From a virus: a stretch of 61,342 nucleotides of DNA. Shown piece by piece: positions 1 through 61,342 of the stretch. Position 1 is the stretch's first letter, and each line of letters begins with the position of its first letter. Under the pieces are notes generated by a model. It saw nothing but the letters and a program-made list of their open reading frames with translations, was not told the origin of the DNA and searched no databases. Made by a program: the position numbers and the translations under genes. Location: the IMG/VR virus record IMGVR_UViG_3300036045_000010, positions 1-61,342 of that record, one strand, 5' to 3'.

Positions 1-158
1 TCATCCTGCTGTTCGCCGTCTTGGGCGGCTTCCTCTCCGCCGGACTCGATACATTCGGCTCCGGTGTCCTGCTGAACTACAGCCTCGGCTGCTTCTGCGC
101 AGGGGTCTTCGCCCTTGCCGGCTGGAGCATCTTCCTGTCCTACGAAGAGGAGACCTGA
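1..158 (+). CDS. Small membrane protein, 5' end outside window
   Basis: An open frame runs in from the window edge (first full codon at base 3) and stops at 156-158. The 52 visible residues form two hydrophobic stretches rich in Leu, Phe, Gly and Ala, separated by a short loop with an Asp, and the protein ends in an acidic tail (EEET). This looks like the C-terminal part of a small inner-membrane protein with two membrane segments. No family was recognised. Confidence 0.45.
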   Translation, partial: ILLFAVLGGFLSAGLDTFGSGVLLNYSLGCFCAGVFALAGWSIFLSYEEET

Positions 159-224
159 GAAGGGGGCGATAAACCCCTTCTCCCCTTCCCTCCTCTTCGT
201 TCTTCTCGCCCCAAGGAGTCACCC

Positions 225-1493
225 ATGCCCATGCAGCGCTTCACGCCTGCCGAATACCTGATGATCGACGTCGCCACCTCCTTCGGCCTGGGCAAAACCA
301 CTTGGGACGAACGTCTCGAATGGTTCGCCGCCAACGAACCCGAGCTCGCCCGGCTCGCCGCCATGGGCTCGCCCGGAACCCAGTCTCCGGCGTCCCATTC
401 GCTGATCAAAACGGCGAAGGAGCCGGCGCAGTTCTTCGCCGGCGTCAAGGCCTGGGACCGGGCCCGGCGCGGCGATCCCATCAGCCATCTCGTGCATCTC
501 GACGCCACGGCTTCGGGAGCGCAGCTCCTCTCGATCCTGATCGATTGCTTCAAGTCGGGATCGAACTGCAACCTCGTGGACACCGGCCGTCGAGAGAACC
601 TCTACGAGAACCTCTACCAAGCGATCAGCCAGCGCGCTGGCCAGGACCTCGACGTCAGCGCCGACGCCGCCAAGCTCTCAGTGATGAGCTCGCTCTACGG
701 CTCCAAGCGCCAGCCCCGGCTCGCCTTCGGAACCGGGATCGGGCTTGAAGCGTTCTACGACAGCATGACCGAGGAGCTGCCCGGCGCCTGGGCGCTCAAC
801 GAGGCGCTGATCGACCTTTGGCAGGCCGACGCGCTGAGCCACGACTGGGTACTGCCGGACAACTTCCACGTCCGGATCAAGGTCATGACCCCGATCGTCC
901 ATCCGATCGAGGTCCAGGGCCGCAAGCTCCACGTGACCTCCCTCGTCAACGAGGGCTCCAAGACCGGGCTCTCGCTCGCGGCCAACGTCACCCATGCGGT
1001 GGACGGCATGGTGGTGCGCGAGATGACCCGGCGCTGCTCCTACGATCCCGAGAAGCTCGGCGCGCTCCGCGCCACGCTTGACGAGATCGAACGCACAGGC
1101 ACTTACTCGACCTCGGGCGAACCCAGCCCCGACGCCAAGTTGGTCACCACCCTCTGGAGCCACTACCTGGAATCAGGCTTCCTCTCAGCCCGGATTCTGG
1201 AGCTGCTCGACACCGAAACGCTGCACCTCGTCAACGTCCATGCGATCGCGGCCCTGGTCGCGACGCTGCCGAAGACGCCCTTTCCGCTGCTCTCGATCCA
1301 CGACTCGTTCGCCTGCCACCCCAATTACGCCAACGAGGTGCGGCGACAATACAACCAGGTTCTCCACGACCTGGCCAAGAGCGAGATCCTCGCCTTCGTC
1401 GTCTCCCGGATCACGGGGCGCCCCACCGCCGTCGCCAAGTTCGGCGGCGATCTGGCGAGCCACATCCTGGAAGCCAACTACACGCTCTCCTGA
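225..1493 (+). CDS. Phage RNA polymerase 2 catalytic subunit (T7-type, N4 gp16-like)
   Basis: Single-subunit-type DNA-directed RNA polymerase, 422 aa, about half the length of T7 RNA polymerase. It carries the palm and fingers motifs: motif A with Asp93 in HLDATASGAQ; motif B with Lys150 and Tyr158 followed by Gly (LSVMSSLYGS), the same K-to-Y spacing as T7; and motif C with His359-Asp360 (SIHDSF). The T7 N-terminal domain is absent. In N4 this half is gp16 of the heterodimeric RNAP2 that transcribes middle genes, and the N-terminal half is a separate protein (gp15), presumably upstream of this window. The start at 225 has an AAGGAG at 213-218; a second ATG at 231 is possible. Confidence 0.9.
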   Translation: MPMQRFTPAEYLMIDVATSFGLGKTTWDERLEWFAANEPELARLAAMGSPGTQSPASHSLIKTAKEPAQFFAGVKAWDRARRGDPISHLVHLDATASGAQLLSILIDCFKSGSNCNLVDTGRRENLYENLYQAISQRAGQDLDVSADAAKLSVMSSLYGSKRQPRLAFGTGIGLEAFYDSMTEELPGAWALNEALIDLWQADALSHDWVLPDNFHVRIKVMTPIVHPIEVQGRKLHVTSLVNEGSKTGLSLAANVTHAVDGMVVREMTRRCSYDPEKLGALRATLDEIERTGTYSTSGEPSPDAKLVTTLWSHYLESGFLSARILELLDTETLHLVNVHAIAALVATLPKTPFPLLSIHDSFACHPNYANEVRRQYNQVLHDLAKSEILAFVVSRITGRPTAVAKFGGDLASHILEANYTLS

Positions 1494-1502
1494 GCTTAAT
1501 CT

Positions 1503-1544
1503 CCATATCCTTCGTAAGAGGGGTATGGGGATTTTTTATTTATT
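1503..1544 (+). terminator. Rho-independent terminator after the RNA polymerase gene
   Basis: Bases 1503-1510 (CCATATCC) pair with 1521-1528 (GGGTATGG), eight pairs with one G-U, around a 10-nt loop. A T-rich run follows at 1532-1544. It starts 10 nt after the RNA polymerase stop codon. Confidence 0.6.
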
Positions 1545-1795
1545 GAGAAAGAAAGCGAAAAACAATAATTTCTTTTTTCGGTCTATTCTCGTGTGATTTA
1601 ACCTTGCCTGGCCGCAAGAAGGCCCTCGGCGGCTTCCGAAAGTTTCCGCCCAGCGATGCAAGCAGCGATCACATCAGAAGCAACCCAAGGGGCCCTCAAT
1701 GCGAAGACCACGAACCTTCGTGAGGGTGGATAGAGGTCAAACCCTCCTCCTCAAACCCCAAGAGCCGCTGCTTTTTTTTTCAGGAGACTCTCGCC
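1545..1795. other. Non-coding AT-rich gap; possible middle promoter region
   Basis: The stretch opens with A/T-rich sequence (about 1531-1605), conspicuous in this GC-rich genome, and then holds small inverted repeats: GGCC pairs near 1610-1625, CACGAA/TTCGTG near 1706-1720, and GAGGGT/ACCCTC near 1721-1746. A T9 run lies just before the ribosome site of the next gene. N4 RNAP2 promoters are AT-rich, so this is a candidate promoter zone, but no defined motif could be assigned. Confidence 0.3.
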
Positions 1796-1996
1796 ATGCA
1801 CGCCGCCTTCACGCTCTCCGATCCCCCGGAGCTCAGCATCACCGAGACCGTGACGATATCACTCGAAGACGCCGAGCGGATCGTGCGCGCCTACGTGACT
1901 TACACGATGAACTGGGACCCCCAGAACGTCGGGATCGTCACCGACGCCCGCACCGACCAGTTCTTCGTCGTGAGCCACGTCCGGCACCTCGACTAA
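1796..1996 (+). CDS. Hypothetical protein, 66 aa
   Basis: Short acidic protein with no recognised family. The start is supported by CAGGAG at 1782-1787. The middle (SLEDAERIVRAYVTYTMNWD) looks like a single amphipathic helix. It lies between the RNA polymerase gene and the ATPase gene in a run of small early or middle genes. Confidence 0.65.
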   Translation: MHAAFTLSDPPELSITETVTISLEDAERIVRAYVTYTMNWDPQNVGIVTDARTDQFFVVSHVRHLD

Positions 1997-2035
1997 ATCG
2001 TATCGACCGCCTCGGTTCTCCAGAAGGAGCCACCC

Positions 2036-2266
2036 ATGGAACCCCTCGATAGGCGCGCCGCGGTCGCCGCCGGAGCCGCCCTGATCCAGGCGGAGCACGA
2101 GCCCCTGCAAGCGGTCCCGACCCTGATCGTCGCCGCGTTGATGCTCGCTCGCCTTCGTGGCGTAGGTTCCGAGGTGATCAAGACCATGATCGACGATCTT
2201 GAGGACGTAGCTGAACTAACCATTCTCGAAACGGTGACGCGGAAACGGCTGAACCATAAAGACTGA
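2036..2266 (+). CDS. Hypothetical protein, 76 aa
   Basis: Alanine- and leucine-rich helical protein with no recognised family. AAGGAG lies about 8 nt upstream of the ATG. Residues 22-42 are moderately hydrophobic, but charged residues follow closely, so a soluble helical bundle is more likely than a membrane segment. Confidence 0.65.
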   Translation: MEPLDRRAAVAAGAALIQAEHEPLQAVPTLIVAALMLARLRGVGSEVIKTMIDDLEDVAELTILETVTRKRLNHKD

Positions 2267-2303
2267 ACACCAAGGCAGTTTTTCTTTTTTGGTTCTTCTT
2301 TCC

Positions 2304-2323
2304 CCCGGGCGCATGCGCCCGGG
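2304..2323. repeat. Perfect 20-bp palindrome before the AAA+ ATPase gene
   Basis: CCCGGGCGCATGCGCCCGGG reads the same on both strands. It sits 40 nt upstream of the AAA+ ATPase start, just after a T-rich stretch (2276-2301). It could be a hairpin in the leader mRNA or a protein-binding site. There is no U-tract after it on the + strand. Confidence 0.55.
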
Positions 2324-2362
2324 TGACGGCCCGATCGCTTTCCAACCCAGGAGCTTCTTCTT

Positions 2363-3427
2363 ATGACCATGCTGACCATGACCCCCGCCGAAGTGCGTCA
2401 GGGCATCATCGACTGCTTTCAGGCCGGAGTGGTCCCCTTCGTCACCTCGAGCCCGGGCATGGGCAAGTCGGCGATCGTCGCCAAGCTCGCCCAGGATTTC
2501 GGCCTCGAGCTCATCGATCTGCGGCTGAGCCAATGCGCTCCCGAGGATCTGATGGGCCTGCCCATGCGCCTCGGCCAGGGCCGGGAGACCAAGGCGATCT
2601 TCGCCCCGTTCGAGACTTTTCCCACCGAGACCACCGAGATCCCCGCGAACAAGAACGGCTGGATCCTCTTTCTCGACGAGATGAACTCGGCGGCGAAAAG
2701 CGTGCAGGCGGCGGCCTACAAGCTCGTGCTCGACCGCATGGTGGGCCAGGCGAAGCTGCATCCCGAGGTCTTCGTGGTGGCCGCCGGCAACCTCACCACC
2801 GACCGAGCGATCGTCAACCCGATGTCGACGGCGATGCAGTCGCGGCTGATCCACATGGAGCTGGCGCTGAGCCACAAGGACTTCATGGACCACGCCGTCG
2901 CCGCCCGGTTCGATTCCCGGGTGCTCGCCTTCCTGGAGTTCCGTCCGGGGCTCCTGCACAAGTTCGACCCCGACCATGTGGACCGGACTTTCCCCTGCCC
3001 GCGGACCTGGGAGTTCGTCTCCAAGCTCATCGACGGCAAGCCCAGCAACAAGATCAACCGCACGCTCGTCGCCGGCGCCGTCGGCGAAGGCGCGGCCGTG
3101 GAATTCGCCACCTTCCTTGAGGTCTATGCGAGCCTGCCCTCCTACGAGGGCATCTGCGCCGATCCCAAGGGCGTCCCCGTGCCCACCAACCCCGGCACGC
3201 TTTACGCGGTCTCCCTGCTCATGGTCGATCGCTTCACCCGCACGAGCTTCCCCCAAGCCGCCATCTTCATCAAGCGCCTACCGCCGGAGCATCAGGTGGT
3301 CTACTGCCGCGGCATCCATCGGCGCGATCCCGAATTCCAACGCAATCCAGACTTCGTCGAGCTGCGCAAGACCTTGGTGCGCTACCTCACCGAAGACGAC
3401 GCCGAGACGAGCATCCTCGTGGCCTGA
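2363..3427 (+). CDS. AAA+ ATPase, MoxR-like (N4 gp24-type)
   Basis: ATPase of 354 aa with Walker A SSPGMGKSA (about residues 29-37) and Walker B ILFLDEMN (about 98-105). The sequence VVAAGNLTTDRAIV after Walker B resembles the sensor region of MoxR-type AAA+ proteins. In N4 and its relatives this gene is paired with a VWA-domain protein, found here at 5193-6389, and MoxR/VWA pairs generally act as chaperone or remodelling machines on a partner complex. The phage target is unknown. AGGAG at 2350-2354 sets the start; a second in-frame ATG lies three codons in. Confidence 0.85.
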   Translation: MTMLTMTPAEVRQGIIDCFQAGVVPFVTSSPGMGKSAIVAKLAQDFGLELIDLRLSQCAPEDLMGLPMRLGQGRETKAIFAPFETFPTETTEIPANKNGWILFLDEMNSAAKSVQAAAYKLVLDRMVGQAKLHPEVFVVAAGNLTTDRAIVNPMSTAMQSRLIHMELALSHKDFMDHAVAARFDSRVLAFLEFRPGLLHKFDPDHVDRTFPCPRTWEFVSKLIDGKPSNKINRTLVAGAVGEGAAVEFATFLEVYASLPSYEGICADPKGVPVPTNPGTLYAVSLLMVDRFTRTSFPQAAIFIKRLPPEHQVVYCRGIHRRDPEFQRNPDFVELRKTLVRYLTEDDAETSILVA

Positions 3428-3501
3428 CGGCCGCGGGACCCCAAACTTAACCGAAGAACACGCTCAAAACGCCAGCGTTGAAGCCGAAGGGAGATAGGAA
3501 C

Positions 3502-3747
3502 ATGGCCGCAAAACTATGGGACTTAAGCGAGCCGCAGGAGCGCGTCGCGGTTGCCATGTGGCAAGCAGAAGCTGTTCGAATCGGACCGCCATCCGTAGCG
3601 CGCTGCCGAACTCGCGAAACGTTCCGAGATGAGAGCAATGACACGCGTCATCTTTGGCTCGAGCGTGCGGCGGTTGCAATCGATGCTCTCCTGTCCCCGG
3701 CCAAGATCGACGAGGGCGTCGACTCCGACGTCGCCGCGGGGGTGTGA
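3502..3747 (+). CDS. Hypothetical protein, 81 aa
   Basis: Start chosen at the ATG with GGGAGA 7 nt upstream; an in-frame TTG at 3478 is less likely. The protein starts MAAKLWDLSEPQERVAVAMW and seems mostly helical. The family was not recognised. The sequence is slightly less GC-biased than the ATPase gene before it. Confidence 0.6.
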   Translation: MAAKLWDLSEPQERVAVAMWQAEAVRIGPPSVARCRTRETFRDESNDTRHLWLERAAVAIDALLSPAKIDEGVDSDVAAGV

Positions 3748-3789
3748 TCACGAAGGAAAAACGCTTCGCGAGCCGCGCCGACGTTTTAC

Positions 3790-3921
3790 GTGATCTACGT
3801 TGACGGCGAGGAGCGCAACCTCGGCGCCCGGAGCTGGACCAGCTACACCCTCGCTAACGAGATCCAGAAATTCCTCACCGCAACATCGCCTAGTACGACT
3901 CAAGGGGATAACTCATGCTAG
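3790..3921 (+). CDS. Possible small protein, 43 aa, GTG start
   Basis: An open frame reads VIYVDGEERNLGARSW and continues to a stop at 3919-3921. It looks like genuine protein sequence but has no ATG and no clear ribosome site. The frame is open further upstream without a start codon, so this may be the 3' part of a gene whose beginning was lost by a frameshift near 3750-3790. Confidence 0.3.
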   Translation: MIYVDGEERNLGARSWTSYTLANEIQKFLTATSPSTTQGDNSC

Positions 3922-3946
3922 TCGACCGCGCAGGAGACTCAACGCC

Positions 3947-4168
3947 ATGAGCATCTACGACGACGTCTTGCAATTCTACTGGGAAGAGTTCCAGGGGTCC
4001 TACTGGACTCCTGTCGCCGCTCCCGATCGTCCCGCCGTCAAGAACGGCCGACTCCATTCTCAGAGCAACGGTGTCGGCTCCGAGATCCGCAACCTGCGAG
4101 AGATCGCCCCCGAGCACCGGAAATTTCCCCTGGACGCGCTCCAGGCCGTCTACGGAACGCGGCCGTGA
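3947..4168 (+). CDS. Hypothetical protein, 73 aa
   Basis: Start set by CAGGAGA 10 nt upstream. The N-terminal half is rich in aromatic and acidic residues (DDVLQFYWEEFQGSYW). No family was recognised. Its stop overlaps the GTG start of the next gene (GTGA), so the two are probably translationally coupled. Confidence 0.65.
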   Translation: MSIYDDVLQFYWEEFQGSYWTPVAAPDRPAVKNGRLHSQSNGVGSEIRNLREIAPEHRKFPLDALQAVYGTRP

Positions 4169-4554
4169 GCTTCCAGAACGCTACCAACCGCGGTCGCGTC
4201 GAGAAGATGCTCGAGTTCCTCGACTTGATCGAGAAATCGGCCGTCGCCAACAAGACCCCGACCACCGACGTCCAGGACCTGCTTAGGCCCGTGCTGGACC
4301 GGCTCTACGGCTCCGAGCCCGCCGTCCTGGCGGCCCTGGCGCCCGTGGCCGTCCAGGACGCGCCTAGCGCCGCGCAGGCCCTGCCGAAGCCCGGCAGCCA
4401 CGCGCTGCGCAACACGATCCGCGAGCTCGCCGAGACAGCCGAGCTTCAGGAGCTCGGCGTCGCAATGGCGGTCTACGCCACCCGCATCGACACAGCGCTC
4501 GATGCGCTGCGCCGCCAGCCCCGATCCGCCCCTGATCCGAAGGAGCCCGAGTGA
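4165..4554 (+). CDS. Hypothetical protein, 129 aa
   Basis: Begins at a GTG overlapping the previous stop and ends overlapping the next ATG (TGATG). It is a helical, Ala/Leu-rich protein with a Pro/Ser linker near residues 62-75. No domain was recognised. It belongs to a tight four-gene run (3947-5041) in which each start overlaps the preceding stop. Confidence 0.65.
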   Translation: MSFQNATNRGRVEKMLEFLDLIEKSAVANKTPTTDVQDLLRPVLDRLYGSEPAVLAALAPVAVQDAPSAAQALPKPGSHALRNTIRELAETAELQELGVAMAVYATRIDTALDALRRQPRSAPDPKEPE

Positions 4555-4772
4555 TGCCCCGGTTCAAGATCCACGTCCGACAGTACGTCGAGGAGGTCGC
4601 CTACATCTACGTCGAGGCCGAGACGCCCGAGGCGGCGATCGCCAAGGCCTCCGAGGGCGACCTACGCGACCTCTGCGACGACGCCAACACCTGGGCAAAC
4701 GGCGGCGACGCCCTGGACGCCGAGATCTACTCTGTGCTCGACGCGGACGGAAACGAAGTGTGGGCGCGATGA
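4554..4772 (+). CDS. Small protein, paralog of the 11253-11456 product
   Basis: A 72-aa protein starting MPRFKIHVRQYVEEVAYIYV. It shares its layout with the protein at 11253: MPR[FY][KR]I, then VEEVA or VQEVA, then EAET or EADT, and a Val-Leu-Asp near the end, suggesting gene duplication. The predicted fold is a beta-hairpin followed by a helix, as in many small phage proteins of unknown function. AGGAG lies at 4541-4545. Confidence 0.65.
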   Translation: MPRFKIHVRQYVEEVAYIYVEAETPEAAIAKASEGDLRDLCDDANTWANGGDALDAEIYSVLDADGNEVWAR

Positions 4773-5041
4773 CCGTCCGCAAGTTCCTCGACATCTCCAC
4801 CACCCACGCCCCGAACGAAGCGGCCCTTGACGACGTGCTCGAGCGCTTCGGCAAGGGCCGCTACGACGACGTCGGCGGCTGGGTCTACGTGCGCGACCCG
4901 AACCAGCGGGGGTACTGGACCCAGTCCTATCCCGACTGGCTGAGCGTCATCTGCGCCAAAGCGCATGAGCTCGGCTGCGACTACATTCTCTTGAACCGCG
5001 ACGCCGACCAGCGCGCCGACCTGCCAACCTGGGAGTGGTGA
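4769..5041 (+). CDS. Hypothetical protein, 90 aa
   Basis: Starts at an ATG overlapping the previous stop by 4 nt. It has several Trp and Tyr residues (GGWVYV, GYWTQSYPDW) and a C-terminal acidic DQRADLPTWEW. No family was recognised. After it, about 150 nt up to the next gene hold only a start-less frame (about 5040-5133) that looks like a fragment. Confidence 0.65.
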   Translation: MTVRKFLDISTTHAPNEAALDDVLERFGKGRYDDVGGWVYVRDPNQRGYWTQSYPDWLSVICAKAHELGCDYILLNRDADQRADLPTWEW

Positions 5042-5192
5042 GGATGCCCACGTCGAGTGGTGCGCGGCGGTCAACGCCGAATGCCCCAAATACAGGGCCA
5101 CCTTCGGGCCCACCACCTGGGAGCATCTTTCATGACCGCCGCCTAGCGCGTCTATGTCCTCGACGAGCGCCTCCCATACAAGGACAGTTTTC

Positions 5193-6389
5193 ATGCCCAA
5201 CGCCCCTTGGGACGGCACGCCGGTCCCCGAACTTTCTGCGCTCGATCGCATGTTTTCCAAGACCAAGGGCCAGATCTTCCTGCACGGCAAGGCCTCGGGT
5301 TTTCTCGGCTCGCTGCTCTGCTCCCATCGTTTCGTCTGGGACGAGGAGCATTTCACCGTCTGGTGCAATGGCGAGACCATTGCTTTCAACCCGCGTTTCT
5401 TTCTCTGGCTGAAGCCGGAAAGCAGGCTCACCGTTTTGGCTCACGAGCTTCTACACACGGCTTTCGATCACATGGGCCGCCGCGGTGATCGCTGTCCGGA
5501 CTACTGGAACCAGGCGGTCGACCACGTGGTCAACAACCTCCTGGTCGACTGGGGCTTTGACTTTTCCCAGCTCATGGGGATCAACCCCTGCCTCGACCGC
5601 AAGTACGCCGACATGACCTCCGAAGAGGTTTACGCTCTGCTCGGCCCGCCGCCCGGCGGCGGCGGCTCGGGACAGGCTGGCGCTTCGGGTCCCGGCAGCC
5701 CTACCCTCGATCCGTCGAATCCGATGCACGGCGACGTGCGCAACCCCCCAAATTCCACCGCGGCCGCCGACGTCAAGGCCAAACAAGTCGCGGCGATCCA
5801 GGCCGCGCAGATGGCCAAGGAGGCCGGTGATCTTCCCGGCGAGATCGTCCTTCTCGTGGAGAAGTTCCTCAACCCGATCCTGCCCTGGGAGAAGCTGCTT
5901 GCGCGCTTCTACACGGATCTCTCTAAGAACGACTTCTCCTGGAAGCGACCCTCGCGGCGCTACGAGGACGAGTACCTGCCCTCCCTCGACGGGGACAACC
6001 GTCTCGAGCACCTGATCTACTACATGGACGTCTCGGGCTCGGTCTCGGACGACGAGATCCTGCGCTTCTTCTCGGAGGTGAAACACATCCACGCCGAGCA
6101 TCAGCCGCGCAAGATCACCCTCGTCACCTTCGATGAGATGATCCAGAACGAGCTGGAGCTCGCCTGGGACGATCCGTTCGACAAGATCGAGATCACGGGC
6201 CGGGGCGGCACGTCGCTCAACCCGGTCTACCAGCACATCCTGGACCATCGCCCGACGGCCGCGATCATCTTCTCCGATCTGATCTGTCACCCGATGAAAC
6301 GCGATCCACGCTCGCCGTTGCTCTGGGTCGTTGTCAACAACAAGGCTGCCAAGGTTTATCATGGACAGAAGATCCACATCAACGTGTGA
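5193..6389 (+). CDS. VWA-domain metallopeptidase-like protein (DUF2201 type, N4 gp25-like)
   Basis: Protein of 398 aa. The N-terminal half carries a zinc-peptidase-like HELLH motif (LAHELLHTAFDH), then a Gly/Pro-rich linker. The C-terminal half is a von Willebrand A-like domain with a MIDAS-type DVSGSVSDDE. This matches putative metallopeptidases of the DUF2201 family that accompany MoxR-like ATPases. Its partner is very probably the ATPase at 2363-3427, though seven small genes separate them here. The start at 5193 was chosen for the AAGGA upstream; an in-frame ATG at 5154 lacks a ribosome site. Confidence 0.8.
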   Translation: MPNAPWDGTPVPELSALDRMFSKTKGQIFLHGKASGFLGSLLCSHRFVWDEEHFTVWCNGETIAFNPRFFLWLKPESRLTVLAHELLHTAFDHMGRRGDRCPDYWNQAVDHVVNNLLVDWGFDFSQLMGINPCLDRKYADMTSEEVYALLGPPPGGGGSGQAGASGPGSPTLDPSNPMHGDVRNPPNSTAAADVKAKQVAAIQAAQMAKEAGDLPGEIVLLVEKFLNPILPWEKLLARFYTDLSKNDFSWKRPSRRYEDEYLPSLDGDNRLEHLIYYMDVSGSVSDDEILRFFSEVKHIHAEHQPRKITLVTFDEMIQNELELAWDDPFDKIEITGRGGTSLNPVYQHILDHRPTAAIIFSDLICHPMKRDPRSPLLWVVVNNKAAKVYHGQKIHINV

Positions 6390-6534
6390 CCGACCCTCCG
6401 CATCACCGCGTTACGCCGATTTCGGTTGGGAGCTGTTTTTGGACGCCCTGGCGCAGCGCAATCCCGACGCGCTGGATCAGGGCCTTCAAATCATGGCCCG
6501 TGCCACCCGACCTACGGAGGACGACCTGCGATGA
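6361..6534 (+). CDS. Hypothetical protein, 57 aa
   Basis: Overlaps the end of the VWA gene by 29 nt in another frame. The first 20 codons may be fortuitous, but the rest (ADFGWELFLDALAQRNPDAL) is convincing protein sequence. The stop overlaps the next ATG. Function unknown. Confidence 0.5.
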   Translation: MDRRSTSTCDRPSASPRYADFGWELFLDALAQRNPDALDQGLQIMARATRPTEDDLR

Positions 6535-6734
6535 GCACGCACATGATCGGCGTCAACACCGCCAACGCGCTGGCCAAGCGCATCGGCGCCTATGCCCAGA
6601 TCCATGGCGACCGGCTGCGTATCATGAAAGACGGCGTCGAGCTCGGCAGCACCCTGCTCGACGACGACAGCTTCGTCTCGCGGCATGCGATCGAGATGAT
6701 CATTAACAACGCCGTCCAGGAACCACAGCGGTAA
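6531..6734 (+). CDS. Hypothetical protein, 67 aa
   Basis: Starts at an ATG overlapping the preceding stop. The middle (IMKDGVELGSTLLDDDSFVS) suggests short beta strands. No family was recognised. It is followed by a 59-nt spacer before a small membrane protein. Confidence 0.6.
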   Translation: MSTHMIGVNTANALAKRIGAYAQIHGDRLRIMKDGVELGSTLLDDDSFVSRHAIEMIINNAVQEPQR

Positions 6735-6793
6735 CCGGCCCTTACGCCTGTATTTCCAAATACAGGTTTCGCCCCATCCCGGAGAAACTCGCC

Positions 6794-6982
6794 ATGTCCC
6801 CTGCCCCACACTTTTTTCGGACCCTGGCTCTCTTCTTCGTGACGTTGGTGATCGTCTGGCATCTCGGCGCCCTCGGCGCCGAGATGACCCATCTTGCCAA
6901 GTCCCACGCCAATGCGGTATGGAGCGAAAGGCAAACCGAACCACACCACAGCACTTCCAGCGATTGGGATGTCCGGCCATGA
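6794..6982 (+). CDS. Small membrane protein, 62 aa
   Basis: One strong hydrophobic segment (residues 9-29, FRTLALFFVTLVIVWHLGAL) followed by a polar, His-rich tail. GGAGAA lies 10 nt upstream. The stop overlaps the dcd start by 4 nt. This is probably an inner-membrane protein of unknown role. Confidence 0.55.
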   Translation: MSPAPHFFRTLALFFVTLVIVWHLGALGAEMTHLAKSHANAVWSERQTEPHHSTSSDWDVRP

Positions 6983-7494
6983 TCGTCAACCGCCACGAGC
7001 TCGTTCTCAAGTCCCCGATCAAGGACATGAGCTTCACCAAGAACAAGGCCCACGGGGTTTCCTGGGGCCTCTCGGAGGCGGGCTACGACATCCGGATCCG
7101 GCAGAGCGTCACCTTCGATCGCTGGAATCCCCGCTCCAACGCCATGCACGTCAAGACCCAGCAGGGCGAAGACGACGTCGAAATCCGCCGCGGCCGCTTC
7201 GTGCTTGCCTCCTCCATGGAGGAGTTCGTCATGCCCCAGGACCTCGTCGGCGTCGTCCACGACAAGTCGACCTGGGCGCGGCAGGGGCTCTCGGTTTTCA
7301 ACACCGTGATCGAACCCGGCTGGTCGGGCGGACTCACCCTCGAGCTCGTCTATCACGGCCAGAGCCGGCTCCACGTCCCCGCCGGCGCCGGCATCGCCCA
7401 GGTCCTCTTCTCGCGGGTGCAGGTGCCCGCCGCCTATGCCGGCAAGTACCAGGACCAGTCCACCGACCCCGTCCCCGCCATTCTCGAGGTGTGA
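6979..7494 (+). CDS. dcd: dCTP deaminase
   Basis: Protein of 171 aa converting dCTP to dUTP (or dUMP in bifunctional forms). Family signatures seen: SWGLSEAGYDIRI near the N-terminus, HDKSTWARQGL and NTVIEPGWSGGLTLEL in the middle, and AGIAQVLFSRV near the C-terminus, including the conserved catalytic Glu in the TLEL strand region. It feeds dUMP to the ThyX encoded 700 nt downstream, so the phage appears to make its own dTMP. Start is the ATG overlapping the previous gene. Confidence 0.88.
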   Translation: MIVNRHELVLKSPIKDMSFTKNKAHGVSWGLSEAGYDIRIRQSVTFDRWNPRSNAMHVKTQQGEDDVEIRRGRFVLASSMEEFVMPQDLVGVVHDKSTWARQGLSVFNTVIEPGWSGGLTLELVYHGQSRLHVPAGAGIAQVLFSRVQVPAAYAGKYQDQSTDPVPAILEV

Positions 7495-7499
7495 TTCCC

Positions 7500-8006
7500 A
7501 TGGTCGACTTCGTCATCGACATCGACGGCACCTTGGCCGACGCCAGCCACCGCCTGCACTGGATTCAGGACCCCGCTTACTGGGACACCTCCAAAACGCC
7601 GCCGCGCCCCAATTGGAGCGAATTCCTCGACGAGGCTCGTGTCGGGCTCGACGCAGACAACACCGTCGTCTGGAAGGTGATGGCGGCGTTCTGGAAGAGC
7701 GTCTGGCCCAATGGACGGGGCATCTTCATCACGGGCCGCAACGAGAATCAGCGAAAGATGACGCGGACCTGGCTCCAGTACACCTCTCGGCCGTTCGGCC
7801 TACACGAGCAAGTATCGTGGGCACCTCTCTACATGCGCGCCGACGGCGACCGGCGTCCCTCCGACGTGGTCAAGGGCGAGCTGCTCGATCAGGCCCGAGC
7901 CGACGGCTACGACCCTATCCTCGCCTTCGAGGATCGCAAAACCGACGCCGCCATGTGGCGTGCCAAGGGCCTGACCTGCTTTCACGTCGCCGAAGGGGAT
8001 TACTGA
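7500..8006 (+). CDS. HAD-superfamily phosphatase, polynucleotide kinase 3'-phosphatase-like
   Basis: Protein of 168 aa with HAD motif I DIDGTLAD at residues 7-14, motif II in FITGRN (Thr/Gly around residue 80), a Lys near 122 (VVKGELL) and motif III AFEDRKTDAAMW. The pattern DIDGTLAD..HR..W resembles the phosphatase domain of T4 PseT-type enzymes, but no kinase domain is present. It may dephosphorylate nucleotides or nucleic acid 3' ends. It sits between two nucleotide-metabolism genes, so a nucleotidase role is also possible. Confidence 0.75.
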   Translation: MVDFVIDIDGTLADASHRLHWIQDPAYWDTSKTPPRPNWSEFLDEARVGLDADNTVVWKVMAAFWKSVWPNGRGIFITGRNENQRKMTRTWLQYTSRPFGLHEQVSWAPLYMRADGDRRPSDVVKGELLDQARADGYDPILAFEDRKTDAAMWRAKGLTCFHVAEGDY

Positions 8007-8044
8007 CTTTACAGGCAGCAATCCCAATTCAAGTAGATATCTAA

Positions 8045-8215
8045 ATGCCCGACCACGAACTCGCTCAGGCCATAAAAGAGGCGTGGGAAACTTTCGTTAA
8101 TCTCTCAAAGAACGCGAAAACTCAGCGCATTCAGGTGGAACTGAAAAGATTTTCTGTTTCAGCTCCGCTGGACGACCCGAACTACTTTGTCATGAGCGTC
8201 ACCAAAAGGTTCTGA
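8045..8215 (+). CDS. Hypothetical protein, 56 aa, AT-richer than its neighbours
   Basis: An open frame starting MPDHELAQAIKEAWETFVNL and ending VMSVTKRF. Codon use is more A/T-rich (aaa, act, ttt, att) than flanking genes, which suggests recent acquisition. There is no obvious Shine-Dalgarno. It ends 4 nt before the thyX start. Unknown function. Confidence 0.5.
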   Translation: MPDHELAQAIKEAWETFVNLSKNAKTQRIQVELKRFSVSAPLDDPNYFVMSVTKRF

Positions 8216-8219
8216 ACCA

Positions 8220-9077
8220 ATGACCATTACCGCCAAGAGCATTCTCTCCTCCCGCAACCAGACCACCGGCGTGCGCATCGACACGATGTTGTTGCGCTAC
8301 CCGCGGTTCATCCATGCGGAGTTCATGACGCACCGGGTGTTCTCGCGCAACGCCAGCTCCTCGCGGGCGATTCCGGTCGAGCGCCTGATCCAAGACGTGA
8401 TCGACAACACGGCGATGCCGATCCACTGGGGTAAAAACCAGCCCGGGATGCAGGCGCGAGAGGAGCATGACGCGTCGGTGCGACTCTACATCGGAGACGA
8501 TGAAGATCGGACGCCCGTGGAGGACGAATTTGAACGGCACACGGCTTGGGACTTCGCCCGGGACAACGCCATCAACGTCGCCCGTGCTTTTGCCGCTGCC
8601 GGCTACCACAAGCAGATCGTCAACCGGCTGCTCGAGCCCTTCTCCCACATCAACGTCGTGGTCACCGCGACCGAATGGGAGAACTTCTTCAAGCTCCGCG
8701 ATCACGAGGACGCCCAGCCGGAAATCCGCGCGCTCGCCCAGGCAATGAAAGCGGCGATGAAAGCGGCGACAGTGCAGGCGCTCTCTCCTGGCGAATGGCA
8801 CATACCCTTCATCACGTCTCAGGACCAAATCGACGTTCCCGAGCGCGATCTGCGTCTCGTCTCTGCCGCTCGCGCAGCCCGGACGTCCTATCTCGCCCAC
8901 GACGGGCGCAAGCCCGTTCTCAAAGAGGATCTGGCTCTGGCCCGGAAGCTTCTCTCGGCCGTGCCCATGCACGCCTCCCCGTTCGAGCACCAAGCCATGG
9001 CCATGAAGGACTATCGTTACTGGGCCAACTTCCGCAGCTGGCGTCAGCAGCGCTGGGATCTGGAGAACCCGGCATGA
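8220..9077 (+). CDS. thyX: FAD-dependent thymidylate synthase
   Basis: Protein of 285 aa that methylates dUMP to dTMP using methylene-tetrahydrofolate and FAD. The family signature appears as THRVFSRNASSSR (ThyX consensus RHRxxSxNExSxR), with the first Arg replaced by Thr. Later motifs include HINVVVTATEWENFF, and SPFEHQAMAM with the C-terminal NFRSWRQQR, which resembles the nucleotide-binding Arg region. Roseophage N4 relatives carry ThyX, supporting an alphaproteobacterial setting. Acts with dcd. Confidence 0.88.
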   Translation: MTITAKSILSSRNQTTGVRIDTMLLRYPRFIHAEFMTHRVFSRNASSSRAIPVERLIQDVIDNTAMPIHWGKNQPGMQAREEHDASVRLYIGDDEDRTPVEDEFERHTAWDFARDNAINVARAFAAAGYHKQIVNRLLEPFSHINVVVTATEWENFFKLRDHEDAQPEIRALAQAMKAAMKAATVQALSPGEWHIPFITSQDQIDVPERDLRLVSAARAARTSYLAHDGRKPVLKEDLALARKLLSAVPMHASPFEHQAMAMKDYRYWANFRSWRQQRWDLENPA

Positions 9078-9184
9078 ACCCTCTCATGTTGATCTTCCTC
9101 AACCCGTTGTTCTGGCAGAAGCTCTTCCAGGCAAGTCTTCCGATACGCGCAGCGGCTCCGCAGGAGGGACAGAGCGATGGGTGA
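9074..9184 (+). CDS. Small hydrophobic protein, 36 aa
   Basis: Starts at an ATG overlapping the thyX stop. Residues 1-20 (MNPLMLIFLNPLFWQKLFQA) are hydrophobic, followed by a polar tail. The stop overlaps the start of the next gene by 8 nt. Coupled translation is likely; function unknown. Confidence 0.45.
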   Translation: MNPLMLIFLNPLFWQKLFQASLPIRAAAPQEGQSDG

Positions 9185-9452
9185 GTGGAAGCCGATCGAT
9201 ACCGCGCCAAGGGATGGGACCTGGATCGTCTTGGGCAAGGCCAACTGGCTCTTGTTCCCCAAGGCAAAATGGGGACCCTTCGGACCCGGAGAGGACGGTC
9301 CCTTTGATGGGTGGTTGTTCGCGGAAGAACACACCCCCTGCATTGTGCCCAATGTGGACGGCGAGCCGTTTCTCGGCTGGCAGGAAGACATCGACGACGC
9401 GAACATGCCGACGCATTGGATGCCTCTTCCTCCCGAGGACATCGCTCTATGA
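9177..9452 (+). CDS. DUF551-like phage protein, 91 aa
   Basis: Starts MGEWKPIDTAPRDGTWIVL and ends with THWMPLPPED, the W.PIdTAPrDG ... HWMPLP pattern of DUF551-like proteins common in phages. The function of the family is unknown. GAGGGA lies 10 nt upstream, inside the previous gene. Confidence 0.7.
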   Translation: MGEWKPIDTAPRDGTWIVLGKANWLLFPKAKWGPFGPGEDGPFDGWLFAEEHTPCIVPNVDGEPFLGWQEDIDDANMPTHWMPLPPEDIAL

Positions 9453-9658
9453 CCGCCATCTACACGATCCGCGTCGATGATGCGATCGAAGGCTCGATCG
9501 CCTACCCGACCTTGCGCGAGGCTCGTGAGGCGCAACGTGCCTTCGGAGTCGACGGTCCGATCTCGCGCATCCAAATCGGCAAGATCCCGCTCCGCCGGCT
9601 GCTCTGCGCCCTCTACAACCGCGAGGGCTTCGCCGCCAAGCAGGAGGAAGCGCCATAG
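9449..9658 (+). CDS. Hypothetical protein, 69 aa
   Basis: ATG overlaps the preceding stop. The first half reads like a beta-alpha unit (IYTIRVDDAIEG ... LREAREAQRAF). No family was recognised. It is the last gene before the replicon region. Confidence 0.55.
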   Translation: MTAIYTIRVDDAIEGSIAYPTLREAREAQRAFGVDGPISRIQIGKIPLRRLLCALYNREGFAAKQEEAP

Positions 9659-9768
9659 CATCTCCCAGCCGGCGGTGGTGCCATAACACCGGCAGCGATG
9701 GGGCGGCAGGATCGTCATACGCCTGGCTCCTTCCCGGCCCTTCTCACGGGTCCGCCTGACGTCGCAAC

Positions 9769-9805
9769 TATGATAGATCCGGGGGAGCGGGCCCCGGATC
9801 TATCA
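9769..9805. repeat. Inverted pair of iterons upstream of rep
   Basis: TATGATAGATCCGGGG (9769-9784) is the inverse of the iteron unit, and CCCCGGATCTATCA (9792-9805) is the direct form, separated by 7 nt. Inverted partial iterons just upstream of a rep gene are typical autoregulatory operators of Rep_3 plasmids, bound by Rep dimers. Confidence 0.8.
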
Positions 9806-9844
9806 CCCCCTCTGCCCCGGCGCCCTAGCGTAAGAACAAGATTC

Positions 9845-10738
9845 GTGACACGAACCAAGAAGATCCGGGTTCTCGAGCTGGCGCCGTCGGAGCACACGGC
9901 ATCGAAGCCTGCTGAGCTCATCCAGATCCGCGGACACGACGCGCTGTCGCTCACCGCCCGGCGCGCCATCACCGTGCTCTGGCACAACGCCCATCGCCAG
10001 GGCATCGAGGACGGCAAGACCTACCAGATCCAACTCAACCAGCTCACCACCGAGCGGCACAAAGGCCGGGAGAGCGTCGTCGAAACCATCGAGGCGCTGA
10101 TGACCACCCTGCTCGTCGTTCCACTTCCCGGTGGCAAGACCCGGCGCGTCCAGGTCCTCGGCGGCACCGACATGGACAGCCCGGACCGCCCAGGCGGCAC
10201 GCTCTCCTACAGCTTCGACTGGAGGCTCATCGAGATCCTGCGCGACAGCGGCATCTGGGGACGCATCTCCATCCCCACCTTGATGGCGCTCTCTTCGAAA
10301 TACTCGATCTCGCTCTACGAGGCCGTGGCGCAGTGGTTCGGGCTTCGCGGCAAGACCGCGAGCCTTTTCACCCTCGACGAGTTCCGCGCCCTCCTGGGCG
10401 TGCCGTCCGAGGCCTACGCCCTTTTCGGCGACCTCAACCGCATCGTGTTGAAACGGGCCGTGGCGGAGATCAACGCCCTCGCCCTCTTCAACATCGACAT
10501 CCAGCCGCAGAAGACCGGCAAGCAGGTGACGCATCTCCTGCTCAGCTGGTGGCCGAAGACTCCCGAGGAGCAATGGCAGGCCTCGGTCGAGGTCTCTCGT
10601 CCCAAGCCCGGTCGCCGGGCCCGCATCTCCGGCGCCGTCGACCGTCTGGTCGAGCCTGTGGATAACGGGGATAACTCCCCCGAGTCTTCGTCGTCCGTCC
10701 CCGGATCTATCATAAAAGGATCCCCGGATATGTCGTAG
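9845..10738 (+). CDS. rep: Plasmid-type replication initiator (Rep_3 superfamily)
   Basis: Initiator protein predicted to bind iterons and open the origin. From the GTG at 9845 it is 297 aa. Two winged-helix-like halves are visible: LTARRAITVLWHNAHRQG ... ERHKGRESVVETIEALMTT, and ALSSKYSISLYEAVAQWF ... FTLDEFRALLGVPSEAY ... RIVLKRAVAEINALALFNID, which is the Rep_3 pattern. The frame is open back to an ATG at 9698, but that stretch overlaps the inverted iterons, so the GTG start is preferred. Iterons and a DnaA box lie at its 3' end. A Rep_3 initiator is unexpected in an N4-like phage. Confidence 0.8.
   Translation: MTRTKKIRVLELAPSEHTASKPAELIQIRGHDALSLTARRAITVLWHNAHRQGIEDGKTYQIQLNQLTTERHKGRESVVETIEALMTTLLVVPLPGGKTRRVQVLGGTDMDSPDRPGGTLSYSFDWRLIEILRDSGIWGRISIPTLMALSSKYSISLYEAVAQWFGLRGKTASLFTLDEFRALLGVPSEAYALFGDLNRIVLKRAVAEINALALFNIDIQPQKTGKQVTHLLLSWWPKTPEEQWQASVEVSRPKPGRRARISGAVDRLVEPVDNGDNSPESSSSVPGSIIKGSPDMS
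10657..10665 (-). promoter_or_regulatory. DnaA box (perfect consensus)
   Basis: The + strand reads TGTGGATAA, the exact complement of TTATCCACA. It lies within the 3' end of rep, 34 nt before the first downstream iteron, the usual arrangement at iteron origins where host DnaA assists Rep. Confidence 0.7.
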
Positions 10739-10779
10739 CAGGCCCCAAATCTATCGCAGCAGCCCCCGAATCTATCATA
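10699..10779 (+). repeat. Four direct iterons: candidate oriV
   Basis: Four 16-bp direct repeats: CCCCGGATCTATCATA at 10699, CCCCGGATATGTCGTA at 10722, CCCCAAATCTATCGCA at 10743 and CCCCGAATCTATCATA at 10764. Start-to-start spacing is 23, 21 and 21 bp, about two helical turns, as in plasmid iterons. The first two overlap the end of rep. The A/G-rich stretch downstream (about 10797-10860) may be the unwinding region. Confidence 0.85.
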
Positions 10780-10861
10780 GGATCGGAGCTAGAGGTTCGG
10801 AGCCAAAGGAAAAATCCGCCTCGAATCTCTGAATCCTGAAAGAGAAAGAGAATCTCTCACC

Positions 10862-11200
10862 ATGCTCTCTCCGCTCTCTCTGGACGACCTCCACGATGAC
10901 GAGGTCATCGCCGACGACATCGCCGACGAGATCGAAGCGATCGCCTCGGACGTTTCACGCAAAACGGACGTCGTCGACCAGATCCGGGTACTCAATCGCA
11001 CCGTGAAGCCCCGAAGCCCCCTTACCGAAATTGAAGTGATCCTCTGCGCTGCAGACAAGAATCATTTTTGGATCCAGGCCTATGAAGACGCCGTCGTGAT
11101 CAAGCTCAATCGCTATGGCGTGCGCCTGGTCGAACGCAAACCGCGCAGCGTGATCCTCGAGATGAACGAGACCAAGGCCATCACCTACGATCTGGTCTGA
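10862..11200 (+). CDS. Hypothetical protein next to the origin, 112 aa
   Basis: Very acidic N-terminal half (DDLHDDEVIADDIADEIEAI), then a more basic beta-rich half. No family was recognised. It lies directly downstream of the iterons, so a replication or copy-control role is possible but not shown. An inverted repeat GAGAatCTCTC occurs just before the start. Confidence 0.6.
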   Translation: MLSPLSLDDLHDDEVIADDIADEIEAIASDVSRKTDVVDQIRVLNRTVKPRSPLTEIEVILCAADKNHFWIQAYEDAVVIKLNRYGVRLVERKPRSVILEMNETKAITYDLV

Positions 11201-11252
11201 TCTGTCACACCACACCGAACCGAACCAACCAACCGAGAAGCGGAGACGCCTC

Positions 11253-11456
11253 ATGCCGAGATACCGCATCAAGCTGGAACAGTGGGTCCAGGAAGTCGCC
11301 GAAATCGAGATCGAAGCCGATACCTTGCTCGAGGCCCACCAGGCCGCGCTCGATCATCCCGATCTCGACTGGTCCGCCGGCTCCGAAGGAACCTCCGATC
11401 CGGAGGTCGTCTTCCACAAGACGGTCGCGCTCGACCCCGCGATCGAAGAACGCTGA
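11253..11456 (+). CDS. Small protein, paralog of the 4554-4772 product
   Basis: A 67-aa acidic protein starting MPRYRIKLEQWVQEVAEIEI. It matches the 4554 product in the first 25 residues and in overall layout. Its leader is a C/A-rich tract (11205-11234). It converges on the partition genes, with a long hairpin between. Confidence 0.65.
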   Translation: MPRYRIKLEQWVQEVAEIEIEADTLLEAHQAALDHPDLDWSAGSEGTSDPEVVFHKTVALDPAIEER

Positions 11457-11474
11457 CGCCCTATGGCGGAGACG

Positions 11475-11506
11475 CAAGGAGGAGGGGCGAACGCCCCTCC
11501 TCCTTG
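11475..11506. terminator. Bidirectional hairpin between convergent genes
   Basis: A perfect 15-bp inverted repeat: CAAGGAGGAGGGGCG at 11475-11489 and its complement at 11492-11506, with a 2-nt loop. It separates the rep-side genes from the convergent partition operon and very likely ends transcription from both sides, although no long T-run follows. Confidence 0.6.
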
Positions 11507-11525
11507 CTCCCTTAGCTTCGCTCCC

Positions 11526-11891
11526 TCACCCTCCCAGCGGGGCCGCCTGACGCCCCCGCTTCACCGCCTCCCGACGCACTTTCTCGTAGACGTCGAGCAT
11601 CACCGAGAGCATGTCCCCGTTGGTTCGCCGCTCCCGCTGGCAGAGCTCCCGAAACCGCTCGTAGGTCTCCTCGGGCATGCGTACCGACATCTGCACCGTC
11701 GGGTTGGCCTCGTGCCGGCTGCGGCGCCAGGACTTGACCACAGGCTTCCGAAACGTTTCCGGGCCCGGGACGTCGGCGGCATCGGCGGCATCCTCCAGGA
11801 TCTCCGTCTCCGGCGCCTCGAGACCCTCTTCCCCTTCAGGCGCCTTGGGATTGACGGCCTCGGCCAGGGCCTTGAAGTCGAGCTTACGCAT
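11526..11891 (-). CDS. Ribbon-helix-helix partition protein (ParG/CopG-like)
   Basis: Protein of 121 aa. An acidic, probably disordered N-terminal region (residues 15-45) is followed by a ribbon-helix-helix domain around residues 63-105: the strand VQMSVRMP, then helices ETYERFRELCQRERR and TNGDMLSVMLDVYEKV. It overlaps the end of parA by 8 nt, so the two form an operon. Small RHH proteins encoded after ParA are the centromere-binding partners and autorepressors of type Ib partition systems, the probable role here. The centromere was not found. Confidence 0.7.
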   Translation of the reverse strand: MRKLDFKALAEAVNPKAPEGEEGLEAPETEILEDAADAADVPGPETFRKPVVKSWRRSRHEANPTVQMSVRMPEETYERFRELCQRERRTNGDMLSVMLDVYEKVRREAVKRGRQAAPLGG

Positions 11892-12609
11892 GGCGAACCC
11901 CCTCGCGCTCCTTGGTTCGGGTCTTTCGCTCGGCGCTCCGCCGAGCGATCTTCAGCCATTCCAGCAGCTTCATCAGCTCCTCGGCGAAGAGCTCCGCATT
12001 GCTGATCGCCCGCGCCACGCCCGACACCTCGTTCGGATCCATGTCGTAGAGCGTGCCCCCGAGGTTGTGCAGGGAAGCGATCGCGGTCCGGGCATGCAGC
12101 TCGGTCTCGAACGCCCCCACCCGGTCTCGCACCTGGGCGTTCAACGAGCGCGCCAGGCGCGACTTCACCGCCGCCTGGGTCCGGGCGAACAGGATGCGCA
12201 CCGGAATCTCCCGGCGCGTCGCCTGGCTCTCCAGGCTCACCTGAGCCACGGTCTCGATCGCCGCTTCGGCGTCCTGCTGCTCGTCGCCCATGGGCACGAT
12301 CACCAGATCGCTGGCGCCGATCGCGAAAGCGTTGAGCCGGGTGGCCGCGCCTTCGAGATCGACGAGCACGAACGCCGCCTCTTCCGCCGCCTTCCGGAGC
12401 TCAGCCCGGATGAGCTTTTCTCCTTGGGTGGCCTGCACCTTGAGTCGCCCGGGCAGCCGGGCCTTCTCCGCCCAGGAGAGCAATCTCCCGGCCGGATCCG
12501 CATCGATCAGGATGACCTTGCGCTCGCGCGCAAGCGTGGTCGCCAAAATGATGGCAGACGTCGTTTTGCCCGCGCCCCCTTTCGAGGACGCGAAAGTAAT
12601 GATAGGCAT
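11884..12609 (-). CDS. parA: ParA-family partition ATPase
   Basis: Protein of 241 aa from MPIITFASSKGG. It has a deviant Walker A KGGAGKTT (residues 9-16), Walker A' VILIDADPAG near residue 36 and Walker B-like FVLVDLEG. There is no N-terminal DNA-binding extension, so it fits short type Ib ParA proteins, which pair with RHH partners like the one encoded next. The start at 12609 has GGAG about 12 nt upstream; the frame extends to 12639 without a ribosome site. It should position extrachromosomal DNA copies on the nucleoid at division. Confidence 0.85.
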   Translation of the reverse strand: MPIITFASSKGGAGKTTSAIILATTLARERKVILIDADPAGRLLSWAEKARLPGRLKVQATQGEKLIRAELRKAAEEAAFVLVDLEGAATRLNAFAIGASDLVIVPMGDEQQDAEAAIETVAQVSLESQATRREIPVRILFARTQAAVKSRLARSLNAQVRDRVGAFETELHARTAIASLHNLGGTLYDMDPNEVSGVARAISNAELFAEELMKLLEWLKIARRSAERKTRTKEREGVRHA

Positions 12610-12720
12610 AACGCCATTCTCCAGTTTTCCCACGAACACGCTGCTTCAACCGCCCCCGGACTGTCAACAAGAAAATCACACCGAACCCAAGCAAACCGAC
12701 CCGCCAGGAGCCTTTTTCCG

Positions 12721-14118
12721 ATGAGTGCTGCTTTTCCGATGCCTGCTGCGGCTTCTGCGAGTAAGCCACCATTCCGCCTGACCCGCGACCAGCAGACCGC
12801 CGTCGACGCCTTTTTCGACTTTCTGTTCACCCCAGCCCGGTGCTTCGGCATCTCCGGCACCGCGGGCACCGGCAAGACCTTCCTGATGGGTCACCTCGCC
12901 GACAAGGTGATGGACCAGTACCAGAAGTCCTGCGCCTTCATCGGCGCCAAGCCCGACTATGATGGCGTCGTCTTCACCGCCACCACCAACAAGGCGGCCG
13001 AGGTCCTGAGCCAGGTGCTCGGCAAGGACGTGCGCACCATTCACAGTTTTCTCAACCTCAAAGTCGAGGAGAATCACCTCACCGGCAAGACCAGACTCTC
13101 GCGCACTCGCCAGTGGAAAATCCGCAACAACCTCGTCGTCTTCATTGACGAGTGCTCGATGATCGACCAGGCGCTCTACGGCGAGATCGTCGCCGCCCTG
13201 CCCGAATGTAAGCTCGTCTTTGTCGGCGACCATGCGCAGATGGCGCCTGTCGGCGAGCACCGCTCCTGCCTCTACGATCATCTGGAGCCGACCGACTTCG
13301 TTACGCTTGTCGAGCCCGTGCGCAACGCCGGCCAGCCCGCCCTGGTGGCGTTGTGCGCTCAGCTTCGCGAGACCGTGGAGACCGGGGTGTTTCGCCCCAT
13401 CGAGCCCGTCGACGGCGCGATCTACTATCTCGACGCCGCGGAGATGAACGAAGGCCTCCACTACTTTTTCCGGGAGCTCGATCCCTCCTGCCGGGTGCTC
13501 TGCTTCACCAATTCCCGGGTCCAGGATTACAACCTCTACATCCGCGAGACCGTGCGCGGTCGTCCTCCCGAACCTGTTCCCGGCGACGTGATGGTGATGG
13601 CCCAGCCCTACGCCAACGGCGCATCCACCATCAGCGTCGAGAGCGAGCTCGAGATCCTCAAGATCGGGGACTCCTACCAGTTCAACGTCTCCCTCGACAA
13701 GAACGGCGTATACCCCATTCTCTGTCGGGACGTCGTCGTGCGTCGCTCCGGGGACCGCAGCGAGATCACGCTACGTCTTCCCGAAGATCCAAGACAGGTG
13801 ACCACGCTCACCAAGCATCTGGCACAGAAGAAAAACTGGAGCGCTTATTTCGACGTCAAGGGGTCCTTTGCGGATCTTCGTCACAAGTCCGCTTGCACGG
13901 TCTACAAGGCTCAGGGTTCGACCTACGACCAGGTCTTCGTAGATCTGAGCAACATCGGCACCTCCTATGACGCCGCCCAGGTGGCGCGCATGCTCTTCGT
14001 CGCCGTCTCCCGCGCCCGCTCCACCGTCTACTTCTACGGCCGGCTTCCCGGACGCTACCACGATTCCCAAGGAGAGGCTCTATGGGCCGCACCCGCGCCG
14101 CCAGCTCCCCCTGCCTGA
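12721..14118 (+). CDS. SF1 DNA helicase, Dda/RecD-like
   Basis: Helicase of 465 aa. Walker A GTAGTGKTF (about residues 48-56), Walker B VFIDECSMI (about 139-147), motif III VGDHAQMAPVGE (about 167-178), and near the C-terminus the motif V/VI pattern ACTVYKAQGSTYDQV then LFVAVSRAR. This is the superfamily 1B layout of T4 Dda and RecD2. It lies directly upstream of the DNA polymerase pieces, as the N4 helicase gp37 lies near gp39, and probably unwinds DNA for replication or recombination. Confidence 0.88.
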   Translation: MSAAFPMPAAASASKPPFRLTRDQQTAVDAFFDFLFTPARCFGISGTAGTGKTFLMGHLADKVMDQYQKSCAFIGAKPDYDGVVFTATTNKAAEVLSQVLGKDVRTIHSFLNLKVEENHLTGKTRLSRTRQWKIRNNLVVFIDECSMIDQALYGEIVAALPECKLVFVGDHAQMAPVGEHRSCLYDHLEPTDFVTLVEPVRNAGQPALVALCAQLRETVETGVFRPIEPVDGAIYYLDAAEMNEGLHYFFRELDPSCRVLCFTNSRVQDYNLYIRETVRGRPPEPVPGDVMVMAQPYANGASTISVESELEILKIGDSYQFNVSLDKNGVYPILCRDVVVRRSGDRSEITLRLPEDPRQVTTLTKHLAQKKNWSAYFDVKGSFADLRHKSACTVYKAQGSTYDQVFVDLSNIGTSYDAAQVARMLFVAVSRARSTVYFYGRLPGRYHDSQGEALWAAPAPPAPPA

Positions 14119-14594
14119 TCTTCACCGAGCCGATCGCCCGTCAGCTGGTCGCTCCGGCCAAGCGCGCTCTTCTGGAGTGCAAGCGCACGCTCATCGAAGC
14201 GCACGCCCAGGCCACCGGCGACGTCAACGGCTTCCTCTACGGCGGCGTCTACCACACTGAACTGTCCCCGAAGCATATCCGCAGCGTCAAGAAGACGCTG
14301 ATCCACGTCTCCCTGCGCGCCCGGGCCCAGGCCTATAGCGACGCCTGCCGCGCTCAGGAGCGCGAAAAGATCCTGATCCTCAACGGGCTCTCCACAATCC
14401 TGCGCTACTGTTTCACGTTCCAGGACGCCCGGGACATGCTGCCGAGTTTTCTGATCCAAGGTGTGCCGGAGCTCGCCTCCCTGCCCCGCACCCGGCCCGA
14501 AGGCTTCCTCTACGAGGGCAAACCCCTAGCTCAGGAGCAGTTCCAGCACATCCTCCGGCTCCTCGAGCTCCACGCCTCCAATCGGATTCTGTGA
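14082..14594 (+). CDS. Hypothetical protein between helicase and polymerase, 170 aa
   Basis: Overlaps the helicase end by 37 nt in another frame. It starts MGRTRAASSPCLIFTEPIAR. Helical protein with no recognised domain. In N4 a small gene of unknown function occupies the same place (gp38). It ends 6 nt before the polymerase start, so it belongs to the replication operon. Confidence 0.65.
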   Translation: MGRTRAASSPCLIFTEPIARQLVAPAKRALLECKRTLIEAHAQATGDVNGFLYGGVYHTELSPKHIRSVKKTLIHVSLRARAQAYSDACRAQEREKILILNGLSTILRYCFTFQDARDMLPSFLIQGVPELASLPRTRPEGFLYEGKPLAQEQFQHILRLLELHASNRIL

Positions 14595-14600
14595 CCCCTC

Positions 14601-16514
14601 ATGCGCTACCAGACCTTTGACGACACCCCGCGGACGAGCTACGAGATCGCTGTTCTGACCCCCACCCTCGACGCGGCGGCCATCCGACGCGAATACATCG
14701 AGGCCCAGACGCTCGATCCGGCTGAGGTCATCGCTTACGAGCTCGTCAAGACTGGCAAGAAGACCTCGGCCGCAACCCAGCGCGCTTATCTCGACGAGCT
14801 CTTGCCGATCCTCGCCGAGCTCGGGGTGAAGTACCTCATCGTCGGCGACACCGAGTATTTCAAGACCCTGGCGGGCGTGCCCAAGGCCGAGGCCTATCTC
14901 GGCTACGCGCTCCCCTCGGTCTTTCCCGACGGGCTCCAGGGCGCCTTCCAGGTGCTCTACGCGCCCAACTTCCGCCAGGTCTTCCACAACCCCGGCCCCA
15001 CTAGGGCGAAGATCGCCCAGGCCTTCGACGCGCTCTGGAGCCACCGTCATGGCCGCTACCGGGATCCGGGCTGCGGCATCATCTCCCATGCCGCCTACCC
15101 CACCGAGCCCGCGGACATCGCCGCCTGGCTCCAGAAGCTCCTCGACATGGACGTGGACTTGACCGCGGACATCGAGACCTTCTCGCTCAAGCATCCGACG
15201 GCGGGGATCGGCACCATCGCCTTCGCCTGGTCCAAGCACGAGGGGGTCGCCTTTCCGGTCGATCTCGGATCCAACCCGCCGGCGGTGCGCAAGCTCCTTC
15301 TGAAGTTCTTTCGGGAGTTCCAGCGCAAGCTCGTCTGGCACAACATCAGCTTCGACGTCTATGTGCTGGTCTACCAGCTCTTCATGAAGGACCTCTGCGA
15401 CACCGAGAGCCTCCTGGACGGGCTGGAGGTCCTGCTCAGGAACTGGGACGACACCCGGCTCATCGCCTATCTCGCCACCAACTCCTGCGCCGGCAACGAG
15501 CTGGGTCTCAAGGCGCAGGCCCAGGAGTTCTCCGGGAACTACGTCCAGGACGAGATCAAGGACATCGCTCGGATTCCCTTGCCCGAGCTCTTGCAATACA
15601 ATCTCGTCGACGCGCTTTCCACCTGGTTCGTCTACGAGAAGCGCTGGCCCCAGCTCGTCGCCGACGAGCAGCTCGAGATCTACGAGACGATCTTCAAGCC
15701 GGCGATCTGGGACATCATCCAGATGCAGCTCACCGGGCTGCCGCTCGACATGGACCGAGTGCGCGAGGTCAAGACTGTTCTCAACAAGGACGCCGCCAAG
15801 GCTCTCGACGCCATCCAGACGCACCCGCTCGTCGAGGAGATGACTCACATCCTCAACGTCGAGCACGTCGAGGCGCGCAACGCCGAGCTCAAGAAGAAGC
15901 GCATCAAGCTCGGCGACGAGCCCCAGACGTTCAACCCCAACTCCGGACCGCAGATGCAGCGGCTGCTCTACGAGCTCGCCGGCCTGCCCGTGATCGAACG
16001 TACCGAGACCGGCCAGCCCGGGACCGGCAAGGAGATCCTCGAGAAGCTGAAGGCCCACACCCAGAGCCAGAAGCTCCGGGATCTGCTCGACGCTCTGCTC
16101 GACCACGCGGCGGTCGACAAGATCCTCACCGCCTTTATCCCGGCCATGGAGGAGGCCACGCTCGGGCCCGACGGGGTCTACTACCTCTTCGGCAAGTTCA
16201 ACCTCGGTGGCACGGTGAGCGGAAGGCTTTGTGTGGCGGGAGACACCCAGGTGATGACCGAAGACGGGCCGATCACCATCTCGCAGCTTGTCTTGGAGGA
16301 ACGATCCTGTAAAGTGTTGACACACGAAGGACGGTTCCAGCCAATCATCGGGCACTACCGCAAGGGACGCGAGGAGATGTTCGAGGTTGAGCTGGAATCG
16401 GGGAAACGCATCACCTGCACCCTGGGACATAGATTCCTGACCACCGTGGGCTGGATGTCGCTCAAAGACATCATGAACTCTCCGACGGAGATCGAGATCT
16501 ATGAAGCTGGCTAA
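14601..16514 (+). CDS. DNA polymerase I piece A: exonuclease domain, start of polymerase domain, intein N-half
   Basis: Family A DNA polymerase (N4 gp39-like), first of four pieces, 637 aa. The 3'-5' exonuclease motifs are DLTADIETFSL (Exo I), LVWHNISFDVYVL (Exo II) and YNLVDALSTWFVY (Exo III region). Polymerase sequence begins after about residue 360 and reaches FNLGGTVSGRL, which normally continues as SSSDPNLQ. Here residue 544 is instead Cys1 of an intein: CVAGDTQVMTEDG (block A) and LGHRFLTTVGWMSLKDI (block B), ending at a stop after residue 637. The missing polymerase follows in pieces at 16671, 17949 and 19237. Activity would need trans-splicing and subunit assembly. Confidence 0.85.
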   Translation: MRYQTFDDTPRTSYEIAVLTPTLDAAAIRREYIEAQTLDPAEVIAYELVKTGKKTSAATQRAYLDELLPILAELGVKYLIVGDTEYFKTLAGVPKAEAYLGYALPSVFPDGLQGAFQVLYAPNFRQVFHNPGPTRAKIAQAFDALWSHRHGRYRDPGCGIISHAAYPTEPADIAAWLQKLLDMDVDLTADIETFSLKHPTAGIGTIAFAWSKHEGVAFPVDLGSNPPAVRKLLLKFFREFQRKLVWHNISFDVYVLVYQLFMKDLCDTESLLDGLEVLLRNWDDTRLIAYLATNSCAGNELGLKAQAQEFSGNYVQDEIKDIARIPLPELLQYNLVDALSTWFVYEKRWPQLVADEQLEIYETIFKPAIWDIIQMQLTGLPLDMDRVREVKTVLNKDAAKALDAIQTHPLVEEMTHILNVEHVEARNAELKKKRIKLGDEPQTFNPNSGPQMQRLLYELAGLPVIERTETGQPGTGKEILEKLKAHTQSQKLRDLLDALLDHAAVDKILTAFIPAMEEATLGPDGVYYLFGKFNLGGTVSGRLCVAGDTQVMTEDGPITISQLVLEERSCKVLTHEGRFQPIIGHYRKGREEMFEVELESGKRITCTLGHRFLTTVGWMSLKDIMNSPTEIEIYEAG

Positions 16515-16949
16515 ATAAACTGAGGACGGCGAGGGGAGTATCATTCCCCTCGCCCAGGCCCCCAAGCCACAATGTGCGAAGGCGTTCATATCCAAGGAGG
16601 ATTTTGACCGCCTCTACCACCAGAAAGGCGGACACCGCGAGTCGCTTCAGAAGCTGGGCGTCGGCTCGAAGTGCTTTCAGAACAGCCTGCATCGGTGGTA
16701 TCCCGACCCGGCGGAGCGGGAGCGTATCCGCGCAGGCAAGCTACGAGCGACCGACGCTGCGAAGGACGCCATCGCCCAAGCCGCCGGCTACACCCTCATA
16801 CGATTAGATTGCGCGAAGTGGAAAAACAAGAAGGCCATCTACGGGCGAGTCGAATCCGCGCTGTCCGAAATGTTGGGGTTCATGAAGTCTGGGACATCGG
16901 AGTCGCCGGCGATCATTCCTATGTCGGCAACGGGATCGTGAACCACAAC
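16230..16949 (+). other. Split mini-intein in DNA polymerase (between SGRL and SSSDPNLQ)
   Basis: The N-half starts at Cys1 (16230-16232) and ends at the stop 16512-16514 (94 residues, blocks A and B). The C-half is in the same frame but after further in-frame stops; it carries HEVWDIGVAGDHSYVGNG (block F) and IVNHN (block G), ending at Asn 16947-16949, with Ser+1 at 16950. N-half plus about 44 C-half residues is close to the size of a bare splicing domain, so the halves form a complete mini-intein. All splicing residues seen (Cys1, block B His, His-Asn, Ser+1) are intact. Confidence 0.75.
16519..16939 (+). pseudogene. Start-less frame between the intein halves; decayed endonuclease-like domain
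   Basis: A +1 frame is open for 140 codons but has no ATG, GTG or TTG until near its end. It encodes convincing protein: a helix-turn-helix-like stretch (KEDFDRLYHQKGGHRESLQK) and AGYTLIRLDC followed by WKNKKAIYGR, which loosely resembles the C-terminal end of Vsr/DUF559-type nucleases. A 10-bp hairpin (GGCGAGGGGA at 16528-16537 with 16545-16554) lies at its beginning. It overlaps the intein C-half in another frame. Probably the residue of the intein's homing domain; translation by recoding is a weaker possibility. Confidence 0.4.
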
Positions 16950-17267
16950 AGCTCGTCGGATCCCAATCTTCAGACGATTCCGGCAAACTCCAAATACGCG
17001 AAGCTGATCAAGAGCTGCTTCGTGGCCCCAAAGGGATGGCTTTTTTGCGGGTTGGACTTTAATTCGCTGGAAGACATGATCTCGGCGCTGACGACGAAAG
17101 ACCCCAACAAGCTTCTTGTTTATATTGGCTCCATTGTGTATGGTGTGAGGGTCGATGGAGCGTTGAAGTGGATCAATGAAACCGATCGCGTTCACTATCA
17201 GGGATCTGTATATACAGGCTCTGAGTTCGCAACCATGCTCCGAACCAGTGGCAGGGTTTGCGGGTAA
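16671..17267 (+). CDS. DNA polymerase I piece B: intein C-half, motif A region, extra C-terminal tail
   Basis: The frame begins with a GTG at 16671 but looks like protein only from about 16818 (another GTG), so the true start is uncertain. It holds the intein C-half to Asn at 16949, then polymerase sequence SSSDPNLQTIPANSKYAKLI and motif A with the catalytic Asp in GLDFNSLEDMISALTTKDPN. After KLLVY the sequence leaves the polymerase family and runs for about 45 residues (GVRVDGALKWINETDRV, TGSEF) to a stop. This tail is homologous to the tail of piece C. It overlaps the HNH gene by 92 nt. Confidence 0.7.
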   Translation: MLSEQPASVVSRPGGAGAYPRRQATSDRRCEGRHRPSRRLHPHTIRLREVEKQEGHLRASRIRAVRNVGVHEVWDIGVAGDHSYVGNGIVNHNSSSDPNLQTIPANSKYAKLIKSCFVAPKGWLFCGLDFNSLEDMISALTTKDPNKLLVYIGSIVYGVRVDGALKWINETDRVHYQGSVYTGSEFATMLRTSGRVCG

Positions 17268-17949
17268 ATACGAAGTCTTCCCCGATGGGCGTATCTGGAA
17301 TGTCCATCGGGAAAAATGGCAAAGTCAGTCAGATGCGGGGCCATATCTGAAGGTTCACTTGCATGACGGCCGGGCGGAGCACCAACTCTTGGTGCATCGA
17401 CTGGTCGCTATGCACTTTCTACCGAACCCGGCGAGCGCCCCGATCGTCAATCACCAGGATGGCGATAAGCACCACAATGCCGTCGGCAATCTGGAGTGGG
17501 TCTCTGAAGAGCGCAACGCGCAGCATGCGCTGGAGCTGGGACTTCGCGGAGGCTACATACCTGTCCCTCAGAAACGCGCCTTGTTGCACGCCGTCCTGAC
17601 CGAGAGCGCAACAGTTCTGGATCTCGCCCGACACACCGGGAGGCGGATGGAAACCCTCCACAGAATGCTGAGAGTCCAAGCCGATAAAGACGGCCTCACA
17701 GAGCAGTGGCAAGCCAATGCCTGGAAAACGCGCCGCAAAGCTTCAATGCGCAACCTGGCTCCCTTAAACGTCAACGCTTTGTCGCCGGATGACGTCGCCA
17801 GATTGTTTGCGCGCGCGCTGCAAGGTGAGCGCCTCATCGACCTAGCGAAGGAAGTCGATCGACATCCAGGCACAATAGGTCCTTTGCTCAAAGCCTACGG
17901 AAAGGCCAACAACATCCCGACAGATTTCCGCCGAAAGAGGGCAGCGTAA
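17176..17949 (+). CDS. HNH homing endonuclease (NUMOD4 + HNH_3 type)
   Basis: Free-standing homing endonuclease of 257 aa inserted between polymerase pieces B and C. NUMOD4-like domain: EPVAGFAGKYEVFPDGRIWN. HNH_3 domain: VHRLVAMHFLPNP then IVNHQDGDKHHNAVGNLEWV with the expected His and Asn residues, then SEERNAQHA. The C-terminal 100 residues contain helix-turn-helix-like segments (DLARHTGRR, DLAKEVDRHPGTIGPLLKAY) likely to read the target DNA. It appears intact. It probably cut an uninterrupted polymerase gene between KLLVY and GYDGHSLR and inserted there. Confidence 0.85.
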   Translation: MKPIAFTIRDLYIQALSSQPCSEPVAGFAGKYEVFPDGRIWNVHREKWQSQSDAGPYLKVHLHDGRAEHQLLVHRLVAMHFLPNPASAPIVNHQDGDKHHNAVGNLEWVSEERNAQHALELGLRGGYIPVPQKRALLHAVLTESATVLDLARHTGRRMETLHRMLRVQADKDGLTEQWQANAWKTRRKASMRNLAPLNVNALSPDDVARLFARALQGERLIDLAKEVDRHPGTIGPLLKAYGKANNIPTDFRRKRAA

Positions 17950-18224
17950 TGGTAGACATCGTCATTCCAGATGACGCGACCCTCTGCCTGGAAAGTGAGA
18001 CGAAAGTTCCCGGCTACGACGGGCATAGCCTGCGAGCGTTCAGCTACTTCCCCGAGAAGATGCCCGACATCGAAGAAGCCCCCGAAGGATCTCGCTGCTT
18101 CGAGGTCCAGATCGGTGGCAAGAAGCTCTGGCTCCACGAGACGGAGCTGGTCACCTATCTCGGCCAGGAGATGACCGGGCTCGAGTTCTGGGAGCGCTTG
18201 CATGGCGTCCGTGCTTTGGTGTAA
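17949..18224 (+). CDS. DNA polymerase I piece C: GYDGHSLRAF helix region plus tail
   Basis: Protein of 91 aa starting at an ATG overlapping the HNH stop (TAATG), so translation is coupled. After a 20-residue head (VDIVIPDDATLCLESETKV) it resumes the polymerase family with PGYDGHSLRAFSYFPEKMPDI, which normally follows motif A. A tail follows (CFEVQIGGKKLWLHETELV, TGLEFW) that matches the tail of piece B at 15 of 38 aligned positions without gaps. The next polymerase residues, around INSL, are in piece D about 1 kb away. Its own start, stop and ribosome site (AGAGGG) favour a separate subunit rather than an intron exon. Confidence 0.7.
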   Translation: MVDIVIPDDATLCLESETKVPGYDGHSLRAFSYFPEKMPDIEEAPEGSRCFEVQIGGKKLWLHETELVTYLGQEMTGLEFWERLHGVRALV

Positions 18225-18250
18225 CATCAACCCAGATCACGAATGAAGAG

Positions 18251-18416
18251 ATCCCCGCCGGGGGATGGGCGCTCTCGTAGCGCCGAAGCCGGGATCGGGC
18301 CTGCGGATCAAACAGCGGCGCACTTGTAGGTTCATGCCGTGAACCTTCAGAGGAACCCGGACGGGGACCGCAGCAGGTGAGAACCCTGCACGAAATGTCC
18401 TCCATACCAGGAGGAC
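18251..18416 (+). ncRNA. Candidate structured RNA with pseudoknot, within the polymerase locus
   Basis: No reading frame fits, but pairing is dense. Hairpins: 18251-18256 with 18261-18266; 18268-18273 with 18279-18284; 18328-18334 with 18340-18346; 18373-18377 with 18385-18389; 18397-18403 with 18410-18416. In addition CCGGG (18289-18293) can pair with CCCGG (18356-18360), and CTGCGG (18301-18306) with CCGCAG (18368-18373), which cross to form a pseudoknot. It may be a ribozyme remnant (for example of an intron) or a leader RNA. It did not match the ordered core elements of a group I intron that I could check by eye. Confidence 0.45.
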
Positions 18417-18459
18417 GGTCATCATCACACCCACCCACACCAAACCAAAGAGGCAGTTC

Positions 18460-18663
18460 GTGCTTTACGCCGTCTTCTCCCTCTGCCTGGTCGCCACCGG
18501 CGAATGCCGCAACGTCGAGCTGCCTCTGCCCGATCGAAACGTCACGCCCTACGCCTGCGCCCGCCAGGTACAGGCCTCGATCGCCACCTACCTCGCCACC
18601 CTGCCCCATTCCAGGGGCTACCGGATCGAACGCTTCGGCTGCGTTCGTGGCATGGGAGCCTGA
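18460..18663 (+). CDS. Small secreted or membrane-associated protein, 67 aa
   Basis: GTG start preceded by AGAGG 8 nt upstream. It starts MLYAVFSLCLVATGECRNVE, a short hydrophobic N-terminus, and has four Cys residues. The pattern of an early Cys, an ACARQVQ helix and a late RFGCV occurs in small phage proteins of unknown function. It is inserted between polymerase pieces C and D. Confidence 0.55.
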   Translation: MLYAVFSLCLVATGECRNVELPLPDRNVTPYACARQVQASIATYLATLPHSRGYRIERFGCVRGMGA

Positions 18664-18666
18664 ACC

Positions 18667-19233
18667 ATGCTCAACGATCCCCGCAGCCGCATGCCCCGCG
18701 AGACCGAGGTCGCCACCGAGCGCGGCTACTACGACTTCATGGATCCCGATCCCGCCACCCTCTACACCATGGAGGAGGCAGGCGTCGTCCTCTCGCGGAT
18801 TTGCCGCTTCGGCGGCCGGGGGCCGCGCTTCTACAGCGTCGCCGAGCATACCGTGCTCTGCGACAATATCGCGATCCGCCTCAACTACACCCTCGAACAA
18901 CGCCGATCGGTGTTTCTGCACGACGTGCCCGAAGCGATCGTCGGCGATGTCACGACGCCGTTGAAACGTCAGCTCCGGGACTTCGCGCCCATCGAAGAGA
19001 TCACCGCGGCTGCCTACCGCGCGCGCTACGATGTGCTCGACATCCCGGCGCTGGTGAAGAAGGTCGACCTGCTCGCTTTCTCGGTCGAGGCGCGGGATTT
19101 CTTCCCGTCTCATGGCTTCGTGCGCGACCTTCCCGCACCGCCTGTCCTGGCGGTACTGAAACCGCCTCGCTGGAGCATGGAGAAGGCGGCTCGCCAATTC
19201 GCTGCCCGAGCCCTGCGCATAAGGCTTTCCTGA
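18667..19233 (+). CDS. HD-domain phosphohydrolase (YfbR-like)
   Basis: Protein of 188 aa. HD-type metal-binding residues: His in SVAEHTVLCD, His-Asp in VFLHDVPEAIVGD, and a later Asp in the helix KKVDLLAF. Length and motif order fit YfbR-like 5'-deoxynucleotidases and related HD proteins found in phages. It probably acts on dNMPs or other nucleotides, in line with dcd, thyX and the HAD phosphatase. Its placement inside the polymerase locus is odd; it ends 3 nt before piece D. Confidence 0.75.
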   Translation: MLNDPRSRMPRETEVATERGYYDFMDPDPATLYTMEEAGVVLSRICRFGGRGPRFYSVAEHTVLCDNIAIRLNYTLEQRRSVFLHDVPEAIVGDVTTPLKRQLRDFAPIEEITAAAYRARYDVLDIPALVKKVDLLAFSVEARDFFPSHGFVRDLPAPPVLAVLKPPRWSMEKAARQFAARALRIRLS

Positions 19234-19236
19234 TCC

Positions 19237-19989
19237 ATGTTGGTCATCGACGAGATGGTCGACGGAATCCGAGAGATATCCGTGGCCGAGCACAACGTGC
19301 GGCGGATCAACTCGCTCGCCGAGAAGGCCTCTCCGCACGCCGCCCATCGCCAGGCCTCGAAGGTGCCCACTTTCTCGCTGACCTATCAGGGCACCTACTT
19401 CACCCTCATGGCCAAATGCGGCTTCACCAAGGAAGTGGCCCGACAAATCGAGACGCGCTACCACGAGCTCTACAAGGTTTCCGACGCCTGGGTGGCGGCG
19501 AAGCTCGACGAGGCCTCGCGGGTCGGTTACGTCACCGCCGCGTTCGGGCTCCGGGTCCGCACGCCTCTGCTCCACCAGGTGATCCGTGGCAATTCCCGCA
19601 CCCCCCACGAGGCCCAGCAGGAAGGCCGCACCGCCGGCAACGCCCTCGGGCAGTCCTGGTGCCTGCTCAACACCCGCTCGGGCACGGCTTTCATGCAGGA
19701 GGTCCGCTCCGGCCCCCACCGGCTCGACATTCGGTCCTGCGCCCAGATCCACGACGCGCAGTATTATCTCATCCGCGACGACATCGAGACCGTGGAGTAC
19801 GTCAACCAACGCCTAGTCGAAGCCGTGCGCTGGCAGGATCATCCCGACATCGCCCATGACGTGGTCAAGCTCGGCGGCGAGCTCTCGATCTTTCACCCGA
19901 GCTGGGCCCAGGAGTTCACCATTCCGAATGGTGCCTCCACCGAAGCGGTTTTCTCTGCGGTGAGGAAGCACATGGAGAAGTTCTCCTGA
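19237..19989 (+). CDS. DNA polymerase I piece D: motifs B and C
   Basis: C-terminal piece, 250 aa. After a 20-residue head (LVIDEMVDGIREISVAEHNV) it resumes with RRINSL, then motif B HRQASKVPTFSLTYQGT, the conserved EGRTAGNALGQSWCLLNTRS, and motif C AQIHDAQYYLIRDD with the catalytic His-Asp. The remainder (HDVVKLGGELSIFHPSW) is the usual C-terminus of this phage polymerase group. It has its own ATG but only a weak ribosome site, 3 nt after the HD gene, so coupling is likely. Together pieces A-D contain every catalytic motif of a family A polymerase. Confidence 0.8.
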   Translation: MLVIDEMVDGIREISVAEHNVRRINSLAEKASPHAAHRQASKVPTFSLTYQGTYFTLMAKCGFTKEVARQIETRYHELYKVSDAWVAAKLDEASRVGYVTAAFGLRVRTPLLHQVIRGNSRTPHEAQQEGRTAGNALGQSWCLLNTRSGTAFMQEVRSGPHRLDIRSCAQIHDAQYYLIRDDIETVEYVNQRLVEAVRWQDHPDIAHDVVKLGGELSIFHPSWAQEFTIPNGASTEAVFSAVRKHMEKFS

Positions 19990-20049
19990 ATTCCGCCGAG
20001 CTTTGCCCAAACCACATCACTTCATTCCCACCCACATAGGATCATCTCC

Positions 20050-20394
20050 ATGGACTCCGAGACCGCCCTGCCTCCGACCCCGAGCCATTACTGGCTCGGG
20101 GTCTGCACCGTCATCTTTCGCCGCGGCTCGGAGAGCGCCGATCCTCACGCCAAGAAGGTGAACGTCCTGCTCGACACCCCCACCGCCAACTTCGACCGCA
20201 CCTGCCTCGCCGAGCTCCAGCGCGCGGCGGCCCGAACCGCGGTCGCCAAGCACCAGCTGCCGACGGCGAAGCTGCGAGAGGTGCTGATCGACAACATCAT
20301 CCCGCTGGGAATGATGACCCGAGAGCAGTTCGTCGTCGAGCCAGAGGCTTTCTCTGAGGCTCCCTCCGACCCCGCTCCCCAGCCGGAGGCCTGA
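20050..20394 (+). CDS. Hypothetical protein downstream of polymerase, 114 aa
   Basis: Preceded by a C/A-rich leader and AGGATCA. It has a beta-rich N-terminal half (SHYWLGVCTVIFRRG) and a Pro/Glu-rich C-terminal tail. No family was recognised. Confidence 0.65.
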   Translation: MDSETALPPTPSHYWLGVCTVIFRRGSESADPHAKKVNVLLDTPTANFDRTCLAELQRAAARTAVAKHQLPTAKLREVLIDNIIPLGMMTREQFVVEPEAFSEAPSDPAPQPEA

Positions 20395-20397
20395 GCC

Positions 20398-20583
20398 ATG
20401 ATCGGCGAATGGATGCTCATTCTCATCCTGGTCGGCAGGGACGGTCCTGGCGTCGAGGTCGTTCCCATGAACACCGAGGCCGCCTGCAACACTGTCGTGA
20501 ACGCGTTCAGCAAGAACCCGGAGAGCATGATCGCGGCGATCTGCATCTACGATCCCATCCCTGTGAAAGGAGAGCCCACGTGA
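20398..20583 (+). CDS. Small protein with hydrophobic N-terminus, 61 aa
   Basis: Starts MIGEWMLILILVGRDGPG. Two later Cys residues (EAACNTVVNAF and AAICIYD) and the overall plan are similar to the 18460 product: hydrophobic start, Cys-bearing helix, terminal strand with Cys. Function unknown. Confidence 0.5.
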   Translation: MIGEWMLILILVGRDGPGVEVVPMNTEAACNTVVNAFSKNPESMIAAICIYDPIPVKGEPT

Positions 20584-21092
20584 CCGTCGAAGCCCCCGAG
20601 ACATTCGAAATCATCAACGTCCACGGGACGCCCGACTATCCCTACAACGGTCATCCGCTGCTCCAGGCGACCCTCGCCTGGCTGCAGGCGCACGATCCTG
20701 CGCCCACCGACGATGATCGGCCGCGACCGAACGTCGAGCGCCTTCCCATGTACATCTCGAAGTTCGGCGCAACAATGACTTTCTCCATGGCGAACTGGAG
20801 GTTTGACGACCCGCACTGCGGCACGACCTGCTGCATGGGGGGCTTCATTCAGGAGCTGGCGTTTTCAGGTGCAATGACGACGAGCATATACGACGTTGCC
20901 GAAGCCGCCGGCCTGACTGAAGACGAGGCCTATACCCTCTTCTACCCGGACGACGATAACTACTACGACCCACCGATCAACCTTAACCGGGTCACGCCCG
21001 CGATTGCGGCCGACGTGCTGGAGCTGTTCATGAAAACCGGCGAGATCTACTTTCCGCCGGAACTGGCATTCTACTATGACGACGAGTTCTGA
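20580..21092 (+). CDS. Conserved-type phage protein with CGTTCC motif, 170 aa
   Basis: GTG start overlapping the previous stop, with AAAGGAGA 10 nt upstream. The central sequence DDPHCGTTCCMGGFIQELA with clustered Cys is a pattern seen in phage proteins of unknown function. The C-terminus is acidic and Tyr-rich (FYPDDDNYYDPP). No enzyme motif was recognised. Confidence 0.6.
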   Translation: MTVEAPETFEIINVHGTPDYPYNGHPLLQATLAWLQAHDPAPTDDDRPRPNVERLPMYISKFGATMTFSMANWRFDDPHCGTTCCMGGFIQELAFSGAMTTSIYDVAEAAGLTEDEAYTLFYPDDDNYYDPPINLNRVTPAIAADVLELFMKTGEIYFPPELAFYYDDEF

Positions 21093-21116
21093 GCCAACCC
21101 CCTCATTCTTGAACGT

Positions 21117-21174
21117 CAGCCCCAAACCCCTTTTTGGGGCTGGCGCTCCTGCGGTGTGATGGGGTATCACACCG
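21117..21174. repeat. Two tandem stem-loops before the nuclease gene
   Basis: CAGCCCCAAA (21117-21126) pairs with 21133-21142, and CGGTGTGAT (21152-21160) pairs with ATCACACCG (21166-21174). The first could act as a terminator-like structure after the preceding gene, the second as a leader element or operator. No long T-run follows either. Confidence 0.5.
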
Positions 21175-21208
21175 ATTCGCACCATCATTCGCCATTTATG
21201 GGGAACAC

Positions 21209-22186
21209 ATGGCTTTCAGCAACGTCACCAACATCCCGCTGCCGCTCGCGGTCTGGCTCGCCACCGACGGTTACGACTTCCGCCGCGGCGAGCGCAAGGC
21301 GATCTCCGCCACGGCGCTGCTCCAAAGCCCCCGGCGCATCCTCCTCGGCGAGCGCCTCGACGCCGGGAGCCGCATGCAGATCGACGTGGCCGATCTCATC
21401 GCCTCCCGGCTCGGTCACTCGATCCATGACGGGATCGAACGCGCCTGGCGGGAGAACCATCGGTCCGCCATGAAGGCGCTGGGATATCCGGAGAACCTGA
21501 TCAACCGGGTGACGATCAACCCCGACCCGGGTCAGCTCTCCCCCGACGCGATCCCGGTCTATCTCGAGCAGCGCGTCGAACGCGAGCTGCTCGGCTACAC
21601 CATCACCGGCAAGTTCGACATGATCCTCGAAGGGGTGGTGAACGACTTCAAATCCACCTCGGTCTACTCCTACATCTCAGGATCCAAGGACAAGCTCTAC
21701 CAGCTCCAGGGATCCATCTATCGCTGGCTCAACCCCGACAAGGCCACCGCCGACCATATGGCGATCAACTTCGTCTTCACCGACTGGGCGAAAGCGGAAG
21801 CCCGGCGCAACCCGAACTATCCCCAGAGCCGGGTCCAGGCCCGGCGGATCGAGCTTCTTTCCTTGGTCGAGACCGAGGCCTGGATCCGACGCCGGCTGCG
21901 CTTGCTCGAGGCCCATGCGGAGCTGCCCGAACCCCAGCTTCCGCGCTGCACCGACGAAGAGCTCTGGCGCTCCGACCCGGTCTGGAAGTTCTACCTCGAT
22001 CCCGCCAAGGCCCAGGATCCCAAGGCCCGCAGTAGCCGTAATTTTGACAACGCCGTCGAGGCCTTCGCCCATCGCGCCGAGAAGGGCAGGGGGGTCGTCG
22101 TCGAGGTTCCTGGCCAGCCCAGGGCCTGTCAATACTGTGCCGCTTTTCCCATCTGTAGTCAAAAAGATGAGTATGATCTTGGCTAG
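21209..22186 (+). CDS. Cas4-like PD-(D/E)XK nuclease with recoded 3' end
   Basis: Protein of 325 aa. The nuclease core appears as TGKFDMILEGVVNDFKSTS (Asp ... Asp-x-Lys) followed by YQLQGSIYRWL, and the C-terminus has a Cys cluster CQYCAAFPIC, as in Cas4/AddB-type iron-sulphur nucleases. The last 20 or so codons use A/T-rich codons (caa, tgt, ttt, agt, aaa, gat, tat) unlike the rest of the gene. An orphan copy of the original ending lies at 22289-22342. Probable role: end processing in replication or recombination. The start at 21209 is preferred over an upstream ATG at 21134 inside the hairpin. Confidence 0.75.
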   Translation: MAFSNVTNIPLPLAVWLATDGYDFRRGERKAISATALLQSPRRILLGERLDAGSRMQIDVADLIASRLGHSIHDGIERAWRENHRSAMKALGYPENLINRVTINPDPGQLSPDAIPVYLEQRVERELLGYTITGKFDMILEGVVNDFKSTSVYSYISGSKDKLYQLQGSIYRWLNPDKATADHMAINFVFTDWAKAEARRNPNYPQSRVQARRIELLSLVETEAWIRRRLRLLEAHAELPEPQLPRCTDEELWRSDPVWKFYLDPAKAQDPKARSSRNFDNAVEAFAHRAEKGRGVVVEVPGQPRACQYCAAFPICSQKDEYDLG

Positions 22187-22292
22187 TCTCACTCAAGCTC
22201 TGATACAAGAATACCTGCACTACGGTCCTGTTACAGGGGAGCTGACTTGGAAGAAACCAACTTCCAACTGCATCAAGGTTGGCAGTCTATGA
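22167..22292 (+). pseudogene. Truncated HNH endonuclease remnant
   Basis: A 41-residue frame starting MSMILASLTQALIQEYLHYG and continuing VTGELTWKKP, which is the typical N-terminus of HNH homing endonucleases (Y-P-x-T-G-x-[FL]-x-W pattern). It stops after VGSL, before any HNH motif, so the nuclease is lost. It overlaps the end of the nuclease gene by 20 nt. Base composition is clearly more A/T-rich than flanking genes. Confidence 0.65.
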
Positions 22293-22342
22293 GCCCGGTC
22301 TTCCAGCTCTGCACCCAGAAGGACGAGTACGGCTTCTCCTGA
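22289..22342 (+). pseudogene. Orphan original 3' end of the nuclease gene
   Basis: Reads PVFQLCTQKDEYGFS then stop, closely matching the current end of the nuclease (AAFPICSQKDEYDLG) but in GC-rich codons like the rest of the genome. It is the displaced native terminus left behind when the HNH element and its recoded copy inserted. Confidence 0.65.
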
Positions 22343-22406
22343 AGACGGCTCGTCCCAACGCACCCCGACCCAAATCACATCACACGAAGACACGAAGGAC
22401 GCAGCC

Positions 22407-24560
22407 GTGATCGACCTGTCGACCATTCCGCATCACCATGCGATCGAGGACCTGACCAGGCTGATCTGCGACCGCTCGCAGAACATGGACGCGGCCTATT
22501 TCCGTCCCATCGTAGCCTACCACCTGATGGTCGCGGCCGCCACGATGCGCGCCAAGCTCCTCACCCTCGATCGCGGCGAGATCCCGGTGAACGGCTACGT
22601 CATCGCGCTTTCCACCTCGGGATCGGGCAAGGGTCTCTCTTCGAACATCCTCGAGAACGAGATCTTCGGCGACTTCCGCAAGACTTTCACCACCTACACG
22701 CTGCCCCATCTGGCGGACGCTTCGCTCTGGAAGCTCGCCAGTCTGCGCTCCGCCCAGAAGGGCACCGAGGAGCAGACCGAATACGACAAGCTCGTGAGGG
22801 AATACGATAGCACCGGCGAATACATCTTCGCCTTCGACGAAGGGCACCCGGCCTCGATCAAGCAGGTGCGCGACAAGCTTCTGATGGCCGGCGTCGGCTC
22901 GATCAACTTCGTGGTCGACGAGATCGGCTCGAACCTCACCAAGATCGATCCGGCGATGCCGGTGTTCCTGGAGCTCTACGACCAGGGCCTGGCCAAGCAG
23001 AAGCTCTACATGAACAGCGCCGACCGCAAGCGCGTCGCCCAGATCGAGGGCAAGACGCCGGCGAACATGCTCCTGTTCGGCGAGCCCCACCGGCTCTTCG
23101 ACGGCGGCGCCACCGAGAGCCTGTTCTACTCGCTCCTCGGCACCGGACTCGCCCGGCGCACCATCTTCTCTCTCGGCCATCCGATCCCTGCGCACCGCAC
23201 CACCGACGACGCTACGATCTTCGACAACCTTTGCGATCCAGGCCGAGCCAAGCAGATGCAGCAATGGGCCGACCACTTCGCCGGCCTCGCCGATCCCACC
23301 AAGTTCGGCTGGACCATCGACGTGCCGCGGGACGTCGGCATCGAGCTGCTCGGCTACCGCCACCTCTGCGAGGACAAGGCCCGGCAGCTGCCGGAGAACG
23401 ACGACCTCCGCAAGGCCGAGCTGGCGCATCGCTACTACAAGACCCTGAAGCTCGCCGGCGCCTTCGCCTTCGTGGAGGAGGCGCTCACCATGACCAAGGC
23501 GCATCTGCACGCGGCGATGAAGCTCGTGGAGGAATCCGGCCTCGCGTTCCAGAAGATCCTGAACCGCGAAAAGCCCTACATGAAGCTCGCGCGCTACATC
23601 GCCACCTGCGGCAACGAGGTCACCCACGCCGACCTCACCGAAGCGCTGCCCTTCTACAAGTCCGGCGCCGCGGCCCGGACCGAGATGCTCGCCGACGCCC
23701 GGGCCTGGGGCTACAAGCAGCATATCATCATCAAGCGCCGCTTCGTCGACGAGGTGGAGTTCTTCTCCGGGGAATCCCTGGAGAAGACCCGGCTCGACGC
23801 CGTGAGCTTCGCCCATTCCGAGCACTGGGCCGAGGGTTACACACCCGAGAAGGCGCCCTTCAACCAGCTCGATCGGCTGGTCACCCAGCCCGACTACAAC
23901 TTCACCGCCCATGCCTTCCAGAACGAGCACCGGCTCCAGGACAACCTGATCCCGGGCTTCGACCTGGCGATCTTCGACGTGGACGGGGGCGTCGCGCTCG
24001 ACCTGGTCCACGAGCTCTTCGAGGATCTGGCCTTCATGACCTACACCACCAAGCGGCACACCCCCGAAGAGCACCGCTTCCGTCTCATTCTGCCCATGAG
24101 CTACGTGCTGAAGCTGAGCGCGGAGGACTACCGGGAGTTCATGCAGAACCTGACGGCCTGGCTGCCGTTCCCGGTGGACCGGTCCGCCGCGATCGACTGC
24201 GCCCGCAAATGGGCCACCAACCCCAACGCCCTCGTGCATCAGAACGAGGGCGAGATTCTGGACGTGCTTCCCTTCATCCCGCGCACGAAGCGCAACGAAG
24301 ACCGGGCCAAGACGCACAAGCGCCTGGGCAGCCTCGACGCGCTCGAGCGCTGGTTCGTCCAGAAAATCTCCGACGACGGCAACCGCAACAACCATCTGCT
24401 GCGCTACGCCATGAGCCTGGTGGATCAGGGCATGCAGTTCGCCGCCGTGGAGACCAAGCTCATGGCGCTCGACGCCCGGCTGCCCGACCCGCTCGGGCCC
24501 GAGGAGATCCGGCGCACGGTGCTCGTCACCGTCGCCCGAAAGCTCCAGAACGCCGCCTGA
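22407..24560 (+). CDS. DNA primase / DNA-dependent ATPase (N4 gp42-like)
   Basis: Protein of 717 aa. An N-terminal P-loop ALSTSGSGKGLSS (about residues 65-77) is followed by a DUF3987-like ATPase region (VVDEIGSN, ELYDQGLAKQK, LFGEPHRLF). The C-terminal part has FDLAIFDVDGG and HRFRLILPMSYVL, which resemble archaeo-eukaryotic-type primase catalytic and binding segments. Size and position after polymerase and nuclease match N4 gp42, needed for DNA replication. GTG start with AAGGAC upstream. Confidence 0.75.
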   Translation: MIDLSTIPHHHAIEDLTRLICDRSQNMDAAYFRPIVAYHLMVAAATMRAKLLTLDRGEIPVNGYVIALSTSGSGKGLSSNILENEIFGDFRKTFTTYTLPHLADASLWKLASLRSAQKGTEEQTEYDKLVREYDSTGEYIFAFDEGHPASIKQVRDKLLMAGVGSINFVVDEIGSNLTKIDPAMPVFLELYDQGLAKQKLYMNSADRKRVAQIEGKTPANMLLFGEPHRLFDGGATESLFYSLLGTGLARRTIFSLGHPIPAHRTTDDATIFDNLCDPGRAKQMQQWADHFAGLADPTKFGWTIDVPRDVGIELLGYRHLCEDKARQLPENDDLRKAELAHRYYKTLKLAGAFAFVEEALTMTKAHLHAAMKLVEESGLAFQKILNREKPYMKLARYIATCGNEVTHADLTEALPFYKSGAAARTEMLADARAWGYKQHIIIKRRFVDEVEFFSGESLEKTRLDAVSFAHSEHWAEGYTPEKAPFNQLDRLVTQPDYNFTAHAFQNEHRLQDNLIPGFDLAIFDVDGGVALDLVHELFEDLAFMTYTTKRHTPEEHRFRLILPMSYVLKLSAEDYREFMQNLTAWLPFPVDRSAAIDCARKWATNPNALVHQNEGEILDVLPFIPRTKRNEDRAKTHKRLGSLDALERWFVQKISDDGNRNNHLLRYAMSLVDQGMQFAAVETKLMALDARLPDPLGPEEIRRTVLVTVARKLQNAA

Positions 24561-24566
24561 GCCCTT

Positions 24567-24611
24567 GCTCGTCCACAACTCGCAAGAGACGGGGACGAGC
24601 CTTTTTTTTTT
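24567..24611 (+). terminator. Rho-independent terminator after the primase gene
   Basis: GCTCGTCC (24567-24574) pairs with GGACGAGC (24593-24600), followed by ten T residues at 24602-24611. It begins 7 nt after the primase stop. Confidence 0.8.
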
Positions 24612-24665
24612 CGGGGTGGCTGCCCCCGCCCGAGTCAAGTCCCCAACCAAGCGCGAAAGGCCTCC

Positions 24666-25400
24666 ATGTCCTCCGACATTTCCATCAACGACCAGCTGGT
24701 GCTCATCTCCGGCGAGAGCGCCACCGGCAAGTCCGCGAGCCTGATGAACATTCCGAACCAGGAGCGCTGGATCTACCTCAACTGCGAGGCCGGCAAGCGG
24801 CTGCCGTTCCGCAACCGCTTCAAGTCCCACACGGTGACCGACCCCTACCAGGTTTACGAGGCCTTCGAGCACGTGCAGGAGAATCCCGACTTCGACGGGG
24901 TGATCATCGACACCCTGACTTTCCTGATGGACATGCAGGAATCGGTCCATGTCATCGGCGCGAACGACACCCAGGCCGCCTGGGGAGAGTACGGTCAGTT
25001 CTTCAAGCGCTTCATGCAGCAGTACGTCGCTTCGTCCGACAAGGCGGTTCTCGTACTCGCCCACACCAAATCCGTCTACAACGACAAGACGCTTTCCTAC
25101 GAGGTCAGCGTTCCGGTCAAAGGCGCGCTGAAGAACAACGGCGTCGAGGCCTACTTCTCCACCGTGGTCTCCACCAAGAAGGTCAACTTACCAGCTCTCG
25201 CTGGCCAGGACCCGTCGCTTCTGCATGTCACGCCCGAGGATGAGGCCCTCGGCTACAAGCATGTCTTCCAGACCCGCCTCACAAAGGAGACCATCGGAGA
25301 GCGCATCCGCTCGCCGATGGGCATGTTCGCGCCGAACCAGACCTACATCGACAACGACGCCTACGCGCTGCTCCGGCATCTGCACACGTTCTACGCCTGA
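24666..25400 (+). CDS. RecA-fold ATPase, Sak4-like (N4 gp43 position)
   Basis: Protein of 244 aa. Walker A SGESATGKSASL (residues 14-25), Walker B DGVIIDTLTFLMD (about 78-90), and further conserved ALKNNGVEAYFSTVVSTKK. This matches small phage RecA-like ATPases of the Sak4 type, which act with SSB in single-strand annealing recombination. Its neighbours, an SSB candidate and a RuvC-like resolvase, complete a recombination set. Confidence 0.7.
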   Translation: MSSDISINDQLVLISGESATGKSASLMNIPNQERWIYLNCEAGKRLPFRNRFKSHTVTDPYQVYEAFEHVQENPDFDGVIIDTLTFLMDMQESVHVIGANDTQAAWGEYGQFFKRFMQQYVASSDKAVLVLAHTKSVYNDKTLSYEVSVPVKGALKNNGVEAYFSTVVSTKKVNLPALAGQDPSLLHVTPEDEALGYKHVFQTRLTKETIGERIRSPMGMFAPNQTYIDNDAYALLRHLHTFYA

Positions 25401-25443
25401 TTCCACATTGAACCACCCCAAACCACAGAAGGCTACGCCTACC

Positions 25444-26190
25444 ATGTCCAAGTTGTTCTCTCACCTCTCGGCCGATGGGCACGAACCCACCGTCGACCGT
25501 CTCGGAGGTTCCGAAGCCCTGCCCTCGGGCGTCTACGAGGCGCTGATCAAGCTCGCCTACGCCGGCCAGTCGGCGTCGGGCGCGCACAACGTCACGCTCG
25601 TCCTCGACGTCGACGGGAGAGAGCTGCGCGAAACGATCTATTTCACCTCGCGCACCGGCGACACTTTCTTCCTCAACAAGCGCGACCCGAGCAAGAAGGA
25701 ATCGCTGCCTGGCTTCGTCACCCTCAACGACATCTGTCTCTGCCTCACCGAAAAGGGCTTGCTCGAGCAGGATTCGGAGGAGAAGACCGTCAAGGTCTAC
25801 AACTCCGATCAGCGCAAGGAAGTCCCGACCCCGGTTCCGGTCCTCAAAGATCTGGTCGGCAAGAAGATCCTGCTCGGCATCCTGCGCGAGATCGTCGATC
25901 GCGAGAAGAAGAACGATTCGGGCGTCTACGTGCCGACCGGCGAGACCCGAACGCAGAACACGATCGACCGCGTGTTTCATCCGCAGACGCGGCAGACCGT
26001 GGTCGAAGCGAGGCAGGGCGTCACCGAACCGGCCTTCCATGATCTCTGGAAGTCGCACAACGACGGCAAGGATCGCAATCGCTCAAACACGACCAAACAG
26101 ACCGCGGGTCAGTCGGGCGTCGGTCGCCCGGGCATGCCGGGAGCGGCAGGAGCCGTCCCGGGTCAGCCGAAGCGCAAGCTTTTCGGCTGA
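25444..26190 (+). CDS. Probable single-stranded DNA-binding protein (N4 gp45 position)
   Basis: Protein of 248 aa. The first 170 residues are beta-rich and OB-fold-like (VYEALIKLAYAGQSASGAHN, VTLVLDVDGRELRETIYFTS). The tail is disordered and Gly/Pro/Arg-rich, ending KRKLFG. Length and gene order fit N4 SSB (about 265 aa), which in N4 also activates late transcription by host RNA polymerase. No direct family motif could be confirmed. Confidence 0.5.
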   Translation: MSKLFSHLSADGHEPTVDRLGGSEALPSGVYEALIKLAYAGQSASGAHNVTLVLDVDGRELRETIYFTSRTGDTFFLNKRDPSKKESLPGFVTLNDICLCLTEKGLLEQDSEEKTVKVYNSDQRKEVPTPVPVLKDLVGKKILLGILREIVDREKKNDSGVYVPTGETRTQNTIDRVFHPQTRQTVVEARQGVTEPAFHDLWKSHNDGKDRNRSNTTKQTAGQSGVGRPGMPGAAGAVPGQPKRKLFG

Positions 26191-26203
26191 TCGGCGGCGG
26201 CAG

Positions 26204-26677
26204 ATGCTGATCTGCGGCATAGACCCGGGGTTCAAGGGCGCCATCGCGTTCCTTGACCCCGGGTCGCGGGAGCTCCGAATCGAGGACATGCCCCTCGCGG
26301 CCAACGCGGCGGGCAAAGAAGAGCTCGATCTCTACCGGCTTGGGCAGATCCTTACCCCGCCGGTAGGGGAGAAGCGGCTCGTGTCCCTCCTCGAACTCGT
26401 GGCTCCCATGCCAAAGCAGGGAATCGCCAGCGCCTTTCGCTTTGGCGACGGCTACGGCTCCATCAAGATGGCCCTCGTCGGCCATGGCTGGGAACGCCAC
26501 CGCGTCACCCCGGCCAAATGGAAACGTCACTTCCGGATCTCCTCCGAGAAGGCCGTCTCCCGATCACTGGCCGCTGCGCGGTTCCCTGCTCAGGCGGGCC
26601 TCTTCGCCCGCGTCAAGGATGATGGCCGGGCGGAAGCCGCCCTACTCGCGCTCTACGCACTCGAGACCAACCTCTGA
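26204..26677 (+). CDS. RuvC-like Holliday junction resolvase
   Basis: Protein of 157 aa. First catalytic Asp in ICGIDPGFKGAIAFLD (residue 7), a Glu in LLELVAPMPKQG near 65, the ASAFRFGDGYGSIKMAL segment, and the C-terminal DDGRAEAALLALYAL with acidic metal ligands. This is the usual order in phage RuvC-type nucleases. It would resolve replication or recombination junctions before packaging. ATG at 26204, 14 nt after the SSB-like gene, with GGCGGCGG upstream. Confidence 0.8.
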   Translation: MLICGIDPGFKGAIAFLDPGSRELRIEDMPLAANAAGKEELDLYRLGQILTPPVGEKRLVSLLELVAPMPKQGIASAFRFGDGYGSIKMALVGHGWERHRVTPAKWKRHFRISSEKAVSRSLAAARFPAQAGLFARVKDDGRAEAALLALYALETNL

Positions 26678-26715
26678 ACTCTCACCCCGATTTCCAAACC
26701 AAGAAAGAACCACCG

Positions 26716-27165
26716 ATGAAGATCACCCTCGACCAGGTCGAAATCACCGAGGCGGTCAAGACCTATGTCCGCAGCATGATCGCGCTCTCCGCCGATTCCG
26801 AGATCAAGATCGACTTCACCATGGGCCGCAACGAAAACGGTCTCTCGGCCACGCTCGACATCACGCCGCCCCGGCTCCCGGCGCCGAAGCCGGAGCCCGT
26901 CTACCGCAACACGCCCTCGATCGAGAACGACCCCGTCTCGGCCCCGGGAATGGGCGCCAGCGCCGAGAACCTCTCCGTGAGCACGCCCAAGATCGGCGCC
27001 GCAAAGGTCACGTCCACCAAGGACGAGACGCCGCTCGAGACCTCCGTCGAGGCCAAGCCCGAAGAGGGCCCCGAGGAGAAGGTCGAGGAGCCCACGATTG
27101 CGGAGAGGTCGACCCTCGTCGTCCCGCCCCGCGGCCGCTCGATCTTCTCGAACGCCGCCGGCTGA
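26716..27165 (+). CDS. Hypothetical protein, 149 aa, disordered C-terminal half
   Basis: A folded N-terminal 55 residues (MKITLDQVEITEAVKTYVRS) is followed by about 90 residues of Pro/Glu/Thr/Ser-rich sequence with no regular structure. No family was recognised. AAAGAA precedes the start. Confidence 0.6.
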   Translation: MKITLDQVEITEAVKTYVRSMIALSADSEIKIDFTMGRNENGLSATLDITPPRLPAPKPEPVYRNTPSIENDPVSAPGMGASAENLSVSTPKIGAAKVTSTKDETPLETSVEAKPEEGPEEKVEEPTIAERSTLVVPPRGRSIFSNAAG

Positions 27166-27192
27166 CCCCCCCCCCGTTGACGGGAGACGCGC

Positions 27193-27363
27193 ATGCGCGT
27201 CCTCGCCGGCCTGGGCCTCGTTCTCGCGATCCTGGCCCTGGCCGGCGGCATTCTCGGCACGCTCGTCCATCTCGTCTATCAGTTGATTTCCCTCGGTCTC
27301 GTCATCGGGGTGCTGATGATCGTATGGCGAACGTTCCTCCGGGATCCTCACGATCCCTTCTGA
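27193..27363 (+). CDS. Small two-helix membrane protein, 56 aa
   Basis: Starts MRVLAGLGLVLAILALAGGI and has a second hydrophobic stretch (LVYQLISLGLVIGVLMIVW) before a charged end. CGGGAGA precedes the start. It is the last gene of the + strand block. It could be a holin-like or superinfection-related membrane protein; nothing decides between these. Confidence 0.5.
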   Translation: MRVLAGLGLVLAILALAGGILGTLVHLVYQLISLGLVIGVLMIVWRTFLRDPHDPF

Positions 27364-27403
27364 GCTCGGAATCTCTCCGGCTCGCATGGCTCACGAAGAA
27401 AGA

Positions 27404-27428
27404 GACCCCGCCAGTTCATGGCGGGGTC
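27404..27428. repeat. Stem-loop after the last + strand gene
   Basis: GACCCCGCC (27404-27412) pairs with GGCGGGGTC (27420-27428), 9 bp with a 7-nt loop. There is no U-run, so it is a stabilising or weak termination structure. Confidence 0.5.
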
Positions 27429-27548
27429 CCGAGCGAGGGAGCAACCAAGGGGGAAAACTGGCTGGTCGTGTGACTATCATAAGTCTCCCTCCAGTGGAAT
27501 GGAACCCCCAAAGTGCGCTGATTGCGCAACACCTTCGGGATTTTTCCC

Positions 27549-27593
27549 ACCCCATGGCCGGTTTTCGGCTCAACTGGCCATGGGGTCTTTTTT
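27549..27593 (+). terminator. Rho-independent terminator facing the late genes
   Basis: ACCCCATGGCC (27549-27559) pairs with 27576-27586, an 11-bp stem, followed by CTTTTTT at 27587-27593. It ends + strand transcription before the convergent virion RNA polymerase gene. Confidence 0.85.
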
Positions 27594-27609
27594 AGACTTT
27601 TGTCCTTAC

Positions 27610-30600
27610 TTAGAGAACCAACGCGCCCACCGGATGCAGGGTCGGCGAGTTGAGGCCCATTTCCGGGCCGAACGCATAGCCGAGCCGGCCGTCCAACGCG
27701 CTTCCGAGCGCCGAGCCGTCCCAGATGGTCTGCACTCCGAGAAGCGCGTCCCCGCCGGCGAACATGGTCATCGCCGACAAAGGCCGCTCGCGCAGCGTGC
27801 GCGCCACCACCGGCAGGATCCGCAGCTTGTAGTTCAGGAACCACGCGAGACCCATGGATTCCAGGAGATCCCGCGACCGTCCCGCCAGGCGGTTGTAGGG
27901 CACGAACTCTTCCATAATCCTGTCGAGCGCGGCTTCCCGACTCATTCCTCGCGTTTTCGTGAGATGGTCGTAAAGCACGGCTTTGGCGATGAAGTCGCCG
28001 TACTGCACCCCCTTGATCAATCCCTGATACAACGCCGTGTCCTTGGTGATCGCCAGGTTCTTGGCCACGGTCTTCGCTGTTTCCGGCAGACGATCGGCCG
28101 CCCAAGAAAAAAACTCTCCGAGCTTGCCGTTGCGGATCGCGATGTCGGCCTCGTCGAGTCCTTCGGCGATGGTGTTGAGCTCTCCCGCTTCCAAGAGCGG
28201 CTGGATCGACAGCTTGCTATTGGCCGCCTCCAGGAGCTCCACCCGGGTCTCGAGCCGCCGCATCGCCGCTGGATTCTTCAGAACTCCGGCCATCTGCACT
28301 TGGAGCTTCTGGATCTCCTCGCGGTTCTGAACGTAGGTCGTCACCTCCGCGAACTTGTTCCGCGATCCAGAAAGCACGTCGGAGATCGGCACTCCCACCA
28401 CCAGAAGGTGCGCCACGTTAGAGAGCACGTTCTGCACCGTGACCACCAGCGAGCGCACGATGATCGTCTCCTTGGCCCAGGCCACGCCCTCGCGCAGGAT
28501 CCGATCGCCCTGGCGCAGCCGCTTGAAGGCGTCGTTGCCGGCGATGAGCTCGGCCACCTTGCGCATCTTGGCTTGAGTCTCCGGCGACCAGCGGCTCACG
28601 CCGGTCCAGGGATCGGTCACGGTCGCCTGGCGAAAGCCGATCGCGTCGTCGACCATGTCCTGACGCACCCAGAACTCGCCCTGGCCGAAGGCGTCTTCGA
28701 TGTCACGCCGCATCCGCCACCCCATGGTGGCGAATGCGTCGCGCACCACCGGATCCTTTTGCTTCGGATCGGCCACGTTCACGAAGCCTCTCAGCTCACC
28801 GTTCTTTCGGGCCTGGTCGTAGATCCCTTTTAAGGTCTCGACCAACTCCTGGTTCACCTTGTCCGCGAGCTCCTCCTCCAGGATGCGGCCGACCCAGACC
28901 CCGAGCATTCGGCCCAGATGATCGTCCTTTTCCACCAGCGCGGTCTTCTCGGGATCCATGGTTCTCTCGTAGGCCGCGACGTTCCCCCCTTCGTCGAAGA
29001 TCGGCCGCAGATACTCTCCGGGCTTCAGACCGTCCAGGGAGCCCGGAGACGCCCGTCGCAGCTTTTGGGCGATGCGGGATACGCCGGCGCCAAGCAGCGT
29101 CCCTGCGGACGTCCCATCGAGCGTCAGGCCCGATCGGGCGTCCACGCCTTGCCAGGTGTCGTTCACCGTCTGGGCGACGCCCTGACGGAAAGCCCCACGC
29201 CCAGTCACCGTGCTCTGATAGTAGGCGAGGGGTTCACGAGCCATGTCGTTCCCGTCGCCTCGGTAGACGCCGATCTGCACATAGCCCCGGCTCAAGAGAT
29301 CGTCGTGGTCCTTGACCGGACGCACGACGACGGCATGCCCTTCTTTGGGCGTCGCCGGCGCATAGCCTTTCCAGCCGTTGTGCAGCGCCACCCGGTTGAT
29401 CCCGCCATGCCGATCTCGGCGCGTGATCTCCGAAGCCCGGGCGACGCGCAAAAAGCCGGTGACCGCCTGCAGGCCTTCGGGCTCGACCGCAGCCAGCTTT
29501 CCCAGCTGATCCCTGGTCGCCTGATCCGTCTCCATCCAGGCATAGAGGCTGGTCAGCCGATCGATCATGCTCACGACATCGTCGCTTGGAGTGAGCGCCT
29601 TGCCTTTCGACAGAGCTTCTCCGAGCAGATGCGCGATCGCATAAGCGTTAGCCAACAGGTTCTGCGACGTGTTTCGTCCAGTCGTCATGTAGACGGCCAG
29701 CGCCTTCGCTTTGCTCATGTACCGACCGGCGAGCCCGCTTCCCACTTCCTTGTCGAGCTGGGCCTCGAGCTTGCGAATCTCGCGCTGAGCCCAGCGCGGA
29801 TCGCCCAGGAGCGCCAGCGTCGCTTCGTGCCCAAGCGCCAGCAGATCCGTTTTGGCGAGGCCTCGATGCATCGCGCTCCAGATCTCGGGCTCGAGGCGTT
29901 TCGTGAAAGCCGCGGCGAGATGCCGCGGGATGCCTTCGCGGCTGTCCTGGCGCATGCTGTCGATCTTGGCCTTGGCCGGATTGATCAGCCGCCACAGCGG
30001 CGCGTTGTCGTCGTTCATGCCGCGCACGTCGGTGTAGAGGCTGCGCAGGGTGTGCCAGCCTTCGGCGTCGTTGAGCATCTTCGACAGCGCCGCTCCGGTG
30101 GCGTTCGCGGTTTCGCTCGAACCAAGGGATGCGGCGTACTGGAGCGTCTGAATCAGCCCCCGCACCGGCTTGGAGGCGTCCCGCCGCTCCGCCGCCTGGC
30201 CCATTTCGTTCAGAGCTTCGGTCGCCTTCTTGGCTCCCGTGGAGATCTTCTCGGCCACGTAAGCGTTAGCCGCTTCGACACCTTGACCAAAAAATCCCGA
30301 CATTTCCTGGAGTTGAGCAAGCCCAAACCGCGACCGCTCCACCGCGGTCAGCGCGCCAGAGAGCGCGTCGAGCTCGGCCCCCATGTTTTCCTTGGTCAAC
30401 CGCGGCGACAGCGACAAACGGGTGATGAGGTTGACCAACGCCCGGCCAAGGCTCTGCATCCAGGCGTCCACCGAGTTCCAGCGCAGCTCCACGGTCCGCG
30501 GCGGCTTCATCGAACCAAGGATCGCCCGCATCAGCGGACTGGTCTGGGACAGTCCCAGAAACGCCGCCAGCTGATCGCCCCCTTGTTTCCCGCTTTCAGC

Positions 30601-33600
30601 GAAAAACGCCGTCACCTGTTTCGCTCGAAGCTGTTGCGCCGGCGTCGCTTCGTTCGGCGTCTCCACTCCCATGGCGCGCAACACCGTCTCGGGACTCAGC
30701 ATCGTCGCCACGTGATTCAGCGCTTCCTCGATATGGCGCCGCACCGGCTTGCCGACCGCCAGACCCGACGAAGCCGCGGCGTAAACCGCCTCGAACGCCG
30801 AGAGCTCTCGAAAATTCAACTCCAGTCCGTACGCTGCCGCACGCGCAGCCATCTGCCGCGCTTCGAGGATCTTAGCGCTGATCCGTCCCCGAGCCGCTTC
30901 CGGGGTCGTCTCGGAGATCATGCCCCGCAAGAGGTTGGCGAGCCTTCCCAGATAGAGATTCTCCACTACGTTGAGCCGAGAATCCTCGCCGTAGACTTGC
31001 TCGAGCGCCCGCGTCGCCTCGTCCCGGATGAGAGCCGCATCCCACGCAGGCTCCTGCGCCAGCAGGAGCCGCGCGTTGAACCGGACGTTGGAATAGAGCG
31101 TCGCTCCCGGCGCGCCCTTGATCCCCAGAAGCCGCTTGATCCACCGCATCGCCTGGGACACCACGCTGGTGAGCCCCTGGTAGCTCGGTGTCGTCTTTGT
31201 CTTGGCGATCAGTCCGGGATTGGACAGAACGTAGGAGACGAATTCTCCAATCTGGCTTGCTCGATCCCCTTCATAACCGCGCACGATGCTTTGCAACACG
31301 CGCAACGCTTTGGCGTCCGGCGCGTTCAGGCCGAACGTGGTGAGCTCCATCGCGTCCGCCATCAGCTTCTCCAGTTGAGACACCGCATGTCTCACGTGGG
31401 GAGCGGAACTCTCAGGAGCCTGGTAATGATCGACGAGGATCCGGTCGGTGTAGAGATGCAGCAGCTCGTGCAACGCCGTCTCAGGCGCCATGTTCGCCAC
31501 GTAGACGAGATCCGACGGGCCGCCCATGATCGATTGACCGAGTTGGAGCGCGCCTCCGGCGTAAGCCTCGCCCTGGGAGTCCCGATGTGGGACCAGAGCT
31601 TCGGTGGAACCAAAAAAGACTCGAGCCGTCGCAGGCAGCTCCCCAAGCGTCGCAAGCTCCTTCGCGAGACTTTGCTGCTCGACCGTGGCGCCGGTGGCCG
31701 CGACGGGGCCTTGCAGGAGCCGCATCAGCTCCCGCGCCGAGACCTCGATCAGTTCGGGATGCCCGTCCACCGCCTGGCCGATCTGGCGCAGAGACGCCTC
31801 GAGCTCCGCAGTCGGCGCCTGCGCATAGCCCGACGCGGTCTCGCGGGGAGAAGACCCGGCCGCCGCCGACGCCTCGATCTGGGTGAGCTCCTCGACGTAG
31901 AGCCCGTTCAGCATGGCGGCGACGCCGCCGAAGTCGGTGGGGTCTCCGGAGAGCAGAGCCTTGCCTTCCTGGAAGCTTGGCTCCTGGGCCCCGGCCATGT
32001 GGTCGGCGGAGATCCCGGCCCGCTTCATCACGGCGACCCGAGCGGCGCGCTCCTGCGCCGCCAGCTCCAGCGTCTGATCGAAGCTCTGGAGCACGTCACG
32101 CAGATCGCCAACGACCTTGTACCGCTTGCCCAGCATCGCAATGCGCTTCTGGACCGAGACGGGTAGCGTCGCAATCCGTGCGTCCGAGAGCTGGGCCAGC
32201 ATCGTCGCGAAGCCCTTGCGCACGTCCCGATAGGGATTCGCCGCCTGCCAGGCGGCGAAGGTCTGGGCGTTGATTTGCCGCGAGGCCTCCCCGATCACGT
32301 CGAGTCCCATCTCCACGCCGTCGAAGACCGGGAGACTGGTCTCGAAGACGTCGGTCCCTTTGGTGTAGATGTTGAGGATCATCCGGCCGTCGCCGTTGCC
32401 GATGGTCAGGTACGGCGAGACCTTCACGCTGGCGTCCGCCGGCGCCACATAGGTGGCCACGGCCTTCAGCCGTCCGGTGAAGCTCGTGGCTACCGTCACG
32501 TTCGGGTCGTTCGTCTTTTCCGGCGCCGAGATGTGGAACTCCTGCACGTCGTTGCCGTAGATCGGCGCGAGCTTCATGGTCTCGGCGAAGACGTCGCGCA
32601 CCTCCTGCTCGGAGAGCAACGCTTTGGCGATCTTGCGCGGCTTGCGGCCTTCGGCCGCCGCCGCTTGCTTTTCCGCCTCCCGCATCGGCTCCAGCGTCGC
32701 GTCTTTCGCCGCCTGGGCCGTGGCGACCTTCTCCTGGAACGTGGCCTGGAAGACCAGAGTCTGGATCTCCGCGGCCGCCTGGAGGAACTTCATCTTGCCC
32801 TGGAGCCCGCCGGTGGTCGCGTCGATCGCCTCCACCATCGGCTCCACGAACTCCGCGAGGATCCGCTCCCGAAGCGCCGTCTGCATCTTGGGAGTGAACA
32901 CCGCTTCCTGGGGCTTCTTCAGCCAGGTCTCGAGCTGACTCATGTTTCCCGAAAAGAGCACCTCCGCCAGATCCCCCAGGAGTTCCGGGTTCTCCAAGAG
33001 CAGCGGATGCTCACGGATCCGCAGGCCCTTCTTGTCGTTCGCGATCAGCTCGGAGAGGAACTCCCCGATGCTTTCCTCGACCTGGCGCGCCACCTTGCCC
33101 GCAATGCCCGCGTCGCCCGAACCATAGAGGAAGACCGTCAGCGGGTTCTTGATGACGTTGCGTCCGACCAGCGCCTCTTTGGTTTTCGTCCCCTTGGCGG
33201 CGTCCTTCAGCTCGAAGGCAGGTAGGAACGCGTCGAGCACGCCGAGCGTCCCCAGCGACCCAGACGACCCAGACGAGGTCTTGGCTGCGATCGCCGCATT
33301 CAGCCCCAGCTCGAACCGAGCCGCGGCCATGTGGTAGATGTCTTCGCCGCCCTTGCCTTCGAGCGCGATGTAATCCGCCAGCGAGGTCGGCCGGTCACGG
33401 AAGAAGAGCCCGCCCTTGGCGAACAGCTCCAGCTCCTCGGGACGGAATTCCCCCATCCCCATGTGGATCATCGCGTTCACCGGGCCGTCGGTCTTGCCGT
33501 CGGCCTCCAGCGCCAACGCCGTCTCGAAACGCTCGGCTCCATCCCCACGAGCCACATTGAAGCGCGCCACGGTCAGGAGCGCATGCAATCCTTTCGTGGA

Positions 33601-36600
33601 GATCGCTCCGCCGACGCTCGCCGCGAAGGCCTTCGGATCGAGCCTTCCCGCCCGCTCGAACCCCTCGAGCAGCTTCACCGCCTCGCCGTAGCTCTCGTAT
33701 ACGTGGCGCTGCGCCTTGACCGGGATGTCGTCCCGGGACATGCGCTCGATCTTCAGATCCAGGGCCTGGGCCACCGCCGCCCAGAGCGCCCATTCGTGAC
33801 GGTCGGCGTTCGGCCCCGTCAGCTCCAGCGTCGCGTTGGTGCTCGAGATCAGCTCGCGGGCGATCTTGGAGCCCTGCGGCGTCACCGGGCCCTGCTGCTG
33901 CAAGCGCCCGACCGAGCTCACTCCCCAGGCAAAGCGGATCGGCACGCCGGCGGCGCCGGTTTCCGGCGACGCCAGGCGCTCGACCTCCTCCACATAGGCC
34001 AGCGTCTCGTCCAGGTCGTGCTCGATGGTCTGGTTCCGACCCTCGATCGATAGCAGGTGCATCGGGTTGTGGTTTGCCCGCGTCTCTTCCGTCAACGGCA
34101 CGTAGCCCTGGAGCGCCTTGTAGGCGTCGAGCCCCAGCGCTCGAACCAAGGCCACCATGGGGACGTTGACGAACGCCGGCATGGCCTGAAGCCGCTCCAC
34201 CGCCTGGATTTCCTGGCGGGAAAGCCGAGCCAGCCGGTTGTGCATCCGGGTCTGGCTCGGCGCTCCGGGCAGCACGCCTTCGCCGATGAAACGGTCACGC
34301 ACGCGCCCTTCGGTCAGCCGCTCGGTAAAGGGGGCGCGCAGCTTCACCAAAACCTGGAAGTCCGGGTTCTCGGCAAACTCTGGGCGCACCTGGAGCACCA
34401 TGGCCTGATGCGGCGCGCCGTCCTTCACGTAGCGCGCCATAGTCCAGGCGAGAATGCGCGGCTCCGTCACCGCGCCGTTCTCACCTTGCACGTCCATCAG
34501 GAGCTCGAGCGCGTTGACCGCCACCGAACGCAGAAGGCCTTGGCTCAACCGAATGTCGGCGCCGCGCTTGGGCTGGAGATCAAGAAGCCGCAGCATCGAG
34601 GCGGCGATCGCCTCCTGGGCCCCCATCTGGAGATGCCCTCCCAGAAGCGCCGCTTCGAGCTCGCGCGAGATTGCGTCGCCCCGCGACAGGCCGAGCATGG
34701 CGTTCATGTCCTCGGCATCGAGCGCTCGGGGCTTCTTCGCGTGCTGGGCGAGCCATTCGAAGGTGGCGAGGAACGCCGCCGCCATCACCTTCGGCTCCAG
34801 ATGCGGCGCGGTCACTCCGTCGTCCACCACCAGGTTGAGAGGCAGGCTCTCGGGAAAGCTCAAAGCCCGGGTCAGCTTCTCGGGCGCGCCCTCGAGACCT
34901 TTTGCCGCCATATGCGCGGCGATCGCCGCCTCCATCTTCTCGACGAACTCAGGGAACCCCCTTCGCAAGATGGCCTGCAGGCTGCGGATCTGTTCGCTAG
35001 GCAGGCCGCTCATTTCCAAGTCTTGATCGAGCCACTCGATCGGATCGGAGGCCTCCACCAGACGCGAGCCGTTACCCGCCGATCGAAAAGCCCCCAAAAG
35101 CGCCTGCTTGCCCTCCCAGTTCCGCGGCAAGCCCTTCTTCAACCGTTCAAACCAAACGTCTCCGGCGGAAGCGTCTTCGGTTTCCGTCGCCGGCGCATCG
35201 GTCTCGGCGTTTTCAGTTTCGACGGCTTCCCGAGCTTCTTTGGGACGCGGGGCGTCTTCGACTTCGGGGACGACTTCGAGAGAGGCTTCGGGAAAAACTT
35301 CGGAGACGGCATCGGGTTTTTCGACCTCCTCGGCCGTCGCCTCCGGCGCGGCCTCGTCGCTGGATTCGGGCTTGGATTTCGCTCGGGGCTTCGTGACCGG
35401 CACCTCACCGCCGAGATCGCGGATCTCGTCGTCGAGCCGTTGCAGCGTCGCTTCCCGCTCAAGCGCCTCACGCTCGGCCTCAGCGTAGTCCGGGCTTTCT
35501 GGATCCACGCCCTTCAGCGCCTTCTCGGCCTTGTTGCGTGCGGCGCGGGCTTTGCGATAAGCGGTGCGCAGCGCTTCGACGCGCAGCTCCCGCCGGCGCT
35601 TTTCGAGCTGGGAGGCAAGCTTTCGCTCGGTCGCCTCCGACACCGGTTTCGGTGCGGGGCGGGGCGTTCTTTTCCGCTGGATCATCCGCTTCGTACGCGG
35701 AGCAGGCTTTTCCGCCGGCTTCGGGCCGCCGATCGCTTTGGCGAGCGCCGGCACCTCTACCGGCGCCACCTCCATGCCAAACTGTTCGGCGAGCACGTTC
35801 ACCAGCTTCGCCGCGGCGGTAGCGTCCGCATGAGCGGCTCGGGCGAGCCCCAGGCTCTTCTCGGACTTGAGGTTCACGAAGACCGCGTCATTGGAGAAGA
35901 ACTGGCCATAGGGCCCGAAGGCCTCGTAACCCACCCGCTTACCGAAGCTCTCCCCCGGGGCGGCCGAGACGTTCATCGCCCCCACCTTATTGGCCAGCGT
36001 CTGGGCGAAGTCGCGCAGGTCCTGAAGCGCGTCCATGGCCTCTTCGTTGCGCCCGCTCAACGCCGCCACCACCACGTTGCCCCGGTGTTCGCGCAGCGAC
36101 GGCAGGTTGTTGCGGCTGTTGCCCCGCACCCGGATCTCTTCGGAGACGATGTCCTGCTGGGAGACGAGATCTCCGGCCCGATACCCAGGGTTCTCTTCTT
36201 CGATCGCCGATTTGGCTTCGGCCGCTTCTTCGAAGATTCGCGCTGCGTCCCGCGCGCCGATCAGCGCCTTCAGCACCGCTTCCGGAATCGCAGCCCCGTT
36301 TTCGCCGTCTTCCTGGTTCAGGACACGCTCGTAGTCTCGAGCGCCAAGAACGGTGGGATTGACCGCGAGCACGGTCTGAAGCAGTCCCGCGACCGCCGCC
36401 TGCATTTCAGGATCGGCTTCCGGATCGGCGATGAGCTCGATGGGCAGAAAAGCGTTCAGATCTTCGGCCGTCAGCTCCTCGATCGTTTCGATCGCCGCCC
36501 TCACTCTCGGCGAGGCCTCGAGCGTCGCGAGGCTCGTCCGCATCGCTTCGAAGCCGTTCCGCACCGGGCTTTCTGCGGGCAGCGCCTCCACATAGGCGAC

Positions 36601-38529
36601 GATCTCCGAAGCGCCGATCCGGCGCATCGCCTCCAACTGCTGGAGCACGCCCAACGCCATCATGGCCTTGCTCGAGCTCTCGCCCGCAGCCTCGGCCGCG
36701 TCCATCATGTCGGCGGTGAACTCCAACGCCTGGGCCCGGGTCAGCCGGGTATCGGGATTGGTGGCGAGCAATGCGGCCGCGCCTTCATGAACCTGAGACA
36801 GCCCGCTGACGTCGGCCTCGGACGCGTAGAGCCCTTCGTCGATCTTCGACACGATCGCCGTCACGGCCGCGGCGTCAGCCGCGGAGGGGGCGGCGGAGGG
36901 GGTTTCGTTTGGTGCGCCTTGGTTTGGTGTGGCGTCCTCGTTGGAAGGGGCGGTCAAGACAGGTTCGCTCAGAGTCGCCATCAGAGCTTCGCCTGAGGTT
37001 TGGAGCGTGGATCCCGCTTCCGTCCGGGCCTGCGCGCCCACCGGGCTCGAGGCTTCCCGCTCGGCCGCAAGCCGAGCTTCGCGTCGCGTGATCAGATCCG
37101 TGGCCGCTCGACGCCCGGCGCCCAAGGTAGCCGATCCCGCCTGGACCAGACCGTTCATCACGGCTCCCGGCGCTTGCAGCGTCACTCCCGCCGCCACGCC
37201 GCCCAGCATGCCCTGCGCGGCCGCTTCAGCCACGCCTTTGTCGAGATCCCGTTCCAGCCCGATCGCTTGGGCGCCCACATTCGTGGCCAGCTGGGCGTTG
37301 GCTTCCTGGAGCGTCTCCTCGAGACCTTCCCGACCGACGTTGAGCGCGGCTCCGGCCAGGGGAATTCGTCCGCCCACCCGCATCGGATAGGCCACCATGC
37401 CGCCGGCGAGCCGACCGGCCGCCAGAGCGCCCGGAGCCGCGGCGACACCCGCCACGGATCCCGCTTCCCTGGCCAGACGCATCTGCGCTTCCTCGTGGCT
37501 CAGACCGTCGGTCCGCAGCGCCTGGTAGGCCGGGCTCTGCCCCAGGCTCGTCTCGTCCTGGCCAAGAATGTCGAGTTGCGCCTGGTTGACCGCGCCGCCG
37601 GTCTCGGCCACGCCGGCCACCACCGGCGCCACCCGCAGCGTCGAGGCCTCCAGAAGCGCCCGACCCTCCGCGGTCTGCAGGCTCGCCTCCGCCGCCTGGT
37701 CCGTCAGTCCCCGACGCCGCAGCTCTTTCAGCGCCGCAGCCTTGCCCAGAGCTCGAGCGCCGACCGCCATCGGGATCATCGAGCCGATCGCCTCGGGCGC
37801 CAGCGAGCCTAGCATGATCGGATCGTCGGCGTAGTTTTCCACCGTTTCGGCGAACCCTTCACCCCAATTCACCAACGTCGGGCGGATCGCCCGATCCCAG
37901 GCGGAAGGTTCATTTTTCACGGCTTCGCGTCGAGCCGCGTCCCGCGCTTCCCGATCCTGGGAGTCGAGCTCGGCTTCCAGCCCGTGCTGCGCCCGACGTT
38001 CCTGCATCAACGGGCTCTGACGGCTCCCGAGCGCTTCTCCGGCCGCATCCAGCGCCTCCGAGGCTCGGGGCGACAGCGTGGTCCCGCTCACCTCGTCAAG
38101 GATGTTGAACCCCAACACCCCGACGCCGCCGGCGGTGTTCACCCCCATACGGACCGCGTCCAGAGCCGCATCCCCCGCCGTTTCGGCGGTCGTGCGTCGC
38201 CGAGCTTTGAGCCCTTCCAGCTCCATCATCGAGCGCGCGTACTCGGCCCGCAACCGCTCGGCCTCGTGCCCATACTTCGCGGCGAAGCTCACCGGATCCA
38301 GTTCGCGAATGTCCTGGATCTCGGGCGCATCGGCGAGCGCATTGCCCTGCAGCTCAGCGGTCGCGATGGTCCGGCGCTCCTCCTCCGTCCCGAGCAGCGC
38401 CATCTTCTGGAGCGCGCGTTCCTGGACCAGCGCTTTTTTGGTCTCCGTCACCGACCCGTCGCCAGCCGGAGCCTTCGTCGGAAGCGGAAGACCCATCCAA
38501 CGGGAGCCCGGAACGATCTGGTCAGCCAT
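27610..38529 (-). CDS. Virion-encapsidated RNA polymerase (N4 gp50-like), 3639 aa
   Basis: Giant virion protein co-injected with phage DNA to transcribe early genes. A divergent T7-type polymerase domain lies in the centre: WGVSSVGRLQQQG (T/DxxGR region, Arg1542), motif A LEADGKTDGP (Asp1677), motif B GRNVIKNPLTVFLYGSG (Arg1790, Lys1794, Tyr1802) and motif C PVFDGVEMG (Asp2070). The N4 enzyme is about 3500 aa with a central polymerase domain and similar motif spacing. The flanking 1500-residue regions are helical, Ala/Glu-rich, with a low-complexity segment near residues 970-1150. The ribosome site GGAGG lies about 11 nt upstream of the ATG. Confidence 0.92.
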   Translation of the reverse strand: MADQIVPGSRWMGLPLPTKAPAGDGSVTETKKALVQERALQKMALLGTEEERRTIATAELQGNALADAPEIQDIRELDPVSFAAKYGHEAERLRAEYARSMMELEGLKARRRTTAETAGDAALDAVRMGVNTAGGVGVLGFNILDEVSGTTLSPRASEALDAAGEALGSRQSPLMQERRAQHGLEAELDSQDREARDAARREAVKNEPSAWDRAIRPTLVNWGEGFAETVENYADDPIMLGSLAPEAIGSMIPMAVGARALGKAAALKELRRRGLTDQAAEASLQTAEGRALLEASTLRVAPVVAGVAETGGAVNQAQLDILGQDETSLGQSPAYQALRTDGLSHEEAQMRLAREAGSVAGVAAAPGALAAGRLAGGMVAYPMRVGGRIPLAGAALNVGREGLEETLQEANAQLATNVGAQAIGLERDLDKGVAEAAAQGMLGGVAAGVTLQAPGAVMNGLVQAGSATLGAGRRAATDLITRREARLAAEREASSPVGAQARTEAGSTLQTSGEALMATLSEPVLTAPSNEDATPNQGAPNETPSAAPSAADAAAVTAIVSKIDEGLYASEADVSGLSQVHEGAAALLATNPDTRLTRAQALEFTADMMDAAEAAGESSSKAMMALGVLQQLEAMRRIGASEIVAYVEALPAESPVRNGFEAMRTSLATLEASPRVRAAIETIEELTAEDLNAFLPIELIADPEADPEMQAAVAGLLQTVLAVNPTVLGARDYERVLNQEDGENGAAIPEAVLKALIGARDAARIFEEAAEAKSAIEEENPGYRAGDLVSQQDIVSEEIRVRGNSRNNLPSLREHRGNVVVAALSGRNEEAMDALQDLRDFAQTLANKVGAMNVSAAPGESFGKRVGYEAFGPYGQFFSNDAVFVNLKSEKSLGLARAAHADATAAAKLVNVLAEQFGMEVAPVEVPALAKAIGGPKPAEKPAPRTKRMIQRKRTPRPAPKPVSEATERKLASQLEKRRRELRVEALRTAYRKARAARNKAEKALKGVDPESPDYAEAEREALEREATLQRLDDEIRDLGGEVPVTKPRAKSKPESSDEAAPEATAEEVEKPDAVSEVFPEASLEVVPEVEDAPRPKEAREAVETENAETDAPATETEDASAGDVWFERLKKGLPRNWEGKQALLGAFRSAGNGSRLVEASDPIEWLDQDLEMSGLPSEQIRSLQAILRRGFPEFVEKMEAAIAAHMAAKGLEGAPEKLTRALSFPESLPLNLVVDDGVTAPHLEPKVMAAAFLATFEWLAQHAKKPRALDAEDMNAMLGLSRGDAISRELEAALLGGHLQMGAQEAIAASMLRLLDLQPKRGADIRLSQGLLRSVAVNALELLMDVQGENGAVTEPRILAWTMARYVKDGAPHQAMVLQVRPEFAENPDFQVLVKLRAPFTERLTEGRVRDRFIGEGVLPGAPSQTRMHNRLARLSRQEIQAVERLQAMPAFVNVPMVALVRALGLDAYKALQGYVPLTEETRANHNPMHLLSIEGRNQTIEHDLDETLAYVEEVERLASPETGAAGVPIRFAWGVSSVGRLQQQGPVTPQGSKIARELISSTNATLELTGPNADRHEWALWAAVAQALDLKIERMSRDDIPVKAQRHVYESYGEAVKLLEGFERAGRLDPKAFAASVGGAISTKGLHALLTVARFNVARGDGAERFETALALEADGKTDGPVNAMIHMGMGEFRPEELELFAKGGLFFRDRPTSLADYIALEGKGGEDIYHMAAARFELGLNAAIAAKTSSGSSGSLGTLGVLDAFLPAFELKDAAKGTKTKEALVGRNVIKNPLTVFLYGSGDAGIAGKVARQVEESIGEFLSELIANDKKGLRIREHPLLLENPELLGDLAEVLFSGNMSQLETWLKKPQEAVFTPKMQTALRERILAEFVEPMVEAIDATTGGLQGKMKFLQAAAEIQTLVFQATFQEKVATAQAAKDATLEPMREAEKQAAAAEGRKPRKIAKALLSEQEVRDVFAETMKLAPIYGNDVQEFHISAPEKTNDPNVTVATSFTGRLKAVATYVAPADASVKVSPYLTIGNGDGRMILNIYTKGTDVFETSLPVFDGVEMGLDVIGEASRQINAQTFAAWQAANPYRDVRKGFATMLAQLSDARIATLPVSVQKRIAMLGKRYKVVGDLRDVLQSFDQTLELAAQERAARVAVMKRAGISADHMAGAQEPSFQEGKALLSGDPTDFGGVAAMLNGLYVEELTQIEASAAAGSSPRETASGYAQAPTAELEASLRQIGQAVDGHPELIEVSARELMRLLQGPVAATGATVEQQSLAKELATLGELPATARVFFGSTEALVPHRDSQGEAYAGGALQLGQSIMGGPSDLVYVANMAPETALHELLHLYTDRILVDHYQAPESSAPHVRHAVSQLEKLMADAMELTTFGLNAPDAKALRVLQSIVRGYEGDRASQIGEFVSYVLSNPGLIAKTKTTPSYQGLTSVVSQAMRWIKRLLGIKGAPGATLYSNVRFNARLLLAQEPAWDAALIRDEATRALEQVYGEDSRLNVVENLYLGRLANLLRGMISETTPEAARGRISAKILEARQMAARAAAYGLELNFRELSAFEAVYAAASSGLAVGKPVRRHIEEALNHVATMLSPETVLRAMGVETPNEATPAQQLRAKQVTAFFAESGKQGGDQLAAFLGLSQTSPLMRAILGSMKPPRTVELRWNSVDAWMQSLGRALVNLITRLSLSPRLTKENMGAELDALSGALTAVERSRFGLAQLQEMSGFFGQGVEAANAYVAEKISTGAKKATEALNEMGQAAERRDASKPVRGLIQTLQYAASLGSSETANATGAALSKMLNDAEGWHTLRSLYTDVRGMNDDNAPLWRLINPAKAKIDSMRQDSREGIPRHLAAAFTKRLEPEIWSAMHRGLAKTDLLALGHEATLALLGDPRWAQREIRKLEAQLDKEVGSGLAGRYMSKAKALAVYMTTGRNTSQNLLANAYAIAHLLGEALSKGKALTPSDDVVSMIDRLTSLYAWMETDQATRDQLGKLAAVEPEGLQAVTGFLRVARASEITRRDRHGGINRVALHNGWKGYAPATPKEGHAVVVRPVKDHDDLLSRGYVQIGVYRGDGNDMAREPLAYYQSTVTGRGAFRQGVAQTVNDTWQGVDARSGLTLDGTSAGTLLGAGVSRIAQKLRRASPGSLDGLKPGEYLRPIFDEGGNVAAYERTMDPEKTALVEKDDHLGRMLGVWVGRILEEELADKVNQELVETLKGIYDQARKNGELRGFVNVADPKQKDPVVRDAFATMGWRMRRDIEDAFGQGEFWVRQDMVDDAIGFRQATVTDPWTGVSRWSPETQAKMRKVAELIAGNDAFKRLRQGDRILREGVAWAKETIIVRSLVVTVQNVLSNVAHLLVVGVPISDVLSGSRNKFAEVTTYVQNREEIQKLQVQMAGVLKNPAAMRRLETRVELLEAANSKLSIQPLLEAGELNTIAEGLDEADIAIRNGKLGEFFSWAADRLPETAKTVAKNLAITKDTALYQGLIKGVQYGDFIAKAVLYDHLTKTRGMSREAALDRIMEEFVPYNRLAGRSRDLLESMGLAWFLNYKLRILPVVARTLRERPLSAMTMFAGGDALLGVQTIWDGSALGSALDGRLGYAFGPEMGLNSPTLHPVGALVL

Positions 38530-38553
38530 GGAACGAAGCCTCCGAGGAAAATG

Positions 38554-38570
38554 GGTCAGTAGTTCTGACC
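38554..38570. promoter_or_regulatory. 17-bp dyad, candidate operator upstream of the virion polymerase gene
   Basis: GGTCAGTAGTTCTGACC: half-sites GGTCA/TGACC with a 7-nt centre. On the - strand it starts directly after the -10 element, so it covers the predicted transcription start. A near-identical dyad sits at 49019-49035. Confidence 0.55.
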
Positions 38571-38599
38571 ATTATTCCCCATCAGAGGCGTCCCGTCCA
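38571..38599 (-). promoter_or_regulatory. Sigma-70-like promoter for the virion RNA polymerase gene
   Basis: On the - strand: TGGACG (38599-38594), a 17-nt spacer, then AATAAT (38576-38571). Four and five of six bases match the -35 and -10 consensus at optimal spacing. In N4, late genes are read by host RNA polymerase, in keeping with this. Confidence 0.5.
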
Positions 38600-38608
38600 T
38601 TCAGGAAA

Positions 38609-40588
38609 TCACTCCAACCCCAACCAAGCCTCCGGGCTGGTCAGAAGTTCGATCTCCGAGTCGCTGAGGTTCTCGCCGCCACGCCGGCGTACCTGATCCA
38701 TGAACTTCAGCACGACCCGCTGCGCCTGCTTGCGTTTGGCGATTCCCGCTTCGGAGTCGTTCATCACGGTGATGGCCTCCATCACCGCGGTCGCCTCCTT
38801 GGCCTCGATCCCCCCGGCGCGAGCCAGCGCGGTGACCGCTTGTCGAGAAGCCTCCGGCGCCGCTTGGGCGAGAGGCGTGTCCGCCACAGGAACCGGAACC
38901 ACGGGTTCGACAGGTTCCACAGGAACTGCGGGAGTCGCCGCTGGGCCTCCGCCGAACATGTTGCCGAGGAAACCCACCACGCCCTGTTCGCGCACGCCCT
39001 CGATGTCCTGAAGCCAGCGATCCATGCTGCGCACGCCCGTGGCGCCCAGGTCGGGCGAGACCACTGTTCCCACCGCCTGGCTTCCCAGCCGACCGATCTC
39101 CCCGATCCAGGTCGCCGGCGCGGTCAGCGCCCAGGCGGCGGCCCGGTCATAGGTTCCCGCGGCGTCGCCCACGGCGCTGCGGAAATTCGCGTTCTTCCTA
39201 GCAAAAGCCACTTCGAGAGGCTCCGCCGGGCCAGGCGTTTCCGTTGCCGCCGCGGCCATGGCGCGAGCCGGGCCTTGAGCCGGGCCTTGAACCGGACCTT
39301 GAACCGAGCCCATGGACGCGCGTTCGGTTTGTGTCGGTCGACGCTCCGCATTGCGCGTCGGATTCTGGTCCAGCCCCCGGAACAGTTCCTGGATCCGCCC
39401 CTGTCGCTTGGCGATCTCTGCGTCCCGAGTCGCCGAAGCCGGGCGATCCTGAAGAATACCGATCTCGCTCGTCAGCTGGACGAGCTCGTTCCTCAACCCC
39501 GCGATGGTCTCCTGCCGTCTCGCGTAGTTCGTGGAGACCATCGCCAGATCGTTACGACCTTCGGGCGTGCTGAGCTTATCGAGCTGCAAGCGGATGTCGC
39601 GATCGTCGAAGGTGACGTTGTTGCCGTCCCTGATCCAGCCGTCTCCTCGAAGCGTGTTCTCCATGACCGCGGCGATCATGCCCGGCGGGATCTCCGGATA
39701 GGCCTCCGTCAAGCGGTTGAACGCTCCTGCGACGCCGCCCTTCTTTTTGCCGAACGCCTCTTGGTTCTCGTCTCCCACTTCGGCGCCCAGACGTTCGATC
39801 ATGCCGGTCAGCGGCGAGTCGTAGCCCTGGTAGCGCGACTGACTGTCCTGCCAAAGCGCCGCCAGCGGAGTCGCTCCAAACTCGAAAGCAAGGTCCCGCT
39901 CTTCCTTGTCGAGCCTGGCCTCGATCGTTCCAAGCGCCTGGTTCGTCGCAGGATCGGCGATCCCGGCTCCCGAGTTCGTCCAGTAAGCGCCGCCGAGCTT
40001 CGGCAAAATCTCCTGCGCCGCCACCTGCACCCGAGGATCGCTGGCTCGGTCCCGGATCATCCGGGCGGCCTCGTCAGGGCTGAGGCTGTCCCGCGCCGCC
40101 TGGTCGGCCAGGATCAGCGCCTGGTCGTTCACGCTCTGCATCAGATCCGAGCGAGCGTCGGCCGCTCTGGTTCGTCCGAAGGCGTACGCGTCTCGGCTCT
40201 GATCGAAAACGTCCCGACCGTAGTTGAACACGTCCTGGACATGCGCTTGATCCGTGGAGCGGTCGCCTTCGAGACGGTCGCGCCAGCTGAGCGCAAGCCG
40301 CATCACGTTCTCCGAGACATCTTCCTGAGGGACGCCGAGCGCGTTGAAGATGCCGCCGTTGGCTGCGACCCGATCGAAATCCGAGACCGACTGGATGCCC
40401 AGCAATTGGGCTACCGCCGCCTGATCGGCGGTCCGCATGGCCTCGGCGCGTCTGCGTCCGGCCACGGACTGAAACAGCTCGCCGATGCTGTCCATGCCCG
40501 CCCCGAAATTCGCGGCGGCGGCGCTGCGAGCTGCGGCGCCAGCCAACAGGTTCGGCGCGTCGACGTTCTGCCAGGTTATGCGAGCCAT
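38609..40588 (-). CDS. Internal virion protein, 659 aa (N4 gp51 position)
   Basis: Mostly helical protein. The N-terminus (ARSAAAANFGAGMDSIGELF) resembles the start of internal core proteins that interact with the virion polymerase. The middle has coiled-coil-like stretches (YARRQETIAGLRNELVQLTS), followed by a Pro/Val-rich linker (VPVEPVEPVVPVPV). There is no catalytic motif. It lies directly upstream of the virion polymerase gene in the - strand order, where N4 encodes small virion proteins. Confidence 0.6.
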   Translation of the reverse strand: MARITWQNVDAPNLLAGAAARSAAAANFGAGMDSIGELFQSVAGRRRAEAMRTADQAAVAQLLGIQSVSDFDRVAANGGIFNALGVPQEDVSENVMRLALSWRDRLEGDRSTDQAHVQDVFNYGRDVFDQSRDAYAFGRTRAADARSDLMQSVNDQALILADQAARDSLSPDEAARMIRDRASDPRVQVAAQEILPKLGGAYWTNSGAGIADPATNQALGTIEARLDKEERDLAFEFGATPLAALWQDSQSRYQGYDSPLTGMIERLGAEVGDENQEAFGKKKGGVAGAFNRLTEAYPEIPPGMIAAVMENTLRGDGWIRDGNNVTFDDRDIRLQLDKLSTPEGRNDLAMVSTNYARRQETIAGLRNELVQLTSEIGILQDRPASATRDAEIAKRQGRIQELFRGLDQNPTRNAERRPTQTERASMGSVQGPVQGPAQGPARAMAAAATETPGPAEPLEVAFARKNANFRSAVGDAAGTYDRAAAWALTAPATWIGEIGRLGSQAVGTVVSPDLGATGVRSMDRWLQDIEGVREQGVVGFLGNMFGGGPAATPAVPVEPVEPVVPVPVADTPLAQAAPEASRQAVTALARAGGIEAKEATAVMEAITVMNDSEAGIAKRKQAQRVVLKFMDQVRRRGGENLSDSEIELLTSPEAWLGLE

Positions 40589-40591
40589 GGA

Positions 40592-41155
40592 TCAGCGCCC
40601 CAGCTTGTGCTTGCGGATATAGGCGTCGGTTTCGGCCTCGCTGTCGCCCTGCTGCGCTCCACGCGCCCGGATACGATCTTCGAGCGCGAGATTGTAGCTA
40701 TCGATCGAGTTCGCGAGATTGGTCTTGTAGGCGCGCTTCTGAAACGCGAGCGCATCTGCGGCCTGGGCGTTCGCTTTCATTCCCAAGTAGAGCGATCCGA
40801 ACGCACCGATTCCTTTCGCGAGATCCCCCATGGCCGGCAGATTCCAGCTGCCGTTCTCGTTCAGGAACGTGTCTCGCATCCCGCCAAGCCAGCCGCCGCC
40901 TCCCGGCATCGCCGGCCCCTGACCCGGGATGGCGCCTTCGAGCCCCATCACGCCGGAATAGGGCGCTAGTCCCATGGGTCCCATGGGAGCTCCCGGTGCT
41001 CCCGAGAGACCCGGAACTGCGGGAACTGCGGGAACTGCGGGTCCGGGTAGGGGCGGCGTCAGCGACTGGCCGTAGCCGGCCAGCGTCATAAAGTTCGTGG
41101 TGGGCGCCGTCGCCGCCGTCGGCACCGGGGCTCCGAAAGTCAGATTGGGGAACAT
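40592..41155 (-). CDS. Small virion-associated protein, Pro/Gly-rich, 187 aa
   Basis: Starts MFPNLTFGAPVPTAA after GGAGG; the frame extends 10 codons upstream without a ribosome site. A Pro/Gly/Ala low-complexity region (about residues 35-95, with repeated VPAVPAVPG) is followed by a helical C-terminus resembling internal virion proteins (MKANAQAADALAFQKRAYKT). It ends 4 nt before the 659-aa gene. Confidence 0.55.
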   Translation of the reverse strand: MFPNLTFGAPVPTAATAPTTNFMTLAGYGQSLTPPLPGPAVPAVPAVPGLSGAPGAPMGPMGLAPYSGVMGLEGAIPGQGPAMPGGGGWLGGMRDTFLNENGSWNLPAMGDLAKGIGAFGSLYLGMKANAQAADALAFQKRAYKTNLANSIDSYNLALEDRIRARGAQQGDSEAETDAYIRKHKLGR

Positions 41156-41189
41156 GGAGCCTCCAGGCCGCCAGAGCAAGATCAACGGG

Positions 41190-43481
41190 TCAAGGGAGCC
41201 GGCCAGGAAGTTCGAGCGAGAGATCCGCGAAGCTTTCGATGAGCAGCGCGCTCATCTCGGCCAGATCCCCCCCGACCATCAACGTCCGGGTCAGGAAGGC
41301 GTCGCGTGTCTCGCCGAAGTGTTCTGCGGCGTCAGTGAGCAGCATAGCGTCAAATGCGACCGGTGTCGAACCAAGAATCTCAGCGGTCTTGGCTTCGACC
41401 TCCGCTATCCGGTCGGCGTAGGTCTCGCTTGCCGACGCCAGAGCTTGCTGAATCTCCAGCGTCTCGTTCTGAAGCCAGGTCCCGGCGCCGCTGGTCACCG
41501 CTTCGGTGAGCTTCATGAGGTTGTCGATGCGCAGCATCGCGCCCCAATCAGGCAGGTTTCCGGCGTTCACGATCGAGGTCGCCATCTGCAAGGTCACCAC
41601 CGCGATGACCTGCGCGAGGATCGCACCCCACTTGTCGCCGAGGACCTCCGTCGAAGCCTTCGCGACCCCGGTCATCAAAAGCACTCCCGCGACGCCGTTC
41701 ACCACGGCGCCGACCACTGCGCTCATGGCGCCAGTGACGCCGACCATCGCGCCGACTGCGGCGTTCGTCCCTAGAAGCCCCACGCCGGCGCCGAGGCCTG
41801 CGCCGGCGGTCAACACCGAAAACGCGATCGTCATCACCACCAGGACGATCTTGAAGACGCCCTTCTGATACCAGCGCGTCGTCACGACCTTGTAGCTGTT
41901 GACCATGACATGGCACGAATGCCCCGCCAGCTCGGCGGCTTTCGCCGCTCCGAGCTGGCGTAGCGTCGGGATGTGCAGGGGCAGGATGAAACCTGAGAGC
42001 TCCCCGTCCTCCAGCGCTTCCCGGGCCCCGATCTCCACGGCCTCCTGCTTGAACACCGTGTTTACGTGCTTGAACTCGGTGATCTCGAGCAGGCGGTAAC
42101 GCCGGGCCTCGAACTGGTGCAGCGCCACCATGCGCCGCTGGGAGCGCGGCCGGGTCCAACCGGCCAAGAGACCTGGTGCGTTCGGCATCTGAAGCTCCAG
42201 ATCCGAGCGCACCGTGAACCAGTATTCCCCCTTCTTCATCAGCGGCCTCGACACGCCGTCGAACCGGGCGGCGTTTCCGCTGCGCACCTCTTCAGCGATC
42301 ACACCCCATTTCAGGCGCAGATCGAAATCTTTGAGCCCAGGCATGTGCACCCGCAGCACGTTCTTCGCGTCCTCGGTGTCACGCGCCAGCAACGAGGAGG
42401 GTGGGGCAGGGGTCGCGCCGGCGCCGATCTGAGCCAGCCAGGCTTCCCACGACGCCCGCGCCTTACCGTTCTTGCCTCGGTTGGCGTAGAAGATCGCCGA
42501 GTTGGTCTGCACCGGCTGAAGCGCCATCAGGTTCTTCAGGAACTGGTAGATATATGCCTGACCCGCTCTGCTTTTAGTGTTGAGCGGTATTCCCTGAACC
42601 ACGAAGACAAAGTCCATGTCGTCAATTTTGTTGTGGTCCTCCAGCTCGTCGAGCACGTCATCGATCTTCCCGCCAGTCAGTTTTTTGAAGGCGATGGTGA
42701 CGTTCTCAAACTCGGCGTGATCCCGGATCGACTGGTTTTTCAGCCGCAGCGGAATCGCTGGCACGAACTCCTCGAGCTCGGTCGCGCTCGGGGTCAACGC
42801 GTCGAAGGCCGCGGTGCCCGATCCCATCCGGTAGGTGAAGAGCTCGTTCGGTCCGGTCGACCAAGCCCCGCTCACCGGATTTCGAGTCTGGATCCGATAA
42901 GCCACATAGAGCAGCCGCCGGGCCGCGGGACCCTCTGTTTCTTCCAGCGCCCAGAGCAAATCGGCCGGCGCCGGTAACTCCTGGGTCTCTCCCGGCAGTT
43001 GGATCACCAACGTCTCGCTGGTCGCATCGAACGCCACGTCCCAGCCGCCCTGATCCACCCCGAGATCGAGAGTGATCCCCGGTCGGTTGCGGCGAACCCA
43101 GTCCTCGGCCCAGTGCCCCAGATAGAGCTCCTCCACCTGGGCCGAGAGGATCTCCAGCTCCTGGTCACTCCCGAGCCCCAGCGCCGTCTTCAGAGCCGGA
43201 CCGATCTCATGGGCGGCCACCGAAAAGTCGGCTCCGAGACTGCCCGTGGGCATGCCAAAGACGTAATCGTCCTGAGCCCAGCGGAAAAACCGCCGGCTGC
43301 GCTGGAAGGCGCCGCTGCGCAAGCTGCTCGACAACGCCTGTCCGAGCCCCTCCCGAGATCCCGACAGAGCCGCCGAAAGCGCCACCGAAGGCAGCACCCG
43401 CGGGATCTTGTCGGGATCGCCCGCGAGATTCCACAAGGACGAGGCGACGTAGACCTTCCGCTCGGAGGAGAACAGGCCCAC
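41190..43481 (-). CDS. Large virion structural protein with membrane-like segments, 763 aa (N4 gp54-like)
   Basis: A soluble N-terminal 540 residues is followed by a long hydrophobic block (about 548-660: FKIVLVVMTIAFSVLTAG, AVVGAVVNGVAGVLLMTG, ILAQVIAVVTLQMAT) and a helical C-terminus. Ejected podovirus proteins with such segments may form a channel across the host envelope. No enzyme motif was recognised. The placement between capsid genes and internal proteins fits N4 gp52-gp54. Confidence 0.6.
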   Translation of the reverse strand: MGLFSSERKVYVASSLWNLAGDPDKIPRVLPSVALSAALSGSREGLGQALSSSLRSGAFQRSRRFFRWAQDDYVFGMPTGSLGADFSVAAHEIGPALKTALGLGSDQELEILSAQVEELYLGHWAEDWVRRNRPGITLDLGVDQGGWDVAFDATSETLVIQLPGETQELPAPADLLWALEETEGPAARRLLYVAYRIQTRNPVSGAWSTGPNELFTYRMGSGTAAFDALTPSATELEEFVPAIPLRLKNQSIRDHAEFENVTIAFKKLTGGKIDDVLDELEDHNKIDDMDFVFVVQGIPLNTKSRAGQAYIYQFLKNLMALQPVQTNSAIFYANRGKNGKARASWEAWLAQIGAGATPAPPSSLLARDTEDAKNVLRVHMPGLKDFDLRLKWGVIAEEVRSGNAARFDGVSRPLMKKGEYWFTVRSDLELQMPNAPGLLAGWTRPRSQRRMVALHQFEARRYRLLEITEFKHVNTVFKQEAVEIGAREALEDGELSGFILPLHIPTLRQLGAAKAAELAGHSCHVMVNSYKVVTTRWYQKGVFKIVLVVMTIAFSVLTAGAGLGAGVGLLGTNAAVGAMVGVTGAMSAVVGAVVNGVAGVLLMTGVAKASTEVLGDKWGAILAQVIAVVTLQMATSIVNAGNLPDWGAMLRIDNLMKLTEAVTSGAGTWLQNETLEIQQALASASETYADRIAEVEAKTAEILGSTPVAFDAMLLTDAAEHFGETRDAFLTRTLMVGGDLAEMSALLIESFADLSLELPGRLP

Positions 43482-43512
43482 GTCGTTCGATCCCCCTGAT
43501 CCGGTTCAGGCG

Positions 43513-44673
43513 TCAGATGTCGAGGTTGCCGCGGAGCCCCGTCAGCATCGAGTTGATCGCCGCGTCCTGGATCGAGGTTGGCGGCGTCAGGCCTTCGTCC
43601 ATGGTCTTCTGGGTGATCCAGGTGTCGATCAGCATCTTCGCCACCTTGGTCTCCGCGTCCCGCTGGTAGCTGGTGATCTGCTGCTGGTAGAGCTCCTTCT
43701 GGATGCCCATGCCGCCGGCCACCGTCGCTCCGTCCGATCGGGTGTCGAGCGTCTTCGCCCGGTGGCTTTCGGTCTGCTCTCGGGTGTTCTGGAGCTGGGC
43801 CGGCAGCAGGAAATCGTTGGTGTAGCTCTTCCCCGCGGTGTCGGCCGTCACTCCCGCCACTTGCGCCGGCAGCACTTCCTCAAGCTGGTACTCCGAAAGC
43901 GCCCGCTCGCTTACGAGTTTCGCGACCTGGGCGGGCAGCACCGAGGCGGTCTCGTAGAGCACCTGGCTTTCCTGGGCGGCCTTGATCGAAGTGGCGGCCA
44001 CCAGGTCCAGTCGCTGGGCCGGAAGGATCTGCGTGGTCTGATAGGTAAGCTGCGCCACCTGGGCGGGCAGGAGGTGTTCGAGCTGGTACTCGGCCTGGTG
44101 CGCCTGCACATGCGCGAGATCGAAGTTCATCGCCTCCGTTGCGAGCTTCATTTTCGAAAGCGCGTAGTCGGCCTTGCCCGTCTCTGCCTGGGTTTTAGCC
44201 AGGGCGTAACGCACCTTGGCTTCCTCCACCGCGACCCGAGCGCCCACCACGGCGATCCGTGCCGCCTCCGCCTGGGACTGGGTCAGCATGGCTTGCCAGC
44301 GGGCCTGATCTCGGTTGAGCAGGTACTGCACCGCGGCGTTCATCACGTTCGCCGTCGAGGCGATGTAGGCCTCGGCGTACTGGGCTCCGGTGATGCGGCC
44401 CTTCTCGAACTCTTGGGCGAGATGGGCGGAGACAGCCTCCATCAACCCGTCGAAGAGACCTGAGCCCTCCACCTCTCGCGAAGTGAGGTCCGCCTCGGTC
44501 AGCGCCTCGATTTCGATGTCGGTCGGCGTGGGGATCTGAAACAACGCATCGTCGAAATCGACGATCGGAATGTCGACGACCACGTCGGCCGTCAGCGTCG
44601 CGAATAGCTCCTGAGCCTCGGCGCCGCCGGGGTTCGGGGCTTCGGGATCGAGGTCGCCGTGCAGCGTGGCCAT
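43513..44673 (-). CDS. Virion protein with five LPAQ repeats, 386 aa
   Basis: Helical protein whose residues 200-300 contain five repeats centred on [IVL]LPAQ: LLPAQVAQL, ILPAQRLDL, VLPAQVAKL, VLPAQVAGV and LLPAQLQNT, spaced about 16 to 30 residues apart. Heptad-like helices flank them, so an elongated trimer or multimer is likely. The N-terminus is acidic. Position next to the capsid genes suggests N4 gp55 or a related structural protein; the function is not established. Confidence 0.6.
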   Translation of the reverse strand: MATLHGDLDPEAPNPGGAEAQELFATLTADVVVDIPIVDFDDALFQIPTPTDIEIEALTEADLTSREVEGSGLFDGLMEAVSAHLAQEFEKGRITGAQYAEAYIASTANVMNAAVQYLLNRDQARWQAMLTQSQAEAARIAVVGARVAVEEAKVRYALAKTQAETGKADYALSKMKLATEAMNFDLAHVQAHQAEYQLEHLLPAQVAQLTYQTTQILPAQRLDLVAATSIKAAQESQVLYETASVLPAQVAKLVSERALSEYQLEEVLPAQVAGVTADTAGKSYTNDFLLPAQLQNTREQTESHRAKTLDTRSDGATVAGGMGIQKELYQQQITSYQRDAETKVAKMLIDTWITQKTMDEGLTPPTSIQDAAINSMLTGLRGNLDI

Positions 44674-44721
44674 CGGGGCGTCTCTTTCGTTAGAGGCTCA
44701 AAAGGGGTAGTCGCAGGTCCA

Positions 44722-44754
44722 AGAGCAAGGCCCCCGAACCGGGGGCCTTGCTCT
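44722..44754. repeat. Strong stem-loop between late genes
   Basis: A perfect 14-bp stem, AGAGCAAGGCCCCC (44722-44735) with 44741-44754, and a 5-nt loop. No T-run follows on the - strand, so it may be an mRNA-processing or stabilising element or a weak terminator between the 96-aa and 386-aa genes. Confidence 0.55.
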
Positions 44755-44760
44755 GTCTCT

Positions 44761-45051
44761 TCAGCGCAGGATCGAGTTCTGCAGATCCGGTCCCGGCCTT
44801 TCTTTCGTCACCCATTTGCGGGTTTTGATCGCGTAGCCCTCGAGCTCCCAGATCTTGTTCCGGGCGTTCGTATATGCTGCGTTCTCTCCCAGCCCTCGAT
44901 CGTAGTTCGCCGGATCGATCACGTTCGACTGGCCGGTCACCACCGCTCCGTTCGTCAGCGTCAAGACGCAGATCGTCAGCGTTCCCACATAGAGGTAGCT
45001 GGCTTCGGCGATCAGATCGTCGATGACTTCGGGGGTGAGCTTCATGGTCAT
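44761..45051 (-). CDS. Phage Gp49-like protein, 96 aa
   Basis: The pattern TICVLTLTNGAVVTGQSNVI followed by NARNKIWELEGYAI fits the Gp49/Gp66 phage protein family (unknown function, widespread in phages). Its ATG overlaps the stop of the preceding gene (ATGA). An in-frame ATG two codons later is also possible. Confidence 0.7.
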   Translation of the reverse strand: MTMKLTPEVIDDLIAEASYLYVGTLTICVLTLTNGAVVTGQSNVIDPANYDRGLGENAAYTNARNKIWELEGYAIKTRKWVTKERPGPDLQNSILR

Positions 45052-45758
45052 TCTCCCATCCCCCGAGCCGCGGCCTGCTGTCGGGCGAGCTGAGCCAGCT
45101 CGGCCGGCGTCAGAGGCGGCAGCACTTCGAGGTTGAACTCCGGGACCCAGCGCTGATCCACGATGATGTGGCCCACCTTTTTGGGGTCCTTCCGGGTCTT
45201 GATCTGGAGGAACTTGCGGTTCCGCAGCTCCTCGTAGAGCACGTAGGGGATGTGATATCCCTCGTCGGTGGCTTCACCGTAGGGGATGAACTTCTTTACG
45301 ATCCCCAGATACCGGTTGGCCACCGTGAAGATCTCGCCCTGCAGGTCGCGCTTCGCGGGATTCATGTTGGCGATCCGCACCCGCACCAGGCGGAGCTGCT
45401 CCGCGCGCTGCTGGCCGCGCAGCTCGATCTCGCGTTCCTGCGCCGTCATCGCCCGGACCTTGCGAGCGCCGGCGGGCGCCACCGACACGGGCGCCTCTTC
45501 GTCTTCGTCGGCGTCCATTTCATCGATCTCCGTCTCGTCGGCCTCGTCGGCCTCGTCGGCCTCGTCGAGCTCACTGAGATCCTCGGTGTCGCCGACTCCC
45601 AGTCGTGCGTTCACCCGGTTCCTCAGCGTCTCGAGACCGATGTTGTTCGAGAAGGTCAACCCGAGCTGGGTTGCCCGGCGCTTAAGATGATCAAGCTCGC
45701 TCACCGGCGTCTCGTCGTCTTCGTCGTTCGTGGTCTGGTTGGCCATCTGGTCGGGCAT
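45048..45758 (-). CDS. Structural or assembly protein with LEM/HeH-like N-terminus, 236 aa
   Basis: Residues 20-50 (HLKRRATQLGLTFSNNIGLE) resemble HeH/LEM-type helix-extended-loop-helix motifs. An acidic repeat tract follows: tandem 9-bp repeats encoding EAD three times, then DADEDEEAP. The C-terminal half is well folded (YHIPYVLYEELRNRKFLQIK). ATG 45758 was chosen; a TTG at 45767 and an ATG at 45746 are alternatives. Position directly downstream of the major capsid gene suggests a head-completion or decoration role. Confidence 0.6.
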   Translation of the reverse strand: MPDQMANQTTNDEDDETPVSELDHLKRRATQLGLTFSNNIGLETLRNRVNARLGVGDTEDLSELDEADEADEADETEIDEMDADEDEEAPVSVAPAGARKVRAMTAQEREIELRGQQRAEQLRLVRVRIANMNPAKRDLQGEIFTVANRYLGIVKKFIPYGEATDEGYHIPYVLYEELRNRKFLQIKTRKDPKKVGHIIVDQRWVPEFNLEVLPPLTPAELAQLARQQAAARGMGE

Positions 45759-45829
45759 CTGGATCAAGTCTCGCTAGTTGTGGAGGTGCTTGGAGAGGTG
45801 TTTGAAGCGGTTAGGTGTGGTGTAAGGCC

Positions 45830-45857
45830 GGAAGCCGGGGGTCATCCCCCGGCTTCC
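45830..45857. terminator. Stem-loop after the major capsid gene
   Basis: GGAAGCCGGGGG (45830-45841) pairs with 45846-45857 around a 4-nt loop, just after the capsid stop on the - strand. There is no T-run. Such a hairpin commonly trims or stabilises abundant capsid mRNA. Confidence 0.5.
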
Positions 45858-45870
45858 GTCAGCGTCCGGA

Positions 45871-47310
45871 TCAGATCCGGGCGATGGTCTTCAGCAGCGC
45901 CAGACGCTCGGGCCGCAGGATCATGATCCCGTAGTACCACTTGATCGAGCTGAACCCGGTTTCGCCGTAGGGATCGTTCCGATCGGCGGTCTCCTTGCCC
46001 GGCATCTTGGTGGTGATGACGAACTTCAGCATCTTGCCGCCGGTCTGGAAACCGATCGTGGTGAAAGACCCTTCGCCCACGACCAGCATCGGGAACACGT
46101 CGTAGCGCCCGTTGGTGGCCATGTAGCCCGGGTTGGAGCCCTCCGCTGCGCCCGCGCCGGCCCAGTGCAGCATCTCCGGAACCACGACGAAGCGGAACTG
46201 GTCGACCGAGCCGATCTCCCCGTTCAGGACCGTGCCGCCCGCGCCGTACTGGTGCGCCGGCACGAAGGCGGGGTTGTTGAACGGGTCGACCATCGCCTTC
46301 ACGATCGACTCCAGCTCCGACCCGATGAAGATCACCCGACCGGAGTTGATGGTCTTGGTGTCGATCATCCGCGACCCGGAGATGACCTTGGTGTTCTTCG
46401 GGGTGCGGTTGTCGTTGAGGATCCGGCTCAGCCGGGCCAGGTCGTCGTAGTCCACCTTCGAGGGGGTCGCGCCCTCGCCGGTGACGGTCGCCGCCGAGGT
46501 GGCCGCGCCCGCATAGACCACGACGCCGGCGCCGGCGACGAGGTCCTTCTGCAGCACCGCCTCGGAGAGCTGCACCGCGCCGGTGACCATCTCCCGCGAG
46601 ATGTGGCTGTAGAGCTCCTCGTCCGAGTCGAAGTCGAGCGACTCCTGGGTGAACTCGGTGAAGAAGCCGAACTTGTGGATCGAGCCCTCGCGCAGCACGC
46701 GGGTGAAGCCCACGCGGTTGACGCGCCCGCCGGTCTCGGTCAGCGTCGGCAGCTTGCCGGCGATGGTGCCGAAGTCCTTGGACGAACCGTAGAGATTGCC
46801 CGCGGCCGGTTCGGCCGAAACGCCGAGATTGAGCGCGACGACGGCGTTCTTCTTGGTGGTGGTGTTGTAACGCACCGAGAGCGGCCCCACCAGGGTGAGG
46901 GTCGCGAGCCCGGTGCCGGCCGAACCATCCGCCCCGGCGGTGGCCACGAGGCGCGAGCCGACGTTGTCGTTGATCGCGGTGGCGGCCGCGGCCTTCGAGG
47001 CGTTCGCGATGGCCAGGGTTGCCGAGGGGAAGGTTACCGACCACTCAGTGGCGGCGATGGTCACGCCGGCCGCGTCGATACCCTGGTCGTTGACGTTGCG
47101 GTCGTCGAGCAGGGGGATGTAGTGGTAGGCCTTGATGGTCTTGCCGTAGTGCTTCGGCATCGCCGTCACGTCGGCGAGCGACGTGAAATACATCTCCTTC
47201 TGGGCCTCGATCAGCGCTTTGCGCTGATAGACCATGATGTTCATCTGGGCGGAGCCGTCGCCCTCGATGGACGACGGCACGCCGCCGGCCGGGTTGTTGT
47301 AGGTCAGCAT
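45871..47310 (-). CDS. Major capsid protein (N4 gp56 family)
   Basis: Protein of 479 aa. The segments [20 protein letters not shown] near the N-terminus, [20 protein letters not shown] and [20 protein letters not shown], and FGFFTEF are typical of the N4-gp56 family of HK97-fold capsid proteins. The middle has a Gly/Ala/Thr-rich insert (about residues 95-150). Its place downstream of a scaffold gene and upstream of small head proteins matches N4. Confidence 0.88.
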
Positions 47311-47363
47311 CGAACTGGTTTCCTGTCTTCAGGGAGACGCGCCGGACGCTCGGTCTCGGGGCC

Positions 47364-48587
47364 TCAGAATGCGGTCTTGATCGCCATGATCTCTTCGTCG
47401 CTCATGCTGAGCGGATCGAAGCTACGGTTGACGACCGTGCTTTTGGTGGAGCCAGGGGCCATGGCGAGGGCCTTGGCTGCGGCTCCGGCGGGGGCCTGCA
47501 CACGGGCTCGGGTGGATCGCGTTCCCAACTCGCGAGCGGGCTGTGCAGCGGCGAGGGACGGCGCAGTTGAGACGACCGTCGTCGTCTTCGTGGCCGGATC
47601 CGGTTCGCGGGGCGGCGTCAGCTTGCCTGCGGCGTGGAGTTCGTCCCCGACGCTCTTGTAGGCCTGAATGAACGGAACGTTCCCGAACTCGCCGAGAACC
47701 TTGCGGCGTTCGAGTTCGGCGCTGATCTTGGCGTAGATGCCATTGGATCGCTGGCGATCGATGATTTCGAGGAGCGCCGGCTCTTCGAAGATCGCGTTCT
47801 TGCTCTCGGGGTCCCAGTCGGCGTTGATGACCTTGACCGTCTCCTTGCCCGTGGGCGTCTGCAAGACGTTCTCCAGGGCGTCGTGGAAGGCCATGTCCGC
47901 ATCGCTGACAACGTGATTGCCCGGGCGGTAGGTGGACTCGGCAGCGACGTCCAGGTCGAGCGGATCGACCTTGCCGTCCTGAAGCAGCTTCTGGATCGCG
48001 CCCTTGTCTCCTTTCGAGAGATCGATGAGATGCGCGATCCGGTCTTCTTGCAGGAGCCCGTTGTTCTCCAGCATGCGCAGCAGCTTCAGATTGGGCTTCA
48101 GTCCCTGCATCTTCTTGGTGTAGTTCACGCCCATCTGCATCAGACGAATAGCCTCCTCCGGGGAGGCCGGCGTGAAATCCCGCCCGTTCGCCTTGAACGG
48201 AGCCATCACCTGCTTGTAGAGCGCCTCGAAGTCCGGGGCCGCCGCTGCGGCAGGAGTCCCCGCCGGGGGCTGGGCGGCCGTTCCATCGTCTGCCGGCTGC
48301 TGTGGTGTGGTGTGACCCGAGGCCTCGGCGGACGGGGTCTTTCCGTCCGCGGCGTCGTGCTCGGATTCGTCCTCGGCGTCCGCTTCCGCGTCCGCTTCGG
48401 TCGAACCTTGCGTTTCCGTCACGCTTTCGGTTCCGGCCCCAGCGACAAACGTGTCCGCATCCGCCGCTTCGACGGAGTCCGTCTCCCGGGAGACCGGGAT
48501 CGGCGCCGTCGGCGCATAGCTCTCAGCCGCGTTGAGGAACTCCTCGTCGGACATGGTCTCGAAGTCGGGAACCGAGGGCGTGGTCAT
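47364..48587 (-). CDS. Probable capsid scaffold protein, 407 aa (N4 gp57 position)
   Basis: Very acidic, Ala/Glu/Asp-rich N-terminal 110 residues, followed by a helical middle (NYTKKMQGLKPNLKLLRMLE, LIDLSKGDKGAIQKLLQDGK) and another disordered stretch before a short conserved C-terminus. It is encoded directly upstream of the major capsid gene. Acidic, helical proteins in this position usually act as scaffolds. Confidence 0.6.
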   Translation of the reverse strand: MTTPSVPDFETMSDEEFLNAAESYAPTAPIPVSRETDSVEAADADTFVAGAGTESVTETQGSTEADAEADAEDESEHDAADGKTPSAEASGHTTPQQPADDGTAAQPPAGTPAAAAAPDFEALYKQVMAPFKANGRDFTPASPEEAIRLMQMGVNYTKKMQGLKPNLKLLRMLENNGLLQEDRIAHLIDLSKGDKGAIQKLLQDGKVDPLDLDVAAESTYRPGNHVVSDADMAFHDALENVLQTPTGKETVKVINADWDPESKNAIFEEPALLEIIDRQRSNGIYAKISAELERRKVLGEFGNVPFIQAYKSVGDELHAAGKLTPPREPDPATKTTTVVSTAPSLAAAQPARELGTRSTRARVQAPAGAAAKALAMAPGSTKSTVVNRSFDPLSMSDEEIMAIKTAF

Positions 48588-48594
48588 CGAGAGA

Positions 48595-48942
48595 TCACTC
48601 CGCTTCGAACTCGACGCCGTGTTCGGCGTGAATGTCGGCGATCGTTTCCCGGCCCTCGGCGATCTCGCGCGCCGCGGCGTTGCCCATCTGGAAGATGGCG
48701 CTCAGATACTGCCGGAACCGACTGATCGCCTCCAGCGCCGTCATCACTTCCGACTTGTGCGCGGCCATCGCCGGTTCGGCGAGCAGACTCACCAGGCGCA
48801 CGGCTTCTTCCTTCAGGTAGCCCTCGTCGAAGACCGCGATGAAGTCCGGATTCTTCCTCAGCCGGTTCAGCATGTCCCGACGGGCCACCAGCTTCTCGGC
48901 TTCGGCGATGGAGATCTCGATCTGCTCGACGTCGTCCTGCAT
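48595..48942 (-). CDS. Hypothetical late protein, 115 aa (N4 gp58 position)
   Basis: Entirely helical, with a coiled-coil-like N-terminus (DDVEQIEISIAEAEKLVARR). It is the first gene after the late promoter at 48994-49024 and ends 7 nt before the scaffold gene. No family was recognised. Confidence 0.65.
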   Translation of the reverse strand: MQDDVEQIEISIAEAEKLVARRDMLNRLRKNPDFIAVFDEGYLKEEAVRLVSLLAEPAMAAHKSEVMTALEAISRFRQYLSAIFQMGNAAAREIAEGRETIADIHAEHGVEFEAE

Positions 48943-48993
48943 CAGGGTTTTTCCTCTGTGTGTCGTCGCCGCGATCCTGCTGGCGACCTGTTC

Positions 48994-49024
48994 ATTATAA
49001 CCGAGATACCAGCAGTTAGGTCAA
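48994..49024 (-). promoter_or_regulatory. Sigma-70-like late promoter for the capsid operon
   Basis: On the - strand: TTGACC (49024-49019), 19-nt spacer, TATAAT (48999-48994), a perfect -10 with a slightly long spacer. It reads into the 115-aa gene, scaffold and major capsid genes. Its -35 overlaps one arm of the dyad at 49017-49037. Confidence 0.65.
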
Positions 49025-49037
49025 TACCACTGACCTA
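49017..49037. promoter_or_regulatory. Dyad operator candidate at the capsid promoter
   Basis: TAGGTCA (49017-49023) and TGACCTA (49031-49037) flank a 7-nt centre. Fourteen of the 17 core bases match the dyad at 38554-38570 when aligned. One arm overlaps the -35 box, a position suited to repression or to an activator contacting RNA polymerase. Confidence 0.6.
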
Positions 49038-49044
49038 TTTAATT

Positions 49045-51234
49045 TTACGCTCCGGTTCTCGAAGGGTTGTAGCGCGCTTTGGCCGCTTCCTTGATCACTG
49101 CCGAACGCGCTTGGGATTCCGCCTGAGCGCCTTGCTTGTCGAGATCGCGCAGGTGTTTGGTGCCGGTTTCCTGCTCGACGAAGTCGAGATCGCTCTGATC
49201 CGCTTGAGCCAAGGACAGCCGGGCTTTGGCGCGGGCTTCTTCGGCCTTGGCGTCGGAAAGTGCGATTTGCGCTCGCGTTTCGGCGATCTCTGCTTCGAGC
49301 TTCACGAGCTCTAGCTCGGTCCGCTTCACCTCGAGCGGATTCGGCTGAGGCTTGAAACTGCGGATGTCGTGGGCCAGCTCCGGCATGCGCTTGAGCTCGG
49401 AGATGCTGGCGAGGATCTTCTGCGTGATCTCCCAGGGCGCGGTGTTACCCAAGGTCTGCAGCAGAAAGTTCAGATCCTGCGCTTTCCTTTCCTCGATCTC
49501 GTTGGTGGCCACGCTGACCTTGAGGTCCACGTCGCCCTGGATTTCCTCCTTGGATACGGAAACGAACTCCTCGTCCGTGACCTTCACCACTTCCGCCTCG
49601 GTGAGGAAGATCTGGTTCATGGCCACGATCTTGCGACCGATCTGCACGACGCCTTCGGCCATGCGCCGCAGAATGCCCATCTCTCGTTTGGCCGCGGCGT
49701 CGAGCATGCCCCGCATGCCCGCGGCCACCTCGCCAAAGGCCTCGCCTGAAAGCCCGCCTGAGAACGCCTTCACGCCGGTGAGCGCTTCGGCCTCTTGGTT
49801 CTGGAGCTGGAGCATCACCAGCGCCGACTGGGGCAGTTCGGGGAACTTGTGGGCGTAGATGCCCGTCTCCGGGGGCAGGTTGGGATTGAACTCGTAGTCC
49901 TCGCCCTGGTCGTAGCGGCGCCGGTTCACCGCATCGAGCATGTTCTTGGCGAAGCCGGTCTGCCCGTTGGCCGATCGACCCAAGAGGTCGATCATACCCC
50001 GCGTCAGGGCGCCGAGAATCGCCTGGTTGTCCTCCAGCAGCTCCGCATCCGCTTCGCCGGCGATGGACTTGCGAACCGGCATGTAGTTGGCTACGACCAG
50101 GGGAATCTTTTGATCGGGAAAGGGATTGCGCTCCATCCGGATCATCGTCTCGTTGATCCAGGTGGCGACGATGGGCGTCAGTCTCCCGCTGCCGTCGATG
50201 TCACGGAAACCCCAGTATTCGTAGGCCACCACTCGCTTGCGCAAGAGATCCTTAAAACCGAGATGGGAGAGGTCCGAGGTTGCGTGATTGGGTTGGTGCA
50301 GCGGCGAGGCCGCTTCCCAATTCACGGAATCGAGATTCTTGTAGCGTCTGTCTTTTCTCAGTTCGGCCTGAGAAGTCTCGAAGCTGATGATCGTAAAGTT
50401 GGCCTTCTCGACGTCGCCGTTGCAGGACGGATCGAAGTAGACGTTACGAATGTCGAGGATGTCGAGGGTCGGGTGATTCTTCACCACCTTCTCTTCTTCT
50501 TCCTGATGCGTGCCGATCAGCTCGGCCATGACCGGCATCTGCAGCTCCGCGCTCTGCTCCACGGAGACCCTCAACTGCTCTTCCATTCGAGCGAAAGCGA
50601 TGGGATCCTGCTCTCGCAGCGCCAGCCCTTGCTGGAGCATCTGCTGCTCTTCGGGCGCTCCCGCCGGCCGAAACACCCAGTCGTTGACGTCGACCGTCTC
50701 GATGCGGGTTTCCCGCACCCAGCCCGGGCGCACCACCACGGTGCCTTCGTCCACCGCCGTGCGGACATACTCGTCGATAAACGCCACGCGGGAGATCTTG
50801 TGCGAAACCTGCCAGTTGAGCAGGAGCTCGTTCTGGCGGGCGGCCTGAACGTCGAGCCGCGTTCGGGGCTCGACCTGGAACAGCTTCTCCGCGCTGAGGA
50901 ACGGCTCGGACAACGCGGCGTAGCGCCATTCAGCCTGGCGACGCACCAGCTTTGGCTGCACCTGCGATCGGTTGACCACCCGGGTCTTCGACCGCGACTT
51001 GACCTTTGCCGCCTCGCGCAAGGCGATCCATCGATCGACGCGCGCCACCTGCGCGTCGTGGCCCGGCTGAGCCATCTGAAGATCTTCCTTCAGCATCGCC
51101 ACCGTGGGTTCCTGCTCCCATTCGGTGAGCTTCAGCGCCTCTGTCAGCCGATGCTGGTTCTGCTCCTCGAAGGATCCGCGCGCAGGGACCATCATCGTCC
51201 GCGTGGAAGGAGCGTTCGTCGTCATCACCGCCAT
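49045..51234 (-). CDS. Portal protein (N4 gp59-like)
   Basis: Protein of 729 aa from the ATG at 51234; an upstream in-frame extension to 51411 overlaps the hydrolase gene and lacks a ribosome site. Seen: EPFLSAEKLFQVEPRTRLDV, DPSCNGDVEKANFTIISFET, FPDQKIPLVVANYMPVRKSI, NLPPETGIYAHKFPELPQSA and a long C-terminal coiled coil (VKLEAEIAETRAQIALSDAK). Length (N4 portal about 760 aa) and position match. It forms the dodecameric DNA entry vertex. Confidence 0.82.
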   Translation of the reverse strand: MAVMTTNAPSTRTMMVPARGSFEEQNQHRLTEALKLTEWEQEPTVAMLKEDLQMAQPGHDAQVARVDRWIALREAAKVKSRSKTRVVNRSQVQPKLVRRQAEWRYAALSEPFLSAEKLFQVEPRTRLDVQAARQNELLLNWQVSHKISRVAFIDEYVRTAVDEGTVVVRPGWVRETRIETVDVNDWVFRPAGAPEEQQMLQQGLALREQDPIAFARMEEQLRVSVEQSAELQMPVMAELIGTHQEEEEKVVKNHPTLDILDIRNVYFDPSCNGDVEKANFTIISFETSQAELRKDRRYKNLDSVNWEAASPLHQPNHATSDLSHLGFKDLLRKRVVAYEYWGFRDIDGSGRLTPIVATWINETMIRMERNPFPDQKIPLVVANYMPVRKSIAGEADAELLEDNQAILGALTRGMIDLLGRSANGQTGFAKNMLDAVNRRRYDQGEDYEFNPNLPPETGIYAHKFPELPQSALVMLQLQNQEAEALTGVKAFSGGLSGEAFGEVAAGMRGMLDAAAKREMGILRRMAEGVVQIGRKIVAMNQIFLTEAEVVKVTDEEFVSVSKEEIQGDVDLKVSVATNEIEERKAQDLNFLLQTLGNTAPWEITQKILASISELKRMPELAHDIRSFKPQPNPLEVKRTELELVKLEAEIAETRAQIALSDAKAEEARAKARLSLAQADQSDLDFVEQETGTKHLRDLDKQGAQAESQARSAVIKEAAKARYNPSRTGA

Positions 51235-51241
51235 GGGAGGG

Positions 51242-51955
51242 TCAGCCTTTCGCCTGCGGATGCGCGCCGGGACGTCCGTCCGCCCAGCCGAAGATGTGGT
51301 TGCCGAGAGTGCGCCAGTCGCCACCGGCTCTGGCCTGACCCCAGGCCGGGTTGGCGACGCTGGGGTTGTAGTAGTGGGTGGCGCCGCTCGTGGGATCGAC
51401 GTAGCCGCCACTGAGAACCGCGTCCGCGGCCCGGTAGGCCTCGGGCGTGACCCGAATGCTGCTGGGATCGATCGCGCCCTCTCCGCCGGCGTAACCCGTC
51501 ACCCCGTTCCACATGGAGAATTGCCCGGGCGCCATGATGACGTCTTCGAGCGAGTATCCGCCATATCGCCCCGATCGCACGCGATTGCCGATGACCGATC
51601 CCACGGCCAGCATCCCCTCGAATCCTTCCCCCCCGGCTTCGCCTTGAATCGTCCGAGCCAGGAGCTCACGGCCCTCAAGCCCTCCTCCTGACGTTCCGCT
51701 CCAGGCGCCGATGCCCTGAGCCAAGGCGCCTCTGGTCGCCTGGGGCTTCTGGCCGCCATTCTCCCCATAGGTTGCGATTCCGAGATGTCCTGCCGACGGC
51801 GTCTGCATCGCCGTCGAAACCAGCGGCCGGGATCCCTGGCCGATCTTCCCCATGCCGGCCCAGGCCGCGGCCATCAGCTCGCGGGCCCGCGCCTGAGCGC
51901 TGGAGATCGTCCCACGCATGTCGGGAAAATCGGCGACGGGGGAAGGGAGCGCCAT
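51242..51955 (-). CDS. Cell wall hydrolase, SleB-like (endolysin)
   Basis: Protein of 237 aa. The C-terminal domain (from about residue 95) has LLARTIQGEAGGEGFEGMLA (catalytic Glu in GEA), VGSVIGNRVRSGRYG, VIMAPGQFSMWN and later SGATHYYNP, the Hydrolase_2/SleB pattern of lytic transglycosylase-like enzymes. The N-terminal 90 residues are linker-like. It lies in the lysis cluster with a holin candidate and probably degrades peptidoglycan at lysis. Confidence 0.8.
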   Translation of the reverse strand: MALPSPVADFPDMRGTISSAQARARELMAAAWAGMGKIGQGSRPLVSTAMQTPSAGHLGIATYGENGGQKPQATRGALAQGIGAWSGTSGGGLEGRELLARTIQGEAGGEGFEGMLAVGSVIGNRVRSGRYGGYSLEDVIMAPGQFSMWNGVTGYAGGEGAIDPSSIRVTPEAYRAADAVLSGGYVDPTSGATHYYNPSVANPAWGQARAGGDWRTLGNHIFGWADGRPGAHPQAKG

Positions 51956-51958
51956 GGC

Positions 51959-52225
51959 TCAGACGACTCCTGCAAAAGGAAGCCGGGCGACCAGGTCTCC
52001 GGCGTGCTGTCGCTCGTACTCGTAAGCCGATATCTTGGCGCAGTGCCGCCAGTCCCAGCGCAGCACCAAGAGGCGGGACGCGAACATCACGGCGTCGATC
52101 GCCACGCACCAGTACGAGCCTTCGCGCCACAATTCGGCGCAGAGCATGAGATGCGGATCTCCCCCGCGCAGTCCGTTCGCGTACCGCGACATCCGAACAT
52201 GCCAGGGGGAGACCTGCATAGGCAT
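51959..52225 (-). CDS. Hypothetical protein, 88 aa
   Basis: Starts MPMQVSPWHVRMSRYANGLR. It has many Trp, Cys and His residues (YWCVAIDAVMF, LRWDWRHCAKIS). No family was recognised. It is located in the lysis cluster between the hydrolase and the lipoprotein. Confidence 0.5.
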   Translation of the reverse strand: MPMQVSPWHVRMSRYANGLRGGDPHLMLCAELWREGSYWCVAIDAVMFASRLLVLRWDWRHCAKISAYEYERQHAGDLVARLPFAGVV

Positions 52226-52232
52226 GGCGGGA

Positions 52233-52550
52233 TCAACCCGCCGGGATGGCGCAGACGACGGCGCGCAGATCCGTCACCATCCGCATGGCGTCGCCGTTGG
52301 TCATGCCGGCCACGTCGATCTGGTCCTTGCCGAGGGCCGCCGCGGCCATGTTGCCGAGCGCGACATACTCTCCCGCCGCAGCGTAGTTCCGGGTCCGCAG
52401 CTCTTCGTCGCAGAAGGCGGCGACCTTCTCGGCGATCGCCGTATTGGCCAAGAGCTTTCCTGGGGTCGAGAGGCGGAACGCGACGCCGTCGAGACCGGCG
52501 CAGGCGGCCAGACCGGTGAACATGACGAACATCAGTGCGAAAACGCGCAT
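52233..52550 (-). CDS. Probable lipoprotein, 105 aa
   Basis: N-terminal signal MRVFALMFVMFTGLAAC with a lipobox-like LAAC (Cys17). The mature part is small and helical. A lipoprotein next to a holin suggests an outer spanin subunit or a similar lysis factor, though the Pro-rich character of typical Rz1 proteins is missing. Confidence 0.6.
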   Translation of the reverse strand: MRVFALMFVMFTGLAACAGLDGVAFRLSTPGKLLANTAIAEKVAAFCDEELRTRNYAAAGEYVALGNMAAAALGKDQIDVAGMTNGDAMRMVTDLRAVVCAIPAG

Positions 52551-52553
52551 GGA

Positions 52554-52922
52554 TCAGAATCCTTCCGGGTGAGCGGGGGCGGTCAGCGCCTCTTCCAGCT
52601 TCGCGAGCGCGATCTGGGTCAGCACCTCGACGCCGGGCTTGAGCGCGGCGATGGCGTCGGGCACTGAGGCCCGCGCGTAGGCCACGGCCTCTTTCGCCAC
52701 GACGTCCGTGGGCACGCCGTCGCCGAGACGCGTGACGGCGGAGCGAACGCCGGTCATGATCGCCGAATGCAGCGCATTGCGCCGCGACTCCTCGATCTTC
52801 AGCTTGGTCATCCGCTCGAACTGCAGAATGGCCCAGGTCAGCGCCGTCATGAGCAGCGAGCTCAGAACGGTGATGATCACGGGTTCGATGCCCACGATCA
52901 CTTCGGTGACGATGCCGTTCAT
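52554..52922 (-). CDS. Holin, LL-H type candidate
   Basis: Protein of 122 aa with one N-terminal membrane segment (VIITVLSSLLMTALTWAILQ) followed by a charged helix (FERMTKLKIEESRRNALHSA), the layout of the phage holin LL-H family. Start overlaps the stop of the short frame upstream (ATGA). It would make the inner-membrane lesions that release the SleB-like hydrolase. Confidence 0.65.
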   Translation of the reverse strand: MNGIVTEVIVGIEPVIITVLSSLLMTALTWAILQFERMTKLKIEESRRNALHSAIMTGVRSAVTRLGDGVPTDVVAKEAVAYARASVPDAIAALKPGVEVLTQIALAKLEEALTAPAHPEGF

Positions 52923-53026
52923 TTGGTCTCTCCGGTGATCAGCGTTTCCAGCCGCGTCATCAGATCAGGATGCACCCCGGCCAAGTTGGTCAGGCTTCGT
53001 TTCGAAAACGTGCGGGAAGCGCTCAT
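52919..53026 (-). pseudogene. Truncated M15-type peptidase endolysin remnant, 35 aa
   Basis: Reads FSKRSLTNLAGVHPDLMTRL, the N-terminal signature of phage L-alanyl-D-glutamate (M15) peptidases, then ends at a stop 15 codons later without any zinc-binding residue. It has a GAGG upstream and is coupled to the holin start, so it may still be translated, but it cannot be an active peptidase. Confidence 0.6.
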
Positions 53027-53096
53027 CCGTCAGCCTCGTTCTGTGCGGTCGCCTTGCATTAGAGCACATCATCCCACATCACACCATACCTAATGG

Positions 53097-53717
53097 TCAG
53101 GGATCGAGCTGGAAGAATACGGCCTGGGTCTCTTCGTAGACGTCGATGTAGTCCTCGACGGCGCCGAACGGGCAGGCGAACTTCAGGCCGAGACTAAGCG
53201 CCGTCCGGCCCGGCTCCAGCCCCAACGGCTGCTCGAGCTCAAGCTGAAACCGTCGCGGCTCGAGCTGCAGCTGCGCCACCGGCGGCAGCGTCTTTCCTGC
53301 GAGGGGGATCACCCGTTCGTCGGTGTAGATCGGGGTGATCTCGAGCAGGTTGCAGGCAAGGCCCTTGTGGGTCTTGCCGATCACCAGCGTCAGTTGAACC
53401 CGTGCGCCTTGGCGCACGGGTTCTCGCACGAAGGAGTGCCCTGAGGGCATGCGGATCAGTCGGTCTTCGCCGGTGACTTGATTGAGCTGCTGTTCGAGCC
53501 GCATCAGATCCTCGCGGGTCACCACGTTGAGGTCTTCAGCCAGTCGGTCGATGAAGATCGGCCAGAGCATCTTCATCGCGAAAGCGCCGAGGAACATCGA
53601 AATGGAGACGACCAGCGAGGCGAGGAACATTGCGTCTCTGGTCACCGAAGCGAAATGACGCAGCGTCGACATCGTCGACGACAAGGGGGCGGGAGTCGGG
53701 GTATCGGAGCCAGCCAT
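53097..53717 (-). CDS. Membrane-anchored hypothetical protein, 206 aa
   Basis: ATG 53717 was chosen (GAAGAGG upstream); the frame extends to 53813 without support. One hydrophobic segment (residues 27-48, DAMFLASLVVSISMFLGAFA) is followed by a coiled-coil-like stretch and a beta-rich C-terminal domain (VQLTLVIGKTHKGLACNLLE). The topology suggests a periplasmic domain. Unknown role. Confidence 0.55.
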   Translation of the reverse strand: MAGSDTPTPAPLSSTMSTLRHFASVTRDAMFLASLVVSISMFLGAFAMKMLWPIFIDRLAEDLNVVTREDLMRLEQQLNQVTGEDRLIRMPSGHSFVREPVRQGARVQLTLVIGKTHKGLACNLLEITPIYTDERVIPLAGKTLPPVAQLQLEPRRFQLELEQPLGLEPGRTALSLGLKFACPFGAVEDYIDVYEETQAVFFQLDP

Positions 53718-53849
53718 GGCGAACCTCTTCTGCAAGGGGAAGGAGAGGAACACGCCGCTGGTGCTCACCACCATGCCGCCGGCTTCCGTGTTTTCTAGAA
53801 TACGCGGATCCACGACACTCGTCGAGCGTTACTCGCGGCCCGAGAGCTC

Positions 53850-54176
53850 TTAGATGCGTCGCAACGCACCGTAGATCAGCGACACCGCCACGACGCCTAG
53901 AAGTCCCCAGGACCCGCCCCATACTCCCCAGCAGAGACCCGCCGCTACAAAAAACGAATCCGCCGCTCCGTCTCTCCAGCGTCCGCCCTGGCAGAGCTGC
54001 CACGCTTCCAGACCGAGGTAACCCACGAACCCCAGCCAGACGGGGACGCCCAATCCATTCAGCGCCCAGGTCACGAACAACCCCAACACGAAATGCCCCA
54101 GCTGGTTGGTCACCCAACCATAGGCGTCGTTCGAGAAGTCGTCCGGCATCAGGAAGTTATACAGGAATGATCTCAT
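53850..54176 (-). CDS. Polytopic small membrane protein, 108 aa
   Basis: Three hydrophobic stretches (LGHFVLGLFVTWALNGLG, VWLGFVGYLGLEAW, GGSWGLLGVVAVSLIYGA) with many Trp residues. The fold could be that of a second holin or an antiholin. Its start overlaps the end of the 63-aa gene by 4 nt. Confidence 0.55.
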   Translation of the reverse strand: MRSFLYNFLMPDDFSNDAYGWVTNQLGHFVLGLFVTWALNGLGVPVWLGFVGYLGLEAWQLCQGGRWRDGAADSFFVAAGLCWGVWGGSWGLLGVVAVSLIYGALRRI

Positions 54177-54364
54177 TCCGCCTCTTCTTCCCGGGACGGC
54201 GTTTCCTGCGACACCACCGAAATCACTTCGCTCATGTCGTTAAACGCAGCGACCAGTTCCCCTTCTTCGTCGAAGAACCGATACCCCAGCCCGTCCAGCA
54301 GACAGCGTTTTGCCGTAATTTCACGAACAGGTTCTTGGCGAAACGTCACCACATAACGATTCAT
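54173..54364 (-). CDS. Hypothetical protein, 63 aa
   Basis: Starts MNRYVVTFRQEPVREITAKR and ends in an acidic tail (SREEEAE). It overlaps its neighbours by 1-4 nt on each side, so it belongs to a coupled block. No family was recognised. Confidence 0.55.
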   Translation of the reverse strand: MNRYVVTFRQEPVREITAKRCLLDGLGYRFFDEEGELVAAFNDMSEVISVVSQETPSREEEAE

Positions 54365-54879
54365 TATTCGTTCCTCGAATAGGTGCGGAAGAACGCGTCC
54401 ACGTCTTCGTCCGACAGGTTCTGCGTACCGCGCAGGAGGTCCACCAGCGGGCTGGTTCGTTCCACCACCGTGTGCTTTGCCAGCGTGATTCGTGCGCGCA
54501 TGCGCGCCTCCGCCGTCGGCAGTTGCTGGATCGTCGCTTCGATGAAGCCGGGAATCGTCCCGCCGCTCGCCAGCGCCACGCCTTCGGCCTCGGTCAGCCA
54601 GCCCTCTTGAACGAAGCCTACGATGGCGTCGATCGAGCTCATGCGCATCCGCGCCCGTTCTTCCGGAAGCGGGCTCGGCGGGCTCAGCTCGCCCAACATC
54701 CCATCGGCGCGCACCATATGGGCCCGGGGATCCGCGACGCCTTCCCGCAGCAGCAGTCCGCGTTGCGTCGCTTGGAACTGCATAGCCAGGAACGACGCCG
54801 GCGAGCACACCCCCGTCTCAATGATCCGAAACCCCCCGTCCACCGGATCGTTCGGATCGTAAGCCACATATTCGATCAC
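54364..54879 (-). CDS. Hypothetical protein downstream of the appendage gene, 171 aa
   Basis: Starts MIEYVAYDPNDPVDGGFRII. The C-terminal half is helical (AEARMRARITLAKHTVVERT). Location directly after a fibre gene and overlap of 4 nt suggest a tail-fibre assembly chaperone or a small appendage protein, but no motif supports it. Confidence 0.5.
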   Translation of the reverse strand: MIEYVAYDPNDPVDGGFRIIETGVCSPASFLAMQFQATQRGLLLREGVADPRAHMVRADGMLGELSPPSPLPEERARMRMSSIDAIVGFVQEGWLTEAEGVALASGGTIPGFIEATIQQLPTAEARMRARITLAKHTVVERTSPLVDLLRGTQNLSDEDVDAFFRTYSRNE

Positions 54880-57800
54880 TTTCCCATCTCCTCCGCGGAC
54901 AAGTACCTATCCAGGATCCGAAACCCCCCGCCATGCGAATTCTGGACGAACACCTCTAATTGGAACGTCGTCGTGCCCGAATAATTGCCGACATCGTCCC
55001 AGATGAAACTCGTGAAGCCGCCCGTGCTATCGCGCGGCACATTAGGAAAGGTGTTGAGAATTACGTCAGGAAGCCCGCTCCGTCGACGAACCAACCTGAA
55101 CTGAATCGGGTTGTTCAGGTTCATATTTTCCCAGCCGCCCAGAGCCCGCAACTTCACCCGGGAATTTGCGTTACGCACCAAGACCACCGAACAAACCTGC
55201 GACCACACGCCACGTGGAGGATCAATCGGCGACACTCCGGAGACCCGGGCGTAGTCGCTGACCCCGTTGTCGGCGATCTGAAGCCGTCCGACGGTCAGAT
55301 TTGCGATTTTCGCAGCGTTGACCTGGAGGTTTCCGATCTTCGCGTTGTTGATCGCACCGTTCTCGATCATCGCGTTGACGATCCAGCCGTTCAACGCCTG
55401 GAGCGTGTCGATCTTGATCTTGTCTACGGTGACCGCTTCGGCGACCAGCAGCGGCGTGGTGATGCTGTCAGGCAACAGCAGCGTCGCCGCGTCCTGCTTG
55501 CGGATCACCTTCGGCGCCCAGAGCCGCATACCGGCATCGGTATCGTCGGCTAATATTCGCCAGCGCCAACGCGCTGTGCCTGAGTACGGCGCAACGACCT
55601 CGGTTTGTCGAAAGGCGGGTACGGTCGTCGTCGACACCAAGTCCGAAAGCGGTATATTCTCCGCCAGACCGGAATTGTTCTCGGTGAAATCAAGGTACGG
55701 TATGCACCGCGCTTGCGTGCCGCCAATGCGCGACCCCCAAAAACTACACACCAGCCGCTCGTTGGCGCGCACCGGAAACTCGAGCCCGCTCGACGACTTT
55801 ACCCCGGTCGCACCACCGGCGTTGGTCCAGCGCATCTCCCCGATCGACGGCGCGCCGACGCGCAACGAGTTTGGCACGATCCCAAAGCCTGAGTTCACGC
55901 CGCCCCAGCACGCCTGCGACTGCAGCTGGTCATCCGGCACCAGGTTTTCGCCGAGATCCATCACTAGCATTTGAGCGGTCGACAGCGAACGGGGCGCGAT
56001 CACCTCGCCATGCAAAAGCACGGTGTTGCGCGTCACTTCTCCGTCGACCGCGATCGATACCGCTTCGATACCGGCTCCCGTGCCAGGCCCCGCCTGCGCG
56101 ATCCATTGAAAGCCCGCCATGGCTCCTTGGGTCGTGGCGAGCGCGGCGGAGGTCTGCGTCACCGTCGCCTCGAGCTCGACCAAGTCGGTGACGTCTTCGA
56201 GCCAGATCCCGTCGCAGGCCGACCACAGCGTAGGAAAGGCCTGTTGGTAGTTCAGCCAGGCGCGCAATCGGATCCCCGAAGCGTCCGCCATAACCGCTTG
56301 CACGTCCGCAAGCGTGAACGGCTCGGAGGTGAAGTCTCGCCACCCTTCGGCATAGGTCAGCGCCGCATTGGCGACGGCGGGCCAGCGGGTCGTTCCAAAC
56401 GCCCCGGCGGCGTTCCGGGCTTGCCAACCGGCGTAGACCCGCACCGTCCCTTCGGTCGCGCCAGTGGCGTAAGCCACGAAGCTCGCTCGAATCCGGTAGC
56501 GCCGCGCCGGGATCAGATCGTAGTGCCGCTGGGTGCAGAACCCGCCGGTGACCGGCCCATGCAACGCGGTGGCGCGACCGCGTTGCGGACCGACCGACCA
56601 GGACGCCGGCGAAAGCGCCAACCCGGTGTCGGGACTCACCCAGCCTTCCAGCCCCAATTCGAATCCCGTGGCTCCGCTGATCATCGCCGCTTCCGACCGA
56701 GCGGTGGCGCTGACCACGGCGCTGGCGTTGGCGGCGACCGCCGCGCCTTCGGCGCTGATCCGCGAGACCGAGGCCTGGGAGGCGCTGGTCGAGGCCTGGC
56801 CGGCGCTCGTCGACGCGTTGGTGGCGCTGGCGAGCGCGGACTGAGCCAAGGCCTCCGTGTCGGTACGATAGGTCGCGGCGGTCGAGGCCGAGCCCGCGGC
56901 TGCGGTGGCCGAATCCTGGGCGTCGCTGGCGTTCGACGCGGCGGTCACCGCATGAGACGAAGCAGCGCTGGCGGCCGCCTCCGCGGCCGTCTGGGAGACC
57001 AGCGCTTCCTCGGCGCTGGTCACCGCCGCCTCGGCGTACCCTTCCAGCGTCAGCATTTGGGTGACGTCTTCGAGGATGATCGCCTGAATGTCGACGTCGT
57101 TCGTCCCGGCGATCGAATCGATCGTCCGCGCCCCGATGCGAAAGAACCGCGTCGAGGGGTTTCCAGTGACCGGGATCGTGTAGTCGAAGCTCACCAGTCG
57201 CCAGGCTCCGCCTTCCAGCGTCCCCATGTTTGGGTACGTCGCGTCCACGACCTCCAGGTCGTCGTTGAGCTCCGCCACCATTCCCGAGATGACCCCGGCC
57301 AGCGTCACAGGCGCACGCGCCATGACCGTGACTCGGTAGGTCATGCCCGGGACCCACTGCAGCACGATCTGGGTCATGAACCGGACGTTCGTCGTCACGC
57401 TCGCCGGAACCGTCACAAAGCCGACATTCTCGATCACCTCGGGATGCATGCCCGAGTCGCCGGCGACCCCCTCGGGATCATGTCGCCAGGCGACATCAGT
57501 CACCTCGGAGGAGACCATCTTGGTCGATCCAGTCGAGGCGCGGGTCACCGAGGCCGCGGCGGCGATGGCGCTCAGAGACGCTTCGGTCGCCTTGGTCGTG
57601 GCGGTCGTAGCGGACCCCGCAGCGCTGTTGGCCGACGTGCTGGCCGCCACGGCCGCGGCTTCGGCCAGGTCCTTGGCGCCTTCCGCAGTGTCCGCCGCCG
57701 CGAAGCTCGCGGCGATCCCCTCCATCGCCGTGGGATAGGTGAAGCCCTCGAAGATCGAGTCGAGCACCGCACGGTTGTTGTCGGCGGCGAGCTGCGCCGC

Positions 57801-58286
57801 TTCCGCGGCTGCGCGGGTCACCGGCAGGTCATCGTCGAGGATGGCGTCGGTCGTTCCGAACAACAGGTCGAGCGCCGTCTGAGCCTCGGCGTACTGGCTG
57901 CGCATCTCCGTCGCGGCCGCTTCGGAGGCCTGAACCGCTTCGGTGATCTGCTGCTCGATCTCCTGAGCCAGTTGTTGACCCAGGACGTCACTCGCTTCAC
58001 CGACCTGTTGCGCGATCTCTCCACGCAGCTCGTCGCGCAACCGCTGGATCGCGGCGTCGGTGTAGACCTGAGCCGCGAGACCCACCTCGTAGATCCGGCC
58101 ATGGGCCCCGTCGGCTCGGGTTTGAGCGGCGTCGGCGTCGCCCTGAGCCACGGCGATCCGCACCGAGTGCTCCGCGTCGGCGTCTTCACGGGTCTGGATC
58201 TCTTCGGCGAGCCGGGTCTCCAGATCCGGCAGCCGGTAGAGCTCGAGCGTGTCGGCCCAGAGCTGAATGTCGACGACGGCGGGCAT
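54876..58286 (-). CDS. Tail appendage / fibre protein, 1136 aa
   Basis: Long fibrous protein. Repeated Ala/Ser/Thr-rich coiled-coil regions (about residues 195-250 and 425-545) alternate with beta-rich carbohydrate-binding-like modules (MTYRVTVMARAPVTLAG and RRYRIRASFVAYATGATEGT). Near the C-terminus, TVGRLQIADNGVSDY and the KIDTLQALNGWIVNAMIENG strand pattern resemble the central region of lambda gpJ-type tip proteins. It probably corresponds to the N4 appendage proteins (gp65/gp66) that recognise the host. Confidence 0.7.
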   Translation of the reverse strand: MPAVVDIQLWADTLELYRLPDLETRLAEEIQTREDADAEHSVRIAVAQGDADAAQTRADGAHGRIYEVGLAAQVYTDAAIQRLRDELRGEIAQQVGEASDVLGQQLAQEIEQQITEAVQASEAAATEMRSQYAEAQTALDLLFGTTDAILDDDLPVTRAAAEAAQLAADNNRAVLDSIFEGFTYPTAMEGIAASFAAADTAEGAKDLAEAAAVAASTSANSAAGSATTATTKATEASLSAIAAAASVTRASTGSTKMVSSEVTDVAWRHDPEGVAGDSGMHPEVIENVGFVTVPASVTTNVRFMTQIVLQWVPGMTYRVTVMARAPVTLAGVISGMVAELNDDLEVVDATYPNMGTLEGGAWRLVSFDYTIPVTGNPSTRFFRIGARTIDSIAGTNDVDIQAIILEDVTQMLTLEGYAEAAVTSAEEALVSQTAAEAAASAASSHAVTAASNASDAQDSATAAAGSASTAATYRTDTEALAQSALASATNASTSAGQASTSASQASVSRISAEGAAVAANASAVVSATARSEAAMISGATGFELGLEGWVSPDTGLALSPASWSVGPQRGRATALHGPVTGGFCTQRHYDLIPARRYRIRASFVAYATGATEGTVRVYAGWQARNAAGAFGTTRWPAVANAALTYAEGWRDFTSEPFTLADVQAVMADASGIRLRAWLNYQQAFPTLWSACDGIWLEDVTDLVELEATVTQTSAALATTQGAMAGFQWIAQAGPGTGAGIEAVSIAVDGEVTRNTVLLHGEVIAPRSLSTAQMLVMDLGENLVPDDQLQSQACWGGVNSGFGIVPNSLRVGAPSIGEMRWTNAGGATGVKSSSGLEFPVRANERLVCSFWGSRIGGTQARCIPYLDFTENNSGLAENIPLSDLVSTTTVPAFRQTEVVAPYSGTARWRWRILADDTDAGMRLWAPKVIRKQDAATLLLPDSITTPLLVAEAVTVDKIKIDTLQALNGWIVNAMIENGAINNAKIGNLQVNAAKIANLTVGRLQIADNGVSDYARVSGVSPIDPPRGVWSQVCSVVLVRNANSRVKLRALGGWENMNLNNPIQFRLVRRRSGLPDVILNTFPNVPRDSTGGFTSFIWDDVGNYSGTTTFQLEVFVQNSHGGGFRILDRYLSAEEMGK

Positions 58287-59017
58287 CAGACGAAACCCTT
58301 GTCCCGCAGCTTGTCGAACGCGTTGGAGCTCGATTCCTGACTCATGTCGTTGAGTTTCGCCTCCGCGCAGAGCTGCTCGTAGCGGGCGAGCAACTCTTTC
58401 GAGCGCGCCACATGCGCCTCTCCCGACATGCCGGCGAAGATCGCCGCGGCGGTGCGCGCCTGCAGCGCTTCTTCGAGCGCCGGCATGATCTGAATCGACC
58501 CGCTGAGGGTCAGAGGCGGGTGGTTGGCCTGGTACTCGATTTCGAATTGCTCGCCGGGCAGGGCGGTCAGAAGCCGAATTTCGTTGTAGGCCAGGGTCTT
58601 GACCGCATTCGTTGCGTTCTCTCGGCTGTTGACCAGGAAATCAAGACTCTCGTCCAATCCGATGGTCGCGGCGACGTCGAGCCGCCGCACTCCAAGGATT
58701 CGAATGACGTCGTCGGCGAAAGGCCTCGGCATCGCCGTCACGTCTTTGATGTAGTGCGGTATGGTGGGGTGCGCCAACAGGTTGCTCTCGGCATGCTCAG
58801 AGCTCAGCACGTAGGAGTCCACCTCGCTCATGGCCTCGAGCGTGAGAAAGGCGATCCGAAGTTGAAAGCGGGTGTAGAGGGCGGTCAGCGCAGTCGTCAC
58901 GGCTGCGAGCGCTTGGGCCTCCCTGTTCACATCGATCGAGCCCGCGCCTTCCATGCCAATGGCGAGGTTGGAAAGCTCGCCGTAGCTGAGCCGGGTGAAC
59001 AGATCTTGAACGAGCAT
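58286..59017 (-). CDS. N4 gp67-like head-tail connector protein, 243 aa
   Basis: Starts MLVQDLFTRLSYGELSNLAI and contains FADDVIRILGVRRLDVAATI and SRENATNAVKTLAYNEIRLL. It lies between the terminase and appendage genes as gp67 does in N4. The mixed alpha/beta N-terminus is typical of adaptor proteins of this group. Start overlaps no gene; 33 nt separate it from the terminase stop. Confidence 0.65.
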   Translation of the reverse strand: MLVQDLFTRLSYGELSNLAIGMEGAGSIDVNREAQALAAVTTALTALYTRFQLRIAFLTLEAMSEVDSYVLSSEHAESNLLAHPTIPHYIKDVTAMPRPFADDVIRILGVRRLDVAATIGLDESLDFLVNSRENATNAVKTLAYNEIRLLTALPGEQFEIEYQANHPPLTLSGSIQIMPALEEALQARTAAAIFAGMSGEAHVARSKELLARYEQLCAEAKLNDMSQESSSNAFDKLRDKGFV

Positions 59018-59050
59018 GAGGAAGGACCACTCCCTGGGAGTTCGAAAACG

Positions 59051-61342
59051 TCAGACGACGTAGGAGGACAGCGAGGAGTGGCCCACATCCTCGGGATCGC
59101 TCATGTCCCAGACCCCGTCGTCGTTTTGGGTCTGCGGCGCGTCTTCGGAGGGCTTCCAGGGCTTAAGGTACATGAGCATGGAGACCGTGTCGATCATGTC
59201 GTCGTTTTTCGACTTCAATCCGCCGACGGTGGCGAGCTGAAGCTCCTGCACCAACTCGCCGATCACCTGGCTGGTCTTGAGCTCGGTGGGCAGATAGATC
59301 TTGCCGGCCTTGAACAGCGGCACCGCCAGGTTGAAGCGCGAGAGCTTGTCGAGCTCGGGACGGATCCCCGGCTCGCCGTTCGGACCTTGGGCGAAGCTGA
59401 ACCAGATGTTTCGGCTCATCATCTCGTTCTGAAGCCAGTGAATGAACGCCCCCTGCTGTCCGGAGGTCTCCACGCCCACCATCTGGGGACGGTACTCCGA
59501 GACCAGCCGGAAGAGATCGTTCACGCTCTTGTCCATGGTCTGCTTGGCGCAGACCCCATCCACCCAGAACCAATCGCCGTTGGCGTTGTAGGCCCAGACG
59601 GAGATCGCCGAAAAATCGTTGTGCTGCTTCGCTTTCGTCGCGAAGTCGGTGGTGATGTAGAAGTTGAACCGGCTTTTGTTCTGCAAGAGCGCCTGGCGGG
59701 AGTACCAGCGCAGCTCGGCGTCCTGAATCAAGCGTTCGGTCTCGGAGGAGATGCGCAACATAAGCTCCTGGTTGAAGCTGGCGAGCCGACCCTCGAGCAC
59801 GGCTTTTTCGTACTGGGCCTGCACGAAATCGTAGGTGAAGCGGTCCTCCCAGGCGCCGCGAAACTCCGCACGCGAGCAAGGGAAACGCTCGCAGACCGGC
59901 CAGACGTTGACGTGCCAGGCGCCCGATTCCACCGCCTCGTAGAGCACGTCGCTCTTGGAGAAAGGGGTGCCGTTGAAGATGGTCTTGCGCCTCGTCGGGT
60001 GCAGCGCGTAGTCGACGCCTTTTGAGACCGTGTCGCGGATCGCGTCCATCGAAGCCTTCGACTTGGCGTCGTCATCCGAGACCAGATCGTCGAGCACGCA
60101 CAGCGTCGGACGCTTGCCGAAAATCTTGGTGCCTCGCAACCCAGTGTTGTGGGTGCGGAAGAAATCCGCCGCCACGAACTGGCGCTCGCCATTATCGACT
60201 GCGATGCACTGACTCGGCTCGTCGGCAATACGCTCGATCGAGATGATAGCCATCTTATCATTGCGGGGCGGGCGTTGCCGCTCCAGCTTGCGAGGGTTAC
60301 GAAACAGCGGCTGACTGATGCGGACCGAACACCGGAAGGCCCGGACATTGCCCTTGTCGATCCAGCGGGCCTCGCCTCCCAGAGAGCGGGCCAGCCACAT
60401 GACATCTTCGACCAGCCCGCAGCTGGCAGAACAGAAGGACGATTTGCCGTCGGTGGTGCAGGTCCCGTCGGTATCCATCAAGCCCTGGAGGATCGCAAGA
60501 CGCTGCGCGATGGAGCCATAGAGGAACTCGGTCGGGACACGCTTCTTGCTTCCATGGGTGTCCAGCCCGTGCATCGAGACGTACTGGCTGATCCCCTGCA
60601 CAGTCCTTGAGAAGGTGGCTGGGTGGCGTTTGTCGCGCCAGATTTTGCCCAGATTGTAGGGGACCCCCCGCTCGAAAATTGGCCAGTCATCCTCATGCGC
60701 AGTCAGGACCACAGGCACGTTGCCTGCAGCCTTTCCGTTCATGGAGCCATCGCCGATCAGAACGCCGACCGTGTAAGGATCAATCAGAATGTCCTGGTTT
60801 TCCGGCCACTCCATAGGTTTGGGGTTCTCTACCCAGATCAGCGGCCGTTGACTGCCCTGAGGATCCACGGCGAAGAGCGGCAACGCCAGCAGCTCCTGTG
60901 TGGTCAAGGTCTGCTCGATCAGCTCATATTTCGAGAAGGTGCGCTCCGAGAGGAACCGTTTCACATGCACCTGGTTCAAGTGATCTTCGCTGACCTTGAG
61001 ACGGCGCCCATCCTGAAGCGTCAGCGCGTACATAGGCTTGTGAAAGATCGCACTCTTGTGCGTGATCCTTGTAGGCTTTCCGTCGGCGCCCATGATCCGG
61101 TCGCCCACCTGACAATCGCCGATCGTGGTTGTGCCGCCGGTCGCCAGAAACAGCGGCGTGTCCAGACTGAGCGCCTTAGCGCCGAACATTTTGACGCCGA
61201 GTAAGTTGTTGGTCTTTGACCTAAACTCCAGGTAGTTGTCAGTGAATTTTACCTGTTCTCGTGGAAGCCAATCTTGAAGAAACTCAGAGTTGTTGTAACG
61301 AAACTCTATGTTTTTTCGTGCCGATTTTACGCCGTTGTCCAT
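59051..61342 (-). CDS. Terminase large subunit (N4 gp68-like), 5' end outside window, with intein
   Basis: The frame is open to the window edge; the Met at 61342 is probably internal, because the Walker A motif is missing. Extein sequence before the intein ends GVKMFGAK and resumes TGLRGTKIFGKRP, then Walker B-like TLCVLDDLVSD. The nuclease domain has YITTDFATKAKQHNDFSAIS (first Asp), VGVETSGQQGAF and KSKNDDMIDTVSMLMY. The 343-residue intein interrupts it. The enzyme pumps DNA into the prohead and cuts concatemers; it needs intein splicing to work. Confidence 0.88.
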   Translation of the reverse strand: MDNGVKSARKNIEFRYNNSEFLQDWLPREQVKFTDNYLEFRSKTNNLLGVKMFGAKALSLDTPLFLATGGTTTIGDCQVGDRIMGADGKPTRITHKSAIFHKPMYALTLQDGRRLKVSEDHLNQVHVKRFLSERTFSKYELIEQTLTTQELLALPLFAVDPQGSQRPLIWVENPKPMEWPENQDILIDPYTVGVLIGDGSMNGKAAGNVPVVLTAHEDDWPIFERGVPYNLGKIWRDKRHPATFSRTVQGISQYVSMHGLDTHGSKKRVPTEFLYGSIAQRLAILQGLMDTDGTCTTDGKSSFCSASCGLVEDVMWLARSLGGEARWIDKGNVRAFRCSVRISQPLFRNPRKLERQRPPRNDKMAIISIERIADEPSQCIAVDNGERQFVAADFFRTHNTGLRGTKIFGKRPTLCVLDDLVSDDDAKSKASMDAIRDTVSKGVDYALHPTRRKTIFNGTPFSKSDVLYEAVESGAWHVNVWPVCERFPCSRAEFRGAWEDRFTYDFVQAQYEKAVLEGRLASFNQELMLRISSETERLIQDAELRWYSRQALLQNKSRFNFYITTDFATKAKQHNDFSAISVWAYNANGDWFWVDGVCAKQTMDKSVNDLFRLVSEYRPQMVGVETSGQQGAFIHWLQNEMMSRNIWFSFAQGPNGEPGIRPELDKLSRFNLAVPLFKAGKIYLPTELKTSQVIGELVQELQLATVGGLKSKNDDMIDTVSMLMYLKPWKPSEDAPQTQNDDGVWDMSDPEDVGHSSLSSYVV
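60146..61174 (-). other. Intein with LAGLIDADG homing endonuclease in the terminase gene
   Basis: Runs from Ala at 61174-61172 to Asn at 60148-60146 (343 aa). Block A ALSLDTPLFLATGG begins with Ala rather than Cys or Ser. Block B region LTLQDGRRLKVSEDH. Two LAGLIDADG-type motifs: VGVLIGDGS and AILQGLMDTDG. Blocks F and G: CIAVDNGERQFVAADFFRTHN, followed by Thr+1. All parts seem intact, so both splicing and homing may be active. It sits in the conserved GAK/TGLRG site next to Walker B. Confidence 0.85.

What the first reader, a model, noticed from the sequence alone, without database searches (positions are those of the whole stretch)
14601..19989. DNA polymerase gene broken into four separately encoded pieces
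Pieces at 14601-16514, 16671-17267, 17949-18224 and 19237-19989 together contain all exonuclease motifs and polymerase motifs A, B and C, in order and without apparent loss. The breaks are a split intein, an HNH gene, and a structured RNA-like segment with two genes. Each later piece has its own start and coupled position. Either a working polymerase assembles from one trans-splicing event plus subunit docking, or the polymerase is dead and the phage relies on another enzyme.
Basis: partly seen in the sequence, partly recalled or inferred. Interest (0 to 1): 0.92.

Follow-up and report, generated by a model that had tools for sequence, protein, structure and literature searches.

The report
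DNA polymerase gene in four pieces
A phage's DNA-copying enzyme is encoded as four separate, apparently intact pieces because three mobile elements broke the gene: a split intein that should rejoin the first two pieces, and two elements of one endonuclease family that add matching end-tags which probably hold the rest together.

Summary
The window is an N4-like phage (Schitoviridae). Its family A DNA polymerase really is cut into four co-linear pieces. All 130 alignment columns invariant in 25 uncut relatives are kept, which argues against decay, and the contig holds no other family A or B polymerase.

Break 1 is a naturally split intein with all splicing residues. An overlooked ORF lies inside it, so piece B most likely starts near GTG 16818, not 16671.

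Break 2 is already known. Escherichia phages Pollock, VEc25 and AlfredRasser carry a homologous HNH gene at this exact site. The tail it adds to the upstream piece is under protein-level purifying selection and no intron family matches, contradicting the published 'intron' label.

Break 3 is not a structured RNA (folding z = -0.95). Its tail belongs to the same family, and contigs L076 and L078 have HNH genes at this site. In the window that HNH is gone, replaced by two cargo genes.

Most likely: one protein trans-splicing event plus docking through element-encoded tails yields a working polymerase. Assembly is inferred, not shown. This is a new variant of genes-in-pieces and fractured genes, notable for three breaks, one tail family used twice, and a 91-residue gene holding only 21 polymerase residues.

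The parts
14601..16229 (+). Polymerase piece A, native part: 3'-5' exonuclease domain and start of the polymerase domain, up to SGRL
   Evidence: 50% identity to N4 gp39 1-552; PF01612 and PF00476
16230..16514 (+). N-half of split intein (starts Cys; TLGH motif), stop 16512-16514
   Evidence: TIGR01445 44.3 bits vs cut-off 24.5; best solved match is the cyanobacterial DnaE intein 1zd7
16519..16936 (+). Overlooked ORF nested in the intein (frame mod 1); coding signal about 16500-16830; no standard start codon; no known family; overlaps the C-half of the intein
   Evidence: codon log-odds; no match in Pfam, PHROGs, phages or IMG/VR
16528..16554 (+). 12-bp RNA hairpin in front of the nested ORF; an SD-like GAGGGGAG lies in the stem
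   Evidence: fold z = -3.28
16818..16949 (+). C-half of split intein (ends VNHN), probable start of piece B at GTG 16818
   Evidence: TIGR01443 27.6 bits vs cut-off 15.6; frame switch at about 16820
16950..17123 (+). Polymerase piece B, native part (motif A), SSSDPN to LLVY
   Evidence: 67% identity to N4 553-610
17124..17267 (+). Tail of piece B (element-encoded), predicted beta-beta-beta-beta-alpha
   Evidence: tail HMM built without window sequences, top hit of 1487 frames, E 1e-6; model
17248..17949 (+). HNH homing endonuclease gene (ORF open from 17176; homology from 17248), extra C-terminal HTH; stop overlaps start of piece C (TAATG)
   Evidence: 40% identity to the HNH at the same site in phage VEc25, E 7e-39; phrog_59 2e-31
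17949..18011 (+). N-terminal extension of piece C
   Evidence: ungapped match to N-extensions of break-2 relatives, e.g. 4 of 20000 shuffles reach L022
18012..18074 (+). Polymerase piece C, native part: 21 residues GYDGHSLRAFSYFPEKMPDIE
   Evidence: all 6 invariant columns kept
18075..18224 (+). Tail of piece C (element-encoded), same family and same predicted fold as the tail of B
   Evidence: second hit of the tail HMM, E 0.0043; model; homologous tail plus HNH at the same site in L076 and L078
18225..18459 (+). Non-coding spacer; not unusually structured
   Evidence: z = -0.95; no coding signal at about 18225-18400; no Rfam match
18460..18663 (+). Cargo gene 1, 67 aa, function unknown
   Evidence: coding signal; no Pfam match
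18667..19233 (+). Cargo gene 2, HD-domain deoxyribonucleoside 5'-monophosphate phosphatase
   Evidence: phrog_318 2e-35
19237..19293 (+). N-terminal extension of piece D
   Evidence: 7 of 14 residues shared with the D extension of L079 (same contig as L078), 1 of 100000 shuffles as good
19294..19989 (+). Polymerase piece D, native part (motifs B and C, C-terminus)
   Evidence: 64-65% identity to uncut relatives; 50 of 50 invariant columns

Best explanation
The gene is a working N4-type DNA polymerase invaded three times by homing elements. A and B are made as separate proteins, and the split intein they carry joins them (trans-splicing) into one exonuclease-plus-motif-A chain. That chain ends in a tail left by an HNH element at break 2, and C starts with the matching extension of the same element. 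C ends in a second tail of the same family and D starts with the extension of the second element. Each tail plus facing extension forms a small beta-rich docking module that holds the chain ends together, so the finished enzyme is a non-covalent complex of three chains (A-B, C, D). At break 3 the endonuclease was later lost and two ordinary phage genes took its place, while tail and extension stayed because assembly needs them. Shown: co-linear complete pieces, intact invariant residues, intein motifs, tail family at both breaks, protein-level selection on tail and extension in relatives, presence or absence of the element between near-identical polymerases. Inferred: splicing, docking, activity.
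For: Complete co-linear alignment to N4 gp39. 130 of 130 columns invariant in 25 uncut relatives are kept: A 54, B 20, C 6, D 50. Both intein halves exceed curated cut-offs and sit exactly at SGRL|S with Cys1, TxxH, HN and Ser+1. Same-site HNH, tail and restart in phages Pollock, SP5M, AlfredRasser, VEc25 and PD205 and in IMG/VR contigs. N4 (uncut) and VEc25 (cut) polymerases are almost identical (branches 0.004 and 0.003), so cultured phages replicate with the cut form. Tail HMM: its two best hits among 1487 window frames are the ends of B and C. Tail pN/pS 0.05-0.13 in close pairs, N-extension 0.00-0.20 in the closest pairs. Break-3 site carries HNH plus tail in L076 and L078, and the D extension matches. 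B and C tails are predicted to fold alike. No other family A or B polymerase in the contig. Precedents: split NrdA of Aeh1 and split 43A/43B of phage 25 are active (PMC2988022).
Against: Nothing here shows expression, splicing, docking or activity. Piece B and the nested ORF lack a clear ribosome-binding site, and the nested ORF has no standard start. Tail models have pLDDT of only about 62-81 and match nothing in the PDB. The C tail match is modest (E 0.0043). The window is a single metagenomic contig with no close relative, so dN/dS of its own pieces cannot be measured and a recent loss of function cannot be excluded. Three assembly steps in one enzyme may be inefficient.
Confidence: 0.62

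Rival explanations
1. The interruptions at breaks 2 and 3 are RNA introns (as the Pollock genome paper and the Bas69 annotation assume) that splice to join the pieces as exons.
For: The Pollock announcement calls it an intron-encoded HNH (PMC4319500); AlfredRasser annotators joined the two ORFs; in L075, L084 and L022 the insert sits cleanly between KVY and TD.
Against: No Rfam intron family matches even at relaxed thresholds in the window or seven relatives. The VEc25 insert is covered by overlapping protein-coding frames, leaving no separate ribozyme core. The tail, which would lie in the intron, is under strong amino-acid selection. The 5' flank mostly ends in C and the insert in A at the clean junction, not the U and G of group I introns.
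Confidence: 0.1
2. The polymerase is dead or dying: mobile elements broke it and the phage uses a host polymerase or one in the missing part of its genome.
For: Three breaks, unclear start of B, nested intein ORF without a start codon; the contig is 61 kb whereas relatives are about 70-78 kb, so something may be missing.
Against: 130 of 130 invariant columns kept at about 50-60% identity; open frames in all pieces with strong coding signal; no second family A or B polymerase in the contig; helicase, exonuclease and primase neighbours intact; the DNA polymerase is one of the conserved core proteins of the family (PMC7650795).
Confidence: 0.2
3. The tails are only leftover translated element sequence; the polymerase pieces reassemble by their own native contacts and tails do nothing for assembly.
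For: Split enzymes can reassemble through native interfaces; tail folds are low confidence.
Against: Tail pN/pS 0.05-0.13 in close pairs; one tail family recurs at two sites; in the window the tail of C survives although its endonuclease gene is gone.
Confidence: 0.25
4. Break 1 is a decayed contiguous intein (frameshift or assembly error), not a true split intein, so B is not made on its own.
For: No clear ribosome-binding site for B; nested ORF lacks a start codon; contig L047 has a contiguous intein one residue away with an HNH ORF in another frame.
Against: The region between the halves is strongly coding in a different frame, as in split inteins with an endonuclease gene between the halves; the nearest solved N-half is a naturally split DnaE intein.
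Confidence: 0.2

Closest known systems
HNH-interrupted DNA polymerase of N4-like coliphages (Pollock, VEc25, SP5M, AlfredRasser/Bas69, PD205) and Klebsiella phage Pylas
   Same: Same insertion site as break 2, homologous HNH gene, homologous tail and restart
   Different: They have only this one break; the window adds a split intein and a second tailed element without its endonuclease
Genes-in-pieces ribonucleotide reductase NrdA-a/MobE/NrdA-b of Aeromonas phage Aeh1
   Same: HNH gene splits an essential enzyme; the enzyme is active and assembled from two parts (PMC2988022, PMC3267527); both parts have extensions reported to be element-derived interaction domains (title of Crona 2011, not held)
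   Different: Different gene, one break, and the Aeh1 tail is not detected by the tail model
Split T4-like DNA polymerase 43A/43B of Aeromonas phages 25 and 44RR
   Same: DNA polymerase in separately translated parts that co-purify and are active (phage 25; PMC2988022)
   Different: Family B polymerase, two parts
Fractured genes with split inteins and a free-standing endonuclease between the halves (Dassa et al. 2009, known from memory and citation only)
   Same: Split intein halves on two genes with an ORF between
   Different: The nested ORF matches no family here; only one of three breaks is of this kind
Vibrio phage JA1 (N4-like) DNA polymerase split by an HNH gene
   Same: N4-like polymerase interrupted by HNH (PMC3670811)
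   Different: The annotated upstream part is shorter (JA1_0040) and no tail of this family was found in the JA1 stretch

Membership tests
Family A DNA polymerase of the N4 type | Exonuclease motifs and polymerase motifs A, B, C in order | tested here: met
   130/130 invariant columns
Split intein (trans-splicing) | N- and C-terminal splicing regions on separate ORFs with catalytic residues | tested here: met
   TIGR01445 and TIGR01443 over cut-off; stop codons between halves
Split intein (trans-splicing) | Actual ligation of exteins | not testable with these tools
   Needs expression or proteomics
Fractured gene with nested homing endonuclease | Endonuclease gene between intein halves | tested here: inconclusive
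   ORF with strong coding signal but no family match
Genes-in-pieces by HNH homing element | HNH gene between separately translated parts of one enzyme, same site empty in relatives | tested here: met
   Break 2:
Genes-in-pieces by HNH homing element | HNH gene present at break 3 in the window | tested here: not met
   No HNH remnant at 18225-19236; HNH present at this site in L076 and L078
Genes-in-pieces by HNH homing element | Parts assemble into an active enzyme through element-encoded tails | not testable with these tools
   Selection on tails fits; no biochemical test possible
Aeh1-type interaction tails | Sequence homology of tails | tested here: not met
   Tail HMM does not find the NrdA-a tail (best in locus 0.18, elsewhere)
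Group I or II intron | Match to an intron covariance model | tested here: not met

The most novel reading that the evidence does not exclude
N4-like phages carry a family of HNH homing elements that bring their own split docking domain: a 40-50 residue tail for the upstream part and a matching N-terminal extension for the downstream part. This lets the element break an essential polymerase and still yield a working non-covalent enzyme. In this phage two such elements plus a split intein give a polymerase made from four genes, and one element has become a landing place for cargo genes.
Probability: 0.4. Interest if true: 0.8.

Novelty: new variant of a known kind. Interest (0 to 1): 0.62.

Why it matters
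If it works, this would be an unusually fragmented single-subunit replicative DNA polymerase: one helix region of the fingers (21 residues) would be supplied by its own gene. It would show how selfish elements can sit in an essential gene without splicing, by supplying protein tags that reassemble the product. It also corrects an 'intron' annotation in the literature and offers two candidate natural docking pairs plus a new split intein. The VEc25/N4 pair, nearly identical polymerases with and without the element, makes the question directly testable in laboratory E. coli.

Tried and rejected
Structured RNA or intron at break 3: fold z = -0.95, no Rfam match, no DNA match in phages. Intein at breaks 2 and 3: tails lack intein motifs (piece C was scanned with Pfam and PHROGs only) and no conserved nucleophile follows them. 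HNH remnant in break 3: none. Identity of the nested intein ORF: no match. Closer relatives of the intein, of the cargo phosphatase or of piece C in IMG/VR: none found. Tail family in bacterial and archaeal genomes: one more break-2 case only. Fold search of tail models: nothing significant. Homology of Aeh1 tails: not supported. Paralogy of the 67-aa cargo ORF with the ORF at 20398: no BLAST hit. A co-fold of tail with facing extension was not run: the structure tool folds single chains of unchanged sequence.
Full report
What it is. The window is a 61,342-base IMG/VR virus record. Its replication genes follow the order of the N4 family (Schitoviridae): helicase, small protein, polymerase, small protein, exonuclease, primase. 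All close matches of the polymerase are N4-like phages.

Check of the observation. tblastn of the uncut N4, RHph_Y38 and ort11 polymerases against the window gives four co-linear segments that cover the whole enzyme: A 14601-16229, B 16950-17123, C 18012-18074 (extended matches to 18086), D from about 19288 to 19986. Only the residues TD at break 2 and a short loop at break 3 are replaced. After removal of the inserted parts, the window keeps every one of 130 columns that are invariant among 25 uncut relatives, including 6 of 6 in the 21-residue native part of C. The contig has no other family A match and no family B match. The pieces are therefore real and look constrained.

Break 1. The insert starts with Cys directly after SGRL and ends HN before Ser. 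Both halves exceed NCBIfam cut-offs, and the N-half is closest in the PDB to the naturally split DnaE intein of cyanobacteria. Stop codons separate the halves. A codon log-odds scan shows A's frame until about 16480, then frame mod 1 from 16500 to about 16820, then B's frame again. The nested ORF has no standard start and no known relative. A 12-bp hairpin at 16528-16554 (z = -3.28) carries a ribosome-site-like sequence in its stem, reminiscent of the hairpin that hides the mobE start in Aeh1 (cited in PMC2988022).

Break 2. Search with the foreign end of piece B found the DNA polymerases of Escherichia N4-like phages Pollock, SP5M, VEc25, AlfredRasser and PD205. In all five the polymerase is cut at the same residue, with an HNH gene homologous to the window's (40% identity to that of VEc25, E 7e-39), overlapping reading frames on both sides and a restart. 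The Pollock authors called this an intron. I find no intron model, the junction lacks the group I signature, and the tail is conserved as a protein: pN/pS 0.05-0.13 among close pairs with many silent changes. The downstream N-extension is also constrained among the closest pairs, less clearly among distant ones. N4 and VEc25 polymerases differ by tree branches of only 0.003-0.004 but one is cut and one is not; L014/L073 and L023/L057 show the same pattern. The element is thus mobile, and viable cultured phages replicate with the cut polymerase.

Break 3. The end of piece C is a second tail of the same family. An HMM built from ten tails without window sequences was run over all 1,487 reading frames of the window: the two best hits are the ends of B (E 1e-6) and C (E 0.0043). 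Two IMG/VR contigs, L076 and L078, carry a homologous tail plus an HNH gene at exactly the break-3 site, and the N-extension of D matches that of L079, a second copy of the L078 contig (7 of 14 residues, 1 of 100,000 shuffles). Hence break 3 was made by the same kind of element. In the window the HNH gene is gone without trace and replaced by a non-coding spacer, a 67-residue ORF and an HD-type dNMP phosphatase. The spacer is not unusually structured (z = -0.95).

Tails and mechanism. AlphaFold2 models of B and C, made from different alignments, give the same order of elements for both tails, four strands then a helix (pLDDT about 62-81). This is weak evidence alone and finds no PDB relative. 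In about 80 loci examined the tail occurs only in polymerases at these two sites. I conclude, as inference, that tail and facing extension form a docking module supplied by the element. The predicted enzyme is A-B ligated by the split intein, plus C, plus D. Precedents for active split enzymes exist (Aeh1 NrdA, phage 25 43A/43B; PMC2988022), though the Aeh1 tail is not detectably homologous.

Limits. One metagenomic contig, no close relative, no expression data. The start of B is unproven. Function of the assembled enzyme rests on conservation and on related phages that share break 2 only.

Novelty. Each ingredient is known in kind. New here are three breaks in one polymerase, one tail family used at two sites of one gene, an element that lost its endonuclease but kept its tags, and evidence that a published 'intron' is a two-protein gene.

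Noticed in passing
window 11526-12639, minus strand: A ParA/VirC1-like ATPase followed by a ribbon-helix-helix protein, a plasmid-type partition pair, in an N4-like phage; suggests a phage-plasmid or carrier state.
   Followed up: partly
window 17779-17895: The HNH protein has an extra C-terminal HTH (residues 202-240) that resembles the internal HTH of its relatives, as if duplicated.
   Followed up: partly
L047:3600-4500: Another N4-like polymerase has a contiguous intein one residue away from break 1, with an HNH ORF in a different frame of the same stretch.
   Followed up: no
L051:2780-3160: A distant polymerase is split at the break-3 site with only about 240 nt between the parts.
   Followed up: partly
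L076:752-1900: Downstream part begins after motif B, fused in frame to the HNH gene; either a dead polymerase or an assembly error.
   Followed up: no
L079:4700-4900: A short duplication (ACGTAACGTA) breaks the frame right after FALT in the downstream part; real or sequencing error.
   Followed up: no
L059 (AlfredRasser, MZ501049): Depositors annotated the polymerase as a joined two-part CDS, implying an intron for which no evidence was found here.
   Followed up: partly
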